Shown piece after piece: positions 1-64,000 of a DNA stretch of 64,000 nucleotides. Made by a program: the position numbers and the translations under genes. Each line of letters begins with the position of its first letter. The stretch's first letter is position 1. Source of the DNA: Bryoerythrophyllum caledonicum (Eukaryota > Streptophyta > Bryopsida > Pottiales > Pottiaceae); NCBI GenBank assembly GCA_963971425.1, contig OZ020517.1, positions 2,296,501-2,360,500 on the forward strand, in the 5' to 3' direction. The notes beneath the pieces are model-generated. The model was given only the letters and a program-made list of their open reading frames with translations, searched no databases and was not told the origin of the DNA.

Positions 1-609
1 TCTACCAAAGAAAAGAAAAGAAGTCTAAATCTACCAACATGTGTAGTTGTGAGAAACAATCAGGGAAACCATTTCACTATTGCCAACTTCGGCACCTTCC
101 CTAGGTTTGAAAAATTGTTAATTGACCATGAAATTTTTGATACAAGATTGCCTCTATGTTGATATAATGTGTGCCAAATTTTAAGGCGAGAAGATGAATA
201 CAAAAAACCATCATCAAAATCTACCAACATATTTAACTATGAGAAACAAATTTGAGTATCTTTTTTTGTATTATCATGTGGCCTTGAAATTTGGCACACT
301 TGTTTTGAACATAGAGGTGATCTTGTGTGATAAATTTCACTGTAAATAAATCTTTTTTATTTACCTAGGGAAGGTGTGAAAGTTGGCAGCTGTGAATGGC
401 TCACAACTACACATGATGGTAGATTTTGAATATCTTTTTTTTTCACCTTCTGGCCTTGAAATTTTGCACACGTGTTGTCAACATAGAAGTGATCTTGTGC
501 CAAAAATTTCATGGTGAAATGACAATATTTTAGCCCTCATGAGGGTGTCAAACTTGGCAGCAGTGTAGTGTGGAAATGTAAATAAACGTATACTTATTGC
601 CGTGTACTG
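1..609. mobile_element. Fold-back Tc1/mariner-type element D (left end outside window)
   Basis: The sequence consists of modules of about 185 bp. Forward copies (for example CTACCAACATGTGTAGTTGT followed by TTGCCAACTT) run to about 245. Inverted copies of the same text (TGGCCTTGAAATTTGGCACA; GTGTCAAACTTGGCAGC) run from about 250 to 560. The right end reads ...GCCGTGTACTG at 609, followed by TA, so the inward-read tip is CAGTACACGGCAATAAG. CAGT tips next to TA are typical of Tc1/mariner-type elements. The inner part of this end (TTTCCACACTACACTGC read inward) matches element A at 46-47 kb, but the outermost bases differ. No coding capacity is seen. The left end lies upstream of the window. Confidence 0.7.
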
Positions 610-686
610 TACATATTTTTCTACCATGGCCCAAAACCAAGTCCAAACTTATTTTACATGGCTTGAATTAAAGTGCATGTTCTTAA

Positions 687-985
687 CCCTTTAAGGCCGA
701 ACGACCATACTTGGGTTGTTTTGACAGAATAACCTTTGTAGTAAACTCTATAGGCCACCTCAAAGGAAAAAATAGATCAATTCTTAGAGTTGGAGGAAGA
801 TGGACATCTATTGAAACCATTGCCACGACAATTGGTGCAAGCATCGACGAGATACAATGATTTCCGTGAAATGAGTTTGTAGATTTTTCTTGTTGAAATG
901 TATCCATTGCGTAGATGTCATTATGCATGATCTAGAACACTCGTAGATTCTCACAGGCCACTAAAGCTCATTGGCCTTAAAGAAT
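687..985. mobile_element. piggyBac-like non-autonomous element, left end (TTAA/CCCTTTAAGG)
   Basis: TTAA at 683-686 is followed by CCCTTTAAGGCC. The next 300 bases match 35620-35875 closely, including shared text CACCTCAAAGGAAAAAATAG / CACTTCAAAGGAAAAAATAG and GATTTCCGTGAAA. The other copy ends in CCTTAAAGGG followed by TTAA at 35989-35992, so the two copies together show a TTAA-flanked element with CCCTTTAAGG-like tips, the pattern of the piggyBac superfamily. The right end of this copy is not clear. The minus-strand reading frame of 81 codons inside it shows no recognisable domain. Confidence 0.5.
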
Positions 986-1128
986 CAAGATGCTTATGAA
1001 GTACATCTATACACACCATTGGATGAAATTCTATTTTTTTCAACAAGGGAACATTTCAATTGTACGCATATCATATTTTGGTCTCCTCGATGCTTATGAA
1101 TCAATTGGGTTCTAGAATGTAAGCATAA

Positions 1129-1768
1129 TCTACCTATATAATAGCCAATAGTCTGTCCGTCCGCCGCTCCCTAACCCTAAACCTAACCCTAAAAACCCTA
1201 AAAACCCTGAAAATCCTAAAAACCCTTAAACACCTAAAAACCTTGGAAACCCTAAAAACCCTAAAATCCCCTTAAAATCCTAAAACCTCTAAAAGCCCTA
1301 AAACCCCTAGAAACCCTAAAACCCCTAAAAACCCTAAAAGCTCTAAAAACTATAAAACCCTAAACCCTAAACCTAAGATTTCGCTGGAACATGCGTGTTG
1401 TTGTTGGTGAATGCCATGTGGATTTGGGCAACCGTACATTTCCAGAGTGGCTACTAAGGACAGGTTGGAAAAGGTGATGGATGACATAATCAGGTGTCCA
1501 TGGGTGATGATTGTTGGCAATCACACCTTGAACGGCTTGATCAATGCCGTCTATGGAGGAATTGCTGACGTCGAAGCAAATGCGCACGAGTACTTCAGCG
1601 GTCGTGCCATCCTTGACGCACGGAATGGCGACGTTTTGCGGATCAACGCACGACATTTCGAGGGATGCAAATGGCAATCTAAAATATAATACGTCAAACA
1701 AATTTTATTCTAAGGAGCACTAATTAAAAACCTTCCCCGGTCGGAACGAAGGGTACCAAGGCTTGTAC
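1129..1768 (+). mobile_element. Helitron relic 1 with helicase fragment
   Basis: The element starts A|TCTACCTATATAATA and shares its whole layout with 3583-4097: a GTCTGTCCG...CCGCTCCC leader, a telomere-like tract, a helicase fragment, and a 3' end with a CCGGTCGGAACGA hairpin region. The plus-strand fragment at about 1390-1690 retains SGRAILDARNGDVLRINA, which fits the Helitron PIF1-like helicase motif (RAIL-x-x-x-N-x-x-V-x-x-IN), but the frame is broken upstream. The 3' end here reads GCTTGTAC instead of a CTRR end, so this copy's terminus is mutated or my boundary is a few bases off. It is a dead, non-autonomous copy. Confidence 0.6.
1156..1378 (+). repeat. Interstitial telomere-like CCCTAAA tract in Helitron 1
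   Basis: About 220 bases of degenerate CCCTAAA/CCCTAAAA units, the plant telomere repeat with length variation (ACCCCTAAAAACCCTAAAA and similar). It lies between the 5' leader and the helicase fragment of the Helitron relic. The second Helitron copy has a shorter tract at the same place, so the tract belongs to the element and is not a chromosome-end relic. Confidence 0.75.
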
Positions 1769-3542
1769 ATGATAATACATGATATTTTACTTTGGAAAAT
1801 ACAAAATCATGTATCAAAATCTAGCAACACATACACCTCTAGATTGAAGATTCTTCAACTAACATCTTTCAATTGGAGGTCATTTCAACATGTGAACCTA
1901 ATCATGTTCAAATACAACACCATACATATAAAATACTATGGCCAAGAGCCAGTCGTTTGGACGTTTAAGAATTAACTTCTAAACATCCATACAAGAAAAT
2001 AAAATGTACAACTTCAAGATTCAATATTTAATTTTTAAAACAAGTATAGATAATCGTCGTTTTTGACAAGGCAAGGACGGTTCCCAAGACCATGTCCCTA
2101 CTCAATACCATATTTTGACGCCACCCTATCTCAACATGATACCGTGTCTCCACCTAAGATCCTATCAGGGGCATGCCAAAACAAGGTCTCACGCCTAGGT
2201 TTTGGCTTCTATGTGTTTACTGTTTTCTTTTATATAGAGAAAAAATACTAATAAAATATTTGAAAAATTTCTCAATATAAGTTACAATAAGATTAAAAAA
2301 TCTTCCAAGTGTGGAGAAATGAAAACAATATTCATTGATAAGAAATTAACACTTTACGGACGACAAGCTCATAGGTGGTCACTTTTGAAGTAATCTACGA
2401 ATAGCTTTACCAATAGTTCACGGTTTCTTAATCCCCAAATTGCGAAAATTTGCGTGGATTTGTACGCCTCTGACAAATGTAGTGAGACACTAAGCCACAA
2501 TCTAACGGATTCACGAGAAAGGAGATTTGGTACATGCCGAGCGATATTTCCATCATATTTCCACGTAGAAAGTGCTCTGCTAATTTGTGGTTGTTGACTT
2601 TTGCATGTGGGCCAACCACATGTGGTATGTGTGGACGATATTTTGCAGTCCACCTATGGGATCATGCATAAAACCATTGACACTTTCAGAAAGAGGTGTA
2701 TATGCCGTGTAGAGACATTCCATTGTCCTTAAAGGACTAAGCCTGAAAGGTCTTATTCAAAGTCCAATATTTGGGTGCATGGCCATTTAGGAATCAAATA
2801 GTTTTTTTTTTACTATGACATTAACATTCTAAGGATCGGTTCCAAACAAAGACTAAGGTAGGACAACATAAAACCGATTGGCAACTCAATACCCCTCCTA
2901 TCTATACCCTTCCTAGATTCCAAGGAGGAAATGTAGCATGTCGTTACATGACTTATGCATTGACCAAGTTGATAAATTTAGGAACAAGTTTACAAATCAT
3001 GTGATGGCTAGCTATATTTCCTCCCTAATTTAGAAAGGGTGCATAAATATATAAATAACTCCGGTCCTTGAAGAGGAGTTGAAGTGAATGAAGTATTTGT
3101 TTGTTCCACCACTAAATCCATGTCCACCGGACCACTTGGATGCACTACCACAGGTTCATGGTATTTACATGCCAATATTACTAATTTGTGTGCTAGTTTT
3201 ACTTTTTATTTATCCAGGCTCGTGCATGCTTTTGTTTAAAGGTAATTTCTTTTAACACAAGTGTTCGTGAAGATATGTATGGCTCTCTATGTATGCTTGG
3301 GATAAAACATGGATCATTTAACTCAATGAATCATAGTGATATAGTGATCCAAATACAAATCAATACCCAAGATAAAGCATACTACTTATAATGGCTAAAT
3401 ATAAAAATTACATGAATAAAAGAGCACATTCAACCTTGAAACTCATACAAAAAAATTATATATGTAAATTATTCATGTAATTTTTCTGTTGCTTCTGCTT
3501 CTTCTTCTATACCTTCTCCGTCTTCTACTCCTCCATCTTCTC
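1769..3542. other. Intergenic, no gene seen
   Basis: AT-rich DNA with no open frame that shows a domain or plausible splicing. A CT-rich tract (GCTTCTGCTTCTTCTTCTA and following) lies at about 3490-3542, just outside the LTR. A similar CT-rich tract lies just outside the matching LTR near 21290, which may be the other side of the same insertion site. Confidence 0.5.
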
Positions 3543-4275
3543 CGTTGGAATAGACATTTATTCATTAAACTCTAGGATTATATCTACCTAGTATATAATA
3601 TGCGTCAGTTAGTCTGTCCGCCGCTCCCTAACTCTAACCCTAAATCCTAGCCCTAAACCTTAATCCTAATCCCTAAACCCTAAACCCTAATCTAAGACTT
3701 TGCTGGAACATGCGCGCTATTGTTGGTGAGCGCTGTGTGGATTTGGGCAACCGTACATTTATAGAGTGGCTCCTGGCGTTGGGGGAGGACATGCTGGAGA
3801 AGGTGAAGGATGACTCGATCAGGTGTCCACGGACGATGATTGTCGGCAATCACACCTTGAACGGCTTGATCAATGCCGTCTATGGAGGAATTGCTAACGT
3901 TGAAGCAAATGCGCGCGAGTACTTTAGCGGTCGTGCCATCCTTGCCGCACGGAATGACGACGTTGCGCGGATCAACGCATGACGTTCCGAGGGATGCAAA
4001 TTGCAATCTAAAATATAATACGTCAAACAAACTTTATTCTGAGGAGCACTAATAATAAACCTTCTCCGGTCGGAACGACGGATACCGAGGCTTCTAGTTA
4101 TATAACTACCCATATCAGTACCACTGATCTTGATATTACTACTAGTTGATAATAGTTAAGTAAGTGGCGGCTCCATCTCGGAGTACGATTTCCGCCCTAT
4201 TAACGGGCGTATGTATTAACCAACTTTATAACCATATCCCTCTCAGGGGACATCTATCTTTATCCAGCTTGAACA
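3543..4275 (+). mobile_element. Copia-type LTR split by a Helitron
   Basis: The two parts, 3543-3582 and 4098-about 4275, align end to end with the LTR at 21065-about 21279. Shared stretches include CATTCATTAAACTC-like, TATCAGTACCACTGATC, CCCTATTAACGGGC and ATGTATTAACCAACT. The difference is roughly one base in ten, so the pair is old. Downstream, AACACGTTATCAGCACGA (about 4273-4290) resembles the tRNA-iMet half-molecule primer sites of some copia elements, which would make this the 5' LTR. Whether it belongs to the decayed element at 17-21 kb is an inference. The exact LTR ends are uncertain by a few bases. Confidence 0.7.
3583..4097 (+). mobile_element. Helitron relic 2 (515 bp), precise insertion in a copia LTR
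   Basis: It begins A|TCTACCTAGTATATAATA and ends GAGGCTTCTAG|T, the TC...CTRR ends and A/T target that define Helitrons. The empty site is visible in the other LTR copy near 21090, so the boundaries are supported to about one base. A CCGGTC/GACGG hairpin lies about 15 bases from the 3' end. The plus frame 3710-3982 (90 codons) contains TFIEWLLALGEDM and SGRAILAARNDDVARINA, matching the C-terminal part of the Helitron helicase, and then stops. The N-terminal Rep domain and most of the helicase are missing, so it could only move with help from a complete element. Confidence 0.8.
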
Positions 4276-4524
4276 CGTTATCAGCACGACTCCCCCTAGC
4301 TATGAGAGCTCTCTCACTTCTGATTATCTTCAATCTCCTTACGAGCAATTAAGTAGTAAGAAACACTTATTATTTTCTCATAATTTTTCTTTTAGAACCA
4401 CTGTTCACTGTTCACAGGCACGTCAACAGTCCCACAGATATTGTAGCATCCAGGTATTACAATTTAGGGTTGTATCACCACTATAGTCACGACAATAGTA
4501 TGACAATACACTGCAGATGCAAAC

Positions 4525-5480
4525 TAAGTACCGGTCACAGTACCTCGGATCCGAGGGACGCTGAACAACCTCCAAGTTCGGTTCAGATTCTAATCTATCA
4601 TGCACCTTTCTACTCGAAATTATGAACTCATAAACCTCATCTAGATTGGAACTGAAATGGACTTAAAAGCATCTAGCAATTAAACTCACTCTAGATTGGA
4701 ACTGAAATGGACTTAAAAGCATCTAGCAATTAAACTCACTCTAGATTGTAGCACTCATGACTGTAGGTAAGTTAATGCGCGTACACACAACATGCTCACA
4801 GACATACTATGCATGAGTGAGCCGAAATTGAAAAAAAAAAATCAAAACTAAGTACCGGTCACAGTACCTCCGATCCGAGGGACGCTGAACAACCTCCAAG
4901 TTCGGTTCAGATTCAAATCTATCATGCACCTTTCTACTCTCAATTATGAACTCTTCAACTTAATCTAGATTGGAAATGTAATGGACCTACAACATCTAGC
5001 AACTAAACTCACTTTAGATTCTAGCACTCATGATTGTAGGAAAGTTAATGCGCGCATACACAATAAGTTCACAGACCTTCTATGCATGTGTGAGCCGAAA
5101 TTGAAAAAATCAAAACCAAAACAGAGTTCTGCTCACAGTGCCTCGGATCCGAGGGACGCTTAACGACCTCCAATTTCGATTTTTTTTTTTACATCTCTTT
5201 TACTTATCTAAACTGTGATGAATGAAATTGTAAACCGAATAAAGATATAATTTGAATTGGACCTAGATCACGTCCCATAATTATTGAGCATAGATTCTTA
5301 ATACAAGAGACTATCAAAATGCATAAGCACGAAACACATCAAGTAAATTAAATGTGTGAGAAGGTGATAGTAAGACCCAACAAAATAAACCACAATATAG
5401 TGCACACAGTCTCTCTAGGTCGAGGGACAAGAGGCTCGATTCGACTCTGGAACCCAGTTAACTCATAAGAAGAGGAAACA
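4525..5480. repeat. Tandem repeat, about 280-320 bp units
   Basis: The landmark ACTAAGTACCGGTCACAGTA with CCGAGGGACGCTGAAC appears at 4525 and 4846. Degenerate copies follow near 5125 (TGCCTCGGATCCGAGGGACG) and 5395. Each unit also carries CTAGATTGGAACTGAAATGG and a GCGCGTACACACAA-like stretch. Inside the first unit a 52-bp block (CTAGATTGG...AAACTCACT) is directly duplicated at about 4639-4742. No coding frame is evident. Such arrays are common near the ends of large DNA transposons, but I could not find an inverted partner. Confidence 0.65.
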
Positions 5481-6300
5481 TCGTCATCCTTTCCAAGAAG
5501 ATGCATATCAAGTTTTATTTCTGAGTAGAGTATGAACTCACCACTAAAGTGAGCCGGGTCTTCCCGGATTCGGCAGCGTCTGCTCCAAATCTTATGAATG
5601 CACTTTCGGCTCGTGCACTAGAAGCACCAACCTGATCATGTCTCAACGCATTTAGGGTTTATGAAATTCAATGAACAATGCTCACAGTAACAGGGTTTAC
5701 AGGATTGGAAAACAAAATTCATGTATTGGGTAATGTGCGGCGGACTTGTGTTCATACTTCAAGTTCAACTACTGAACTTCAAAATGAGCCACAGGACTTA
5801 GAATTTCCGATTTTGAAGTGAAACAAGTGAGTTGAAATAGATTTCAACTTACCTCTCTAGTTTGTGGCTACAGCTCCGCCTCGCCGTGCGTCTGTCCACT
5901 TCCTTCACCGTTCTCACAACCTTCTGCCTGCAAGAGAAAGGGATTCCTTATTATGCATAACAAGGTTCAGCACGTCCACCAATCATTCAAACTGAAGTTT
6001 ACGGACGAATCAAAAATGCGATGCTTTGGCAGAAACCCTAGCCGAAATTGTTTACCACACCAGAAGCATACTTCAGCCGCCACTTGTTAGTTCACGAACT
6101 ACATGGTAAGTAAAATGGAGGTTCGGTGAAGCCCTACAGGAGAACCAGCTCTTGCTCGAGTTGAACTCAAAATGAACCAGACAACTTAAAACTCGAGAAT
6201 ATTGAATCGGTCAATGTCTTCACATACTAAAAGACAGATTCTAGAAACTTAATAGTCTAGTAAGCATGACGCACATTATAGTTGGAGACGCATTGTGATA
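5481..6300. other. Intergenic, no gene seen
   Basis: No reading frame with recognisable features. This stretch lies downstream (3') of the minus-strand gene at 6301-6964, so part of it may be that gene's 3' untranslated or extended exon sequence. Confidence 0.4.
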
Positions 6301-6964
6301 TTAAGGATACCAAACATACGATGCATTATTGAAATCATTCTGATGATAATGTACCTGTGTCATTTGGGCCCTCTCGGCACCCAATAGTATTGGCCCAGTT
6401 TCCCCTACGCTTCCTCGATCGTTCCGTGGTCGACCATTGGTTGCCTTGGACGAGGACCTATTCCTATTCCTTGTGGATCGTGTTGAATTAACTCGGCTCC
6501 TTGGGTCCATACTTGAGTCCATGCTTTGACAGTCATTGTCGTCAACAACACCGTTTGCACCCTTACCCCCATGCATCGAGCTTACTGACGCATTAGGTCC
6601 AGTGAAATCACTCGTCATAATATCTTGTATAGACTCTTGTTCCTCCCTTTCACTACGCAGCTGCATCACATAGCTGGACGACTACACAATACGATTTAAA
6701 GTATGACCAATACATGATTGCACTATTGAAAATTTTCTTATCATATGAAAATGAAGCACTTACTTTAACAATATTGTGGGGCGCCTCCTCTGCTTGAAGT
6801 ATACTTGACAAATTCCTGAATCGCACGGGCCCCTCAGATGACAGGTCCTCACGCCTCTCCTCTAAAACCTTGGCCTTGTGCTGTTGTCGCCGCGTTCCAG
6901 ACCGACTGGGCTTTGGATATGAGTCGTCTGTTGCTCTTCTCTTCCGGCCACCCTTGCTAGTCAT
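6301..6964 (-). CDS. Basic/serine-rich protein beside the MULE-like transposase (two exons seen)
   Basis: Exon 1 runs from an ATG at 6964 (MTSKGGRKRRATDDSYP) to a donor at about 6770 (AAA|GTAAGTGC). Exon 2 follows an acceptor near 6682 and ends in a stop at 6301. The product has a basic, nuclear-localisation-like start (GGRKRR, RSGTRRQQHKAK), a short acidic segment, an NRNRSSSKATNGRPRNDR stretch, and the end NNASYVWYP. No enzyme domain is recognised. It is transcribed away from the transposase gene starting at 7560, with about 600 bases between them, as expected for a two-gene transposon with a shared promoter region. A real start upstream of 6964 is possible, because a possible AG acceptor precedes it. 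Function is unknown; a DNA-binding accessory protein is only a guess. Confidence 0.45.
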
Positions 6965-7559
6965 CCTCTGCAAGTCGTCGTGGTTGCGTCACATTGAACA
7001 TTTTCACCAGGGTAGTGCTGCTATGATATGGCTAGTTATCGTAGAACCATAATTACCCCACTTAGGTCTATGATACTATTTTATTGTGTTGGCAACGGGA
7101 TGGCCCAAACTCCGCATCAAGTTAATCAATTGTTGTCAGCCTTAATTTGAATTTAAAAAACAAAGTTAGTCGTGACTATAGCATTTCAATTAGTTGCTTC
7201 TGCAGTTAGAAGCATTCCACTTTTCTGGATTTATCATTTTTTGTAAGTGAATAACGACAACACCAGGGAATAATTAACTTCAAGCAGACTTAGTGGCTTA
7301 GTAGATACAACTAGTGCATATCTATTTGTAAATTGCTGACTCAGATCATGACCTCTAGATTTGAATCTGAACTTTGTCGTTTTCGTGTGAACTTACAACA
7401 TACACTCGTTTATCACTAAAGTGAATGATAAACTCCCCCTTAGTAGGATCAACCTATTAATTTCTTTCCTTAATTTGAAATCTTTTCCATAATGATTGCG
7501 GCGCCGTCAGGGAGCGTGCATGGGCATCTGACATAAAGCGTTAAATATTTTCGCCGATT

Positions 7560-10500
7560 ATGAGCACGATGCGTTTCCGTAATTGGACGTCTCCACTGAG
7601 ATGTTTAGGCAAGTTGTTGATTTCTTCAATATCCAACCGTCATCATAGACAGCACGCATTCCATATCCTATGCTGTGGAGAGCTCTTGACTATGGCGTCA
7701 CTGACATCTCAATATGGTGGTGTTCCGCTTGTCGTGTCCGTTGGCGAGAATGGCACTGTTAATGTCCCGGAGGCAGTCCTCAGTAGTCGCTTCGGGTATA
7801 GACTTGGAACCGTCCATGTTGAGCAAGAGGTGTTTGATAGCTCGGGAGTATTAGAACATTCTATATACCAAGTGAAAGATCGAGACGATTTAGGCTTTCT
7901 GTGGAACCTGTGTCGTGGTTCTTTTAAAGTATATGGTGTTAGGGATACTCAAACGTCCGCTAATGCGTCGTGTGCCGTGATGATCCCTCCTACTGATTCT
8001 GGTGATACGATACTCGTGCCCGGTTTGGGCACACGGTCTAACCCAAGCGTGCAGCTTCTAAGTGACACGGACGAGGACCTCTCTGATGTGAATTTAGGGG
8101 AATCATCGTACACCTTTAAGTCACAAGACTCTATCTGTCCCGATACGTCTATCCATACCCCAAGTAGGTCGCACATGTCTCCGTCTCTTTCCTTAGGAAA
8201 ACCACCTGTCCATCCAAAATCTACAAGTATCCGCAGTATCATTCCTTATGTTCGCAGGACCTGTACTAGAAAGGGATCCCGTTCTGAGTTGACACAAGTG
8301 GATTTCGACAGCATTCAGGTTTCACGTGTGAAGTATCTGCCTCCGTCATACAACGGGGACGTGTTGTTTGAGTTGCCCCCACTTCCAGAAGGCATACCAA
8401 CTCAGTTTGGAGGAGGACTGGATGGTATGAGCAAGCAACACGATGGTCACACATGGTGCAAGACAATGACTACGAATATCATGAATGATTTTGGCCTCAC
8501 ATATTGGAAGTCATCTTGTACTGGCCATCTTCAATGTCCTAACTATCACTGTGACTATAAGTGCAGGAATGAAGGTCGCACTAATCAAACGGAGTGGAGT
8601 GGACTCGCCATTTCCCCTTGGCCTGTGAATGGCGCTACGCACCCTAAATCAACCTTGGCATGTAAGGTTTGTCAAACCCCGCCGATTTGTCTAGCTCTCT
8701 GTGATGCTCGTATTTATTATGTGACGTGTACCGATGCGGAGCGCACCCGACTTGCCATTCATCTTGGTATTCACCAGCATCTCATCTCGAATGGAGTTGA
8801 CCAAACCGCAATGGACGTGATGCATGAGTGCGTTGCGAAGGAAGTCGAGCGCACACCCAACGCCACTAATTTTGCTATCATTATGGCAGCCAGTAAGAAT
8901 TACCTATCCGATTACTTGATCCGTCCCGGATCGGGATCATCAAACCTTGAAGGAGCATCCATGGATGCTGTCTTGGATCAGTTCCAGACTCTATCATCCC
9001 CAAACATTCGAAATTTGGTATCGACATGCAAGCGCTTCTACAGTGGTGGGAAGGGTGTCATGGACAACATCATGGAGCTAAAGGAGTCGTCCAAGTTTGT
9101 CTTCATCCACGAGAACAAGTTCCCGGGCCAATCTAAAGGTAAGGTATTTGTATTTAAAATGTCTGTTGATCGTCCGGGTAGCGGTGTTGATCTTGTTCGG
9201 CGGATGCAACCGGGTGGAGACCTTCAAGATTGTTGGTTGATGTTTGATCACGTTAAGCGGGTTAAAGACTGGACTACCATGGCATGCCATGTATATGACA
9301 GTAAGTATTGTAAAGTTATGACGATAGCTATGTGTGATATGCAATCGGAGGATGCTCAAGCACAACAGTTGTTTTGGGAGAACCTGAATGATACGATGAG
9401 CCATCACGGAGTTGAGAATACGAACTTTAAAGGGTTCATGGCTGATAGTGCCGGAGCGAATTGGCACGCTGTCCGGCGAGTGTATGGCAATGGCGACAAG
9501 GACGTCCCGATCGAAAACAAAGAACGGACTTGTTTATTCCATTGGACCAAGTGCCTTCAACGAGCCACCACGAAGAGCATTCTACCAGCATTCCAAGATC
9601 AACACATTGCACTTTGCAAGATTTGGAAGAACGCGAGATCACAAGAAGAGGCTGAAGCACAGTACAACGTCATTCGTGGATGGTGGATTTCATCTGGGGC
9701 TACTACTGAAAGCGGGCGTCGGGCGCTAGAAGATTGGATGGCTTTTTGGCATTTCCGATATAGACAATGGGATGGAGCAATGCAACTAGTAAGTTCTCGG
9801 ATTTTTTGTTTATAAATATTCAGATTGTTGAAAAGTTATATGTAAACGATGTACTGACCATTGCTGTATGATATCAGGACCTCACACTGGACGAGCGAGC
9901 TAACATGCCATCATGCAATCTTGCGGAGACAGTCCACAACCGCTGGCTTCAACAGTCCGGAAATACCATGACATGTTTATATGCGGCTACCGTGGATGAC
10001 CTAATTCGGGCTTTCATGCAAATCACTTTGTACCGGGCATGGATCAATGGAGGGACCTCCGGAAAAGGTCCAGACAAAGGTACACTTCGATTAAGATCTG
10101 CCCAACGTTCTGGTGATCCAAAACTCATTGCAGAAGCTGTGCGGAGTTTTCCGGGGGCAGATGATCTCTTGACAAAGACGGGCGGGCTCGTAGGAGCGGA
10201 GATTTTTGGGTCTACCAAACGGAAACTTGACATGCCACCGGGGTCCAGCAACGACTCCCACCGCTCCGATACGATGAACTATTCGATTCCACGAGATGGC
10301 AGAAGGGTGACTCGAGCGCGGATCGAAGAGGCCCTAAATGAACAAGGTTCCGGGGTCCGTCACTCAACGGCAGTATTGGAATCGGAGGTTGATCCATCAA
10401 AGTGGCACATTGGTCGACTTCCGAAGACCTCCCACCGAAAGTGCCAGGCATTGCAGGCTCACACTGGTCAGAGATGTGACGCTAGAGTTGGACGTGGGAG

Positions 10501-11245
10501 TCAGGGAACACCTGCCCCAACATATATTGGCAAGAAGAAGGAATTCAGGTCGCCCCGAAACACTATTGTCGAGTTCTGGTTTTGTGCTGATGATATTAAC
10601 CGATGCGTGATGGGTTCGAAGAAACCGTTTGTAGTGGATTGGCCATCAGTCCCAATGACATGGCCAGTGAAGCTTGGCACGAACCTTACGATGCAAGAAG
10701 TTTTATCGTTAGAAGAAGCAGGTTTTCAGTTAGAGCAACGTGGTGCTTTGTCGCCTCGGAGACAATTCCAAGTAACTTTGAACATGCCTCTTCCGCGATC
10801 AAACTTCCCGCTTCCAGATAATCCGGACTCATACCATACTTTCCGCAACGGCTACCAGATTCGTCGAAGTTCAGATGTGCCTTCCGTTGAGCACCGAAAC
10901 AAGTGGTCAAGCGCAGCTCTGATGAAGAATTGCTACGTTACAAATGTCACCGCAATGCCGTATCCGAGATTTGGATGCGTTATCACTCTTCTAACGGAGA
11001 AAGAGAAGTCTTATTGCATAACCTTCACAGACTACCCTGCGTGTACATGTCCAGATTTCCTGAAGATGTCAGTGGAGGCGTTGGGGAAGAAAGGGCAATG
11101 GAAGTACTGCAAGCATGTGTACTACATCCTACGCTATTTATGTCAGATGGACTACAAGGAGGACTTATTCATGCATGCCCCAAGCTATAGCTTTAACGAG
11201 GTCATGCGCATTCTAGAGCTTGCTAATATTGCCGAGCAAGCATGA
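7560..11245 (+). CDS. MULE-like transposase with C-terminal SWIM zinc finger
   Basis: Two exons, 7560-9788 and 9878-11245, joined in frame through a GTAAGT donor and ATATCAG acceptor, give about 1198 residues. Translation could instead start at the later ATG at 7692 (MASLTSQYGGVP). A DDE-type core is suggested by D563 (in MFDHVKRVKDW) and D629 (in FKGFMADSAGANWHAV); the third acidic residue was not assigned. An HW-containing segment (ERTCLFHWTKCLQRAT) follows. The C-terminus has a SWIM zinc finger with C1132-x-C1134 and C1154-x-H1156. SWIM fingers are typical of Mutator-like and FAR1-related transposases. Apart from the intron the frame is unbroken, so the gene is young or still under constraint. 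Its terminal inverted repeats were not identified. An alternative is a domesticated transposase, as no element ends are visible. Confidence 0.75.
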
Positions 11246-11999
11246 ATCTCGCAATGAAGTCTCTTTTCAATAGTATTTGTATTTTGCAGTAGCTCGTATT
11301 TGAACATCTGCATTGATTTTGCTTGTCACGTGTATGGCTAGTACTCAATGCATGAGTGAATTTATCACTCATACTTCTCTTCAATATACTAATTTATATT
11401 TCACACTATCATTTTTTCTTATACATTATTTATACCAACTTCAGAGATGCTATGTTAGCAACATGCAGAAGTTATGTCATGCATTGGCATCATATAACAT
11501 CTCTAATTTTGAACCATGCAAACTCCATGTGGAGAGATGAGGTATCTTAATCCATTCAAAAATAGTTTATAATCAAATATTAGAACATTAGAATATTATT
11601 TGTCCCAATCGTTGATATTATAGCTATCACGATGAAAATATATGACTCCGCATCCATTACTATTGGACTCCACAATCATTGTAAGTTTTATTAGATTTTT
11701 TATTTTATTGTGGACTTTGTAATTTTATCCATTTAATAAATGGACCCTAAACCGCGAGTTGAAAGTTGTGGACATGAGCGACAAAAGGGAGTCGCTAAAA
11801 AACGTCTATGGTTAGTAATTCCACGGCTATAGGGTACCTTCTAAGTTTAGAAAATTCTTCCAATTTTTTTCGCAAAGTTTGTGAGAGTTATCGTTAGTTT
11901 CCGTGAAAAAAAAATTCTGGAAAAAAACGACTTTTTTTTCTTGTTTTTAGACTATTTTCTGCTCACCGCTCGCCGCTCACCGCTCACCGCTCACAAGAT
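11246..11999. other. Intergenic, no gene seen
   Basis: AT-rich 3' flank of the transposase gene. A short CGCTCACCG microsatellite lies at about 11961-11995. No CACTA-type left terminus (CACTACAAG) could be found here. Confidence 0.4.
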
Positions 12000-12376
12000 A
12001 GCGTCGCTGAGTGAGATGGTGACTAAATTGAGTCATTCATTGAGTTGGGAGAACGTGACTCTTTGGAGTCACATCTATTTGGCAACCCCTAGTCACAAAT
12101 ACTCAAATAGCTTCCAAATGGTATGACTAAATGTAGTGAGGTATCAGTTAATACATGATTGGTTTTATTACTGCGCATAGTAATGAGATCTTGCACGCAT
12201 TGAGTCATACATTGAGTTTGGAGAATAGGACTCTTTGGAGTCACTTCTATTAGACTACCCATAGTCACGAATATTGAAATAGCTTCTGAATGCTATGACG
12301 AATTGTAGTGAGATATTAGTGATCACATCAACGGTTTTATCACTACACATAGTACTGTGGTGGTGACTACATTATG

Positions 12377-15178
12377 TCATACATTCTGCACTTTCCCGAA
12401 TGCCACAACTTTATCCTCTTCTCCTTCTTCAAGTCCCTTGAGTCTCACAGGGTCACCCTTCTTGAACTCCGGGTCCTCCCCTTCTTGTATAGCCTATATT
12501 AAATAAAAACACACACAATACAAGGATTAGTTGGGACTGAATTGCTGCCTTGATACAAAGATGTACTTCTCCAAGGCTCATGGCACTTATTTAAATTCTA
12601 TGACTGTGAGAAGTCACGTATTCTAACGTCATTACTAATCTCAGTCACATATTCCAACTTCATGACTGTCTCTGGTCAAGCATGGTCACTCGTTCCATAT
12701 GAATGACTAAAAACAGTCACAAACTTGGCATACTGAATTTGTACAGAACTAAGACACTTAGACACAACATTCCAAGATGTAGCTCATGGCACTTACAGCT
12801 GAGCTCATTGGTGCGTTCACGTTTTTCTTCAGTCTCACAGGGTCACCCTTCTTCAACTCGGGGTCGGAGGTTTCTTGTACAACCTATAAAAGTAAAAAAA
12901 TACACAAAACAGGGATCAGCTGGGACTGAATTGGTGCTTTCAAAAATAAAAATGTGAAAATACAAGGTTGACTACACATACATGTTCACTTACCAGTGCG
13001 TTCATGTTTCTCTTCCTCTTCCCTTTCGCGTTCTGCTGATTCTCAATTCTTATGTATTCTTGAGGAAATTCTAGTCACTTATTCAAATTCTATGACTATG
13101 AATAGTAATATATTCAAAACTGGTGACTGTGAGAAGTCACATATTCTAACTTCATTACTAATATTGATCACGTATTCTAGATTCATGACTGTTAAAGGGA
13201 GATTTCATCATTACATCACATTACATCAGATCTAGTGTTTTCACACCAGATTGCAACAGATCAGACCATACCCACAACTAATCTGGATGTTTTCTCACTC
13301 TAATACTCCAGATTTGAGTAGGGTTTAGTAGATCAAGCTAGATCTACATCAGATCTAGTGTATTTTGACCAGATCTACAATACCCACAACCCAATTTCAT
13401 CACAAATGCTCTTCAAACATCAAGATCTACTCACACCTTCAAACCCTAAGACAAACACACAATAGATAGTAGCAAAGTCTTGCTTTACTTCCTCACACGT
13501 CCACAAAGTCCACATCCATACTCACTCTAACCCTAGATCCACACACTAACTTCACTTCCTAGCTCTCTAACTCCACTTCTACCCTCTAGTTGCAACACCA
13601 CAAGAGATCAGCCCCTACAAGAGAAGAGAGAGGAAGAGAAGAGCACCTCCAAAGCCTAAGAGGCGGCTCTCTAACCCCTCCAAACCCTAATTTTCCCTAA
13701 TGGATGAAAGGTGTCCGGATGGATGACATCCATGTCCGGACAATTTCATCCAAAATCTGGACAGTTCATCCAAAGTCCCGACTAGATAGTATCATCCACT
13801 GTCAGTTCGGACAGTCTCATCCACTGTCCAGATTCATCCACTGGTTACTTTTTACCAATAGAACTACTTAGTAACTCAAAAAATTACTACCTGGAGCTTC
13901 TAATAAGCCTAAATCTCCGGTTAACAATGACTACATCTAGTAAAGCCTGGTCACTCGTTCCATATCAATGACTACAAACAATCACGAAATCCTAAGCACA
14001 TTGAATGTTGCAAGAACCAAGGCACAACACACATCAAAATGCTATTCGTACCTGTAGTGCCAAGATACTTTCGTGAACGTCATCTGCCTTTTGTGAAGTG
14101 TCGGAGCCGGTGGACTCTGAGCTGGAGCTGCTCTTTTCACTTGCTGCCTTCGTGGGGGTGACAACGGGAATCTGCAGGTGCTGCATGATGCGTTCAATGT
14201 TCTTCTCAATGGATCTCCGCCAATCACTATCGTGCTCTGGCTGTGCATCAGATACTCGGCTACTCGGGGAGGTTTCCTTTCCCGGAATGAGTCTTCGAGG
14301 GGCATATTTGACCCGTGCAAGCTCCCTTTCAATTTCACCCCTAGTTGGGCTTCTCTCCAGCTCAATGGCCTGCACAGGAGATATTACATTCCCTAGTTAG
14401 TGCTGCATGATTAGTGCCAATTGATGAGGCTTCTCTCACGATTGCAGGAATCTGCTACGTTGTCGGGTTATCACCAAAACTTCACGGGCTTCTGCAAGGC
14501 AACGAGCAAGACGTGCAGGAAGGACTAGACTTGGAAAATGTGACCAACTTCAACACAGTCTCGCGGGCTAAGGAATGGGCTGCTGCCGTCAACTGTCCTC
14601 AAAAAAGGATGGATTAACTTAGTCGGACATCTCTATGACTAAACAGAGTCACAAATTTGAACGAGATGACTGAGAACAAGTACAAACTCGGTTTCGATGA
14701 CTGCACAGTCACAAATTTGAACGAGATGACTAAAAACAAGCACAAACTCGGTTTTGATGACTGCACCTAGTCCCTTCAAGGCCTGATTTGCGCTATGGCA
14801 CAGTTATACAGCCTTTGAGATCAGGAGCTGTAATGGACTTCTGACAAAACTAAATCTGAATAGATGCAAGTTTCTCCAAATACCAGTGGTCATCTGACTT
14901 TGCTGGAAGTCTACAAAGCTTGGAATGATTGTCATGAAAGACGTAAAAACATAGAGTGAAAACTAACCAAAATTAGCTCGAACATATTCTTCGTTGCGCC
15001 CGGCTGAAGACGGCTTCCTCACTTGGGCTCGGCTGTATCGCAGCTTCTCTGCTTCATGCTGTTTTTTCTCCTCCAAGATGAGTTTTGACAACTTTACCCA
15101 ATGGTCATGCCGAATGTGCTTTGGCTTGTCCTTCCCTTTTTGCATTCTTTTCTTCAACTGATATCTCTTCACCTTCAA
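12377..15178 (-). pseudogene. CACTA TNPA-like (Transposase_24-type) gene, partly reconstructed exons
   Basis: Exon candidates in order on minus are: 15178-14968 (basic; DHWVKLSKLILEEKK and PSSAGRNEEYVRANFG), 14369-14052 (AIELERSPTRGEIERELARV, then an S-rich stretch), about 13060-13000 (ENQQNAKGKRKRNMNAL), 12883-12797 (VVQETSDPELKKGDPVRLKK) and 12493-12377 (EGEDPEFKKGDPVRLKG through VVAFGKVQNV and stop). The pattern of W...K..R..SR, then a P-x-R-x-E block, then a G-x-x-V-x-L...VA-x-G tail is that of the En/Spm-associated TNPA-like proteins that bind subterminal repeats. The first two exons do not join in phase, so an exon is missing or the gene is broken. The two C-terminal exons look like duplicates of one another. 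Confidence 0.5.
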
Positions 15179-15665
15179 CTGGCCGGGGTTCGGGGGACTA
15201 TGTGCTGACTATGGGAAGTTTGAATTACTGCTCCTGTATTGTAAGTGGGTCCAAGCTACATGGATTGGGCCACGGGCAACTATGAAGAGAGATGAGTACG
15301 GTTTCACTCTCATGAACATAGACCGTACCATTCCGTACTCATCAGATTCGTTTGCGTTTCCTCTTCATGCTCAACAAGTCTTCTTTGTTGACGATGTGGC
15401 ACATCCTGGGTGGAAGGTTGTTTTACGCAAGGAGGCACGAAGTGTGAGAGTGACCTCCATGGCTGAGGGAAGACCAGATCTACATTGCCTAAGCGTACAG
15501 GACGATGCTGAAATTCAGGGATTGATGGCACAGAATGTCACTGACGATACCGCAGCAATGCCACCTGTTTTATCAAGTTCTAGGGAGTTGTCTAGCAACA
15601 AGGTGCAGCTTGCTCTGCAAATGGAGGATACAGAGGCGGACTACAATGATGAGTCACCACAGTAG
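15161..15665 (+). pseudogene. CACTA TNPD-type transposase, C-terminal DUF4216 fragment
   Basis: The frame through DYGKFELLLLYCKWVQ, RDEYGFTLMNIDRT and FPLHAQQVFFVDDVAHPGW to KVVLRKEARSV matches the DUF4216 domain found at the C-terminus of plant CACTA transposases (Y-x-G-x-x-E...L-x-x-C-x-W, then DxYGFTxxN, then QAxQVFYxxD). It ends at a stop at 15665 after an acidic tail. The catalytic RNase-H-like transposase core, which should lie upstream on the same strand, is absent. The start of the fragment overlaps the first exon of the opposite-strand TNPA-like gene. A plus-strand frame at 14414-14617 could be another remnant, but I could not identify it. Confidence 0.65.
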
Positions 15666-17176
15666 GAGTGTAGGAGCCCAACTACTATCTGTAGAATTTT
15701 GGTACAGCTAAGGAGTAGTCACAGAGATTGCATAGTTAACAAATTGGAGTTGTATGGAGAAAGGCAGTTCATTACCAATATAAGTAAAGAAAACTGTCCA
15801 GTTGACTATGTAATGTTGCAATCATTACCAGTATGAGTAAAGAAAACTGTGCACATGACTACAGTATTTTGCAATCACTTTGACATCTCAAAAAAGTTTG
15901 TGCATCATGAAAATAAGTGGAAAGATAGAGCACGTGCTAATCAAGAGTTTTGGACTCTTCTGCAAGTAGTCAGTAATTGTTTGAAGTTGTATTTATAGGT
16001 GTTGCTAACATGCAAATCATTACTAATATAAGTAAAGGAAACAGTCTACATGACTATGTGATTTTGCATTTATTACTAATTGTAGTAAAGAGAACTGTTC
16101 ACATGACTGTATTATTTTGCAGTCACTTTGATGTCTCAAAAACATATGGGAATGTGATCAACTGTAGCCCAATGTGTCAGCATGGAAAATCTAAAGCAAA
16201 GTGAAGGCATTTTCGTGCATCTAGAAAGTAAGTGGAAAGGTAGAGCAAGTGCTAATCATGAGTTTTAGACTCTTTTGCAAGTAGTCAGTAATCGTTTGAA
16301 GTTGTATTCATAGGTTTTGCTAACATGCAATTCATTACTAATATAAGTAAAAGAAATTGTCTAGATGACTATCGGATTTTGTATTCATTACTAATTGTAG
16401 TAAAGAAAACCGTCCACATGACTACATTATTTTGCAGTCACTTTGACGTCTCAAAAAAATATGGGAATGTGATCAATAACGGCTTTTTTGTGAGCATGGG
16501 AAATCTATATGAAAGTTAAGCCTACAAGGCAATTTCGTGCATCTGGAAAGCAAGTGGGAAGATAGAGCAAGTGGGAAGATAGAGCAAGTGGAATCATGAT
16601 TTTTGGACTCTCTTGCAAATTAGTTACTAATTTTTGAAGGTGTATTTAAAAGTGTTTCTAGAATGGTGCCCTAAAATGACATCCTAGAATGTTTGCGCGC
16701 AAACATAGTAGTGTTGAACAGGGAAGTTATTATGTAAGTGGAGATTATGGACCTACTCCAATTTCACAGCACTCACCTATTGAGCCAACGAGTAGAGGAC
16801 TTCAAAATCATCTGATTGACATATATGACTACTACTAGTCAGGTTATTTACTACATGACTGCGTGTAGTCACCCAAACCAACTCTCTTACTACAATAAGT
16901 CATACATAAACCAATTACCCTTACCATATGACTACATTACTATGACTACACATAGTAAGCACTCAGAGCATGACTCAGGGAACCGTGCAGGAGAACATAT
17001 GTCCCGTTCCCGTAGCCGTTCCCACCCAGGTCCTCAAAAATATGACTACATATATGACTAGTGCATGACTGGACCCTCTTAGGACTGATTTTAGACTAAA
17101 CCAATGACTGAGGTGACTACGCAGTCATATGCGCTTAGTCACATCCAGTCACATTGGGCTGGTTTTCTTGTAGTGA

Positions 17177-20100
17177 GAAGTGCCACGGACTAGCAGACAG
17201 CAATGTGCAAGCACTGAACCGCAAGAAACAGCACACAATAAGACAAAACCGCGCGAGTCTTACAACACAGAAGCATCAAAAAGAAGACAGAAAGGAGACA
17301 AAGGCCGATCATCACCCAAATTCCAAAGGTATGTACCCAAACATAAAACTGATAAGTCACCTTTCTCAAGTCGGAAAGGTGTCAAGGGTTCATGCCATAA
17401 GTGCGGCCGTAAAGGCCACTTTGCTAAAGAATGTAGGATGCCTACTTACTTTGTAGAATTAGACAGAGAACTCGAGAGGTTGAGGGGCGAGAAGAGGGAA
17501 ATGCACACCCTTGATGCGCCGTCCCTCAAGGAGTTAGATTATAAAAATTACATCGTTGGATTTGAGAAGCAATCGACCCAGGCTAAGTTCGCCCTACTCG
17601 ATAGTGCATCTACTCACACCACAATTCAGGATCAAAATTTCTTTGAGTTTGAGACTCAAAATAAACCCTAGCAAAGCTGTGAAATTGTCACAATTGCTGG
17701 AAGTCAGAATTTTAGATTTGAAATGGTTGGGCAACGATTGTATTGCCTAGGGGATTCCCTTTTAAGTATAAAAGGACCATGCATGCCTTAAGTGCCCGCC
17801 GTAGCCTGATCAGCTACAGGGATATACGGGAAAATGACATCGACATCTCCACAATGGTGGGGAAAGATGAAGAAGCGTTGGAGCTCAGGCAAGGGGGCGC
17901 TAAGGAATCTTGCCACCGCCACCGTGGGAGCCAACGGCATGAGCTTCCCATCAAAGCATTGGGAAGAAGCCCCATTCCATATCGAGATGATAATGAGGCT
18001 GGCAGACCTGCCCGAGCAAACAGGCTCGCGGCAAGGGACTGTAGAAGAGGAACAACGTTCCTAACAACATCAGTTAGAACGGACCTATGGCATAAACGCC
18101 TAGGACACCTTCGGACGAAGATGTTTTGAAGGATGCTGCCGACACTGACGGGGCACAGTATGTACACAAGTGAGGCGGAGAAGGTTGCCAAATGCACAAC
18201 TTGCATACAAGGCAAGGTGATCCGGTGCCCCTCCCGACGAAAGCTGCCAGCGGAAATGCCCGCGGCACTTCACCAACTACATGGGGACGTATGCAGCCCC
18301 ATAAACCCCCCATCATGTCAGTTTTGGTATTTTATGGTTTTGGTTGATGCTTCCGGTAGACATGCAGAATTGATGTCTCCATACTGACCACTAGAAACAT
18401 GGTCTTCTCAAAACTTCTAGCAATGATCCTTAGATTCTGGAACCATTTTCCCGACCCCCCCATTTGTTTTCTACGTATAGATAACGCACACAAACTTAGA
18501 TCCCATGCATTCGAGGACTATTGTACAACCTCAGGAATAGAGTTGACATATTCGGTCCCTTACGAACATTCATAGAATGGACTAGCAGAAGCCTTTATTA
18601 AGAAAATACAGTTAGTAACGAGACTGTTACTCCTCTAGTCTCAATTTCCATCCACCATGTGGGAACCTGTTGTGCTTCATGCCACCATGCTTCTCTGATT
18701 ATGTCCAACGTTATTAAGCTCACAATCACCGTTAGAGCTCATGTTGGGCAGAACTCCGAATGTAACTCACTTGCGCGCATTTGGTTGCCAAGTTTGGGTC
18801 CTAGTCCTCGAACCTAACTAGAAAACCATTTTAGCCCACATAAAACAAGCTATCTACCTAGGGTACGATTCGCCTAGTATCAATCGATATATTCTCAGAA
18901 ATAGAGGAAATACACAAAGCTCGGTTCTAGAACTGTCGATTCATTGAATCCACCTTCCCAAAAATAGTTCAGACGACACAATCCTCTAAGCTCAATTTTA
19001 GAGCCCCCGAAACCCTCACAGTAAACCCTCATCTCAAGACGGCTCTGGCCGATATATAAGTGAGAAAGATACTAGACATCCGGGCACCCGCAGAGAATAT
19101 CCCGAACGGACTTAGCTTCGAACCCCAGATCATTAGAAATCCCTTCCTTGGAACCGGGAATCAGTTACCACCGCCTCTACCAAAAAAGAGAAATGCATAG
19201 ACATATACCCCAACCCCAATTAAAGCTAGATGCACAAAACCTGCCAATATGCACACTGATTGCATAATTCAGATCTTACCCGAAGGATTAGGATCTCCAG
19301 GAGTGTTGGGAATTTCAGGAGGAAAACTGGTAGTCACGTTTATATCATAGTTGACTAACCTAGAGCAGGAACCAGCTTCCCTGGAACAAGCCAAATCTAG
19401 CCCCGAATGGCCATAGTGGAAAGCGACATTACAAGCCTAGTACACATCCCTCTAAAAGCAAGGAGTATTCGGGCCTCTGATCATCAACCTACTTGAGAAA
19501 CCGATAGGCCACAAGTTGATCTTTACTAGAAAGCGAAATGAACACGGTGAAGTATTGAGATTCAAGGTCAGATTTGTCGCCCAAGGATTCAAACAACGAC
19601 CAGGGATAGATTTCAAACAAACGTTCTCTCCGGTGATGGATAGCACCTCATTAAAATATATATTAAGCCTATCAGCCCAGCTATCACTGGAAATCCAATT
19701 GCTTGACGTAGTTACGGCGTATCTGTATGGAAACTTAGATGCCGAAATACATATCCGGCCAAACCAAACTTTCTTCCTGAAAATACCCTCGCTAAACTAA
19801 GGAAACACTGAGGACTCAGATTGCACAGAGCCTTGTATGGCCTCAAACAAGCCGGATGCATGTAGTACCACCATCTCCGGACTTTCTTATTATCCCAAGA
19901 TTTCACAAATCATCCCGCCCTCCCATGTGTCTTTGTCATGCGAGACAGCTCGGAATTCATCATTTTCGCCGTATACATGGATGATCTAAACCTGGTGGGA
20001 ACTAAAGCACTTTACTTACACGTTGAAAACCTACTGACCTCAATATTTGAGATGAAACTATTGGGAAGAAATACATTTTGTATAGGTCTCCAGATCCGCC

Positions 20101-20965
20101 ACCTCCTCGATGGAAGCATTTTACTCCATCAAGGAACATATGTCAAGAAGCTACTCCGCAACTTCAACATGGACCAAACTCACCCACTGGCAGCACCAAT
20201 ATCGGACAAAGCAAAACCAGAGAGGACCCCTACCGACCTTGCGAGGAGGAAGAGGAAGAAGTTGACAAGCCGTAGTACCTCATAACGGTCGGTGCCCTAC
20301 TCTACCTCGCTATCCACACACGACCTGACATCTCGTTCGCAACGAGCGTCTAGCGAGACACAGTCAAAACTAACAACCCGATGTTGGAGCGGCGTCAAAT
20401 ACCTACTGCGGTATCTGAGAGAAACTGAGGACTTAGGACTGCACTTCAGGAGAGACGAGCCCGCTAAGATCGTCGGCTATGCTTACTCCGGGTTCAAGAC
20501 AAATGAGATCTCCGGAGAATCACAGACCGGATACATCTTCATGAAGAATGGAGCACCAATCTCATGGAAATCGGTCAAGCAGACCGTAACCGCAACATCA
20601 ACAAACCACACGGAGCTACTTGCGTTCCACAAAGCCGCACAAGAAGTCGTTTGGTTAAGAACCATGCACCAAGTTATCTCCGATCGGTGCGGCCGGACCC
20701 TGGACAAGAAACCAACAATTATATTCGAAGACAATGTTGCGTGCATTGATCAAGTGACATCGAGCTTCATCAAAGATGACCGCATTAAGTACATCAACCT
20801 ACATATTTTTGGATTCACACATGATCTCACGGAGTCCGGACAAATTGAAGTACAAAAGATCAAATTCGCTTGCAACATAGCAGACATGCTGACGAAAGCC
20901 CTCCTAGCGTACAAACATCGGAAGTTGATCCATGACACAGGGATGAGAACCATCCAAGAATCATT
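17177..20965 (+). pseudogene. Copia gag-pol pseudogene
   Basis: Visible pieces are: a CCHC zinc knuckle (CHKCGRKGHFAKEC, about 17394-17435) and an aspartic protease-like motif (LLDSAST) in frame 17180-17671; a GAG-pre-integrase motif (LWHKRLGHL, about 18089) and C-x-x-C near 18200; the start of the integrase core (HGDVCSPIN); reverse transcriptase blocks (RFKVRFVAQGFKQRPGIDF, about 19561; VYMDDLNLVGT, about 19971); and an RNase H region (TNHTELLAFHKAAQEVVWL, about 20605). Many frameshifts and stops separate them. The N-terminal gag is missing upstream of 17176. It is non-functional. Confidence 0.85.
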
Positions 20966-21064
20966 AGGTACTAGAAGATTACACTCTTTTCTTTTATTAG
21001 GTTTTTTCCTTGAAGTTTTCCTAGTAAAAGTTTTTAATGAGATAATCGTATGGTCAAGGAGAAG

Positions 21065-21279
21065 TGTTGAGATAGACGCCCATTCATTAAACTCCAAGGT
21101 TACAATTGTCCAACTACCCGTATCAGTACCACTGATCCTGACATTACTACTAGTTAATACTTAGTTAAGCCTAAGTGGCGGCTCCACCTCGGAGTACGGT
21201 TCCCGCCCTATTAACGGGCATATGTATTAACCAACTATATAACCATATCCCCTGAGGGGAAATCTATCTTTATCCTTCA
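21065..21279 (+). repeat. 3' LTR of the decayed copia element
   Basis: It starts TGTTGAGATAGACGCCC after a purine tract and ends about TATCCTTCA. It is about 215 bp long. It aligns with 3543-3582 plus 4098-4275 and so provides the empty-site evidence for the Helitron. The exact 3' boundary is uncertain by several bases. Confidence 0.75.
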
Positions 21280-21289
21280 ATGATTCTTC

Positions 21290-22018
21290 ATCCTCTTCTT
21301 CTAGGCTCCATCATCTCCATCTTCTTCTTCTTCTCCGTCTTTTTCATCTTCTTCATCTTCTCCGTCTTTTTCATCATCTTCTTCTTCGACTTCTTCGTCT
21401 TCTTCTACTTGTTTGATTTTGTCGTCGTCTTCTTCTGCTTCCTCTTCTTCGTTATTTGCAATCACAACCTTCTCACACTCATTTTGTTTAGGAATTGGTG
21501 GGTATTGAAACGGGCCTTTCACAATAATGTAGCCATTCTCGGAGTTACTAGGAAGAAAGCGTCACTTGTATATAGTCTTTATGAACAAAATGGATATGGA
21601 ATTTTGCGGCGCTGCTCCAAAAGAATCATATATTTGAATCGACAGACTTGGAGAGGGCCTCTTGAACTTGATCGTCACTCGCAATAACGTTGGTCATGTT
21701 CTCGTTTGGCATCACATGTTCCTGTTCCTACATCATTCAAAACACCCTGAAATGCATTGAGACCATCACTCTATATATTTCCGTATACCAGTATTCACCT
21801 TCAATATCCCAGGAGAAGCGAAAAGCACCGTCGTTTAAACATTGACGGTAAAGAATTGGAGATTTCTTCGTCTCCCAGAAGCTACATTCACACCAAGTCT
21901 TTGTCTGGCATTCCTTGCTCCTTCGTGAATATCAACGTCCTGGGAGAGAAATTCTTCTCTTGGAGAGTCCAACTTCTTGTATTCCAAGTTGATCCTCCAA
22001 CATATTTATAATCAAAGT
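21290..22018 (-). pseudogene. HET-domain gene relic, downstream half
   Basis: On minus, directly past the copia insertion, the frame reads STWNTRSWTLQEKNFSPRTL and then IFTKEQGMP before a stop. This is the hallmark of the HET (heterokaryon incompatibility) domain, R-x-W-x-x-QE-x-x-x-S-x-R-x-L-x-F. Further on, SDGLNAFQGVLNDVG matches the D-x-LNAF-x-G-x-L segment that follows in HET proteins. The end is an E/D-rich low-complexity run (21301-21450). Several stops and frameshifts make it a pseudogene. The upstream half is at 27348-27700, beyond the copia element. Confidence 0.6.
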
Positions 22019-22411
22019 TTTTGAAATATTATATTCCCGCTCCTAGTACAGTGACACCGACTCACGTCGTGGACAGCATGGGAGTCATACTCGTCCTGTC
22101 AACATGGCACCAACGTTGTTCTCATGATCACACCACCAACTCATGAGAACACCGCTGACTTTGCACACAAACCATATTACATATAAAACTTAGTATGCAC
22201 AGATGACTGATCATCCTAAGCCATTATGCCTGCTAGTGAGTCAGAAGCGAGAGATACAAGATATATGCTGTAAGAAAACCGGCAATAAAGATAGCCACTT
22301 TATTGCCAGCCTTGGAGTCGCCTGAGTCCATGTTTGAGTCGTTGAGTATGCCTGTGGTAGACTGACCGCTTCATCTACCTACAGAGCACCTTTTTGCTGT
22401 AGTTAACAAAA
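22019..22411 (+). repeat. 5' LTR of the intact copia
   Basis: The boundaries come from the AAAGT target duplication and from the PBS starting at the next base. They give LTR ends TTTTG...CAAAA, a perfect 5-bp inverted repeat, in place of the usual TG...CA, which would lie three bases further in on each side. The LTR contains an AATAAAG polyadenylation-like motif near 22285. Confidence 0.85.
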
Positions 22412-22425
22412 GGTTATGGGCCCAC
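22412..22425 (+). promoter_or_regulatory. Primer binding site, tRNA-iMet anticodon-region (half-tRNA) type
   Basis: GGTTATGGGCCCAC is complementary to the anticodon stem-loop region of initiator tRNA-Met (which contains GUGGGCCCAUAACC), and not to the tRNA 3' end (whose complement would be TGGTATCAGAGC). Priming from a cut tRNA half is established for Drosophila copia and yeast Ty5. It directly follows the 5' LTR with no spacer. Confidence 0.7.
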
Positions 22426-22735
22426 GCCGCCGCAACTGCTGCCCCGCCATGATGTTATGATCTGTTCTGAGCTGCTTCGGAACACTGTTCATCTGGATCT
22501 GGAACTTGTCGATTAGTTAGCAGTTTCCATGGCAACATGCAGGCATGCAACTGGATGTTCATGCCGGTGCTCGAAACTTTGCTTTATCTTGATCTGTTTC
22601 TTTCTATCAATTGCTATTTGGTCCATGCTCATCGTATGCCTGATCATCGCCAAGTACGTTCGTCTTTAGAGTAAACATAAAGTTTTTTGAGAGATAGAAC
22701 GTGGTCCTCAGTAGTCAACATTTGCAGCGACTACA

Positions 22736-25700
22736 ATGGGAGATCAAAGTCGAGACTTGTCCAATATTGAGAGGTTTTCAGGTGAGCACTTTGTGCTATG
22801 GAAGTTTCAAATGACTGCCATGCTGAAGGGAAAGGACCTGTTCCATGTAGTAGATGGAACAGAGACGCTTAACAACACCGGCGATCCAGAAAGTTGGAGC
22901 CGCCTGGATAGTCAGGCACTATCTCTTCTGTGCCAGGCTGTGGACAGAAAAGAATTGCAAGGTCTAGTAAATTGTCGGCACGCTCATGAGTTTTGGGACA
23001 AGCTTTTAGTAGTGCATGAACAAAAGGCCGCTGATAACGTCCATATGCTCCAAGCTAAATTCTACATGATCACCATGGAGCCAGGAGAGAAGGTTTTCAC
23101 TTTCATTAGCAGAGTGGAAATGCTCGTCAACCAGATCCGCGCCCTTGGCAATGAGACACTGAACGAGATGGCAATCATGATCAAGATCTTGTGTAGCTTG
23201 CCTCGAAGCTACTCAGCGTTTAAATCTGCATGGGAGAGCGTACCAGTGAACGACCGCACTCTCGATATGCTCACCATGCGACTTATCGTGGAGGAGCAGC
23301 GGATGGAACCTGAAGATTCCTTGGTGACAGCTATGACGGCACTGAAGATGAAGGGCAAAGGAGGACCACCAAGAGACAGTTCGGCAAGTCAACGACCAAA
23401 GCCTAGACCGACACCAGACAAGCCGAGATCATCGCTGACATACGAGCAGCGACAGGCGAGACGCAAGGAGATAGAAGAGCAGAAGAAAGTAACTGAGTGC
23501 TTTTGCTGCGGCAAGAAGGGCCACTGGGCAGATGAATGCACCCACGAGCCACTGGATCGATCGGGAGAGAAGAGGGAAACTAACAGCAAGGAGAAGGAAG
23601 TGCCTCAGCCGCGAGCATGGATGGCAAGTCTCTCCGAAGTAATTGACCTCACCGATGCTTGGTACGCAGACAGTGGAGCAACCCAACACATGACTGACAA
23701 ATATGCGTATTTTGATGAGTATACAGACATGACTGCACAGAATGAAACTGTCTCAGGGATAGGTGGCGGTGTCTACCCGGTCGCCGGGATGGGTTCCATC
23801 AACATCCTGGTTCAGCTTGGCGATCAGTGGGAGCATCAGCAACTCAGGGACGTGTTGCATGTCCCCGAGCTTGGTAGAAATCTTTTTTCTATCTCTCGAG
23901 CTGCAAGCCGCGACGTCGATACCATCCTCACTCGTGACGGTTGCCGCATGCTCTCGGGAGGCACCGAAGTCCTCATTGGAACCTTGGAGCACAGTTTGTA
24001 CCGTCTCCAGATGAGGGCATGCTCACGGCCTACAGACAGCACGCCAACTTTGGCTCTAGGAGCTTTTGGAGGGCAAACTCATGCACAGACCAAACAAACT
24101 TTATCTATATGGCACAAGCGCCTCGGCCACTTGCATAGCAATATGATACAAACGATGGTCACTAACGACATGGTCAGTGGACTTTCTCTCAAACCAAGCT
24201 ATGATGAGCCTCAGTTCTGTGAGCCGTGTGTCTATGCAAAGAGCCATCGAGCGACTTTTCCTAAGAATGAGCCTCGAATCCGAGCTAACGTTATAGGAGC
24301 CTTGGTTCACTCTGACATCTGTGGTCCTCTCAACGTGCCATCCGTAGGTGGATCTCGTTACATGGTTACCTTTAAGGATGACAGCTTAGCCTTTCAGGTC
24401 ATCTACACTGTTGCTCAAAAGTCCGAGGCCCTCACATCCTTCAAGAACTTCGTCGGCCGACTTCAGCGAGAAACAAACCACCACGTTAAGCGCCTCCGCT
24501 CAGACAGAGGTGGGGAGTACACTAGCCGCGCCTTCCAAGACTATCTCGCAGGTATCAACTGCAGCCATGAGTTTACTACAGCTTACACACCTGAGCAGAA
24601 TGGCGCAGCCGAGCGAGCAAATCGTACAATCATGGAGATGATTCGTAGCATGTTGATAGCTGGGACAGTCCATAGCCGTTTTTGGGCAGAAGCGGCGCAC
24701 ACTGCTGTCTACATCCTTAATCGCACTGGCACGCGAACCTTGCCAGGACAAACTCCTCATCAAATCTGGTATGGCGTCAAACCTTCTTTAGCACATTTTT
24801 GCATTTTTGGGTGCATCTGTTATGTTCACATCCCCGCCGAGCGCCGACAGAAATTAGACGCCAAGGCCACCAAGGGCATCTTTATGGGCTACAGCGACCA
24901 CAGCAAAGCATATCGTATTTGGCTCCCCTCCGCCCAGCGTTTCGAAGAAACCCGCGACGTGACCTTCCACGAGGACACCACCCCTAGATTAGATTGCCCA
25001 GCTCAACCTGATGACAATACCCACATCTTTTTAGTTCCAGACTCCCCAAAACCCGAGCAAGAGCAACCCTTGCAACCTGCTTTTTCGGAGGGAGCTAGTG
25101 GGAGCACCGCCATAGATCCTATTAATAGCCTGGAGCCCATGCCACATCCAACTGGCGATGTCTGCCCTCCAGATCAACCACCGCTCCAAGTCTATACTCG
25201 GCGGCCACGTTCACCACGGCCAACACCTGATCCACACTCCATGACAACACATCCCATCGAACCAGGAGCGCCATCTGTCCGCCAACGAAACCCACCTCCC
25301 CGATTTGGTGATTGGGTCTACCCAGTCGGTAGGCACTATGCTTACACTGCGAACTCGGACGAGCTCCTTGAACCCGTGGATTACTCCGCCGCCCTCCGTT
25401 CGCCACAACATGCCGACTGGCAACGTGCTATGGTCGAGGAGTACACCTCTCTCATACGCAACCACACATGGGTCTTGCAAGACCTCCCGCCTGGCCGCAC
25501 CGCTATCCACAACAAATGGGTATACAAACTCAAGCGCGACAGTTCAGGCCAGATTGCCCGCTTCAAAGCTCGTCTCGTTGCCAAAGGTTTCACCCAACGC
25601 CCTGGCATCGACTATGATGAGACGTTCTCCCTAGTTGTGAAATTTGACTCTATTCGGACAGTGCTTTCTGTTGCCGCGGCTCTTGACATGGACCTGACAC

Positions 25701-26926
25701 AATTTGACGTCAAGACCGCTTTCCTCTATGGACACATCACGGAGGAGATTTACATGCGCCAGCCTCGTGGATTCGAAGACTCGGATCATCCTGATCAGGT
25801 ATGCCGACTCCAGCGTGCATTATATGGGCTCAAACAGAGCTCCCGCGTCTGGAATCAACGTTTTGATGCCTTCTTGACAGAGTTTGATCTGAAACCTAGT
25901 GATGCAGACCCTTGTGTATACTTCAGTAGTACCCATCCTTCTCTTATGGTCATTCTTTTTGTAGACGATGGGATAATTTGCACTTTTGGTGTAGCTCGAG
26001 CTCTCCTCATCCTTGGTTTCATGGGAGAAGCCTTCGAAATCACCCATGATATCCCTGAAGTCTATGTTGGCATCCATATCACACGTAACCGTCCTACTCG
26101 TAGCTTGTCCATTGATCAGAGCCGCTATATTCACTCGAAACTGTACGAGTTTGGCTTCGGTAGCTGCCACCCTGTTTCTGTCCCTGCCGACCCCAATTCT
26201 CGACTAGAAGTTTTCAACGCGTCCACTGATGAGGATACCTTATCTGCGTCCTCCTTTCCATACAAGTCAATGGTCGGTAGTCTCTCTTTTGCCGCTCTTG
26301 GGACTCGGCCAGACATCTCCTATGCCACCAGTATCTGCGCCAAATACAATGACTGCCACCACCAACCTCATCGAGCTGCTGTCAACCGGATCTTCAAGTA
26401 TCTTAGTGGCACTCCACATATGTGCCTCACCTACACCGCCACATCCTCACCCAACCTGCTCACTGCTTTTTGCGACGCTGACTTTGCTGGTGACATTGAT
26501 GACCGCCGCTCACGCAGCGGCGTTATCCTCATGCTCAACAACGGACCTGTTGCCTGGATCAGCCGGAAGCAGACTTCGACCGCAGCAAGTACAACCGAAT
26601 CAGAGTACCTTGCCGCTCATTTAGCGACCAAAGAAGTTCTTTGGATGCGTCGCCTCCTCGCCAGCATCGGCTGTCCTCAGCCCCATGCCACACCTCTCTT
26701 TAGTGACAACCAGGCTGCCATCCGCCTCGTCCGCAACCCTGAATTTCACCGTCGCACCAAGCACATCGACGTCGCCTACCACATCATTCGCGAGCACCAG
26801 GACAGCGGCACCATCGACATCTGCTATATACCTACTCATGACCAGTTGGCCGACTTCCTCACCAAGAGCCTTCCGCCTGACAAGTTTTGTCGGCTACGTA
26901 CGCTTCTTGGCCTTACTGCCATGTAG
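22736..26926 (+). CDS. Copia gag-pol polyprotein
   Basis: One frame of 1396 residues encodes, in order: gag with a CCHC zinc knuckle (CFCCGKKGHWADEC, residues 255-268); an aspartic protease (DSGA at D312); a GAG-pre-integrase motif (IWHKRLGHL, about 458); an integrase core with D527, D590 and E626 (DD35E spacing); reverse transcriptase, with FVDDG at about 1075-1079 in place of the common YVDD; and RNase H with a TTESEYLAA segment near E1290. All catalytic landmarks are present and there is no stop, so it may be active. It makes virus-like particles and copies its RNA into DNA. The nearest lineage cannot be set without a tree. Confidence 0.95.
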   Translation: MGDQSRDLSNIERFSGEHFVLWKFQMTAMLKGKDLFHVVDGTETLNNTGDPESWSRLDSQALSLLCQAVDRKELQGLVNCRHAHEFWDKLLVVHEQKAADNVHMLQAKFYMITMEPGEKVFTFISRVEMLVNQIRALGNETLNEMAIMIKILCSLPRSYSAFKSAWESVPVNDRTLDMLTMRLIVEEQRMEPEDSLVTAMTALKMKGKGGPPRDSSASQRPKPRPTPDKPRSSLTYEQRQARRKEIEEQKKVTECFCCGKKGHWADECTHEPLDRSGEKRETNSKEKEVPQPRAWMASLSEVIDLTDAWYADSGATQHMTDKYAYFDEYTDMTAQNETVSGIGGGVYPVAGMGSINILVQLGDQWEHQQLRDVLHVPELGRNLFSISRAASRDVDTILTRDGCRMLSGGTEVLIGTLEHSLYRLQMRACSRPTDSTPTLALGAFGGQTHAQTKQTLSIWHKRLGHLHSNMIQTMVTNDMVSGLSLKPSYDEPQFCEPCVYAKSHRATFPKNEPRIRANVIGALVHSDICGPLNVPSVGGSRYMVTFKDDSLAFQVIYTVAQKSEALTSFKNFVGRLQRETNHHVKRLRSDRGGEYTSRAFQDYLAGINCSHEFTTAYTPEQNGAAERANRTIMEMIRSMLIAGTVHSRFWAEAAHTAVYILNRTGTRTLPGQTPHQIWYGVKPSLAHFCIFGCICYVHIPAERRQKLDAKATKGIFMGYSDHSKAYRIWLPSAQRFEETRDVTFHEDTTPRLDCPAQPDDNTHIFLVPDSPKPEQEQPLQPAFSEGASGSTAIDPINSLEPMPHPTGDVCPPDQPPLQVYTRRPRSPRPTPDPHSMTTHPIEPGAPSVRQRNPPPRFGDWVYPVGRHYAYTANSDELLEPVDYSAALRSPQHADWQRAMVEEYTSLIRNHTWVLQDLPPGRTAIHNKWVYKLKRDSSGQIARFKARLVAKGFTQRPGIDYDETFSLVVKFDSIRTVLSVAAALDMDLTQFDVKTAFLYGHITEEIYMRQPRGFEDSDHPDQVCRLQRALYGLKQSSRVWNQRFDAFLTEFDLKPSDADPCVYFSSTHPSLMVILFVDDGIICTFGVARALLILGFMGEAFEITHDIPEVYVGIHITRNRPTRSLSIDQSRYIHSKLYEFGFGSCHPVSVPADPNSRLEVFNASTDEDTLSASSFPYKSMVGSLSFAALGTRPDISYATSICAKYNDCHHQPHRAAVNRIFKYLSGTPHMCLTYTATSSPNLLTAFCDADFAGDIDDRRSRSGVILMLNNGPVAWISRKQTSTAASTTESEYLAAHLATKEVLWMRRLLASIGCPQPHATPLFSDNQAAIRLVRNPEFHRRTKHIDVAYHIIREHQDSGTIDICYIPTHDQLADFLTKSLPPDKFCRLRTLLGLTAM

Positions 26927-26954
26927 CACAGTGAGTCTGATCACTGAGTGGGAG

Positions 26955-27347
26955 TTTTGAAATATTATATTCCCGCTCCTAGTACAGTGACACCGACTCA
27001 CGTCGTGGACAGCATGGGAGTCATACTCGTCCTGTCAACATGGCACCAACGTTGTTCTCATGATCACACCACCAACTCATGAGAACACCGCTGACTTTGC
27101 ACACAAACCATATTACATATAAAACTTAGTATGCACAGATGACTGATCATCCTAAGCCATTATGCCTGCTAGTGAGTCAGAAGCGAGAGATACAAGATAT
27201 ATGCTGTAAGAAAACCGGCAATAAAGATAGCCACTTTATTGCCAGCCTTGGAGTCGCCTGAGTCCATGTTTGAGTCGTTGAGTATGCCTGTGGTAGACTG
27301 ACCGCTTCATCTACCTACAGAGCACCTTTTTGCTGTAGTTAACAAAA
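26955..27347 (+). repeat. 3' LTR of the intact copia
   Basis: Same 393 bases as 22019-22411 with no difference seen by eye, followed by the second AAAGT copy at 27348-27352. Confidence 0.9.
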
Positions 27348-27700
27348 AAAGTACTCCCCGATGGTTTCCACTGGATCAAGCGTTTGCAATAATGAGATGG
27401 TTGTAATAACTTCTTGCTCAGTCCGATCTTCTTGGACACCGGCATTGCCTCCTGAAGCTGCAGCAATGGTTAACAATGCCCGTCCATCGATAGAATTCAT
27501 GGGCATCCATGATCCTGAGCATTTTTAATGACTTCCCCAATATTGCCCACGTAAAACTGTGACGGAGGAGGAAATATCCGCCCCTGAGGCCGGAATTCCT
27601 CCGTAGTGCGGAAGCCATGAAAGCTGAAATCCAACTTGTTACATAATTCGCAGAGTTTTTCCAAATTTGGATTCTATGTCTGTTGATGTAGAGGTTCTCG
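27348..27700 (-). pseudogene. HET-domain gene relic, upstream half
   Basis: On minus the frames read LEKLCELCNKLDFSFHGFR and YVGNIGEVIKNAQDHGCP, then after a frameshift ALLTIAAASGGNAGVQED and SLLQTLDPVETIGEY. C-x-x-C, a G-x-I-x-E-x-I...GC block and a (L)TI-x-AASG-x-x-A-G-x segment are typical of the N-terminal half of HET-domain proteins. The frame continues directly into the downstream half at 22018 once the copia and one AAAGT are removed, so the copia landed inside the HET domain. The frameshift and internal stops show that the gene was probably already dead. Confidence 0.6.
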
Positions 27701-27720
27701 CGATGGCGCCGACGTCTCAC

Positions 27721-29520
27721 GATCCATCATAGATCTTGATGGTTCCACTTCTCATGAAATCCTAATTCCGGGCTACCTTGTCGCAAGCTCATCAACGATA
27801 GCAGTAGATGTGCGGGCAACACAATCCTTTGGATATGTGTAATCGTCTTATCCAAATTCGCTGCTCCCTCAAACGTATCCCCTGGCACCGCCAATACATG
27901 TTTATACGAGAATATGCATGTGATTAAACTTCTTCCAGCTCAACAACAGGATTGAAATGGTGAGACTTACCAGAAGCCTGGTGCTGAAATGCTACACAAG
28001 CTGGAGGTGTTCTGGAGCTAAACTTGAACCAGTCCGTCCGTGATGCCCACTTCTTGCAAACCTTCGTATGTCAAGACATGGGTATCACTTCAAGCTCTAC
28101 AAACAATCTCCTAGTCCTCCACGCACAGCACCAATCTTCAAGACAGCCAATCGTACTTGGTAACGGTACAATCGAGGAATCGGAATCTCAGCTCGGTGCT
28201 AATAATCAACTATCAGAAACATCCTGGACGATGATGGATACAACAGCCAAAGAACATGCGAAGCTTGTCCATACCCTATCATACAGATCGAAGTGTTGAG
28301 ATACATAGACTTGGTCTTTTGAGCGGTGCATACTGGATCTATCCAAGTATCGCAGACTAACGCTCATTCGAATCCGTGCTCACAGTTGCTTGGCGAGAGA
28401 GACGTTCATTGCAATCACCATTTTCATCAACTTCTACACAGTCCAAGCTTCACTGCTAATTATATCTCAATCAACAAAGATCGGAGGATCACTCACCAAC
28501 CAAAGCTGTGGACATTTCATCAGGGTTCAGAAGGCACTTACTTGTGCCACAAAGAGACCGATGTCCAGCACCTCCGCTGCCAACCTGCCTCCGAACAGCA
28601 CCACCAAGACGAAAATACAAAAGGCCGACAGCAAGAGCAGATTATACGAGGGGGCGGGGAGGATGCCAGGCACAGCAACACACGAAGCGCTCGCGTGATA
28701 CTTATGGAGCGGGCCGACCTCCAGAGTCCTTACAGACAAAGAGGAAGAGACGAAGCTCAGCGACTCTGCAGCGCAGCTTCTCGCTATGTAGGCCCGGTGT
28801 TTCCCTCCTATCACTCAACAGACTAGAGTGTGTTTGAGATCATTCTGTCTTGCATGATCAGATTGTGTGTGAGACCTGTGCGCAGGCGATAGCGGTATCG
28901 TTCAGTTCGAAATTGGTTGCAGAGTACAAAGAATGGTGTAATTTCCAACCAGGAAGGTAAGACTCAAATCCTTGTATTCTTGAGGCATCTTGCGATTACC
29001 ATCTTGTAGTCCACGGTGCAAGGTGTGGTGATGCTTATCATCTCTTCTACATCAGAACACGCTGGCGCTTTCGAACTCAGACACTCAAGAGTGCAACAAA
29101 GGAAACATTTGAACCGGATATTATGAAGCCAACTTTAGAAATGGTTCGTTAGGAGTCACAGGTAGCTCCCTCGAACACTATGATACGTCTCATCTTTTGA
29201 TCTCCGTCTCATATCTGTGAACTTGGAAACTTGGAAACTGTTGGAGAATCTGCACAGGTCTCTCTAAGCAGACCATCCTGACTTTCTAGATCAAACTGCA
29301 ATAGTACCCTTTGACTGGAAGTAAACGCCTTCTGCACTTGTCCAGAGATTATCTGCATTCTTCTTCAACATTCCGAAAAATCTAGCCCTAAACCCTGGAC
29401 AAGTCCTGATGATTTCTAGTTGGTATTCCTCTCGTCAAAAGCATGGCTTTCTCCGGCCACCCCCCACGCACTTTAATTACCCCTGCTGTAGAAAATTCGA
29501 GGGCCCCAAACCCTGGAAGT
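27721..29520. other. Intergenic, no gene identified
   Basis: Several 90-160-codon frames lie on both strands at 28020-28840. None has a recognisable domain. One minus frame (28527-28814) has a hydrophobic run (LLLLSAFCIFVLVVLFGG) that could be one membrane segment, but no flanking splice structure or conserved motif supports a gene. Confidence 0.35.
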
Positions 29521-31168
29521 TCACGGTCGCTCAATGTGGGGGTGAGGCACAGCATGGTCTCCGTCCGGAACGTGGAGCACATCGTACCCCCTCCGAGGAG
29601 CACTGCCCTGCACCTTGGCCACCAGGGCGAACACCAGCACCGACAAGAGCACCACCACGATGACATGGAAGTTGAAGGCCAGGTTGACGAGCGCCACGGC
29701 GCGCACCCGGGACACCTCCACGTCGCACTGCGTGGCGCCGCCCCTGTAGTGGCACCCCTCCGGGATGAACCCCTCCACGAACAGGTACAGCCCCGTCTGG
29801 AACAACCAGGTGCCTTGCAGGATGACGCCCGTGCACAGCAGCAAGTTCACCAGGAACAGCTTCGGTCGCAGCGCCAGCAGACCTGTTACAATCTCACCGA
29901 TTAGAGCAAGCAACCAATGACTGTCTGGACAGGTGATGCGGCATACCAGAGGATATGCCCCAAGAAACAACACTAGAAGAGGCTGAGGCATGCGAGGGAA
30001 GAAATAGATGTGTGAGAAGGAATGAAGGGATGAGCACGATCTACTAGAAAAATAACTATTTATTGTTGAGACTCGACAGTGATTCAGGCACTCTAGCATA
30101 GGTTCTAGAATGTGTTTGAAGAAATTCAAAAAATCGACAAAACTCTAAACATGCATTGTACAACAGAAATTCCAAACATCAACAGTTACAGAGCTAGAAA
30201 ATCTGTGAGGTTCGCAGATATCTCGACACAATTAGAGGTGGTAAGAAAATGCGTCCGAGAAATCCTTGAAGAGGATAGAAACCTCTCAAACCCTAAGAAT
30301 GCGAGAAAGAATTAGACGAAAACCCTAAACATGTAGTACTTCCGCACACCGTTAGTTAGCTACAGAGCTCGCGAACACAACCAACCGACATAATTGAGTA
30401 AGACACGTCCAAGAAACCCTAGAAGAGAGCGGACATTCTCGCAAGCACACGAGGAAGCTCTCAAACCCTAACAACGTGACGAGGCAATTCACGGTGCTTG
30501 GAATTCCTAGTGTACACTGCTTATTTAGTTGCAGAGCTAGAAAACATAAATCTCGAGAATGCACGCCTCCGAAATCCGAAACCAACCGACAATATGGACA
30601 AAAACACGTCCGCGAAACCCTAGAGGACGACAAAAATCTCGAAGAATAGAGGAGAGAGGGATCCCATACTAGTACAGATCACGCACAACGCCGCAACATA
30701 AGCGAGCAGCAAACTACACTGGCCCTCCAACCCGCCGTTCCGCTCCGCCTGGCTCGACACGGAGATCCACTCCAGCCCGAAGGCGACGCTGGCGAACAGG
30801 AGCGAGGCCTCCGGGGGCAGCGGCAGCGCGGCCGTGGCGTCGCTCAAGAACACAATCCCGGCGTACATCCAGAACATGACGAGCGTGGTGGCGTGCTCGA
30901 AGCTGGCGACGTGCTGCGCGGGGATGGCGCCATCCACGGTCGCCTGGAAGCCGGTGGCGATGCCGAGCTCGTAGAAGAGCGCCGCGGGCAGGAAGACGAT
31001 CAGGAGGTAGAGCTCGGCATGCGGCAGGCGCCCGGGGAGCGCGTGCCACGCTCTGGCGGTGTAGTCGCGCGGGGATTTCACGTAGGCGGAGAAAATGGCT
31101 ACCAAATGCCACAGCCCGATCGTCACCAAGACCAGCGCGGGCGCGATGTGGCCCGCGAGAGTCCCCAT
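29521..31168 (-). CDS. DUF716/TMEM45-family multi-pass membrane protein
   Basis: Two exons, 31168-30676 and 29882-29521, join in phase (ATCT|GTACTAG donor; TAACAG|GT acceptor) to give 284 residues. The protein starts MGTLAGHIAPALVLVTIGLW and has about seven hydrophobic segments. The second exon carries the family signature LQGTWLFQTGLYLF followed by EGFIPEGCH, a C-D pair, and RVRAVALVNLAFNFH. Plant DUF716 proteins are usually 260-300 residues, so the length fits. The family sits in membranes; some plant members respond to viral attack, but the molecular role is unknown. The exons are strongly GC-rich and the intron is AT-rich. A frame continuing through the intron (to 30129) suggests that a retained-intron form could be misread as a gene. 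Confidence 0.85.
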
Positions 31169-31672
31169 CACTCGTCTCGCACCTCTACTCTCTCACACTC
31201 TATCTCGCATCCCACATCTCTATCACAGCATCACTCATCTCGCACCTCCGCTCTCACCGTCGTCCATCTCGACATTGATCTCGAGCTAGTGGTTCGGAAA
31301 TTGTTTCTAGTCTAGCGGCATCGCTACTGTAGCGATTTGGTGGCGAATTCATGATCTAGTCTCATGGTGCTCGTCACTCTCACACGCCAGATCAGGAAGA
31401 GAAACCCTAGTGGAATGAAGATGTCTTCAGAGATGTCGGATGTGTAACAGTGCTCACGTTTCGAAGTTGGATGCTGATCGACACCAAGTTCCGATGTTCT
31501 TTTCTTCCAGTAATAAACTTCACCTTTGGTGAAATTGGTATTTTCGCTACTTGGATTGAACTTTTCGTCGGAAGAGACGAACTCTATTAGCAGCCATGTA
31601 TTCAATCCAACTAAATACTAAGTTAGCAAAGAGTAAACAATACATGTAATGTACAAAACCATGTAGCCAGCT
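31169..31672. other. Spacer between two same-strand genes
   Basis: It lies between the stop of the CIR1-like gene and the start of the DUF716 gene. A CTCTCACACTCTATCTCGCA pyrimidine-rich tract at about 31175-31260 lies just upstream of the DUF716 ATG and is likely its 5' untranslated region or core promoter. No clear TATA box was picked out. Confidence 0.4.
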
Positions 31673-34266
31673 CTAGCCTGTGGGTGAATCACACCCATGT
31701 CTTCTGTGATCTTTCTTCCTCTGCTTTTTAAACCTCTCGTGGACTTCGTCTAAAGCTGTGTCCCGGGCTACTTTTCTGTGATCCCTGGAGCTTCTGTGCC
31801 TTCTGGAGTGCCTTCTATCACTATCATCACTTCCGTCTAGGTTTTTTCTACTGGATTCTGATTCGGAAGAAGTGTCAGTCGGAGAGCTGTCCGAGTGGTG
31901 GTGTTTTCCATGGTGGCCTCTAGATCTCTTCCTCGACTTATGACTCCGGTGCTTGTGGCGATGTTGCTTTGCCTTTCTGGCAGTGTCGACCTCATCAGAA
32001 CTCTCATCGGTGCTCTGAGACTTCCTCCTTTTCTTCTTCGTTCTCCTCTTTCTGCGATCCTCCTTCTGTGTCTTCTCATCTACTCTCAATGCAGCGAGTT
32101 CCTTGCGCTGCTCCTTCGTAAGGGAGGCCAGAATGTCTGGCATGGCCAACTTTCCCTCACCGTCGCTGTCGTCACCGATGCCACCTCCAGCCAAAAAACC
32201 TGACAGAAGATAATTCAGACTAAAAGAAAGAAACATTCCAAATGGACCTGATCAATGCATCGTCTGTTGGCAACCAAAATAGGAAAGCACAGCATGGTTG
32301 CACAATAATCAGACAGAGTGCTAAGAGGTAACCTGTGCAAGGGAATAGAAACTCACCTCCATACTCATCATAAATCTCCTCATCAGGAAGGATTTGCTGA
32401 TTTGGGTCATCCGGTGCGAAGCCCCCTCGCGCCGGACTCATTGCACCAGGCTGATTCTTAAGCTCCCACTTGAATGGCTGCAAGAAAGGAATGCTCTCGT
32501 AAGTTTATAGCATGGAGAGATGCCTCATACATATGAACAGATATCATACTTATGAACAGATAGGAAAGGCCAGAGAACGGTGGACAAGACAAATTTGAAA
32601 TCTAAAATGTGACCGAGACTTAAACAACATGCAGACCTCGTCACCAGTGGCTTGAGCAATAATCGCGTTCAGGGGATCGTTTCGCTTCAACCGCTCCATC
32701 TCGTTCGCTGTAAGAACATCTTTCATAGGGCATTCACGATCTCCCGACTGATGGCCGAAGCCTCCACATCTAGCGCACTTTACATTTCGAATCTCAACTG
32801 CGAAGGGCTTCACTCTCCCAGCAACGCCTGTGTCCATTCTGCAGAAATGACAATATTACTGATGACAAAACTAGCTTCGCATTCTAAAACTAACAAAGAT
32901 TTTGAACACCGTAGCTCAGTCAGAAAAATTGGACCAGTTTGACATAATGTCACCTTGTACAAACATAAACTCCGGAAGGACAGACATGGCACAGGAACAC
33001 ATTAAGGAGATATGAAATCCTCGTGATAAGCACATGTTAAGGAGTACTCACTTAGGAGCATCTTTCAAAACCGCAAACTCCTCTTCAGTAGCAACGTTAC
33101 GCCCAAAAACATCCTTGACTCTAGGTTTTCTCTTCACCTCTGCCTCAGCTCCTCCTGCTTCCCTGCAGAAGTTTCCATTTGTCAGCAAAAGCAAAAGGAA
33201 GAATAAAATTAAAAACTCCTCAGGTTTATCAAGTGATATACCTCTGGGAATCACCAGCGTCTTGAGAGGAGCTCGGAGGAGCCTCGATGCCGAGCATCTT
33301 CCTTTCATCCGCAATCTCAGCAGCTCTGGCACTTTCAGCATTGTATCCAGGCGGTCGCATGTACATAAAACTCACTGCCTGTAAAGCCTCGACCTGCATG
33401 CTGATATCGCTAATTAGGCTCCAATATGTAGTCAACTAAAATCCGTCCAGTTTAACATGGTTGCAACTCCTGGCTTGTACAAACATAAACTCTACAAGGA
33501 CATACATGACACAATAATCTTTTTCAATAGTCACTTCCTACCACATAACACCATTACTTAGGTAAATGCAGAGTTCCACAAATTATTAGTCCAACTTGGC
33601 CTAACAACAAAAACTCGGACTAATTCTGGAATTGAAACGAAGTCGAGAGTCGGAGTGATTGAGATGATTTGTAGCATTCATGAATAACTCGTCTCGTGTT
33701 GCTCTGATATTTTTCGTGGTAAGAGATTAGGCTAATTGTGGATCTCGGAGTAGAAACGATGATCTTTGTAGCTTCATACGGACAAGAAAATTTAACTCGG
33801 TTTTCTACAGAAAGACAGGAATTGAGAGCAATAGATAGAACTAACCTTCTCTTTTTCTCTTCTGTTCATCTCTGCTGTTTGACGAAAGAATTCCTGCTGC
33901 TGAGAGAACTGAAAAACAACCAGGACACGCATTCACACATGAAACCCTAACATGCTGGAAATGGCTAAAATGTCATAAAATTTACATGAGACCCTAACAT
34001 ACTAGCAAACACTAAAACCTCACAACATACAAACATGAAATGGAGCTTCAAAACTATAAATACAAAGAGCTGCCAATCTGGATTACCTCCTGAGCGACCT
34101 CCTCGGCCTTGCGCGACTTCTGCGCATTCTGCTGCTCCGCAATCCACTTCCGCCGCTGGTTCGGGTACGAGAGAGGATGCCATGGCTTCTGGTTGAGGTA
34201 CGAGTGGCTCCACGCCGTCCCGGACTTCTCCTTGTACTCCACCTCCTGATTCCCCGTCTTCTTCAT
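31673..34266 (-). CDS. CIR1: CIR1-type corepressor / pre-mRNA-associated nuclear protein
   Basis: Seven exons join in frame: 34266-34087, 33908-33846, 33393-33242, 33162-33052, 32838-32637, 32477-32357 and 32199-31673, giving 451 residues. The N-terminus has the CIR_N motif (LNQKPWHPLSYPNQRRKW, then an acidic/basic helix). The middle has a zinc-knuckle-like CARCGGFGHQSGDREC (C190, C193, H198, C205), as in CIR1 (corepressor interacting with RBPJ), followed by a DPLNAI segment. The C-terminus is a long K/R/S/H-rich tail (KRRTKKKRRKS, HRHKHRSHKSRKRSRGHH), typical of nuclear speckle proteins. In animals CIR1 acts as a corepressor and binds splicing factors; plants lack RBPJ signalling, so here a splicing-linked role is the better inference. 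All splice sites are GT/AG. Confidence 0.88.
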
Positions 34267-34904
34267 GCTGGCCCCCGAACTTCCTCACCGATTCACAGCC
34301 CGAATCATGTCCGCCTTGCTCCTGCTCCTCCAACACAGAGTCCAAGCTCTTCTTCGGGAGATGTTCGCGCTTGCGCATGCATCCGTGCAAATGGAATTCA
34401 AACGAACATAGATCGACTCACGAAGCGCGCATCGCCATCGCCATCGCCATCGCCATCTTCGTCAATGATGTTGATTGTGCTGCTCGATCGACAAACCCTA
34501 AATCTGTGTCCCGGTGTGAACGGGGTTTCTCTATGTAAAGTTCCCCGCTAGTAAAAAGTAAAAAGGACTACACTAAAGATGGCTTTTAGTGTAATGTACG
34601 AATAGTGTAATTACCCTAGTACACTATTTGTTAACAAGTTAGCAATTAGTGTTAGCTGCCATTGTCATGAATATTATCCCTCGATCATCCACCTACCCTA
34701 GTACCCTTTGTATTAGCCCCCAATCAACCACCTATCCTAGCACAAAAATTTGTTAACAAGTTGATAAATAGTGTTAGTCCCCAATTCAACGGCCTACCGG
34801 CCATAATGCATTTATTCCCCCGGTCTCATCCTCAACCTCATCTCTTTATCCTCCCATTTCCAACTATTCCCATTCATATCTCTTGCATTCCTTGAAATTT
34901 TTAA
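34267..34904. other. Upstream of the CIR1-like gene, no gene seen
   Basis: A short GCCATCGCCATC microsatellite lies at about 34430-34455, in the likely 5' leader of the CIR1-like gene. From 34555 on, TACACTAAA/TTTAGTGTA motifs recur and appear again at 35540-35625, which suggests the ends of a small unclassified element enclosing the AT-rich array. Confidence 0.4.
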
Positions 34905-35275
34905 TGAGTATCAAATGAATATTAAATGTATGTTTAAATATTTAATGAAAATGTAATGAATTTTTAATGAATGTTTATAGAATATTTAATGCGTATTTAT
35001 ATATTTAATTTATATTAGTATATTCAAAGAATATTTAATGAGTTTTTAATGAGTTTTATGTATATATTTTATGAGCTTAATGTATATTTGTATATCTAAT
35101 GAATATTTAATGAATGGCTCATAAATTTCTAATGTATATTTAATATATATTTGAATATTTGATTAAATGTTTAATGCATATTTAATGAATATTTAATGCA
35201 TATTTAATGAATATCTAATGAATATTTAATGTATATTTCTATATTTATTGTATATTTATTGTATATTTATGTTGT
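34905..35275. repeat. AT-rich minisatellite (TTTAATGAATAT-like units)
   Basis: About 370 bases built from variants of AATGAATATTTAATGTATAT with 12-14 bp periodicity. It is non-coding. It lies inside a stretch bordered by TACACTAAA motifs. Confidence 0.75.
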
Positions 35276-35619
35276 TTTCCTTTTCCAATATTCTTTTCTT
35301 TTCTCACTTTTCTTCTAAATCACAGTTCTTATTTTTCCAATCTTGTACTTGCAATTTCATCTTCCCTTCATATTTACATTCTTCTTTGTCTAATTTTTGG
35401 GATTTTCCTTTTCCTCCATATCTATGTTCTATTTTTCCCAATATTTCTCTGGCAAATTCTTGTTTTGCTACATGCACTCAAAATCTTCTTTGCTTTAAAG
35501 CTCGAAATGTACAAATAATCACTTTGTAGATTTCATACACTAAATGTCTACAAGTAAAAAACCTTATGTTTGACTATTTACTAGAATTGACATTTAGTGT
35601 AGTAGTTGACATTTAGTGT

Positions 35620-35988
35620 ATGACTTTATAGAGAGCGCTACTAGCCACTTCAAAGGAAAAAATAGATGATGACTTCTGGGAGGAAGATGGGCATTTGTTG
35701 AGACCATCACCAATGCAATCGGTACAATCATCAATGAGATACAGTGATTTCCGTGAAACGAGTTCGTAGATTTTTGTGCTCAAATGTATCCAATACTTAA
35801 ATGCCATTTTGCATAATCTAGAATACTTGTAGATCCTCGTAGGCCAAAAAAGCTCATTGGCCTTAAAGGATTAAGGATGAGCAAATTTTCGATGATGGAA
35901 GAATCCACAAGTGTCATAGATTTGCAAAACATCATCAAGGCAACGGATACATTTTACTTCTTTTATATGGTCGCTCGTCCTTAAAGGG
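35620..35988. mobile_element. piggyBac-like non-autonomous element, right end
   Basis: 35620-35875 matches 690-985. The right end reads GTCCTTAAAGGG at 35988, followed by TTAA at 35989-35992, complementary in form to the left end of the other copy (TTAA-CCCTTTAAGG). The left end is not preserved. It is non-coding. Confidence 0.5.
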
Positions 35989-35992
35989 TTAA

Positions 35993-37371
35993 TTCCTCCT
36001 TCCGAAGGTGAATCCCATAACTATAACGTACTACTAAGTATTTTTTTTTTAAAAACATGTTTTTCCCCTCTTAGACCTTATTGAACGTACGAATAAGAAG
36101 AAGGTCTTTAGGACTTTGGTGGACCATGGTAGGAGCTACCAATTGACAATAGAACTTGAAGCTTTGTCACTCCTTTGGCATTCCAAGGCGAAAGTCAATA
36201 AGCCAAGCCACTACTTCTTGACATCAATTACAAGCAATACTTAGGTCTAAAATGGAATTACAGTGGAATTTTTTTGCATTATGGAGTTTTTTTTTTGAAA
36301 ACATAAAATAGAATCATGTTCTTTTGAACTTGTGTAAGAAATCTTGCATATAATCAAGGAATGTAGCAAAAGTCTCATAATTACTTGTCATTGATGAAGC
36401 CCACCTAGAGACTTTGAGGCTCTAGGGGTTAAGTTGGCATAATTGTTTTTGAGAGTTGGTTGGAAATATGAAAAACTTCAAAGCTGTTGGGCCATTCTAG
36501 TGCAATGAGCATGAATAAAAGCAGTGAGTTTTTTTAAATTTCATCTATATGATCTTTAAGTTAAACAAAAAAAAATGAAGAATCTTTGAAACTTTATAAA
36601 AATTGCTAACATGGATTGAAAGATTATAATAGACTTGCTTGTGTTTTGACAAAGCAAATAGTTTTTCTTTTCTCCTTGTCACTTCAACTGGTGTCAATGA
36701 TTATAATCATTCAAGGTCTAAATTTAACACCATTGTTGTGTACGTGAAGTTAGTTCCTAATACACTAATTTTGGCGATGGACAATTTTTAGAGGAGTGGA
36801 GGTTCAACTTTGCCAGAACACAATTTTGTTTTTTGACAATTCAATTCTTCATAAATGCATATCCCAATGATCTTGAAAAGAAACTTTAATGTTTAAGGTG
36901 AGAAAGTAATGAAATTTACTTCTCTTTTAGGTGAAATTTTTAATTTAAAAAAAAAAATCTTACTCGACATTGTCTAGCTTTACAAATAAAAGCATTTAGA
37001 ATAGCATGAGTGTTTTGCCGCAAGTAAGGTGATAATAAGTATAAATCATATTTCCATGAAGTTAATTCTTTTTTTTATTCAAACATCTGAAAATTGGGAT
37101 CTAAACCATATATTGCAGTATCAAAAAAGTCTTGCCAATAGGTCAAAAAGCCCACCTCAAGCCTATGAGGCCTTTGAGATCAACAAAATTTCTTATGTTG
37201 TAATCTTTGTTTCATTTGATTTTGTCTACTATCAATCAAAAACTTTGTGAAGAATTTTATTATTCTAATTCAAGAAGATTTGATTGTACCCTTGACCTAC
37301 TTGAAAAAGGTCTTATTTGGAAGTGGGATTTTTTTTCCAAATATATTGTTTTTGAGGTCATAATTTAATTA
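35993..37371. other. AT-rich intergenic, no gene seen
   Basis: Long AT-rich stretch with poly-A/T runs. No frame with domain features, no convincing element ends. Confidence 0.5.
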
Positions 37372-37687
37372 CAATCCACTCCTTCTACAACATTTGTGTT
37401 TGTTTTACCAAAATTTGCTTGCTATACCGAGCGGTTGATATTTGAAGCGCTTGTTATCATAGACATGGTTACTTATGGTCTATTACACACAATGGATGTC
37501 ATGAAGGATGACTTTTGGCTTAATGGATGTTATTGTTATTAGCAAACCATTGTTGTAGAGAACAAATATTTGTTATGAACCCAAGCCAATTGTGATAATG
37601 AAATGGCTCTTGTAACAAATGTTCTTGTAAAGAGAGAGGAGTGTATGTGTATACAAAACCTTTTTTGCTATTGTAGAGGGAGTTAAC
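37372..37687. mobile_element. Possible pogo-like MITE
   Basis: Left end: TA then CAATCCACTCCTTCTACAA. Right end, read inward: TA then GTTAACTCCCTCTACAATA. The 'ACTCCCTCTACAA' type of terminus and TA flanks fit short pogo/Tigger-like elements. A 15-base text (TGTGTATACAAAACC) is repeated near the right end at 37646 and 37692. It has no coding capacity. Confidence 0.4.
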
Positions 37688-37916
37688 TAATTGTGTATAC
37701 AAAACCTTCTGTGCTACAACATTATAAAAAATTAGTCCCAAAACATGTATTTGATGAAAGAAAGTGGACATCTCTTACATTTTAGCAATCCTAGATGGTT
37801 CTGTGCCGGAATCCATCAATAGATATGGATATCTAAAGTAAATAACAATAGATAACAAGTATCCAAGTAAATGACACATGGCGGATCCATCCACAGGGGT
37901 ATCATGTCACAAGGGT

Positions 37917-38020
37917 ATTCACGTCATGGATATCCACGAGAGGATCAGGTCATGGATATCCACGAGAGGATCAGGTCATGGATATCCACGGGAGTATTGC
38001 GTCATGGATATCTACATGGA
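37917..38020. repeat. 26-bp minisatellite
   Basis: GTCATGGATATCCACGAGAG is the core of a 26-base unit present about four times (two near-perfect and two degenerate copies), ending with GTCATGGATATCTACATGG. The chance reading frame through it encodes repeated MDIHE-type residues and is not a gene. Confidence 0.75.
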
Positions 38021-38084
38021 TTTATATACACATGACATGGGTATCACATCACCGGGGTACCACGACACAGGGACTCACATTTGA

Positions 38085-38974
38085 CGGGTATTCCGGGTCA
38101 TCATACGTGCAATTCATTGGGGAACTGGCCTTGCCCGGTCAGGAACGACAGGGAGTTTTAGTTCTTTTCAATAAAAACTTATAGAATGAAATAACCAAGA
38201 CTTTTTTGACCTGCCTGCACAAGTTTGTACAATAAATCTGCCACCAAGATTGTAAGTGAGACGTCCATGTAAGACTATGAATCTTGTGGTCCCTGGTGAC
38301 CTCGTCTTTGTCGCAGAAACCATGGAAGTGCTTTGTTCCAACGACGTAAACCTCACGCCGGAGAAGCTCCGATCATGTGAACAACATCTCCGTAACTCAG
38401 GAGCAACATGGCAACAACCCACCGCACATTGTGTGTGTGCGCCTCCCTTTCATTCAATGCTTCAAAACAAAGTAAACAAAGTCTCCAAATGCGTGATAAT
38501 CCTCTCAAGAACTTTCTCAGGAAGAGGATCCACGCGTAGACTAGAGACTGAGGTTTTTCATTGTGTGCTTTGCTGAGGAAGAGAATCACCGAGGCATCAT
38601 GTCGTCATGGTTTTTACCTCAAAGTCCTCACATCATAAATATGGCTTTTTCTTCCAGCTACCTATCGATCGCTGCACTTTGAATACGAAGTGAAAACTCT
38701 ACTACGACTTAATTTACGTGGAAGAACACCCCATACATTAAAAGACATTCAAAGCTCGGAGGTCTTTTCTAGAAGCAAAAAGCCGTAAGCGAGAAGCTGT
38801 GCTTTGAATACTCCTCATATCTTCGACGTTCGAAAGAGAAATGTACCCATTCAGCTGATGAGCGAATCTCGGTCCAGATGAACGAGGGGCGTAGATTTCT
38901 CGTAGCTCCAGCGGAGTATAAATTCCATGGGATTGCCTGAGAAGACTCATGATGCGTAGTCTGAGGTTTTGGCG
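38085..38974. other. Upstream of the TyrA gene, no gene identified
   Basis: Frames of 80-190 codons overlap on both strands (38168-39304), but the longest is the antisense shadow of TyrA exon 1. The last 200 bases before 38975 are the likely TyrA promoter and 5' leader. Confidence 0.35.
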
Positions 38975-41527
38975 ATGGAGGCGACTCCTGCGCTCCTGGC
39001 GCAATCTCGGCTGATGCCGCCGAAGATCGATGCTGCGAGGAGGAGCATTGCGCTTGGGAGCTGGCGGAGGGAGCTGCTTCGGTTCGGGAGCTTCGATGTT
39101 AAGGAGGAGCGGAGGCGGCGACGTGGTGCGGTGATCTATGCGAGGAGTCAGGCGATGGAGCACGCGCCGTTGAGTTACGAGTCCGCGAGGTTGCTCGAGC
39201 TGGAGAAGAACAGGAAGCTCACGGTTGGAATCGTCGGGTTTGGAGGTTTCGGCCAGTTTCTGGCGGAGAGGATTTTGCAGCAAGGGCATAACGTTTTGGC
39301 GCACTCACGACGAGATTACAGCGACAAGGCGCGCAAGTTAGGCGTCGTGTTTTTCAGGTGCGAGGACGCTCAATGCTTTTCACTAGGTTCGGGATCTTTT
39401 TCTTGTTTGACTCTCTGCTGCTTTTCCCCTGAATTGTTGACAGTCATTCCTTACATGCTAAGTTCTTGAATATGTCGAGCTCGATCTTCGACAGTCATTC
39501 TTGGTGTAGTGAATTCTTGAATATGAAGTCGATCGTGAAAAGCATTCTTCTCTCGCCAAGTTCTCGAATATGAGAATGTTTGAATGTGTTTCTTCATATG
39601 TTAAGTTCTAGTTGAATATGCGGAGGTCGATCTTTGAAAGTCACTCTTTATATTCTAAATTAATTCTTGAATGCGAGGTCGATCTAATTTGGAAGTGATT
39701 CTTCTGCAGCTTAAAGAGTATCCAGTTCTTGAAGTTGTACGGAGCGAATATTCTAATTGGCAACCATTTTTTGTTGAAATATCAGAGCTAAGTCAAGAAG
39801 CATGGCGTGGTCTTATGTGATGACAGGGATGCGGACGATTTCTGTGAGGAGCATCCCGAGGTGGTGCTGCTGTGCACTTCCATATTGTCGACAGAGGCGG
39901 TGTTGCATTCTCTACCCTTGCAGCGCCTCAAGCGCAACACCTTGTTCGTGGATGTGCTCTCTGTGAAGGAGTTTCCCAAGAACCTCCTCCTTCAGGTACC
40001 AGAATTGGCTATGGCCATTCGTAGCCCGTGCTCGTCTGATCTTGTTGAATGGTTCTACTTCCGAAATTGTGCCTGATAGAATTCCTTTTTCAAGCTAAAA
40101 TAGACTGATTCTCCCCACGCTATCAGGTTCTGCCCCCGGAGTTCGATGTGCTCTGCACTCATCCCATGTTCGGCCCCGAGAGCGGCAAGGGCAGCTGGGC
40201 TGGGTTGCCTTTTGTGTACGACAAGGTGCGCATCAGCAATGGCCGACGGTCAAGATTGGCAGATAGGTTCCTGGACATTTTTGCCAGTGAGGTAATCTAA
40301 AACACCTTCCACCTTAATGTATCTTGTAGTTCTCTGTTTCGCTTATTAAATGTGTGGACAGACTTCGTACCTCAGGCAGCGGCCCTAGGATGCGGTCGCC
40401 ACCTCTTTGTTTTCGTAGTTTCTGAGTGGCATTCTGGTTGATTATGGTTCGATTTGTTGACCAAGAAACATTGCATTTTGGATTCTGCATCAGGGCTGTC
40501 GCATGGTAGAGATGTCATGTGTCGAGCACGATCGATTTGCAGCAGGCAGCCAGTTCATTACTCACACTGTTGGGAGGTTAGTATGAACTTTCCCACCTGC
40601 TCGAACTGCAACCTCGTTCAGATTTTCTTCCAGCTTGTGTTTTTTGTTTGATCAATTATTGGCTATTGTCAATTAAGAAGAGAAGAGGTCATTTGCAGGG
40701 TACTAGGAGAGCTTGGGTTACAGCCAACACCGATCAACACGAAGGGTTATGAGACGCTTCTTGGACTTGTGAGGACTTCAACTTACAACTTTGTTGCCAT
40801 TCTGTTGTGATGGTGCTAATTTAGAAACACTTCAAATGTATGATATTTTGCTGATAATTTAAAATGATAAATTCTGTTCCACGTTTTGAGTTAAGACAAT
40901 CGACTTATGGAGAGTCTCTGCAGCTGAAAAATTTGGCCCGTGAGCAGGTGCAGAACACATCTGGCGACAGTTTTGAGCTCTACTCTGGGTTGTTCATGTA
41001 CAATCCAAATGCCACCGAGGAGGTATCAGCCTCTATTTTTTATTTTTTATTTTTTTATTTTTTTATTTTTATTTTGTTAAAACAACATTTGGTACAGGGA
41101 GCAGACTGTTTGTAGAGAGAGTTGATTGTTGTAACAAATGCTTTTGTAAAAGGAGCTTATTGTATATTGATTATGAAGAATGAGTTTGACTTTGGTATAT
41201 TTTGCACTGATAGTGAGTTTGGTGCATGTGCAGCTTGAACGACTTGAGGTTGCCTTTGACTCCACAAAAAAACAACTCTTTGGACAACTTCACAATGTTG
41301 TAAGGAAGCAACTATCTAGTGGAGGGATTGCAAACAAAAACAATAACTCACAAGGTTTAAGAGCAAGTTCATTATCAAGTAATGGAGGTGTACAACTTGA
41401 AACAACTTTTACTGATAGTTTGGAGGTTGTAAGCAATGTTGATGCTTTGTCTCATCTTTTTGAGGTAGACTTGAATAAGTCTAATAAATTAGACAAAGAT
41501 CACATGAATCAATCTCAAAGGACTTGA
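38975..41527 (+). CDS. TYRA: Plastid arogenate/prephenate dehydrogenase (TyrA)
   Basis: Seven exons keep phase: 38975-39357, 39827-39995, 40127-40291, 40494-40576, 40699-40768, 40948-41022 and 41234-41527, giving 412 residues. An R/S/A-rich N-terminus of about 60 residues looks like a plastid transit peptide. The Rossmann NADP site is VGIVGFGGFGQ (G88-x-G90-x-x-G93). Signature plant TyrA blocks follow: EEHPEVVLLCTSILST, LFVDVLSVKEFPKNLLLQ, CTHPMFGPESGKGSWAGLPF, MVEMSCVEHDRFAAGSQF, THTVG and NTKGYETLLGL. It makes tyrosine by oxidative decarboxylation of arogenate (or prephenate). ATG 38975 is the only good start. The last exon switches abruptly from the conserved domain to about 75 N/S-rich residues from AT-rich DNA; this tail is not part of the family core. 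Confidence 0.92.
39463..39715. repeat. Minisatellite in TyrA intron 1
   Basis: About four degenerate copies of a 55-70-base unit with the core GTTCTTGAATATG...GGTCGATCTTCGACAGTCATTCTT. It fills most of the first intron. Confidence 0.6.
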
Positions 41528-41962
41528 ATCTTTCAAGGTTGATATATGTATTGAAGTGTCTTAGTGATGTACTGTACAATTCAATGTTATTGAACAACAA
41601 CTATAGATGAATGATGATACTTGTTTGATACTTGTTTACATATAGATGAATAGACATTCTATGAAAGGTTGCGTCATTTCAAAGATATTCTTTGAAAAAA
41701 TCAATTACTATTAGGTCATAATGTATTTGTTACTAAAATGGTTGAAACGCCCAATTTTGCAGCAACAATAAATGAGAGGAAGAAATGAAAGGCTCTTCTT
41801 TTAGAGTAGATTAATTAATCTCTTTGATAACCATTACAAGTCGTATTCATTCGTTAACAAATTTTTTAATTGCTATTGTACAATACTGCATTCATTGAAG
41901 AGAGTTTTTGAAAACTTGTGTGAATACTAGAAAGTTCATATTTAATTAAAGTTAAATAAAAA
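41528..41962. other. TyrA 3' flank, no gene seen
   Basis: AT-rich. It probably includes the TyrA 3' untranslated region. Confidence 0.4.
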
Positions 41963-42316
41963 ATGGAGATGATAGCACATAGCTACATCACTGATAGTTC
42001 ACCAGATACAATATTTGGTGATGTTGAACCAGATGATGATGATGATGATTTTTTAAGAGATGAACTTGCAAAAGATGAAATTGCAAAAGATGAGCTTGAA
42101 AAAGGAACGACATCAAGAGTAGGTTGCAAAACAACCAAAAGTAGAGGTCTTGGAGGTTGGAAAACAAATAGAAGTAGAGGCATTTCAAAAGCTTCTAATA
42201 GAAGACAAAGACAAAAACAAAAACAAAAATCTTGTGCTAGACGTCGAAAGGTTACCAAAGGACGAGGAAGAAGGTTACCAAAGGAAAAAGGATCTTCCCA
42301 AAATTATGATCCTTGA
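41963..42316 (+). CDS. Hypothetical acidic-then-basic 117-residue ORF
   Basis: An open frame with an acidic N-terminal third (a DDDDDD run and a DELAKDEIAKDELEKG repeat) and a very basic C-terminal half (RRQRQKQKQKSCARRRKV, KGRGRR). No domain is recognised. The surrounding DNA is AT-rich and holds no evident partner exons. The charge layout resembles small nucleic-acid-binding proteins, but low complexity alone could produce it. It may be a remnant of a mobile element. Confidence 0.3.
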   Translation: MEMIAHSYITDSSPDTIFGDVEPDDDDDDFLRDELAKDEIAKDELEKGTTSRVGCKTTKSRGLGGWKTNRSRGISKASNRRQRQKQKQKSCARRRKVTKGRGRRLPKEKGSSQNYDP

Positions 42317-44684
42317 GAGCTTCAATTGAAACATAGATTGGTGTTAAATCAAATTAGTAAAGTATTTACCTTCATATGATTTTATCAACATGGAAATAGA
42401 TAATACTACTTGATAAAATTCATAAATATGAAGTTTATCATATTTTGACTAAAAATTGGAAGATATTTTAAATTTATGAATTCATATACAAAAATAATAA
42501 CATTAAAATTCTTTTGAACTTTGTATCTAAAATAAAATATTAAAGTGTGATAGTTATTCAAATTAGGTTGAAAGATGTATTGATTAAAGCCCGTTACCTT
42601 GTTCTTTTAAAATATTAATTCTAATGTCAACTATATAATCTTACAAGAAAGCTCAAATTTGATGCTATGGATCAAATGAAAACTCATGAAACTTCATAGA
42701 TGAAAGATTGTAATAAAAAATATCATAATAATAAGATTTGGTGATTCTCAACATAAATAGTGTGACTAAAGAATCTAGTAAAATCACTAGCAACCACAAA
42801 TTTTTATTTGATAATCTTAGAAATGTGTTGGTACCAAAAATAGATAGCCAAAATATAGGTACAAGTAGCAAAATATAGCAAAAACTGTCTTGATTTGGAA
42901 TCCAATCCAAAACCATTTATTAAATAAGAATTGTTTTAAAGGAGACATGGCTCCTAAAAGTTTTAGTCATTCTAATTGAAGCAAAAAATCATCAAATGAG
43001 GCTTTGAGAGAATAGACAATAATTGGACCTTTTAATTACTTTCTAGGTTGTAAGTTGGATAGTAGTTGTAGAATTTCTCCTAATGTAGGATTGAAACTAA
43101 CTACTTGAAACCAATTTTTTTTGTCATGCCTATAAGATCACTAAGTCCATCAAGGTTTTTTTGGGCTACTTTCTTGTATAAATCTTTTGCCATATAGTTT
43201 TTTTTTATCGATGATTCATTTTTTCCCCCAAAATACAAACCCAACTTTTTGAAACAATTCTTACAACACTACATACCAAATAAGAAAAAATAATTTCACA
43301 CTTTGAAGGAGAATTGGATGAATAAAATCTTTGTTCATTCTTCCATTGAGCGTATGTTTGTGAGACATAAGGTAGCAAATGCTAAATATCACATCTTTGA
43401 AAGTTAAAAACTCTAAATCTCTTCAAGCTCAACCCAATGTTATTTGATGGCCCCATTTATAATCCATCAACCTTGTCCAATCTCTTGATCTTTTTGCACT
43501 ACCTTAGCACACCATGAAGATTATTTACCTTTGGATGAAATTTTTCCTTTTAACCCCCGTTTTTCAAAAACTGAAATATTCTAATCATAAATTGTCGAAA
43601 AACATCGCTAAAAATGATCTTAAATGACTAAACCCAACAAATTTTATCAATAGATTAAATTCATGATATTTGAATGATTTGTCCCCGAACAAATTTTGTG
43701 ATTTTAAAGGTCTTTTCAAAGTTGATTTTGGAGGACCTTATTGTAGTACTACAACATATTATGACATGAGATCATGAAGAAGAAGACTTACTTGTTTGAC
43801 CACATTGATTAAAGAGTCCATTGGAGGCAACTTAACTACATAGGTCACTAGATAATGTAATCATAATTCATCCATCATTTTTGCTTGTCCTTACAATTAC
43901 TCACGAGATTCATGTTTTCAATATTCCCAAACCAACGTTACCATATTGACTATGAGAGTGGACAGTGTACAATAGAGGACATAAAATTTGTCTATATTCA
44001 AGCAGAAGATAAAATCAAGTTTATCATCTTTTAAAATGCACCAATGGCTCAAAAATTGTCTCCTATCCACCAAATTTGGAACTTGGATTCTTTTATAAGC
44101 TGATTATATGTCTACAAAGTTTTAATAATTTACCAAAATGATTTTATAGCTAATATAACAATTAGTACCCTTTTCAAGATGAATTAGAAGGTACATTCTA
44201 AATGTTGAAGAGAATTAGACACCTCATGCTTCTAAAGTTCAAATATTGTCATGGATGCTTTATTTAATATAGATATTACACAAAAGCATCATCCACTTGT
44301 CGATTTGAAGGTTTCCACTTGTCCTAAAAACATTTGATGTGTAAGTTTGAAAATAACAATAATTTCGTTAAACAAGCAACATTACCTTTGTAGTTTAGAC
44401 CACACAACTTGTTAAAGTTGACATGAATTGAGTTGCAGACGTGAGACAAGAGTGTAGTAGAGAGCTGATGAAGGTAATGAGGATTTGCAAGATCAAAATT
44501 GGTGGGTGAAGAAGGTTTGTTTGGCTTTTGTTAGTGAGTGACTGATGGGTGACTAGTGATGTTGAGCACTTTGTCCCTCTATTGAGCAATGAGAAGACAC
44601 TTAGTTGATTTGGAATTTGGCTTGGTAATTTTTTCTATTGCTAGATTCTTTGCTTACCTGCAATCAATTTAATTGAAGACAATC
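42317..44684. other. AT-rich intergenic, no gene seen
   Basis: Over 2.3 kb of AT-rich DNA with no frame above 85 codons that shows features. It lies directly upstream of the Tc1-like relic. I searched this stretch for a CAGTACAATAGGG-type left tip and did not find one. Confidence 0.5.
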
Positions 44685-45326
44685 ATGACAATTCCAAATG
44701 AAATTATTGCTCTCATAGTGGGAATGAATGAGAGAGGAATGAGTTGTGCTAGTATTGCAAGAATTGTAGGAGAGTCAAGTAGGACACTACAAAGAATTAT
44801 CAAGCAATTTTAAGAGCATGAAACTTACCAGGAAAATTCAAGCAGTGGAAGACCCAAGAAACTTAGTGAGAGGGATGTTCATCAAATTTTATTATTCTAC
44901 AGAACTCATCGTCAATCATCATTTCAAGGTATCACCAATGCTTGCCCTATGGAGGTGAGTACTAGGATTATTTTCCATGTTTTGCATGACCACAACCTTT
45001 TTTAGTAGAATTGCGGTGAAGAAGCCTTTCTTGACACCTCTTCATATGTCGCGGCGACTACATTTTGCAAGACAATATTGTGGATGGAGTGCTGAAGAGT
45101 GGGGACGTGTTTGTTGGACAAATGAATCATTTTTGAAATTGGCAAAGTTTCAAGGCAAATTCATGTTTGGAAAACGGCATATGAGCAATATTCATCAAGT
45201 TGTGTAGTTCCCACTTTCAAGAGTGGGAGGATATTTCTCATGATTTGGGGAGGGTTTGGAGGAGACAAAAAATTAGAGCTTGTGTTTATGCCAAAGGATA
45301 GTCGCAAAGCTATTGATTTGATGGAG
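44685..45326 (+). pseudogene. Tc1-like transposase relic
   Basis: From ATG 44685 the frame reads NERGMSCASIARIVGESSRT (helix-turn-helix), hits a stop near 44812, and continues GRPKKLSERDVHQILLFY, the GRPR-type hinge between the two DNA-binding helices. After a frameshift near 44980 it reads SRIAVKKPFLTPLHMSRRLH, FARQYCGWSAEEWGRVCWTN, ESF and then LMIWGGFGG. The order HTH, GRPR-like, (R)K-P-x-L-(S/T)P-x-H, F-A-x-x-x-x-W, W-(S/T)-D-E-S, V-W-G is that of Tc1-family transposases, not of plant DD39D mariner-like ones. The first catalytic D is N here (WTNES), and the part with the other two acidic residues is gone. Fold-back modules start right after it at 45327. Confidence 0.75.
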
Positions 45327-46263
45327 TTGGTCTTTTTTTTTTGTGTGTATAGATCTTTTGGCTTTGAAATCCATCTCACATGTTTCCAACATAGAGATGA
45401 TCTTGTGACCAAATTTTCATTATGTATCAACAAAAACTCAATCCTAGGAAGGGTGTTGAAGTTGGAAGTAGTGGTAAGCTTTCCCCTTTGTTTCTCACAA
45501 CAACACATGAGAGTAGACTTGGTATATGTTTTTATGTGTAGATCTTTTGGATTTGAAATTTCCAACAATTGTATTTGACCTGAAGATGATTTCATACCCA
45601 AATTTTCATGGACAAATATTTTTTTTGAGTTCTTGGGAGGTTGTCAAAGTCGGCAGCCTTGAAACTTTTCTCACAGCTAACCCCCATGTTAGTAGATTTT
45701 GAATATCTTCTTTTGAATACATTTTATGGCCTTGAAAAATTTCTCACATATTATCAACATAAAGATAACCTTGTGTCAAAAATTTCATATTGAAATAACA
45801 AACTATCAACCCTAGGGAGGGTGTCAAAGTTGGAAGTAGTAAAATGGTTTTTCCCTATGTTTCTCACGACTACACATGTTGGTAGATTTGGGATGTGATT
45901 TTTTTCGTGCTTTGGACTTGATAATTTCCACACATGTAATCAACATAAAGATGTTCTCACTCCAAAAATTTCATAGGCAAAAAAATTTCCTCAATCCTTG
46001 GGAGGGTGTCAAAGTTGGCAGCTGTGAAACTTTTCTCACAACTTCCCCATGGTGGTTAATCTTTAATATATATATATTTTTAAAATCCCTTGGACTTGAA
46101 ATTTGGTATGCATGTTTTCAACATAGAGATGATGTTGTCCCCAAAATTTCATAATTAAATAACAATTTTTTAGCCCTATGGAGGGTGTCAAAGTTGGCAG
46201 CAATGTGGAACACCATCCCTGAAATTGCCCAAACGCCAATTTGAATGTCACCCTATTGTACTG
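45327..46263. mobile_element. Fold-back Tc1/mariner-type element C, right arm
   Basis: Five head-to-tail modules of about 185 bp, all in the right-arm orientation. The landmark GTGTCAAAGTTGGCAGC or a variant recurs near 45450, 45640, 45825, 46008 and 46188. The arm ends ...CACCCTATTGTACTG at 46263, followed by TA at 46264-46265, so the inward-read tip is CAGTACAATAGGGTGACATT. The TA is shared with the start of element A. No left arm is present. The Tc1-like relic lies immediately to the left, so C may be the arm of a broken transposase-bearing element. Confidence 0.6.
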
Positions 46264-46265
46264 TA

Positions 46266-47233
46266 CAGTGGGGTCCAAAAATAATTCGAATTTTTTGCTT
46301 ATGTACATATCCACTACACTGCTACCAACGTTGGTGCCCTCCTGAGGGCTGAAAAATTGTCAATTCACCATGAAATTTTTGGCACAAGATCAATTCTATG
46401 TTGAAAACATGTGCGCCAAATTTCAAGGCCAAGAGATTTATACAAAAAAAGATATCCAAGATTTACCAACATGGGATAGTTGTAAGAAAAGTTTCACAGC
46501 TACCAACTTTGACACCCTCCCAAGGATTCAATTTTTTATTTTTTCCCATGATATTTTGGACATAAGACCATCTCTATGTTGATTATATGTGTGTTTAATT
46601 TCAAGTCCAAAAGATCCACAAAAGAAAAGAAACAAATCTAAATCTACCAACATGTGTAGTTGTGAAACAATTAGGGAAACCATTTCACTATTGCCAACTT
46701 TGGCACCCTCCTTAGATCGGAAAATTTGTTAATTGACCATGAAACTATTGGCACAAGATCATCTCCATGTTGATGACATGTGTGCAAAAATTCAAGGCCA
46801 AAAGACGAATACAAAAAACCATCTTCAAAATCTACCAAAATATGTAGTTATGAGAAACAATTTTGAATATTCTTTTTTTTTATTCTTCATGTGGCCTTGG
46901 AATTTGGCACACTTATTATAAACATAGAGATGATCTTGTGCCAAAAATTTCAAGGTAAATTAAAAAATAATCAACCGTAGGGAGGATGTCAAAGTTGGCA
47001 GCTATGAATGGCTCACAACTACACATCTTGGTAGATTTTGAATATCTTTTTTTGTATTCATCATCTAGACTTTAAATTTGGCACACATTTTTTTAACATA
47101 GAAATTATCTTGTGTAAAAAATTTCATGGTAAATTGACAAATTTTCAGCCCTGAGAAGGGCGCCAAAGTTGGTAGCAGTGTAGTGTGGAAACGTACATAA
47201 GCAAAAAATTCGAATTATTTTTGGACCCCACTG
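46266..47233. mobile_element. Fold-back Tc1/mariner-type element A (968 bp)
   Basis: TA at 46264-46265 and TA at 47234-47235 flank near-perfect terminal inverted repeats. The first 40 bases in each direction begin CAGTGGGGTCCAAAAATAAT and continue TCGAATTTTTTGCTTATGTA. Behind the tips, forward modules (TACCAACTTTGACACCCTCC and following) fill about 46310-46850, and inverted modules fill the rest. The whole element could fold into one long imperfect hairpin. It has no coding capacity. Confidence 0.85.
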
Positions 47234-47235
47234 TA

Positions 47236-47439
47236 CAATGGGCAGTTACAAATTAGGAAATATGGCCTTACCCACAAGTCGGTGGAACGTCTTGTAGGGT
47301 ACAAGAGGGAGTTTCAAACAACATTGCAACTGTAAGATTGACAAACTTGACATAATTCTGACATGCAACTGAATCCATTGAACATTGCCAGACTGAATCC
47401 TGATATTGAACAAATGACAGCATCTCAAAGGTTTCAATG
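47236..47439. other. Non-repeat spacer between elements A and B (possible old exon)
   Basis: 204 bases that are neither tip nor module. Minus-strand translation gives FEMLSFVQYQDSVWQCSMDS followed by VACQNYVKFVNLTVAML, open and protein-like, but unidentified. On the far side of element B the minus strand has GAGTGCAG|CGTCTTGTGCTGTA, an acceptor-like site that would read into this frame if B were removed. Whether it was ever a gene is open. Confidence 0.3.
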
Positions 47440-47441
47440 TA

Positions 47442-48693
47442 CAGTCCCCTTCAATAAGGTTACGTACTTTTTGCATTCCTAGGGATAGTAACTTTCAGTG
47501 CTACCAACTGTGACACCCTCTTGAGGGTGAGAAATTGCTATTTTACCATGAAATTTTTGGCACAAGATCATTTCTATGTTGACAACACGTGTGTAAAATT
47601 TCAAGGTCGGAAGTCGAATAAGAAAAAAGATATTCAAGATCTACCAACATGGGTAGCACTAAGAAAAGTTTCACAGCTACGAACTTTGACACCCTCCCAA
47701 GGATTGAATTTTTTGTTTTTGCCCATGTAATTTTTGGCATTAGACCTTCTCTGTGTTTATTACATGTTTAAAGTCCAAAATATCCACACTAAGAAACATA
47801 TTTAAAATCTATCAACATGTGTAGTTGTGAGTGTAGTTGTAAGAAACATTTCACTCCTCGCCAACTTTGACACACTCCCAAGGATTAAATCTTTTGCTTT
47901 TGCACATGAAATTTTTGGCATGAAACCATGTCTGTATAGAATACATGTGTACCAAGTTTTAAGGCCAGAATACCTACATAGTAAAAGATTTTTGAAATCT
48001 ACCAACATGTGTAGTTGTGAGATTTTGGAAATGAGACCATCTCTATGTTGATTTTACGTGTGCTTAATTTCAAGTCTAAAATATCCACTATAGAAAAGAA
48101 AAAAATCAAAATCTACCAACGTGCTAATTGTGAGAAACAACCGCGTACCATTTCAACTTTGGCACCTTCCCTAGGTTTGAAAGATTGTTATTTTACTATG
48201 AAATTTTTAACACATGATCACCTCTATGTTTATAACATGTGTGCCAAATTTCAAGGTTAGAAGATGAATAAAAAAACCCATATTCAAAAATCTACCAACA
48301 TGTGAAACTATGAGAAACAATCTTGTGTATCTATTATTGTATTCATCACATGGCTTTGAAATTTAACACACATGTTATCAGCATAGAGGTGATTTTCTGA
48401 TAAAAATTTCATGGTTAAATATCAAATTTTCAGCCCTCAGGAGGGTGTCAAAATTGGCAGTAGTGAATGACTTACAACTACACATGTTGGTAAATTTGGA
48501 ATATCTTTTTCTATATTCGTCTTCTGGCCTTGAAATTTGGCACACATGTTGACAACATAGAAATGATCTTGTGCCAAAAATTTCATGGTAAAATAACAAT
48601 TTTCTAGATCTCAAGAGGGTGTCAAAGTTGGTGGCACTGAAAGTTACTATCCCTAGGAATGCAAAAAGTACGTAACCTTATTGAAGGGGACTG
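47442..48693. mobile_element. Fold-back Tc1/mariner-type element B (1252 bp)
   Basis: TA flanks at 47440-47441 and 48694-48695. The terminal inverted repeats begin CAGTCCCCTTCAATAAGGTT and continue ACGTACTTTTTGCATTCCTA, with no difference in the first 60 bases. They then run into the same module text as elements A, C and D (CACCCTCTTGAG, ACCATGAAATTTTTGGCACA). The arms are forward modules on the left and inverted modules on the right. It is non-coding. Confidence 0.85.
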
Positions 48694-48695
48694 TA

Positions 48696-49460
48696 CAGTA
48701 CAGCACAAGACGCTGCACTCACAACAGCTCCTCTAGAGCCAACATCCAACATTGTCACATGAAACTTCTCCTCTTGCTTTTTTATTCAGTGGCATCAGGT
48801 GAGGATATTTGCATTGGTCTGATGTGACAAATATTGTAAAGATTCATCAATGTTGCACTCTGTGGAAGAGAAAAATCAGTTAAAGCATGCGAGTCAAAAT
48901 AATTGCACAGTTGAAAAAGAGATTCCAGAGAATTTCTTCTTTACTTATTTGATTATTCTTCTTAAGCTTCAGAGAATTCTAAAAACCTCATCAGAACCAG
49001 ATTATTATAAACTATGTGGAATATGCCGGGATGCAATTTGAAGCATATCTTTCCGAACACTTGCAAACATTCTTCTTGGATTCAAAGCATATCTTCTAAA
49101 ACTATGCTTTGGATCCAAATACTCCATAGAACCAAAATTGAAACGTGTTCTAGAAGATATGATTTGGATCCAGGGTTTGATGATATTGTATACAAAATTT
49201 TAAAAAAATCAATAAAAACTGCAACTTATTACCATGACGTATGTTCATTGAAGGCGGAAATGTAGCTCACATCACATGACTTGTACCTGCAACAGTTCGC
49301 GAAGCAACTACGGTGGCCTTCTATTCTGACACGTGGCAGAAACCTCCAATTCAGACCAACCGACACTCCACGTCACACATCCCCCACAACTGCCACGTCA
49401 GTACTTCGACATCTTGCCACCTGTGTGGCGGTCACCTGGTTCTGTTTTATGGTTGGAGTA
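48696..49460. other. Intergenic, no gene seen
   Basis: No frame with recognisable features. A GC-rich patch at about 49270-49450 (CACCTGTGTGGCGGTCACC) stands out from the AT-rich surroundings but has no clear reading. Confidence 0.4.
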
Positions 49461-49464
49461 GCTA

Positions 49465-49948
49465 CAGTCTAACCTCTTTAATATGACAAGTTTGGGAAAC
49501 CAAAAAAGTGTTGCAGTAGCGAGGTGTCACATGATCGTTAAGATAATATTTTGAACCTAAATGTCGTATTATCGAGTTTTTATTAAAATGCGCAAAAATA
49601 TATGTCTAAAGGTTGCAAAAAAGTATCTACAAGTAGAAAAAGAAGTTGCCAAAAAATATTTACCATCAAAAAAGGTTGCCAAAAAAGTCTCTACAAGAAG
49701 AAAAAATGTTGCCAAAAAATATTTACCACAAAAAAAGGTTGCCAAAAAGTATCTACATGATAGATGAACCCTAATTTGTGATGCACATGTTCCCATTGTT
49801 CACAACTTGTTTTCAATGTTCACAACTTGTTCCCTACATGATAAAATGTTCCCAATGCATTTGTTCCTCTATGATATGAGAAATTGGGGGTCACAAAGTG
49901 TTACAATATCGAGTGTCATAGTCGTGTATTATAGAGGGAGTTTAAGAC
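49465..49948. mobile_element. pogo/Tigger-like non-autonomous element
   Basis: TA-flanked ends: left CAGTCTAACCTCTTTAATAT, right read inward GTCTTAAACTCCCTCTATAA. The next inner text is also shared between the two ends in form (GACAAGTTTGGGAAACC... and ...CGATATTGTAACACTTTGTG), including 'reads like a TATCGAG' blocks. 'CAGTC-x-A-CTC-x-x-TATAATA' termini are typical of pogo-like elements. A 33-bp minisatellite occupies the interior. No transposase is present. Confidence 0.55.
49606..49762. repeat. 33-bp minisatellite inside the pogo-like element
   Basis: Five alternating units around GTTGCCAAAAAATATTTACC and GTTGCCAAAAAAGTCTCTAC. The plus frame encodes a VAKKYLP-type repeat, but this comes from the repeat and there is no evidence of a gene. 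Confidence 0.7.
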
Positions 49949-50089
49949 TACAAAGTTTGGTCGCCCAAAAATGTGTCATATAACTGTGGTTGTCGTACAA
50001 TGGATTGTCGTAACCATTGTGGCTGTTAACTATCAGCCCAACCATTTTAATGTAGTTTTTATATTACAAACTATAAAAAAAGGTAATAT

Positions 50090-50212
50090 GATTTACTGCC
50101 CGGTTGACTGCACAATTAACTGCGCGGTTGACTGCAACGTTATGGTAGTCCACTGCATGGTTGACTACACGGTTGACTGTGTGGTTGATTGCTGTGTGAT
50201 TCCCTGCGTACA
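50090..50212. repeat. Degenerate 12-bp minisatellite
   Basis: Ten or so variants of GCGGTTGACTGC. The frame encodes a VDC-type repeat. It is low-complexity DNA and not a gene. Confidence 0.65.
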
Positions 50213-50868
50213 TTATGATTTTAGCAGTATGATGAATGATTATTGAGAGGAAGAGCAACGAATTCCGGCTCTGCCTGGACAAGGATGAACATATGATGAC
50301 CTCACCCTAGCAACAAAGCAAGAAGTGCCACACATAATAGAAATACTACCTCACCGCACTCAGGATTTCCACGTGTCCGACTGTCATTGGCCAAGCGTGA
50401 ACGATTTTGTACAGAAAGCGTCAAGCTAACGCCGAACAAAACGAACTCCGCCACCGACCCATAATTCATCCATCCATCGACGAAGAATGAGAGACCGTCC
50501 AACGGTCGGAAGAAGTTGCATGCTAACGACCACCGGTCGGAAGGAACCCAAAACCGTCACGTCGACACATGTGCGGTTGGAGTACATCCTGGTCCCCAGC
50601 CGGTTCCTGATTCTTCCCTTTAAATGCATGAGCGTCAACCACCAGTTAAATGCATGTGAGACGTGCTCTGTGGACAAGCGTGGGGGAGAATTTTCTTTGC
50701 CTCTGTTGCAGAGACTCGACAGCATCACCTCCACAGCCTCAGTTGTTAGAGTCTCTTGAGGTTTCTTCTTCTTAGACGTCGGACACAAGAGTCTCTTGAG
50801 TTTTCCACAGGTCTAGAAGTCTTTGCAGGCTTGATGGGGGGGCTGTGTTGATTGGTTTGCGGCAACAG
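50213..50868. other. Upstream region of the EF-hand/SAM/FN3 gene
   Basis: No other gene is seen. TTTAAATGCATG near 50618 is a TATA-like candidate about 250 bases upstream of the ATG, and a second ATTTAA-like stretch follows. The ATTAAATGCATG/TTTAAATGCATG text is repeated at 50618 and 50644. Confidence 0.35.
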
Positions 50869-53800
50869 ATGGTCGGTGATAGCTCTCGAGTAGGGAAGCA
50901 GATGCATCATGGATATCGCTTTGTTGCCGGGACGTCGGAGGATTCCGCTTCTGTTCGTCGCTGTGACGGATCGAGGCTCAAGCTCTGTAGATTTCCCCTT
51001 CTTGTAGGGTTTCTCGCGGTTTTGCTTTTTGGTGCACAGGCCAATGCCAAAGGTTCGTTTTTGCATACACCTAGACTGAGGATAAAAGTGTTGGGAAATG
51101 GGTCGAGTGGAAGCAAGAAAGTTTTCCCTACTACGCGTATTTTTCATTTGGTTTTTGTAGAGGTGTGAAGTGATTTTTTATATTTTAAGCAGGGTTTATG
51201 GTGTTTCAGCCCAAGTTTTTCACTTCTGAGGATAAAAGTGTCATAGTTCATATAAAGCAGAAATTTTTCTTCGTTTTTTTTTGGTTCTGTGAAGGTTTGC
51301 AGAGCCGTTATTTTAGATAGGGTGAAGTCAGTGTTGAGGGTCACAAGTTGTTTGTCTCAGGCTTTCAGCGGAACTTGGAGAGTTTCTTTGGTACAATAGA
51401 CCAAGATGGAAATGGGGAGATCGAACAAGGCGAAGCTACAAAGGTGCGGCCATTCTTCTCTCTGCAGAGCTGGTTTAGGGCTTGAATATTGAATGTGTTG
51501 TGTCTATGTTTTGTTGCTGAGGCTCACTTGGGATGCAGTTCCTGCGCAAGTTGGACGCGCAAATGGCAGATGAAGGTGAAATCGAAACAAAAGAGGGAAT
51601 GAGCGAGTTGGTAGCGTCGTCTCAGTTCGACCTCACGTTCAGCTATGGCGGCAACACTATTTCTGCGGAAGAGATGCTGGTGAGGCGACTGACATACTAC
51701 AAGCTTCTCTGTGTTTACAGTACAGAAATATCAGAGAATGTGGTTGCAAATGCATTGAAGAAGAGATGATCGTACAAAAGAGATGTTTGTAACGTCACCC
51801 AAAGTCTGATACAGAATCATGAACATATCACAAACAACTCTAGCGTCTTGAGGGGATTATGGTCATAGGAGAGCTGATCATACAAAGTCTGGAACTAGAT
51901 TGTGAATAGTTTACAAGTAATTCTATCGTGGTTGGGAGAGTTTCATGAGGGCATTATGATCAAGGAGTACGGTATTTTGGTGGCAAATGCATTCCTTCAT
52001 GAAAAGGTCCGGAACTAGATTGTGAATAGTTCACAAATAGATCTAATGTGGTCACGGTGAAGGAATTATGACCACGGTGAAGAAGTATTACAGTCCGGTA
52101 CTAGATTATGAATATTTTACATATTCAGCCACTGATGTTTGGAACTGTTCATTTTCCAGGACCACCTATCGGACATGATGACTGCGAACCATGTGGTGGA
52201 CTGGGTGACCCACGGCGTCCAACTCCCCCAATACGCTGAATCTTTCCGGCAAAACGCCATCAACGGCATGGACTTCCCGGCTCTGATTGAGAACGACAGC
52301 GAGGCGTTGCTTGAGGATCTGGGGATCAAGAGCACGCTCCACCGGACCAAAATCACTTACGCTTTGGTGCGACAGATCTTCGGAATTGGCACCACTCCTG
52401 GCCCAGCGCGCTCCCTGCAGTGCCGTGCCTCCAGGTACTACTTTTTTTGTAGAAGAATTTGCGCTGGAGCTTGCTTATGGTTATTTATCGAATCAAGTGC
52501 ACAATGTCAGGTTTTTTGCAAGATTTTACCGATGACGGTCCGGGTTTTTGCAACAGGTCCTTCTCTCGTATTTGTAAATTCACCTAGGGTTTCATAAGAT
52601 ACTGCTCTTTTTATTTAATTCTCTTAGAGCAATGGCGGTCTCTCAGCTCAAGCTAGAAGTAGTTGAAGAATGAAAAAGATGTAATGTCGTACCATGAATC
52701 TTAGCCGCCTTTTCCCTCTGATTATGGATCAATTGAGAGCTGATTTCAACTGTGGAAGAATAACATGTTTTCGCCTCACTTTACAAAGAGCTATAATATC
52801 AATTCTATGCCAGAACAATGCTTAACAAACTAACGTCAGTGAAAATATGTTGTTACAAACACGAAAGCAAGTCTAAAATGGCTTGTTACATGAATTGCAG
52901 GTATGGTGGCATAGAGCTGTCTTGGGAGGCCCCAAGCAACATGGGAGCGCCGCCCTTGCACAAGTATTTGATTGAGCGATGGTCCAAGACATTTTCTACT
53001 TGGACAAATGTTGCTGATACAAGAGAGGTGGTGTTTATGGATCAAAACGCTGTCAAGCTGGGGAAAGAGTACACTTACCGCGTGCAGACTTGGGGCGGGC
53101 ATGGGCCCTCGGAGTGGGCCATCGTGGGTGGGTGCACTGCTGACGTCACTCCTGCCTTCTCCAATTCCGCAATAAGGTAAATGTTCACCTCCTCATTCTC
53201 GATCTAACGTAGAATAATACCAACCAACCTAAAACCACCAACTTCTGCATTCCAGGAAGACAATGCAGGTCATTGCTTCATGACTTATGGATTGATTGGT
53301 TACGTAGTAAAACCTTCATGGAGTTGATGCACAGCAGTTGGTGGTTTTAGATCTATTGCTGGTGTTATAATTTAGACCGTCCCAGGTTTGGTGAAGTCTT
53401 GGATTCAATTATGATCGTTGTTCTTTGAGGAAAGTTTTCAAAGATGAGTGGTTGGAAGAGAATATCCTGAAAATTCAAGTGCTGCTGTTGGAGAGAATCG
53501 TCATTTATAATAAATTCTATGTTACACAGAACATGCTGCGTCCTTCAACCTGTTTCCAAACATGGGAAGTTTTTGTTTAAAGTTCATACCTCAACTGAAA
53601 AGTGGTTGGAAGCAGGTCAGACACGGACGATTCGCCTCCGAAGCAGACTTCATCTTCCAAGGACATGTGGACATGGATAAACTCCGGGATAATCCTCACG
53701 CTCGCCTTGTTTTCGAGGCACACATTCTTCTTCGACGTAACGGTAGCAGCTTGGGTCCTCCTCAGAAGCCGTCTCAAGCATTCTTTGAGCCAAGGCCTAG

Positions 53801-54878
53801 AGAGCCCCTATTTCTGTGTGAGAACAGTTGCGCGTTCCATCTCGCTAGCATTGGAGAGCTGGTGTTACATGCAGCACAAAGTGTGGGCGCTCGCCAGGGT
53901 CGGAGCGGACCCGGACCTGGCTGCCAAGAGGGCCACATTGAAGAGCCTGAGCGCGCCCTGTATGAAGAGCCCCTTGTATGATGAAGGCGAGTTCGAGGGG
54001 GAATTCTTCGAGACGCAGAACTTCCGGACTCTCAGCGCTGGTGACCTTCTGGAGGCCACTTCCGGAGGCTCCTCTCCAAATGGCAGCGTTAGGGAGATCG
54101 AGATGGCTGACAACATCCCTCCCTTCTTCGCTCCCGCTTCGCCTCCAATGGAGGAGCTGCCTGCTGTCCCTTCCAAGCGAAGTAAAAACAGGTGAACCCC
54201 CCATGTTATGCTCTTTTGGTTACTGGTTCTCGAAGTGTCTACCCCTGAAAGAGCAGTAGTTCTATTCCACTAACCTTTGTTCTGTAAACATAGGCTCTGT
54301 GGAGGGAACAAACAAACACTACATTCATGCCAGCCTCGTTCAGAGACTCGTGTTCTACTTATCATCTTTTGTTAGTAAATGATCTAGAGCTTGCACTATC
54401 TTTCTGATCCTTCATTGATTCGTGCAGGTGCAACTACGAAGGATGCAAAGTGCGGTTCGACCGGTGGCACTCGCTGCAGGACTGGTGGATGAAGCTGAAC
54501 AAGCACTACTGCCGGGACTGCCAGAGCGTGTACTGCGTGAAGCACACGCGGATCTCGCCGCATGGGCCGCGCGGGCAGTGCGGGCTGGACAGCAGCTGCT
54601 ACTGCTGCGCCTGCTTCGCCCGCTTACCTTCCGAGAGCAAGCGCAGGCTGGAGGAGATGAACAAGTTACGCGTGGGTCCTTCTGTGGTGACCAGCGACGA
54701 GTCTCCTTCATCTTCGTCGTCGTCGTCGAGTAGTTCTTTGGGGAGTTCCAAGCAGAGGTTTGGGAGCTCGTCCAACAGCTCCATCACCAGTGCTGCTGGC
54801 CTGCCTCCGCCACTGAGTGATGATCTTCTGGACTTCAGGGATGCCGTCGAGACTCAATCTGGAGGCATATCAAACTAG
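50869..54878 (+). CDS. EF-hand / SAM / fibronectin-III / membrane / FYVE-like zinc-finger protein
   Basis: Seven exons keep phase: 50869-51052, 51361-51443, 51539-51679, 52160-52434, 52901-53176, 53616-54191 and 54428-54878, giving 661 residues. A hydrophobic run (FPLLVGFLAVLLFGAQANA, about residues 41-60) looks like a signal peptide or anchor. An EF-hand loop follows (DQDGNGEIEQGE, D75-E86). A SAM domain spans about 148-211 and an FN3 domain about 228-319 (IELSWEAPSNMGAPPLHKY; YTYRVQTWGG). About 338-368 is hydrophobic (INSGIILTLALF, TVAAWVLL). The C-terminus has a Cys-rich FYVE-like finger (CNYEGCKVRF; HYCRDCQSVYCVKHT; CGLDSSCYCCACF, about 513-575) and a serine run. Calcium sensing tied to a membrane scaffold is an inference. 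I do not recognise a named family for this exact order. Confidence 0.85.
51800..52125. repeat. Tandem repeat in intron 3 of the EF-hand/SAM gene
   Basis: Four units of about 80-115 bp with the core GGAACTAGATTGTGAATAGT at 51890 and 52010, and degenerate copies at 51807 and 52091. Confidence 0.6.
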
Positions 54879-54937
54879 GTGAGACAATTTTTCCCTAGAG
54901 TTCGAGAGGTTAGACGTTTGCTCAAGAGTATTCATGC

Positions 54938-55035
54938 CTAAACCCTAAACCCTAAACCTCAAACCTAAAAACCTGGAGAGGCCCGACGTCAGAAATTATC
55001 CATGCTAAAACCCGAAATCCTAAAGCTAAAACCTG
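54938..55035. repeat. Short telomere-like tract downstream of the FYVE-like gene
   Basis: CCTAAACCCTAAACCCTAAA with degenerate continuation and a repeated AAACCTGGAGAGGC flank (54967 and 55028). No Helitron ends are seen around it. Confidence 0.6.
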
Positions 55036-55536
55036 GAGAGGCTTGACTTTTTAAAAAAATCTTATTTTTACTAAAATTTGATTACTTTACTAACGAGTAT
55101 AGGGTTCTACAAGAATTAACTTTTATAATTTTTAAGAAAATCATAATCATTCATTTGCAGTATCAAAAAGCGGGTTTGAGGTTCTCACTTGAATTTGTAT
55201 CGCATTTTCACAGGTATGTTGCATGGTTTAACTAATGGAGTAGCGTCTTGTTGTTCTTTTGCAGGCCTTGTGAGCGAGCTGCATACTTTTCCTGTTCATC
55301 CTCAACCAATGCAGGTGGCTCTTGTATATCACAAATATGTCCTCATGGAAGCATAGTGCTCTCTTGATAGATAGTCTAGGAAAATTGCAACGTCATTGAA
55401 TTCATACTCATTCATTACAATGAATTTTTTTGTCAACTCCAACCACTTTTTGTTGACTTCTATTCATATTTTCCAAGTTTTGTATTTTCTAGGTTTTGTA
55501 CAGTCAACTCCCTTTACAACACCCCTGTTTGTTTAA

Positions 55537-55748
55537 CCCCTAAAGGACCAGAGTCTTCTTTGGGGGGATTCTTTGTTTTTTGGGCAGGTTCCTAAAATTC
55601 GAAAAAAATCAATTTTCTTTGAAATTTTATTCTAGATTGCCTTTGATAAGAGCGTTGTGGACATATTTTTATTTTATTTTTGGATTTGTGGTTTGAAAGT
55701 TAATACCACTCATAGTTTTTGAGGGAAATTGTCAAGGAACTTTAGGGG
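55537..55748. mobile_element. piggyBac-like MITE (212 bp) with TTAA duplication
   Basis: TTAA at 55533-55536 and at 55749-55752. The tips read inward CCCCTAAAGGACC (left) and CCCCTAAAGTTCC (right). The TTAA target and C-run tips are the hallmark of piggyBac-type elements. Text after the left tip (GCAGGTTCCTAAAATTCG-like) recurs near 63200, where another copy starts. A pogo-like tip (TACAGTCAACTCCCTTTACA) lies 30 bases upstream. Confidence 0.65.
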
Positions 55749-55752
55749 TTAA

Positions 55753-57914
55753 CCCACAATATTTTGTCGTATTGGAACACGGTAAGGTTTAGATCTTGAA
55801 ATGACCTCCAAATGAAAGATATTAGTTGAAGAAATTTCAATGCAAAGTTGTAAGTCTTCTTTAATTTTATTACTTTTTTGGTATTCTATAGTGTTTGCTT
55901 GTATACATGGTTCTTGTCTGATGCTTAAGGGATAAACAACCATTTATAATGATAACCAAGTTCCCTATGACAACATCCTCGATTGTTGGAATTATAATAG
56001 TTGCTTCGTCTACTATAATTCAAGCTGACTATTATACATGAAATGTTTCTACAATGTGTAGTCAATTGCTTTGGGGTTTTTGAATACAAAATCTAACATG
56101 TTAGGGAAGGTATGGTTGTGTGCTTTTGAATATGATTTATGAAATCCAACATATTAGGGAAGGTATGGTTGAATTGAATACTCCCCAATGATGGACACCA
56201 CATTCACTCATCCTAGTATATTCCTTCACTACCTTAGCATCACCATCACCAACTAAAGAGTCTTTTGTATCCTCCATGATCTCTTATGAATCTTTGGCAA
56301 CCAACTTCAATTTAGGGATGGGTTCCCAATGAAGAGAGTTAAAATGCATGTGCGGGCAGGGAGATTGGGTAGTGAAAAAGGCATAGGAGAGGTAAGGTCT
56401 AGTTGAAACAAGATGTGATCTAGCCTGGGCCGGTAATGTATTAGGTAAGCTCCAAAGGACCCTTGGATTCAGCTCCAATAAATGATTATGAATGATATCA
56501 AATTTAAGAGGACGTTGATTTAGGTCAAGGACCATTGGATCCTACACAAACGGTTCAAATTTATGCATGGATCAATCATCATCAAGCTCCTGATTGGACA
56601 TATTCAAAATATAGGTTGGATGGTGCAGATTGTGATTAGAATTTTTTTGTTAAGTGGACGGCTGAAATTGAAGCTATGAAATTTGAAACCCACAATGTTT
56701 ATCCGGATATCTAATTTGATTTTAGAATGTAAATGTAATCATTTTTATGTGCATGATGCATATTGTTGTCCGACAATTTGTGACATAAGAGGCATGGTTG
56801 CCGCGAGTATCCAATTTATTCTAAGCACATCATATGATGATATGTATGCAAGTTTCCAATCTCCACCGATTTTGATGAGGAGTTGAGCAAGTTGGAGGTT
56901 GGGGTGACAATTATCCATGAAGGACTGCTGTCCAACATCCACTTTGTCCTCCTGCCCAAGAAATTACAAACGGTAAAAATAAATTAACACACCGTAATCC
57001 ATAACAACAACAAAAATAAAGACAAAGAAGAGAAGCAGAAGAAGAATTATTCTAGTCTCCGATGGAGGCCAATGTGAATAAGTTGTCTTTTTGTTCCACC
57101 ACTAAAGCAATGTCCACTCGACAAAGGATTAGTAGTATGGAATTACTTCCCCTCTCAAACAATAGTAATACAACTGCAGCACTTCCGCCTCTCAAAACCA
57201 TCCCCACCACTCTCACAGAAACCTCTTTACCAGAGAACACTTGAAAAGGGGGTTTTATTGAGGTTTTCACTCACATATTCTGGATGGTGGCATCGACAAT
57301 ATTAGAAGCATGTAGAGTTCAAAAATTGGAAGGACCATAGAGAAATGATTTGGATTGTTCATTGGCTACACCATTCTTTGAAGATAGTGTGGACCAAAGT
57401 AGTTCAAGATTCTACATTAATTGGAAATCCGCCGGTTGGCACACACTTGTTTGACAACAAAAGCTTAATCAAAACTTGACATACATGTGCTTGATGTAAA
57501 TCAATGTAGGTGATCCCACATCAGAGGAAGAAGAACGCCGGTTCCCGAAGATCCCACATCAATGATAATTTCCACACTACATTCAGCGAACGGTGTAATA
57601 AACACGCAAAGTTTCAAAGTAATATAGACAAAAAAGGTTTTTTACAAGACAAGTATGTGGAAAATACCCTATGCACTGCAAAGTTCCGTGCGTAATCAAT
57701 TCACAATGGAGAATGTCCCAAAAAATTTGAAATTTCAAGAGATTTGTCGAGGTGATATCCATGTAATGCCAATGTTATACCCGTGCAATACATAGGTGAT
57801 ACACATGTAATGCCTACATATCACCCATTGTGTCCAAGCTACTACAATCTAAAAGAATAATTAATTCAGCATATAGTGTCCCAAAGTGACCACTTCGTAT
57901 GGGAGTGTGGCTTT
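55753..57914. other. AT-rich intergenic, no gene identified
   Basis: A protein-like but broken stretch lies near 56560-56700 (WINHHQAPDWTYSKYRLDG, then stops). A 60-codon frame at 57062-57244 (start MEANVNKLSFCSTTKAMSTR) has no recognised domain; its start text resembles 3090-3125, so it may be part of a dispersed repeat. Confidence 0.4.
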
Positions 57915-57970
57915 CGGGTGTAGGGCGCCCTACTTATCGGCACGGGTGTAGGGCGCCTTACTTATCGGCA
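57915..57970. repeat. 28-bp tandem duplication over the receptor kinase stop codon
   Basis: Two copies of a 28-base unit beginning CGGGTGTAGGGCGCC at 57915 and 57943 (one base differs). The stop codon of the minus-strand kinase gene (57962-57964) lies in the second copy. Confidence 0.8.
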
Positions 57971-60900
57971 CGACGGACCCGACGTGGTAGCCGCCAAGAA
58001 CCGCAAGTCGTCGAGCGCGGCCGTCCACTCGCCCTCGCACGCCGCGACCACGTCCACCATGCTAGGTCGGGCACCAGGATCACTGGCCATGCACTGCAGC
58101 GCCAGTCTCCCCAGCAACGCCGCGCCTGGCCCTCCCGCCTGCTCCCCGCGCTCGCGCCCGTCGCGCCTGGGGCCCGTCACGCTTACGAGCTGCAGCACCA
58201 GCGCGCCGAACGCGTAGATGTCGCAGTCCTCCGTCACGACGCCCGGCTGCTGCGCGTACTCGGGCGCCAGCGACCCGCGCGCCGCCTGCCTCTTGTGCGT
58301 CGCGTACATTACCTCCTCCGCCACGATCTCCGCCTGCCCGTAGTCCGCCAGCAGCGCCTTCCCGCTCTGCTGCTCCACCACCACGTTGCCCGCCCACAGG
58401 TTCTGGTGCGCCATCGATCCTTCGTGCAAATGCGCTAGTCCTGCTTGCACACCAGGAAATTTATACAATCCGTGAGAAAAATTCATAAGAATTTGGATTG
58501 GAGCCTTTCTCATGAATCGTTCCTCGACACGATTGTTTTCACGGATCGTTCAATTCCTGGCCGAATTGTGAAAAGTAATCATGGATTCTTCTCCTAAATC
58601 GTTCCAGCTGACGACAGATGACAAAATCATTCCGCGTGCGCAATCGTCACAATTATCCTCATGGATAACATTCGTGCTCGGGATGATTGCTCGTGACGGT
58701 TGCGAATTTTGTCACATTCTGCGCGGAATGATTAATGAGAAGATTCGTTTGAGTTGCAAATTGGATTGGCGAAATTTTGTTTACCTCTGGCGATACCGCG
58801 GATGATGTTGACGCGCATTTTCCAAGTGAGAGGCGTGCCCTCGCCTTGGCCGTGGAGAAGGTGCTCCAGGGAGCCGTCCGGGACGAACGCGTACACGAGG
58901 AAGCACTCGGAGCCGCCCTTGGAGCAGCAGAAACCGAGGAAGGCAACGAGGTTTTCGTGCTTGACATGCGTGAGCGCCTCGATTGCGGTCTGGAAGTCGG
59001 CGCTCGAGTGGCGTGTATTGTAGATGGCCTTCACGGCCACGACAGTGCCGTCGCGCAGCGTGCCTTTGTACACCGCCGTGTGGCCGTCCTTCTTACGCTG
59101 CAGCAGGTTCTGCTCGGAGAAGTAGTTCGTGGCGGTCTCGAGCTCGTCCAGGCTCATGCTCCATTCTCTGCGGCCCGAGCATCGTGAGAACGAGTCCGCG
59201 ATGCTCGCAACTCGTTCCTCTCCCGTTGGTTTGTACCGAGCTGCTTTCATGATGTCGGAGCTCGATTCGAACACGCGGCTCCTCATCAGCTTGGCGTTGC
59301 GGCGTCTCAAGTAGATATAGACGAGCACAAGGAACGCGCTGCTTCCGATTGCGAACGCGATGGCTGTGGCGATGCGCATGAAATTCCGTGACGCAGATTC
59401 CGTAGGACCAGGGATTGGCGATGGCGAGGATGCGCAGTGCGCCATGTCCGACCTTGTCATTGCGCACAGCGCGCTGTTGTTGCTGTACCTGAACCCTTGC
59501 CGCAGTCCGAACAACCCTGCAATGGAGATATCTAGCTCAAAACAAGACTCAAAGAAATCTACTGTGCATTCTTTTTGTCTTGCTGTTTTGTTATGTTTTT
59601 TGCACAAATCAAACCTGCGTGATGCAGATTTTCAGCTCATGTCAACATTCTGTAGAAAACTCTACTGTGAATTTTATTTTTCTTGTCCCTTTTTTTAAAG
59701 CAGAAAGCAAACCGAGGTTTCAATACAGAGATCGTCCAAGGTGAGGAGATTGTGGCGTACCAGATGAAACGGGGCCGGCGAGTAGGTTGTCAGAGACGTC
59801 GACGAAGACGAGATTTGGCAGATTGGTCAGAGTTTCTGGGACTTTGCCTGCAAGCGCATTGTGACTCACATCGAGTCGTGTGAGCATCGCCATGTTGCCA
59901 ATCGTGGCAGGAATGGTGCCATTGAGATTGTTGGCGTTCACCGCAAAAGTTTTGAGGCTTGAGAGGTTTGTGAGCTCTGCTGGTATTTCGCCGTCTAGTC
60001 TGTTGCTTGATAGCTCCAGCACTGAAATCATCACACTCAGCTATAATTTCTCATTAGCTTTAGGTTTCTACATTAGCGTTATGTATGAAGTCATCCAAAG
60101 TTTCAGTAAGAAACCACCTCTTTTGCTTAATTATACTACTCTTTTCTCACACTGAATAGTTACTAGAAGAGCATGGTGGTGTGTCAATTATAGAGGAGCT
60201 TAGTGGTCTCTAAACTCAAATCAAAATAGTTTCGGAGTAAAGAAAGAGTTTGCATGAGATACCATTAACCGCCTTTCTCTCTCCTTTGAGCTGACTTACG
60301 CAGACTTATTTCTGACGACTTCACAAATAATTCTATTGTATTCCAATGCCAGTTTGGTTTGCAGGAGAAAGGTGAGCAGATATCGAGGTCTGACCTTGTA
60401 AGCTGGACAGCTGACCCAGCTGAGGAGGTATATCGCCAGAGAGCTGGTTTCTGTTCAGATACAGGTCTGTCAGGGCTGCCAAGGAGGAGAGCGAGGCAGG
60501 GATGCTGCCCCGGAGGTCATTGAAGTTCAAGAACACCCCGGAGAGCGCCGAGAGCTCCGACAACGCATCTGGTATGAACCCCGACAACGATCGCCCTCGC
60601 AATGAGACATTCGTTACTCTCCCCGCTGCATGCTCCAAAGTGGCAACACCGAATTATTTGCAATGTCACCCGAGTTTAAAGAAGGTGCTCCTTCTTCCTC
60701 TTTTCGGCAAACGTAGCTAAGATCATGCCACTATCTCATGCGAATCCTTTTGTCATTCTCAATGATGGATAGAATGACTTAAACCTGAGCACTTCTTAAT
60801 TGAAAGACAAAAGGGATCTCTCTTCTGTTGATCTAGTAATTGTTTAGAGTGAACATACAGGAGTACGATGAATAAACGAGGGGTATTCGATTGACAGCTT

Positions 60901-61252
60901 TGGGTAAACTCTCTACTATGAACAGATATCCGGTTTAAACGAAAGAGAGCAACTCCTCTCTCGCGGAAAGAACAACACATTCAGAATGATGATCTAATCA
61001 GACAAGATTGTCACCTGCGTCGCAGAGCACTCCCTCGAAAGCACCCGAGCAAGGCCGTCCTCCTGCTTGCCATGACAAGAGTACCACACCATGTGGGTCG
61101 AGCGCCGCCTTCACGTCCAGCAACACATCCACTTGTAACCTTGCAGGCATCCATGCCACGGCGGGCCATGTGACCAGAAGCAAAATTACAACTGCTAGGA
61201 GGACCGTCATCATCTTCACCGCGGAGAGATCGATATGCAGCCGGTACATCAA
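57962..61252 (-). CDS. LRR receptor-like pseudokinase (LRR-RLK subfamily IV-like)
   Basis: Five exons keep phase: 61252-61015, 60625-60395, 60021-59761, 59516-58785 and 58440-57962, giving 646 residues. They encode a signal peptide (MTVLLAVVILLLVTWPAVA), an LRR N-terminal cap (VDVLLDVKAALDPHG...C-x-G), about five LRRs (LSGFIPDALSELSALSGVF; LSGDIPPQLGQL; LDGEIPAELTNLSSLKTF), a transmembrane helix (FAIGSSAFLVLVYIYL), and a kinase domain starting at MSLDELETATNYFSEQNLL. The ATP lysine is present (K406). HRDLK is HQNLW (H499-W503), which lacks the catalytic Asp; DFG is D520-Y-G; and a GSLAPEY segment remains. The sequence and length fit plant LRR-IV kinases, which have similarly altered catalytic loops. 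It probably acts at the plasma membrane as a co-receptor or scaffold; the ligand is unknown. The start could be ATG 61252 or one a few codons on. Confidence 0.88.
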
Positions 61253-61640
61253 CTACAGAGGTGATTGTTCAGAACCTCCACATAATCTTGATGCCAATGA
61301 AACAAAACGTTCACAGCCTGCTCAAATTTCCTAGTCTAGAACCTGCTCACAATTCAAGTTGTCATCGTCATGGTGTGGACAGGGCCTGCAATGGACACAG
61401 GTTGAATGGACGCCTGAGTCAATGGTCGCCTTCCAGAAGCAGAACGACCATCATCTTCACGGGAAGAGATCGATCAGCTGACACATCAACTACAGAGCTG
61501 ATTCAGAACCGAGTCCACATCTTGATGCCAATGAAATTAACCGGGTCATGTCCAGACTCCATATACCTGACTGTGGCAACTGCTCATGTTTCAAGTTGTC
61601 ATCGTCATGGTGTGGACAGGGCCTGCACTGTCTTCAGGTG
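61208..61640. repeat. Tandem duplication (241 bp apart) at the 5' end of the receptor kinase gene
   Basis: CATCATCTTCAC, AGAGATCGAT, ACATCAACTACAGAG, TCTTGATGCCAATGAAA and TCAAGTTGTCATCGTCATGG recur in order at about 61208-61400 and 61449-61640. The first copy contains the start codon and first codons of the kinase gene. The second copy is upstream and repeats the leader region without an intact coding start. Confidence 0.75.
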
Positions 61641-63149
61641 GAATTCCAGAGTATCTGGTTCCTGACTAGCCTGGCACATAGATGTCTGACTTTGTGTGTA
61701 ATTATTGTATCTTTCTGTGCAGAGTCACTCAAACCTGATCGAAGCTCTGATTGCGTGGGCATCACCTGCGAGAGCATGAATGTGAGTACTGTCTTGCCGG
61801 TGGTAGTACTGCAGCAATTGACTGGCAGAAGCTCCAATTCTGAGCCGTACCTAGCTTGGGGAAGTTTCGATCATACATGAATGCGTGTCGTGGTACTGAA
61901 CTGCGAGGTGGTGGCAGATCACATCTCCAAGAGTTTCAGCTTTCCAGTGATGTGGTGATGAGTAACATGAGTTCAGTCACCTGGCGTTGTACTCACCACG
62001 ATCTGTGGTGAGGACAACTGTGATCAAGCGGGCAGTAGTACTAGTACTCCTGTACTGCCGTGCTCATAACTTAGTATTTCCATTATTTAATTATGAACAC
62101 GGCATTGATCTCTGCGCAATGAGGAATCTGCTTTGCAATAATGGTGGCTTGTGTACCATGTGCGCCCCTGTTTGCCCAAGAGAGTGAAAAACTTTCTAGG
62201 TAGAGACAAAACGGATCCCACTATTTTGCCCGACTCCTAACCTCTAAGGATATCTCAGTGAGAGCAGATATTAGGGCTCAGGAGCAGAGTTATGTCTAGA
62301 TGCTATTTGCCATTTGGTTCCTCAAACGTTCAATGTTCCACGTGAGTATCCAAAATTTTCGATGAAAGTACTAAGAGCCGTAACTTCCATGCAGATGAGG
62401 TTAGTGCTGTGAAGCTTTTATCACAGTAATTGCTTCATAATCCGAAGCATTCAGCAAGTGCAATCCAAGGGCAGCGTTCAGATTGGAGAAGTGTGTGCGC
62501 GACGAATCAAGGTAAGTGTGAGTGAATAAGTAAGTCAATGCCCTACATTATCAGATCATGAGTCGTGTGATTAATATTCCTCTTGCAACTGATCTAAAGT
62601 CATTTACATCTAGAGTCCCACCTGACAGTTCTTTAGCCAGAGTGCCTATCGTAATGGCAGAGTATCTTAGCATGCCCAATTGTATAATGAGGATATCCAT
62701 AATCGACCGTGTCACTGTGTATACTTGCTTCTTTCTTTCATTGCTTAACATTCTGACCAGCAAGCTGTAAAATTACAGACCTAGAGCTACAGCTTCTGGA
62801 ACTTGCAGTAACACTGGTATTTATTTCCCGTAGATTGCTTTAACCAAAAACGTGTACAGGCATTTTACTGCTGCTGAATTCAGGTTGTGTAAATTGATGC
62901 CTCACACTTGAATGGAATCAAGCTAAGACAGATACTTGGTTTTATTATAAGGTTCAGCGACCTAAACCACACCAGCGATTCCTTAACTGGTTGACCCTTA
63001 GCGCCTACGTGGACCACGAGAGTCAGAGACAATTTGCGAGTTTAGCAGATTAGGCAAAACATTATCTACCATAATGGGTACATTCCAGCACAAGAAAACT
63101 ACGACTCCACTCCATGGAAATCACTGTAGTTTGTTGATGTCTGCATGGA
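61641..63149. other. Intergenic, no gene identified
   Basis: Short frames only. One (61548-61880) contains CVGITCESMN, faintly like an LRR cap motif, but has no repeats after it. Confidence 0.4.
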
Positions 63150-63153
63150 TTAA

Positions 63154-64000
63154 CCCCTAAAGGACCAAGTGTCCAAAACGGGCTTTTTGAAAATTCGGTC
63201 AGGTTCCTATGCTGTCAATTTCAAACATTCATCTTTGAAATTCTTACCATAGAAGGGCATTACCAAGACCTTAGTGGGAAAACAATTTTTTCCTAAATTG
63301 GACATTTGATGAAAAAGTTATAGGGTTTTTAATTTCAAATGGGGAGGGCGGGCACCTCGGGCACCTCCAAAAACTTTTCATAGGACACTCTATTGAAAGT
63401 GAGATTTTCAGTACTCGCAAGTAATATTATTTCCCTTCATGTTGTCAAAAAAAGTTCTTGTCTTTAGTGAAAAATAGCATACCAACCCAAGTCAAACATT
63501 TTCACACATTGTCACTCATTGTCGAGCAAGGTACCAAAAAAACTTCTTCTTTTCCACATAAAACCTAGAGATCTTCATATTTTTCACTTTTTATTTTTTC
63601 CACAACAATATGTAATGTAAACCTTCTTATTGACCATTCGGATTATCAATCGAAAACATATTAAGTTAAAAAAAAATTAAAGTGTGAATTAACAAATTTC
63701 GAGCCTCCACTCCTTGCACACTTGTTTTGAATATGCTACACCCTGTCTCTACCTCTAAAAATTGGTGTGTAAGGAGCTAACATCATGCTTAACAAGATGG
63801 TAATAGATTTAGACCTTGTGTAGTGAAAATTTTTGACACCAACTGAAGTCAAAGTCTGCTAATCCACTAAATGCAGGGAAGAAAATGAACCATTTGCTTG
63901 ACTTCAAACACTATAATCTTTCAATCCGTGCGGTCAAAGTTTATGAAATTTTGTACATGTATTACTTAATAAGCCTTTATTGAGATCCTACGGTCAAAAC
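63154..64000. mobile_element. piggyBac-like element, left tip (right end not seen)
   Basis: TTAA at 63150-63153 is followed by CCCCTAAAGGACCAAGTGTC, matching the tip of the MITE at 55537, and GGTCAGGTTCCTATGCTGTC corresponds to GGGCAGGTTCCTAAAATTCG there. No matching right tip with TTAA is found before the window ends, so the end given is only the window limit. Confidence 0.4.

What the first reader, a model, noticed from the sequence alone, without database searches (positions are those of the whole stretch)
45327..48693. Fold-back Tc1/mariner-type family with shared modules but different tips
Elements C, A and B here, and D at 1-609, are bounded by TA, begin CAGT, and share about 185-bp modules. 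The modules run forward in left arms and inverted in right arms (C has only a right arm). Yet the outer 40-60 bases differ: CAGTGGGGTCC (A), CAGTCCCCTTC (B), CAGTACAATAG (C), CAGTACACGGC (D). A and D share the inner TTTCCACACTACACTGC but not the outermost bases. Transposases recognise tips, so one arm family with four tips suggests tip swapping and use of several transposases. I know of no description of this.
Basis: partly seen in the sequence, partly recalled or inferred. Interest (0 to 1): 0.85.

Follow-up and report, generated by a model that had tools for sequence, protein, structure and literature searches.

The report
Fold-back plant transposons with exchanged tips
A plant genome holds a family of hairpin-like jumping-DNA parasites whose bodies descend from one ancestor but whose recognition tips match different helper transposons, which suggests that body and tip are exchanged and that the parasites can change helpers.

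Summary
A (46266-47233) and B (47442-48693) are complete fold-back elements between TA dinucleotides; D is the right part of a third; "C" is the right arm of a transposase-bearing family. The window's own 437-Mb plant genome could be searched: a tip-plus-module pattern has 1,023 exact matches, its reversed control none.

The arms belong to Tc1-like families C1, C2 and G. A, B, D and two classes found elsewhere (E, F) are non-autonomous and share one arm-to-arm junction and mirrored arm trees, hence one body.

Their tips do not follow the body. B and E share 93% of the interior but 57% of the tips. B's outer 26 nt match the tip of armless family T at 25-26 of 26, and all three T copies listed carry it. 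E matches armless family V at 24 of 26. One of 21 complete fold-backs has an F tip and an E tip.

Tip exchange is well supported for B and E. A, D and F have no identified partner, and mobilisation was not tested. Closest precedents: coral CMITEs and Drosophila Galileo.

The parts
1..609 (.). Element D, right part of a fold-back (modules D_L3 69-245, D_R2 246-395, D_R1 400-570; tip CAGTACACGGCAATAAGTATACG read inward from 609; TA at 610-611). Its left part lies outside the window.
44687..45328 (+). Broken P-type Tc1-like transposase remnant (stops, frame breaks, C-terminal third missing)
   Evidence: 70% to P0001, 62-65% to L063/L064, 37-46% to the C1, C2 and G transposases
45340..46258 (-). 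Element C: five-module right arm, outermost module grouping with C1; tip CAATAGGGTGACATTC read inward
46259..46265 (.). TACTGTA between C and A, of the form of a Tc1-type excision footprint; its right TA is the left TA of A
   Evidence: footprint form TAC(A/T)GTA from PMC3432063 passages
46266..47233 (.). Element A, complete fold-back of 968 bp, three modules left and two right, ends identical over the outer 41 nt, arm-to-arm junction near 46857; TA at 47234-47235
47442..48693 (.). Element B, complete fold-back of 1252 bp, longer left arm and two-module right arm, ends identical over the outer 60 nt, junction near 48317; TA at 47440-47441 and 48694-48695; its tip matches family T
48694..48700 (.). 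TACAGTA directly right of B, footprint-like

Best explanation
A, B and D (with classes E and F elsewhere) are non-autonomous fold-back elements descended from one deletion derivative of a modular-armed Tc1-like transposon of the C/G lineage (supported by the shared junction and arms). Their outer tips have a different history from their bodies: B carries the 26-nt tip of armless family T, and E, with 24 of 26 matches, the terminal repeat of armless family V. So body and tip were recombined at least once after the B and E bodies parted (strongly supported). Most likely each class is cut and pasted in trans by the transposase whose tip it carries (inferred). The exchange probably happened during repair of an excision gap: synthesis starts on the excised element's own tip, switches near the tip to a fold-back body elsewhere and switches back at the other end, leaving the same tip at both ends and an unaltered body between (inferred, the least certain step).
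For: One body: a shared arm-to-arm junction, 77-95% identical among A, B, D, E and F, spanned in all 11 fold-backs of the set tested and, for four query junctions against eight transposase-bearing loci, spanned only once and weakly (L060, 76% over 86 nt); mirrored pairings B-E and A-F in left and right arms. Tips apart from body: B-E interior 1117/1200 against tips 68/120, Fisher 3e-24, with two further pairs alike; A-F 86% over 845 nt up to 26 nt from the right end. Source of tips: V tip at both ends of an intact armless element; T tip 190 nt beyond each of the three T frames listed; fold-back B-T 25-26 of 26 and E-V 24 of 26, reached by 0 of 5000 shuffled sets. A tip labels its transposase: Mantel r 0.92 over ten autonomous families. 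A hybrid F/E-tipped element.
Against: No partner found for A, D or F; F and D match V at only 21 and 20 of 26. B, D, E, F, T and V tips resemble one another, so part of the match is family likeness. The T tip was read at the 3' end only. B's inner tip (nt 27-60) is not T sequence, so the exchange unit is not simple. TA flanks do not prove that the hybrid transposed. No mobilisation test.
Confidence: 0.75

Rival explanations
1. Change in place: the fold-backs kept their own ends, which changed base by base in step with diverging helper transposases; no exchange occurred and the likeness to T and V is co-evolution or convergence.
For: All tips start CAGT and most are about 59-60 nt long in register; B, D, E and F tips are alike; tips follow transposases in autonomous families.
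Against: B and E bodies differ by about 7% while their tips differ by 43% at both ends. B would have had to gain the T tip identically at both ends, though its adjoining modules differ left from right.
Confidence: 0.15
2. Ectopic recombination or conversion through the long arms made tip chimeras passively; one-sided exchange first, then one end copied onto the other. Tips were exchanged, but not by gap repair.
For: L029 has an F tip and an E tip; chimeric Galileo copies and the authors' exchange proposal (PMC3573991 passages); many elements abut each other at one TA.
Against: Only 1 of 21 complete fold-backs is a hybrid. Outermost left and right modules stay distinct, so copying of one end onto the other would have to stop within about 60 nt of the tip.
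Confidence: 0.3
3. Independent origins: several Tc1 families each captured the same 183-nt satellite units and built fold-backs separately.
For: Modules are tandem and armless Tc1 relatives exist.
Against: Modules group by position, not by element; the internal junction is shared by the fold-backs.
Confidence: 0.03

Closest known systems
CMITE families of Acropora corals (piggyBac MITEs; PMC2872659, abstract and passages)
   Same: Different terminal repeats on an interior more conserved than the repeats; one family shares its tip with an autonomous element
   Different: About 100 bp, TTAA target, piggyBac; the interior's origin was unknown and one tip partner was traced. Here Tc1-like, about 1-1.35 kb, the interior's source family known and two tip partners traced
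Galileo of Drosophila (P superfamily; PMC3573991, passages)
   Same: Long internally repeated inverted arms, chimeric copies, proposed sequence exchange making new subfamilies
   Different: Another superfamily with 7-bp target duplications; exchange described among subfamilies of one transposon, not with tips of other transposase families
Tc1-like elements of moss, PpTc1 and PpTc2 (PMC4054914, abstract and passages)
   Same: CAGT ends, TA target, DD34E transposase, plant host
   Different: 1.6-1.7 kb elements with 33-bp terminal repeats; no modular arms or fold-backs in the passages seen
Tetris of Drosophila virilis (PMC4079207, search listing only) and sea urchin TU elements (recalled, not read)
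   Same: Fold-back elements built of repeated units; modular make-up
   Different: Not compared in detail; no call here tests their tips against several transposases

Membership tests
Tc1-like elements | CAGT...ACTG ends and TA on both sides | tested here: met
   A and B; complete elements (a few tips read CAAT). A TA pair is weak evidence in AT-rich DNA.
Tc1-like elements | DD34E transposase | tested here: met
   Spacing counted by eye in P0001; related transposases of families C1, C2, G and X align over this part. The fold-backs encode none.
Fold-back elements | Long inverted arms built of tandem subrepeats | tested here: met
Galileo / P superfamily | P-type transposase and 7-bp target duplication | tested here: not met
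   TA flanks and Tc1-like transposases
CMITE (coral piggyBac MITEs) | TTAA target and about 100-bp size | tested here: not met
   TA flanks, 0.96-1.35 kb
CMITE-like behaviour | Interior better conserved between classes than the tips | tested here: met
   (B against E)
IR/DR Tc1 elements such as Sleeping Beauty | Second copy of the tip-proximal transposase site inside the arm | tested here: not met
   Blast of the window tips found no inner copy beyond the module start; a diverged site is not excluded
Elements mobilised by families T and V | Transposase binds and cuts the fold-back tips | not testable with these tools
   Only tip identity is shown

The most novel reading that the evidence does not exclude
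In this genome the roughly 26-nt recognition tip and the transposon body are separable, exchangeable cassettes. One fold-back body line has moved between the transposases of distantly related Tc1 families by changing the tips at both ends, which lets a non-autonomous parasite change its helper transposon when one helper dies.
Probability: 0.5. Interest if true: 0.75.

Novelty: new variant of a known kind. Interest (0 to 1): 0.6.

Why it matters
How non-autonomous DNA transposons come to have interiors unrelated to their helpers, and how they outlive them, is open; the coral CMITE paper calls the origin of its conserved interior a mystery. Here the source of the body, two tip donors and a one-sided hybrid coexist in one genome beside T and V transposases with open frames, so the question can be tested by binding and excision assays.

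Tried and rejected
Satellite-array reading: rejected. IR/DR reading (modules as inner copies of the tip site): no inner tip copies in the window. C as a fold-back or an intact autonomous element: rejected. Relatives in the viral and prokaryote collections: none found; the single 18-mer hit was a phage coincidence, and 23 pattern hits failed tblastn. Partner for A: not found (2 hits with 3 mismatches, not followed up). Partner for F: the search did not complete. Partner for D: not searched. Host species: not identified; one search used a guessed moss genus as one of six terms. A first A-against-others blast printed nothing and was redone with other settings. One search stopped on an error before its inner-tip half, which was not redone. 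One search's printout was cut; the junction test was repeated on all eight transposase-bearing loci. Class counts were made by eye on 100 listed rows of 1,023, two dropped as duplicates. Of the elements, second copies of a locus (L013, L047, L049, L052), L035 and the composite L061 were left out of the count of 21.

Full report
WHAT IS IN THE WINDOW. Element A (46266-47233, 968 bp) and element B (47442-48693, 1252 bp) run CAGT...ACTG and have TA on each side. Their outer bases are identical at the two ends: 41 of 41 in A, 60 of 60 in B. The modules further in fall to 86-89% and then 68-76%. Nineteen module units cut from A, B, C and D align at 60-87% identity and group by position in the element, not by element. 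D is the right part (1-609) of a third fold-back. C is a five-module right arm. Its tip is probably CAATAGGGTGAC ending at 46258: in L026, L043, L059 and L066 CAATAGGG directly follows the TA. In the window TACTGTA precedes it, the form of a Tc1-type excision footprint (PMC3432063, passages); but 5 of 100 listed places have CAGTACAATAG, so an extended tip in some copies is not excluded. Upstream of C lies a broken transposase (44687-45328), 70% identical to P0001, 62-65% to two P-type elements of the genome and 37-46% to the C1, C2 and G transposases. So C looks like a P-type remnant fused to a C1-type arm, perhaps by deletion in a P|TA|C pair such as the P|TA|C2 pair of L066 (inference).

HOST AND GENOME. 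A receptor-kinase-like and a SAM-domain frame, a copia element and an arogenate-dehydrogenase-like frame (both read by eye; Pfam shows only NAD-binding families for the latter) and CCCTAAA repeats point to a plant. The species was not identified. The genome (G000) has 437 Mb; the window is C4:2296501-2360500. The pattern TACAGT-(28 to 58 nt)-module start has 502 + 521 exact matches and 0 in the reversed control. One hundred were listed; by eye 98 are not duplicates: C1 32, E 24, F 13, B 9 (two variants), G 8, C2 6, A 5, D-like 1. Thirteen C1 pairs in that list face each other 3.25-3.85 kb apart.

WHO OWNS THE ARMS. Three C1 elements (3.68-3.79 kb; L042-L044) have five-module arms 97-100% identical left to right; three C2 elements (2.8 kb; L054, L059, L060) have shorter arms. 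Both enclose a Tc1-like transposase, as does G (L055; L057 broken). Two of the seven long frames compared (L043, L044) have no stop, the others one or two. The search with P0001 scored 120 of 4,380 candidates: nine are P-type (73-84%, all with stops), the others are 64-67% hits, many without a stop. Four P-type elements were read and have no modules; L063 and L064 have inverted repeats of about 220 bp, L065 and L066 show none of that kind.

ONE FOLD-BACK BODY. A, B, D, E and F carry no transposase in the copies examined. They share the point where the long left arm meets the two-module right arm, with 77-95% identity over about 120 nt. A 120-nt junction query is spanned in all 11 fold-backs of the set tested; against eight transposase-bearing loci four such queries hit only to one side, except one weak match (L060, 76% over 86 nt). 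In a tree of outermost modules the fold-back right arms form one clade (91/96); the left arms lie outside it in two clades. On each side B pairs with E and A with F. So left and right arms evolve together and have not been copied onto each other in those modules. The window's C arm groups with C1.

TIPS DO NOT FOLLOW THE BODY. B and E: interior 1117 of 1200 identical, tips 68 of 120 (Fisher 3e-24); two further pairs give 1104 of 1201 with 67 of 120, and 1067 of 1211 with 65 of 120. A and F: 86% over 845 nt, ending 26 nt from the right end; in another A copy the outermost 20 nt match F at 11. Of 21 complete fold-backs counted (A 9, B 5, F 4, E 2, hybrid 1), one, L029 (the same place as L052), has an F tip at one end and an E tip at the other. 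Its TA flanks do not prove that it transposed.

WHERE THE TIPS COME FROM. Searches with an X-type and a V-type transposase list further Tc1 families, each scoring about 120 of more than 4,200 candidates. Five elements were read at 2.6-2.7 kb; four have no module hit and L070 has one 16-nt hit. One, V (L071), has CAGTACCCACCAACAAGTTTACGTTCA at both ends and a frame without stops. Seven more were read only as about 280 nt beyond the frame; one, T (L075), has CAGTCCCCTTCAATAAAGTTACGTAC. Against 16 autonomous tips, fold-back B matches T at 25 of 26 (26 of 26 for the right tip of L025), E matches V at 24, F matches V at 21, D matches V at 20, and A's best is 17. Shuffled sets reach these scores in 0 of 5000 for B, D, E and F and in 62 of 5000 for A. 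A pattern for the B/T tip not followed by the fold-back T-run has 14 hits; the three without mismatch lie 190 nt beyond the three T frames, the other 11 were not followed up. Among ten autonomous families tip identity follows transposase identity (Mantel r 0.92, p 0.0002), so a tip is a fair label of its transposase. T and V transposases share 62-64%, V and C1 43%; T was not compared with C.

HOW IT MOST LIKELY WORKS. Shown: one body, several tips, two of them matching different armless families. Inferred: each class is moved by the transposase of its tip, and tip and body were recombined. Both ends of B carry the same 60 nt while the adjoining modules keep separate left and right histories, so I favour copying during repair of an excision gap: synthesis begins on the excised element's own tips and switches to a fold-back body elsewhere, perhaps at the T-run followed by GC near nt 28-33 that several tips share. 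This mechanism is recalled from work on other cut-and-paste elements, not read here. Exchange through the arms, as proposed for Galileo, is the rival mechanism.

AGAINST THIS. No partner is known for A, D or F: A was searched and two hits came back, not followed up; the F search did not complete; D was not searched. T was read at one end only. Tips B, D, E and F resemble one another and V, so part of the match is family likeness. B's inner tip is not T sequence. Nothing here tests mobilisation.

NOVELTY. Searches for print precedents led to two near ones: coral CMITEs, with different terminal repeats on a conserved interior of unknown origin (PMC2872659), and Galileo, with chimeric copies and proposed exchange between subfamilies (PMC3573991). 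The phrase 'TIR swapping' occurs in 0 held papers; most subscription papers are not in that library. I judge this a new variant of a known kind, with the body's source family and two tip partners traced.

Noticed in passing
L008 380-381, L019 1501-1502, L026 1571-1572, L035 1571-1572, L061 1014-1015, L066 3199-3200, L011 1451-1452 (with L062): Tc1-like elements of different classes stand tip to tip with one shared TA (for example F|TA|C2, P|TA|C2, C1-type|TA|A). The TA beside an existing element may be a favoured target.
   Followed up: partly
window 46259-46265 and 48694-48700; L058 4622-4627; L011 right flank: TACTGTA or TACAGTA beside element ends, of the form of Tc1-type excision footprints.
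   Followed up: no
G000, e.g. C6:22457463-22458461 and C12:12172935-12173933: Tc1 family W (read at L070) has at least ten hits with the same score, identity and stop-free 341-codon frame, which suggests recent transposition.
   Followed up: no
window 22019-27347: Copia-like retrotransposon with an open frame at 22715-26926 between two 393-nt direct repeats that are 100% identical: a recent insertion.
   Followed up: no
window 7545-11245: Two long open frames (756 and 457 aa) without any Pfam match at E 0.1; by eye they resemble a transposase with a terminal zinc-finger-like motif.
   Followed up: no
window 1185-1371 and 3626-3690: Runs of telomere-like CCCTAAA repeats inside a chromosome arm.
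   Followed up: no
L012 1503-2810 and L021 263-1561: E elements have unequal tips: the right tip lacks about 9 nt present in the left one.
   Followed up: no
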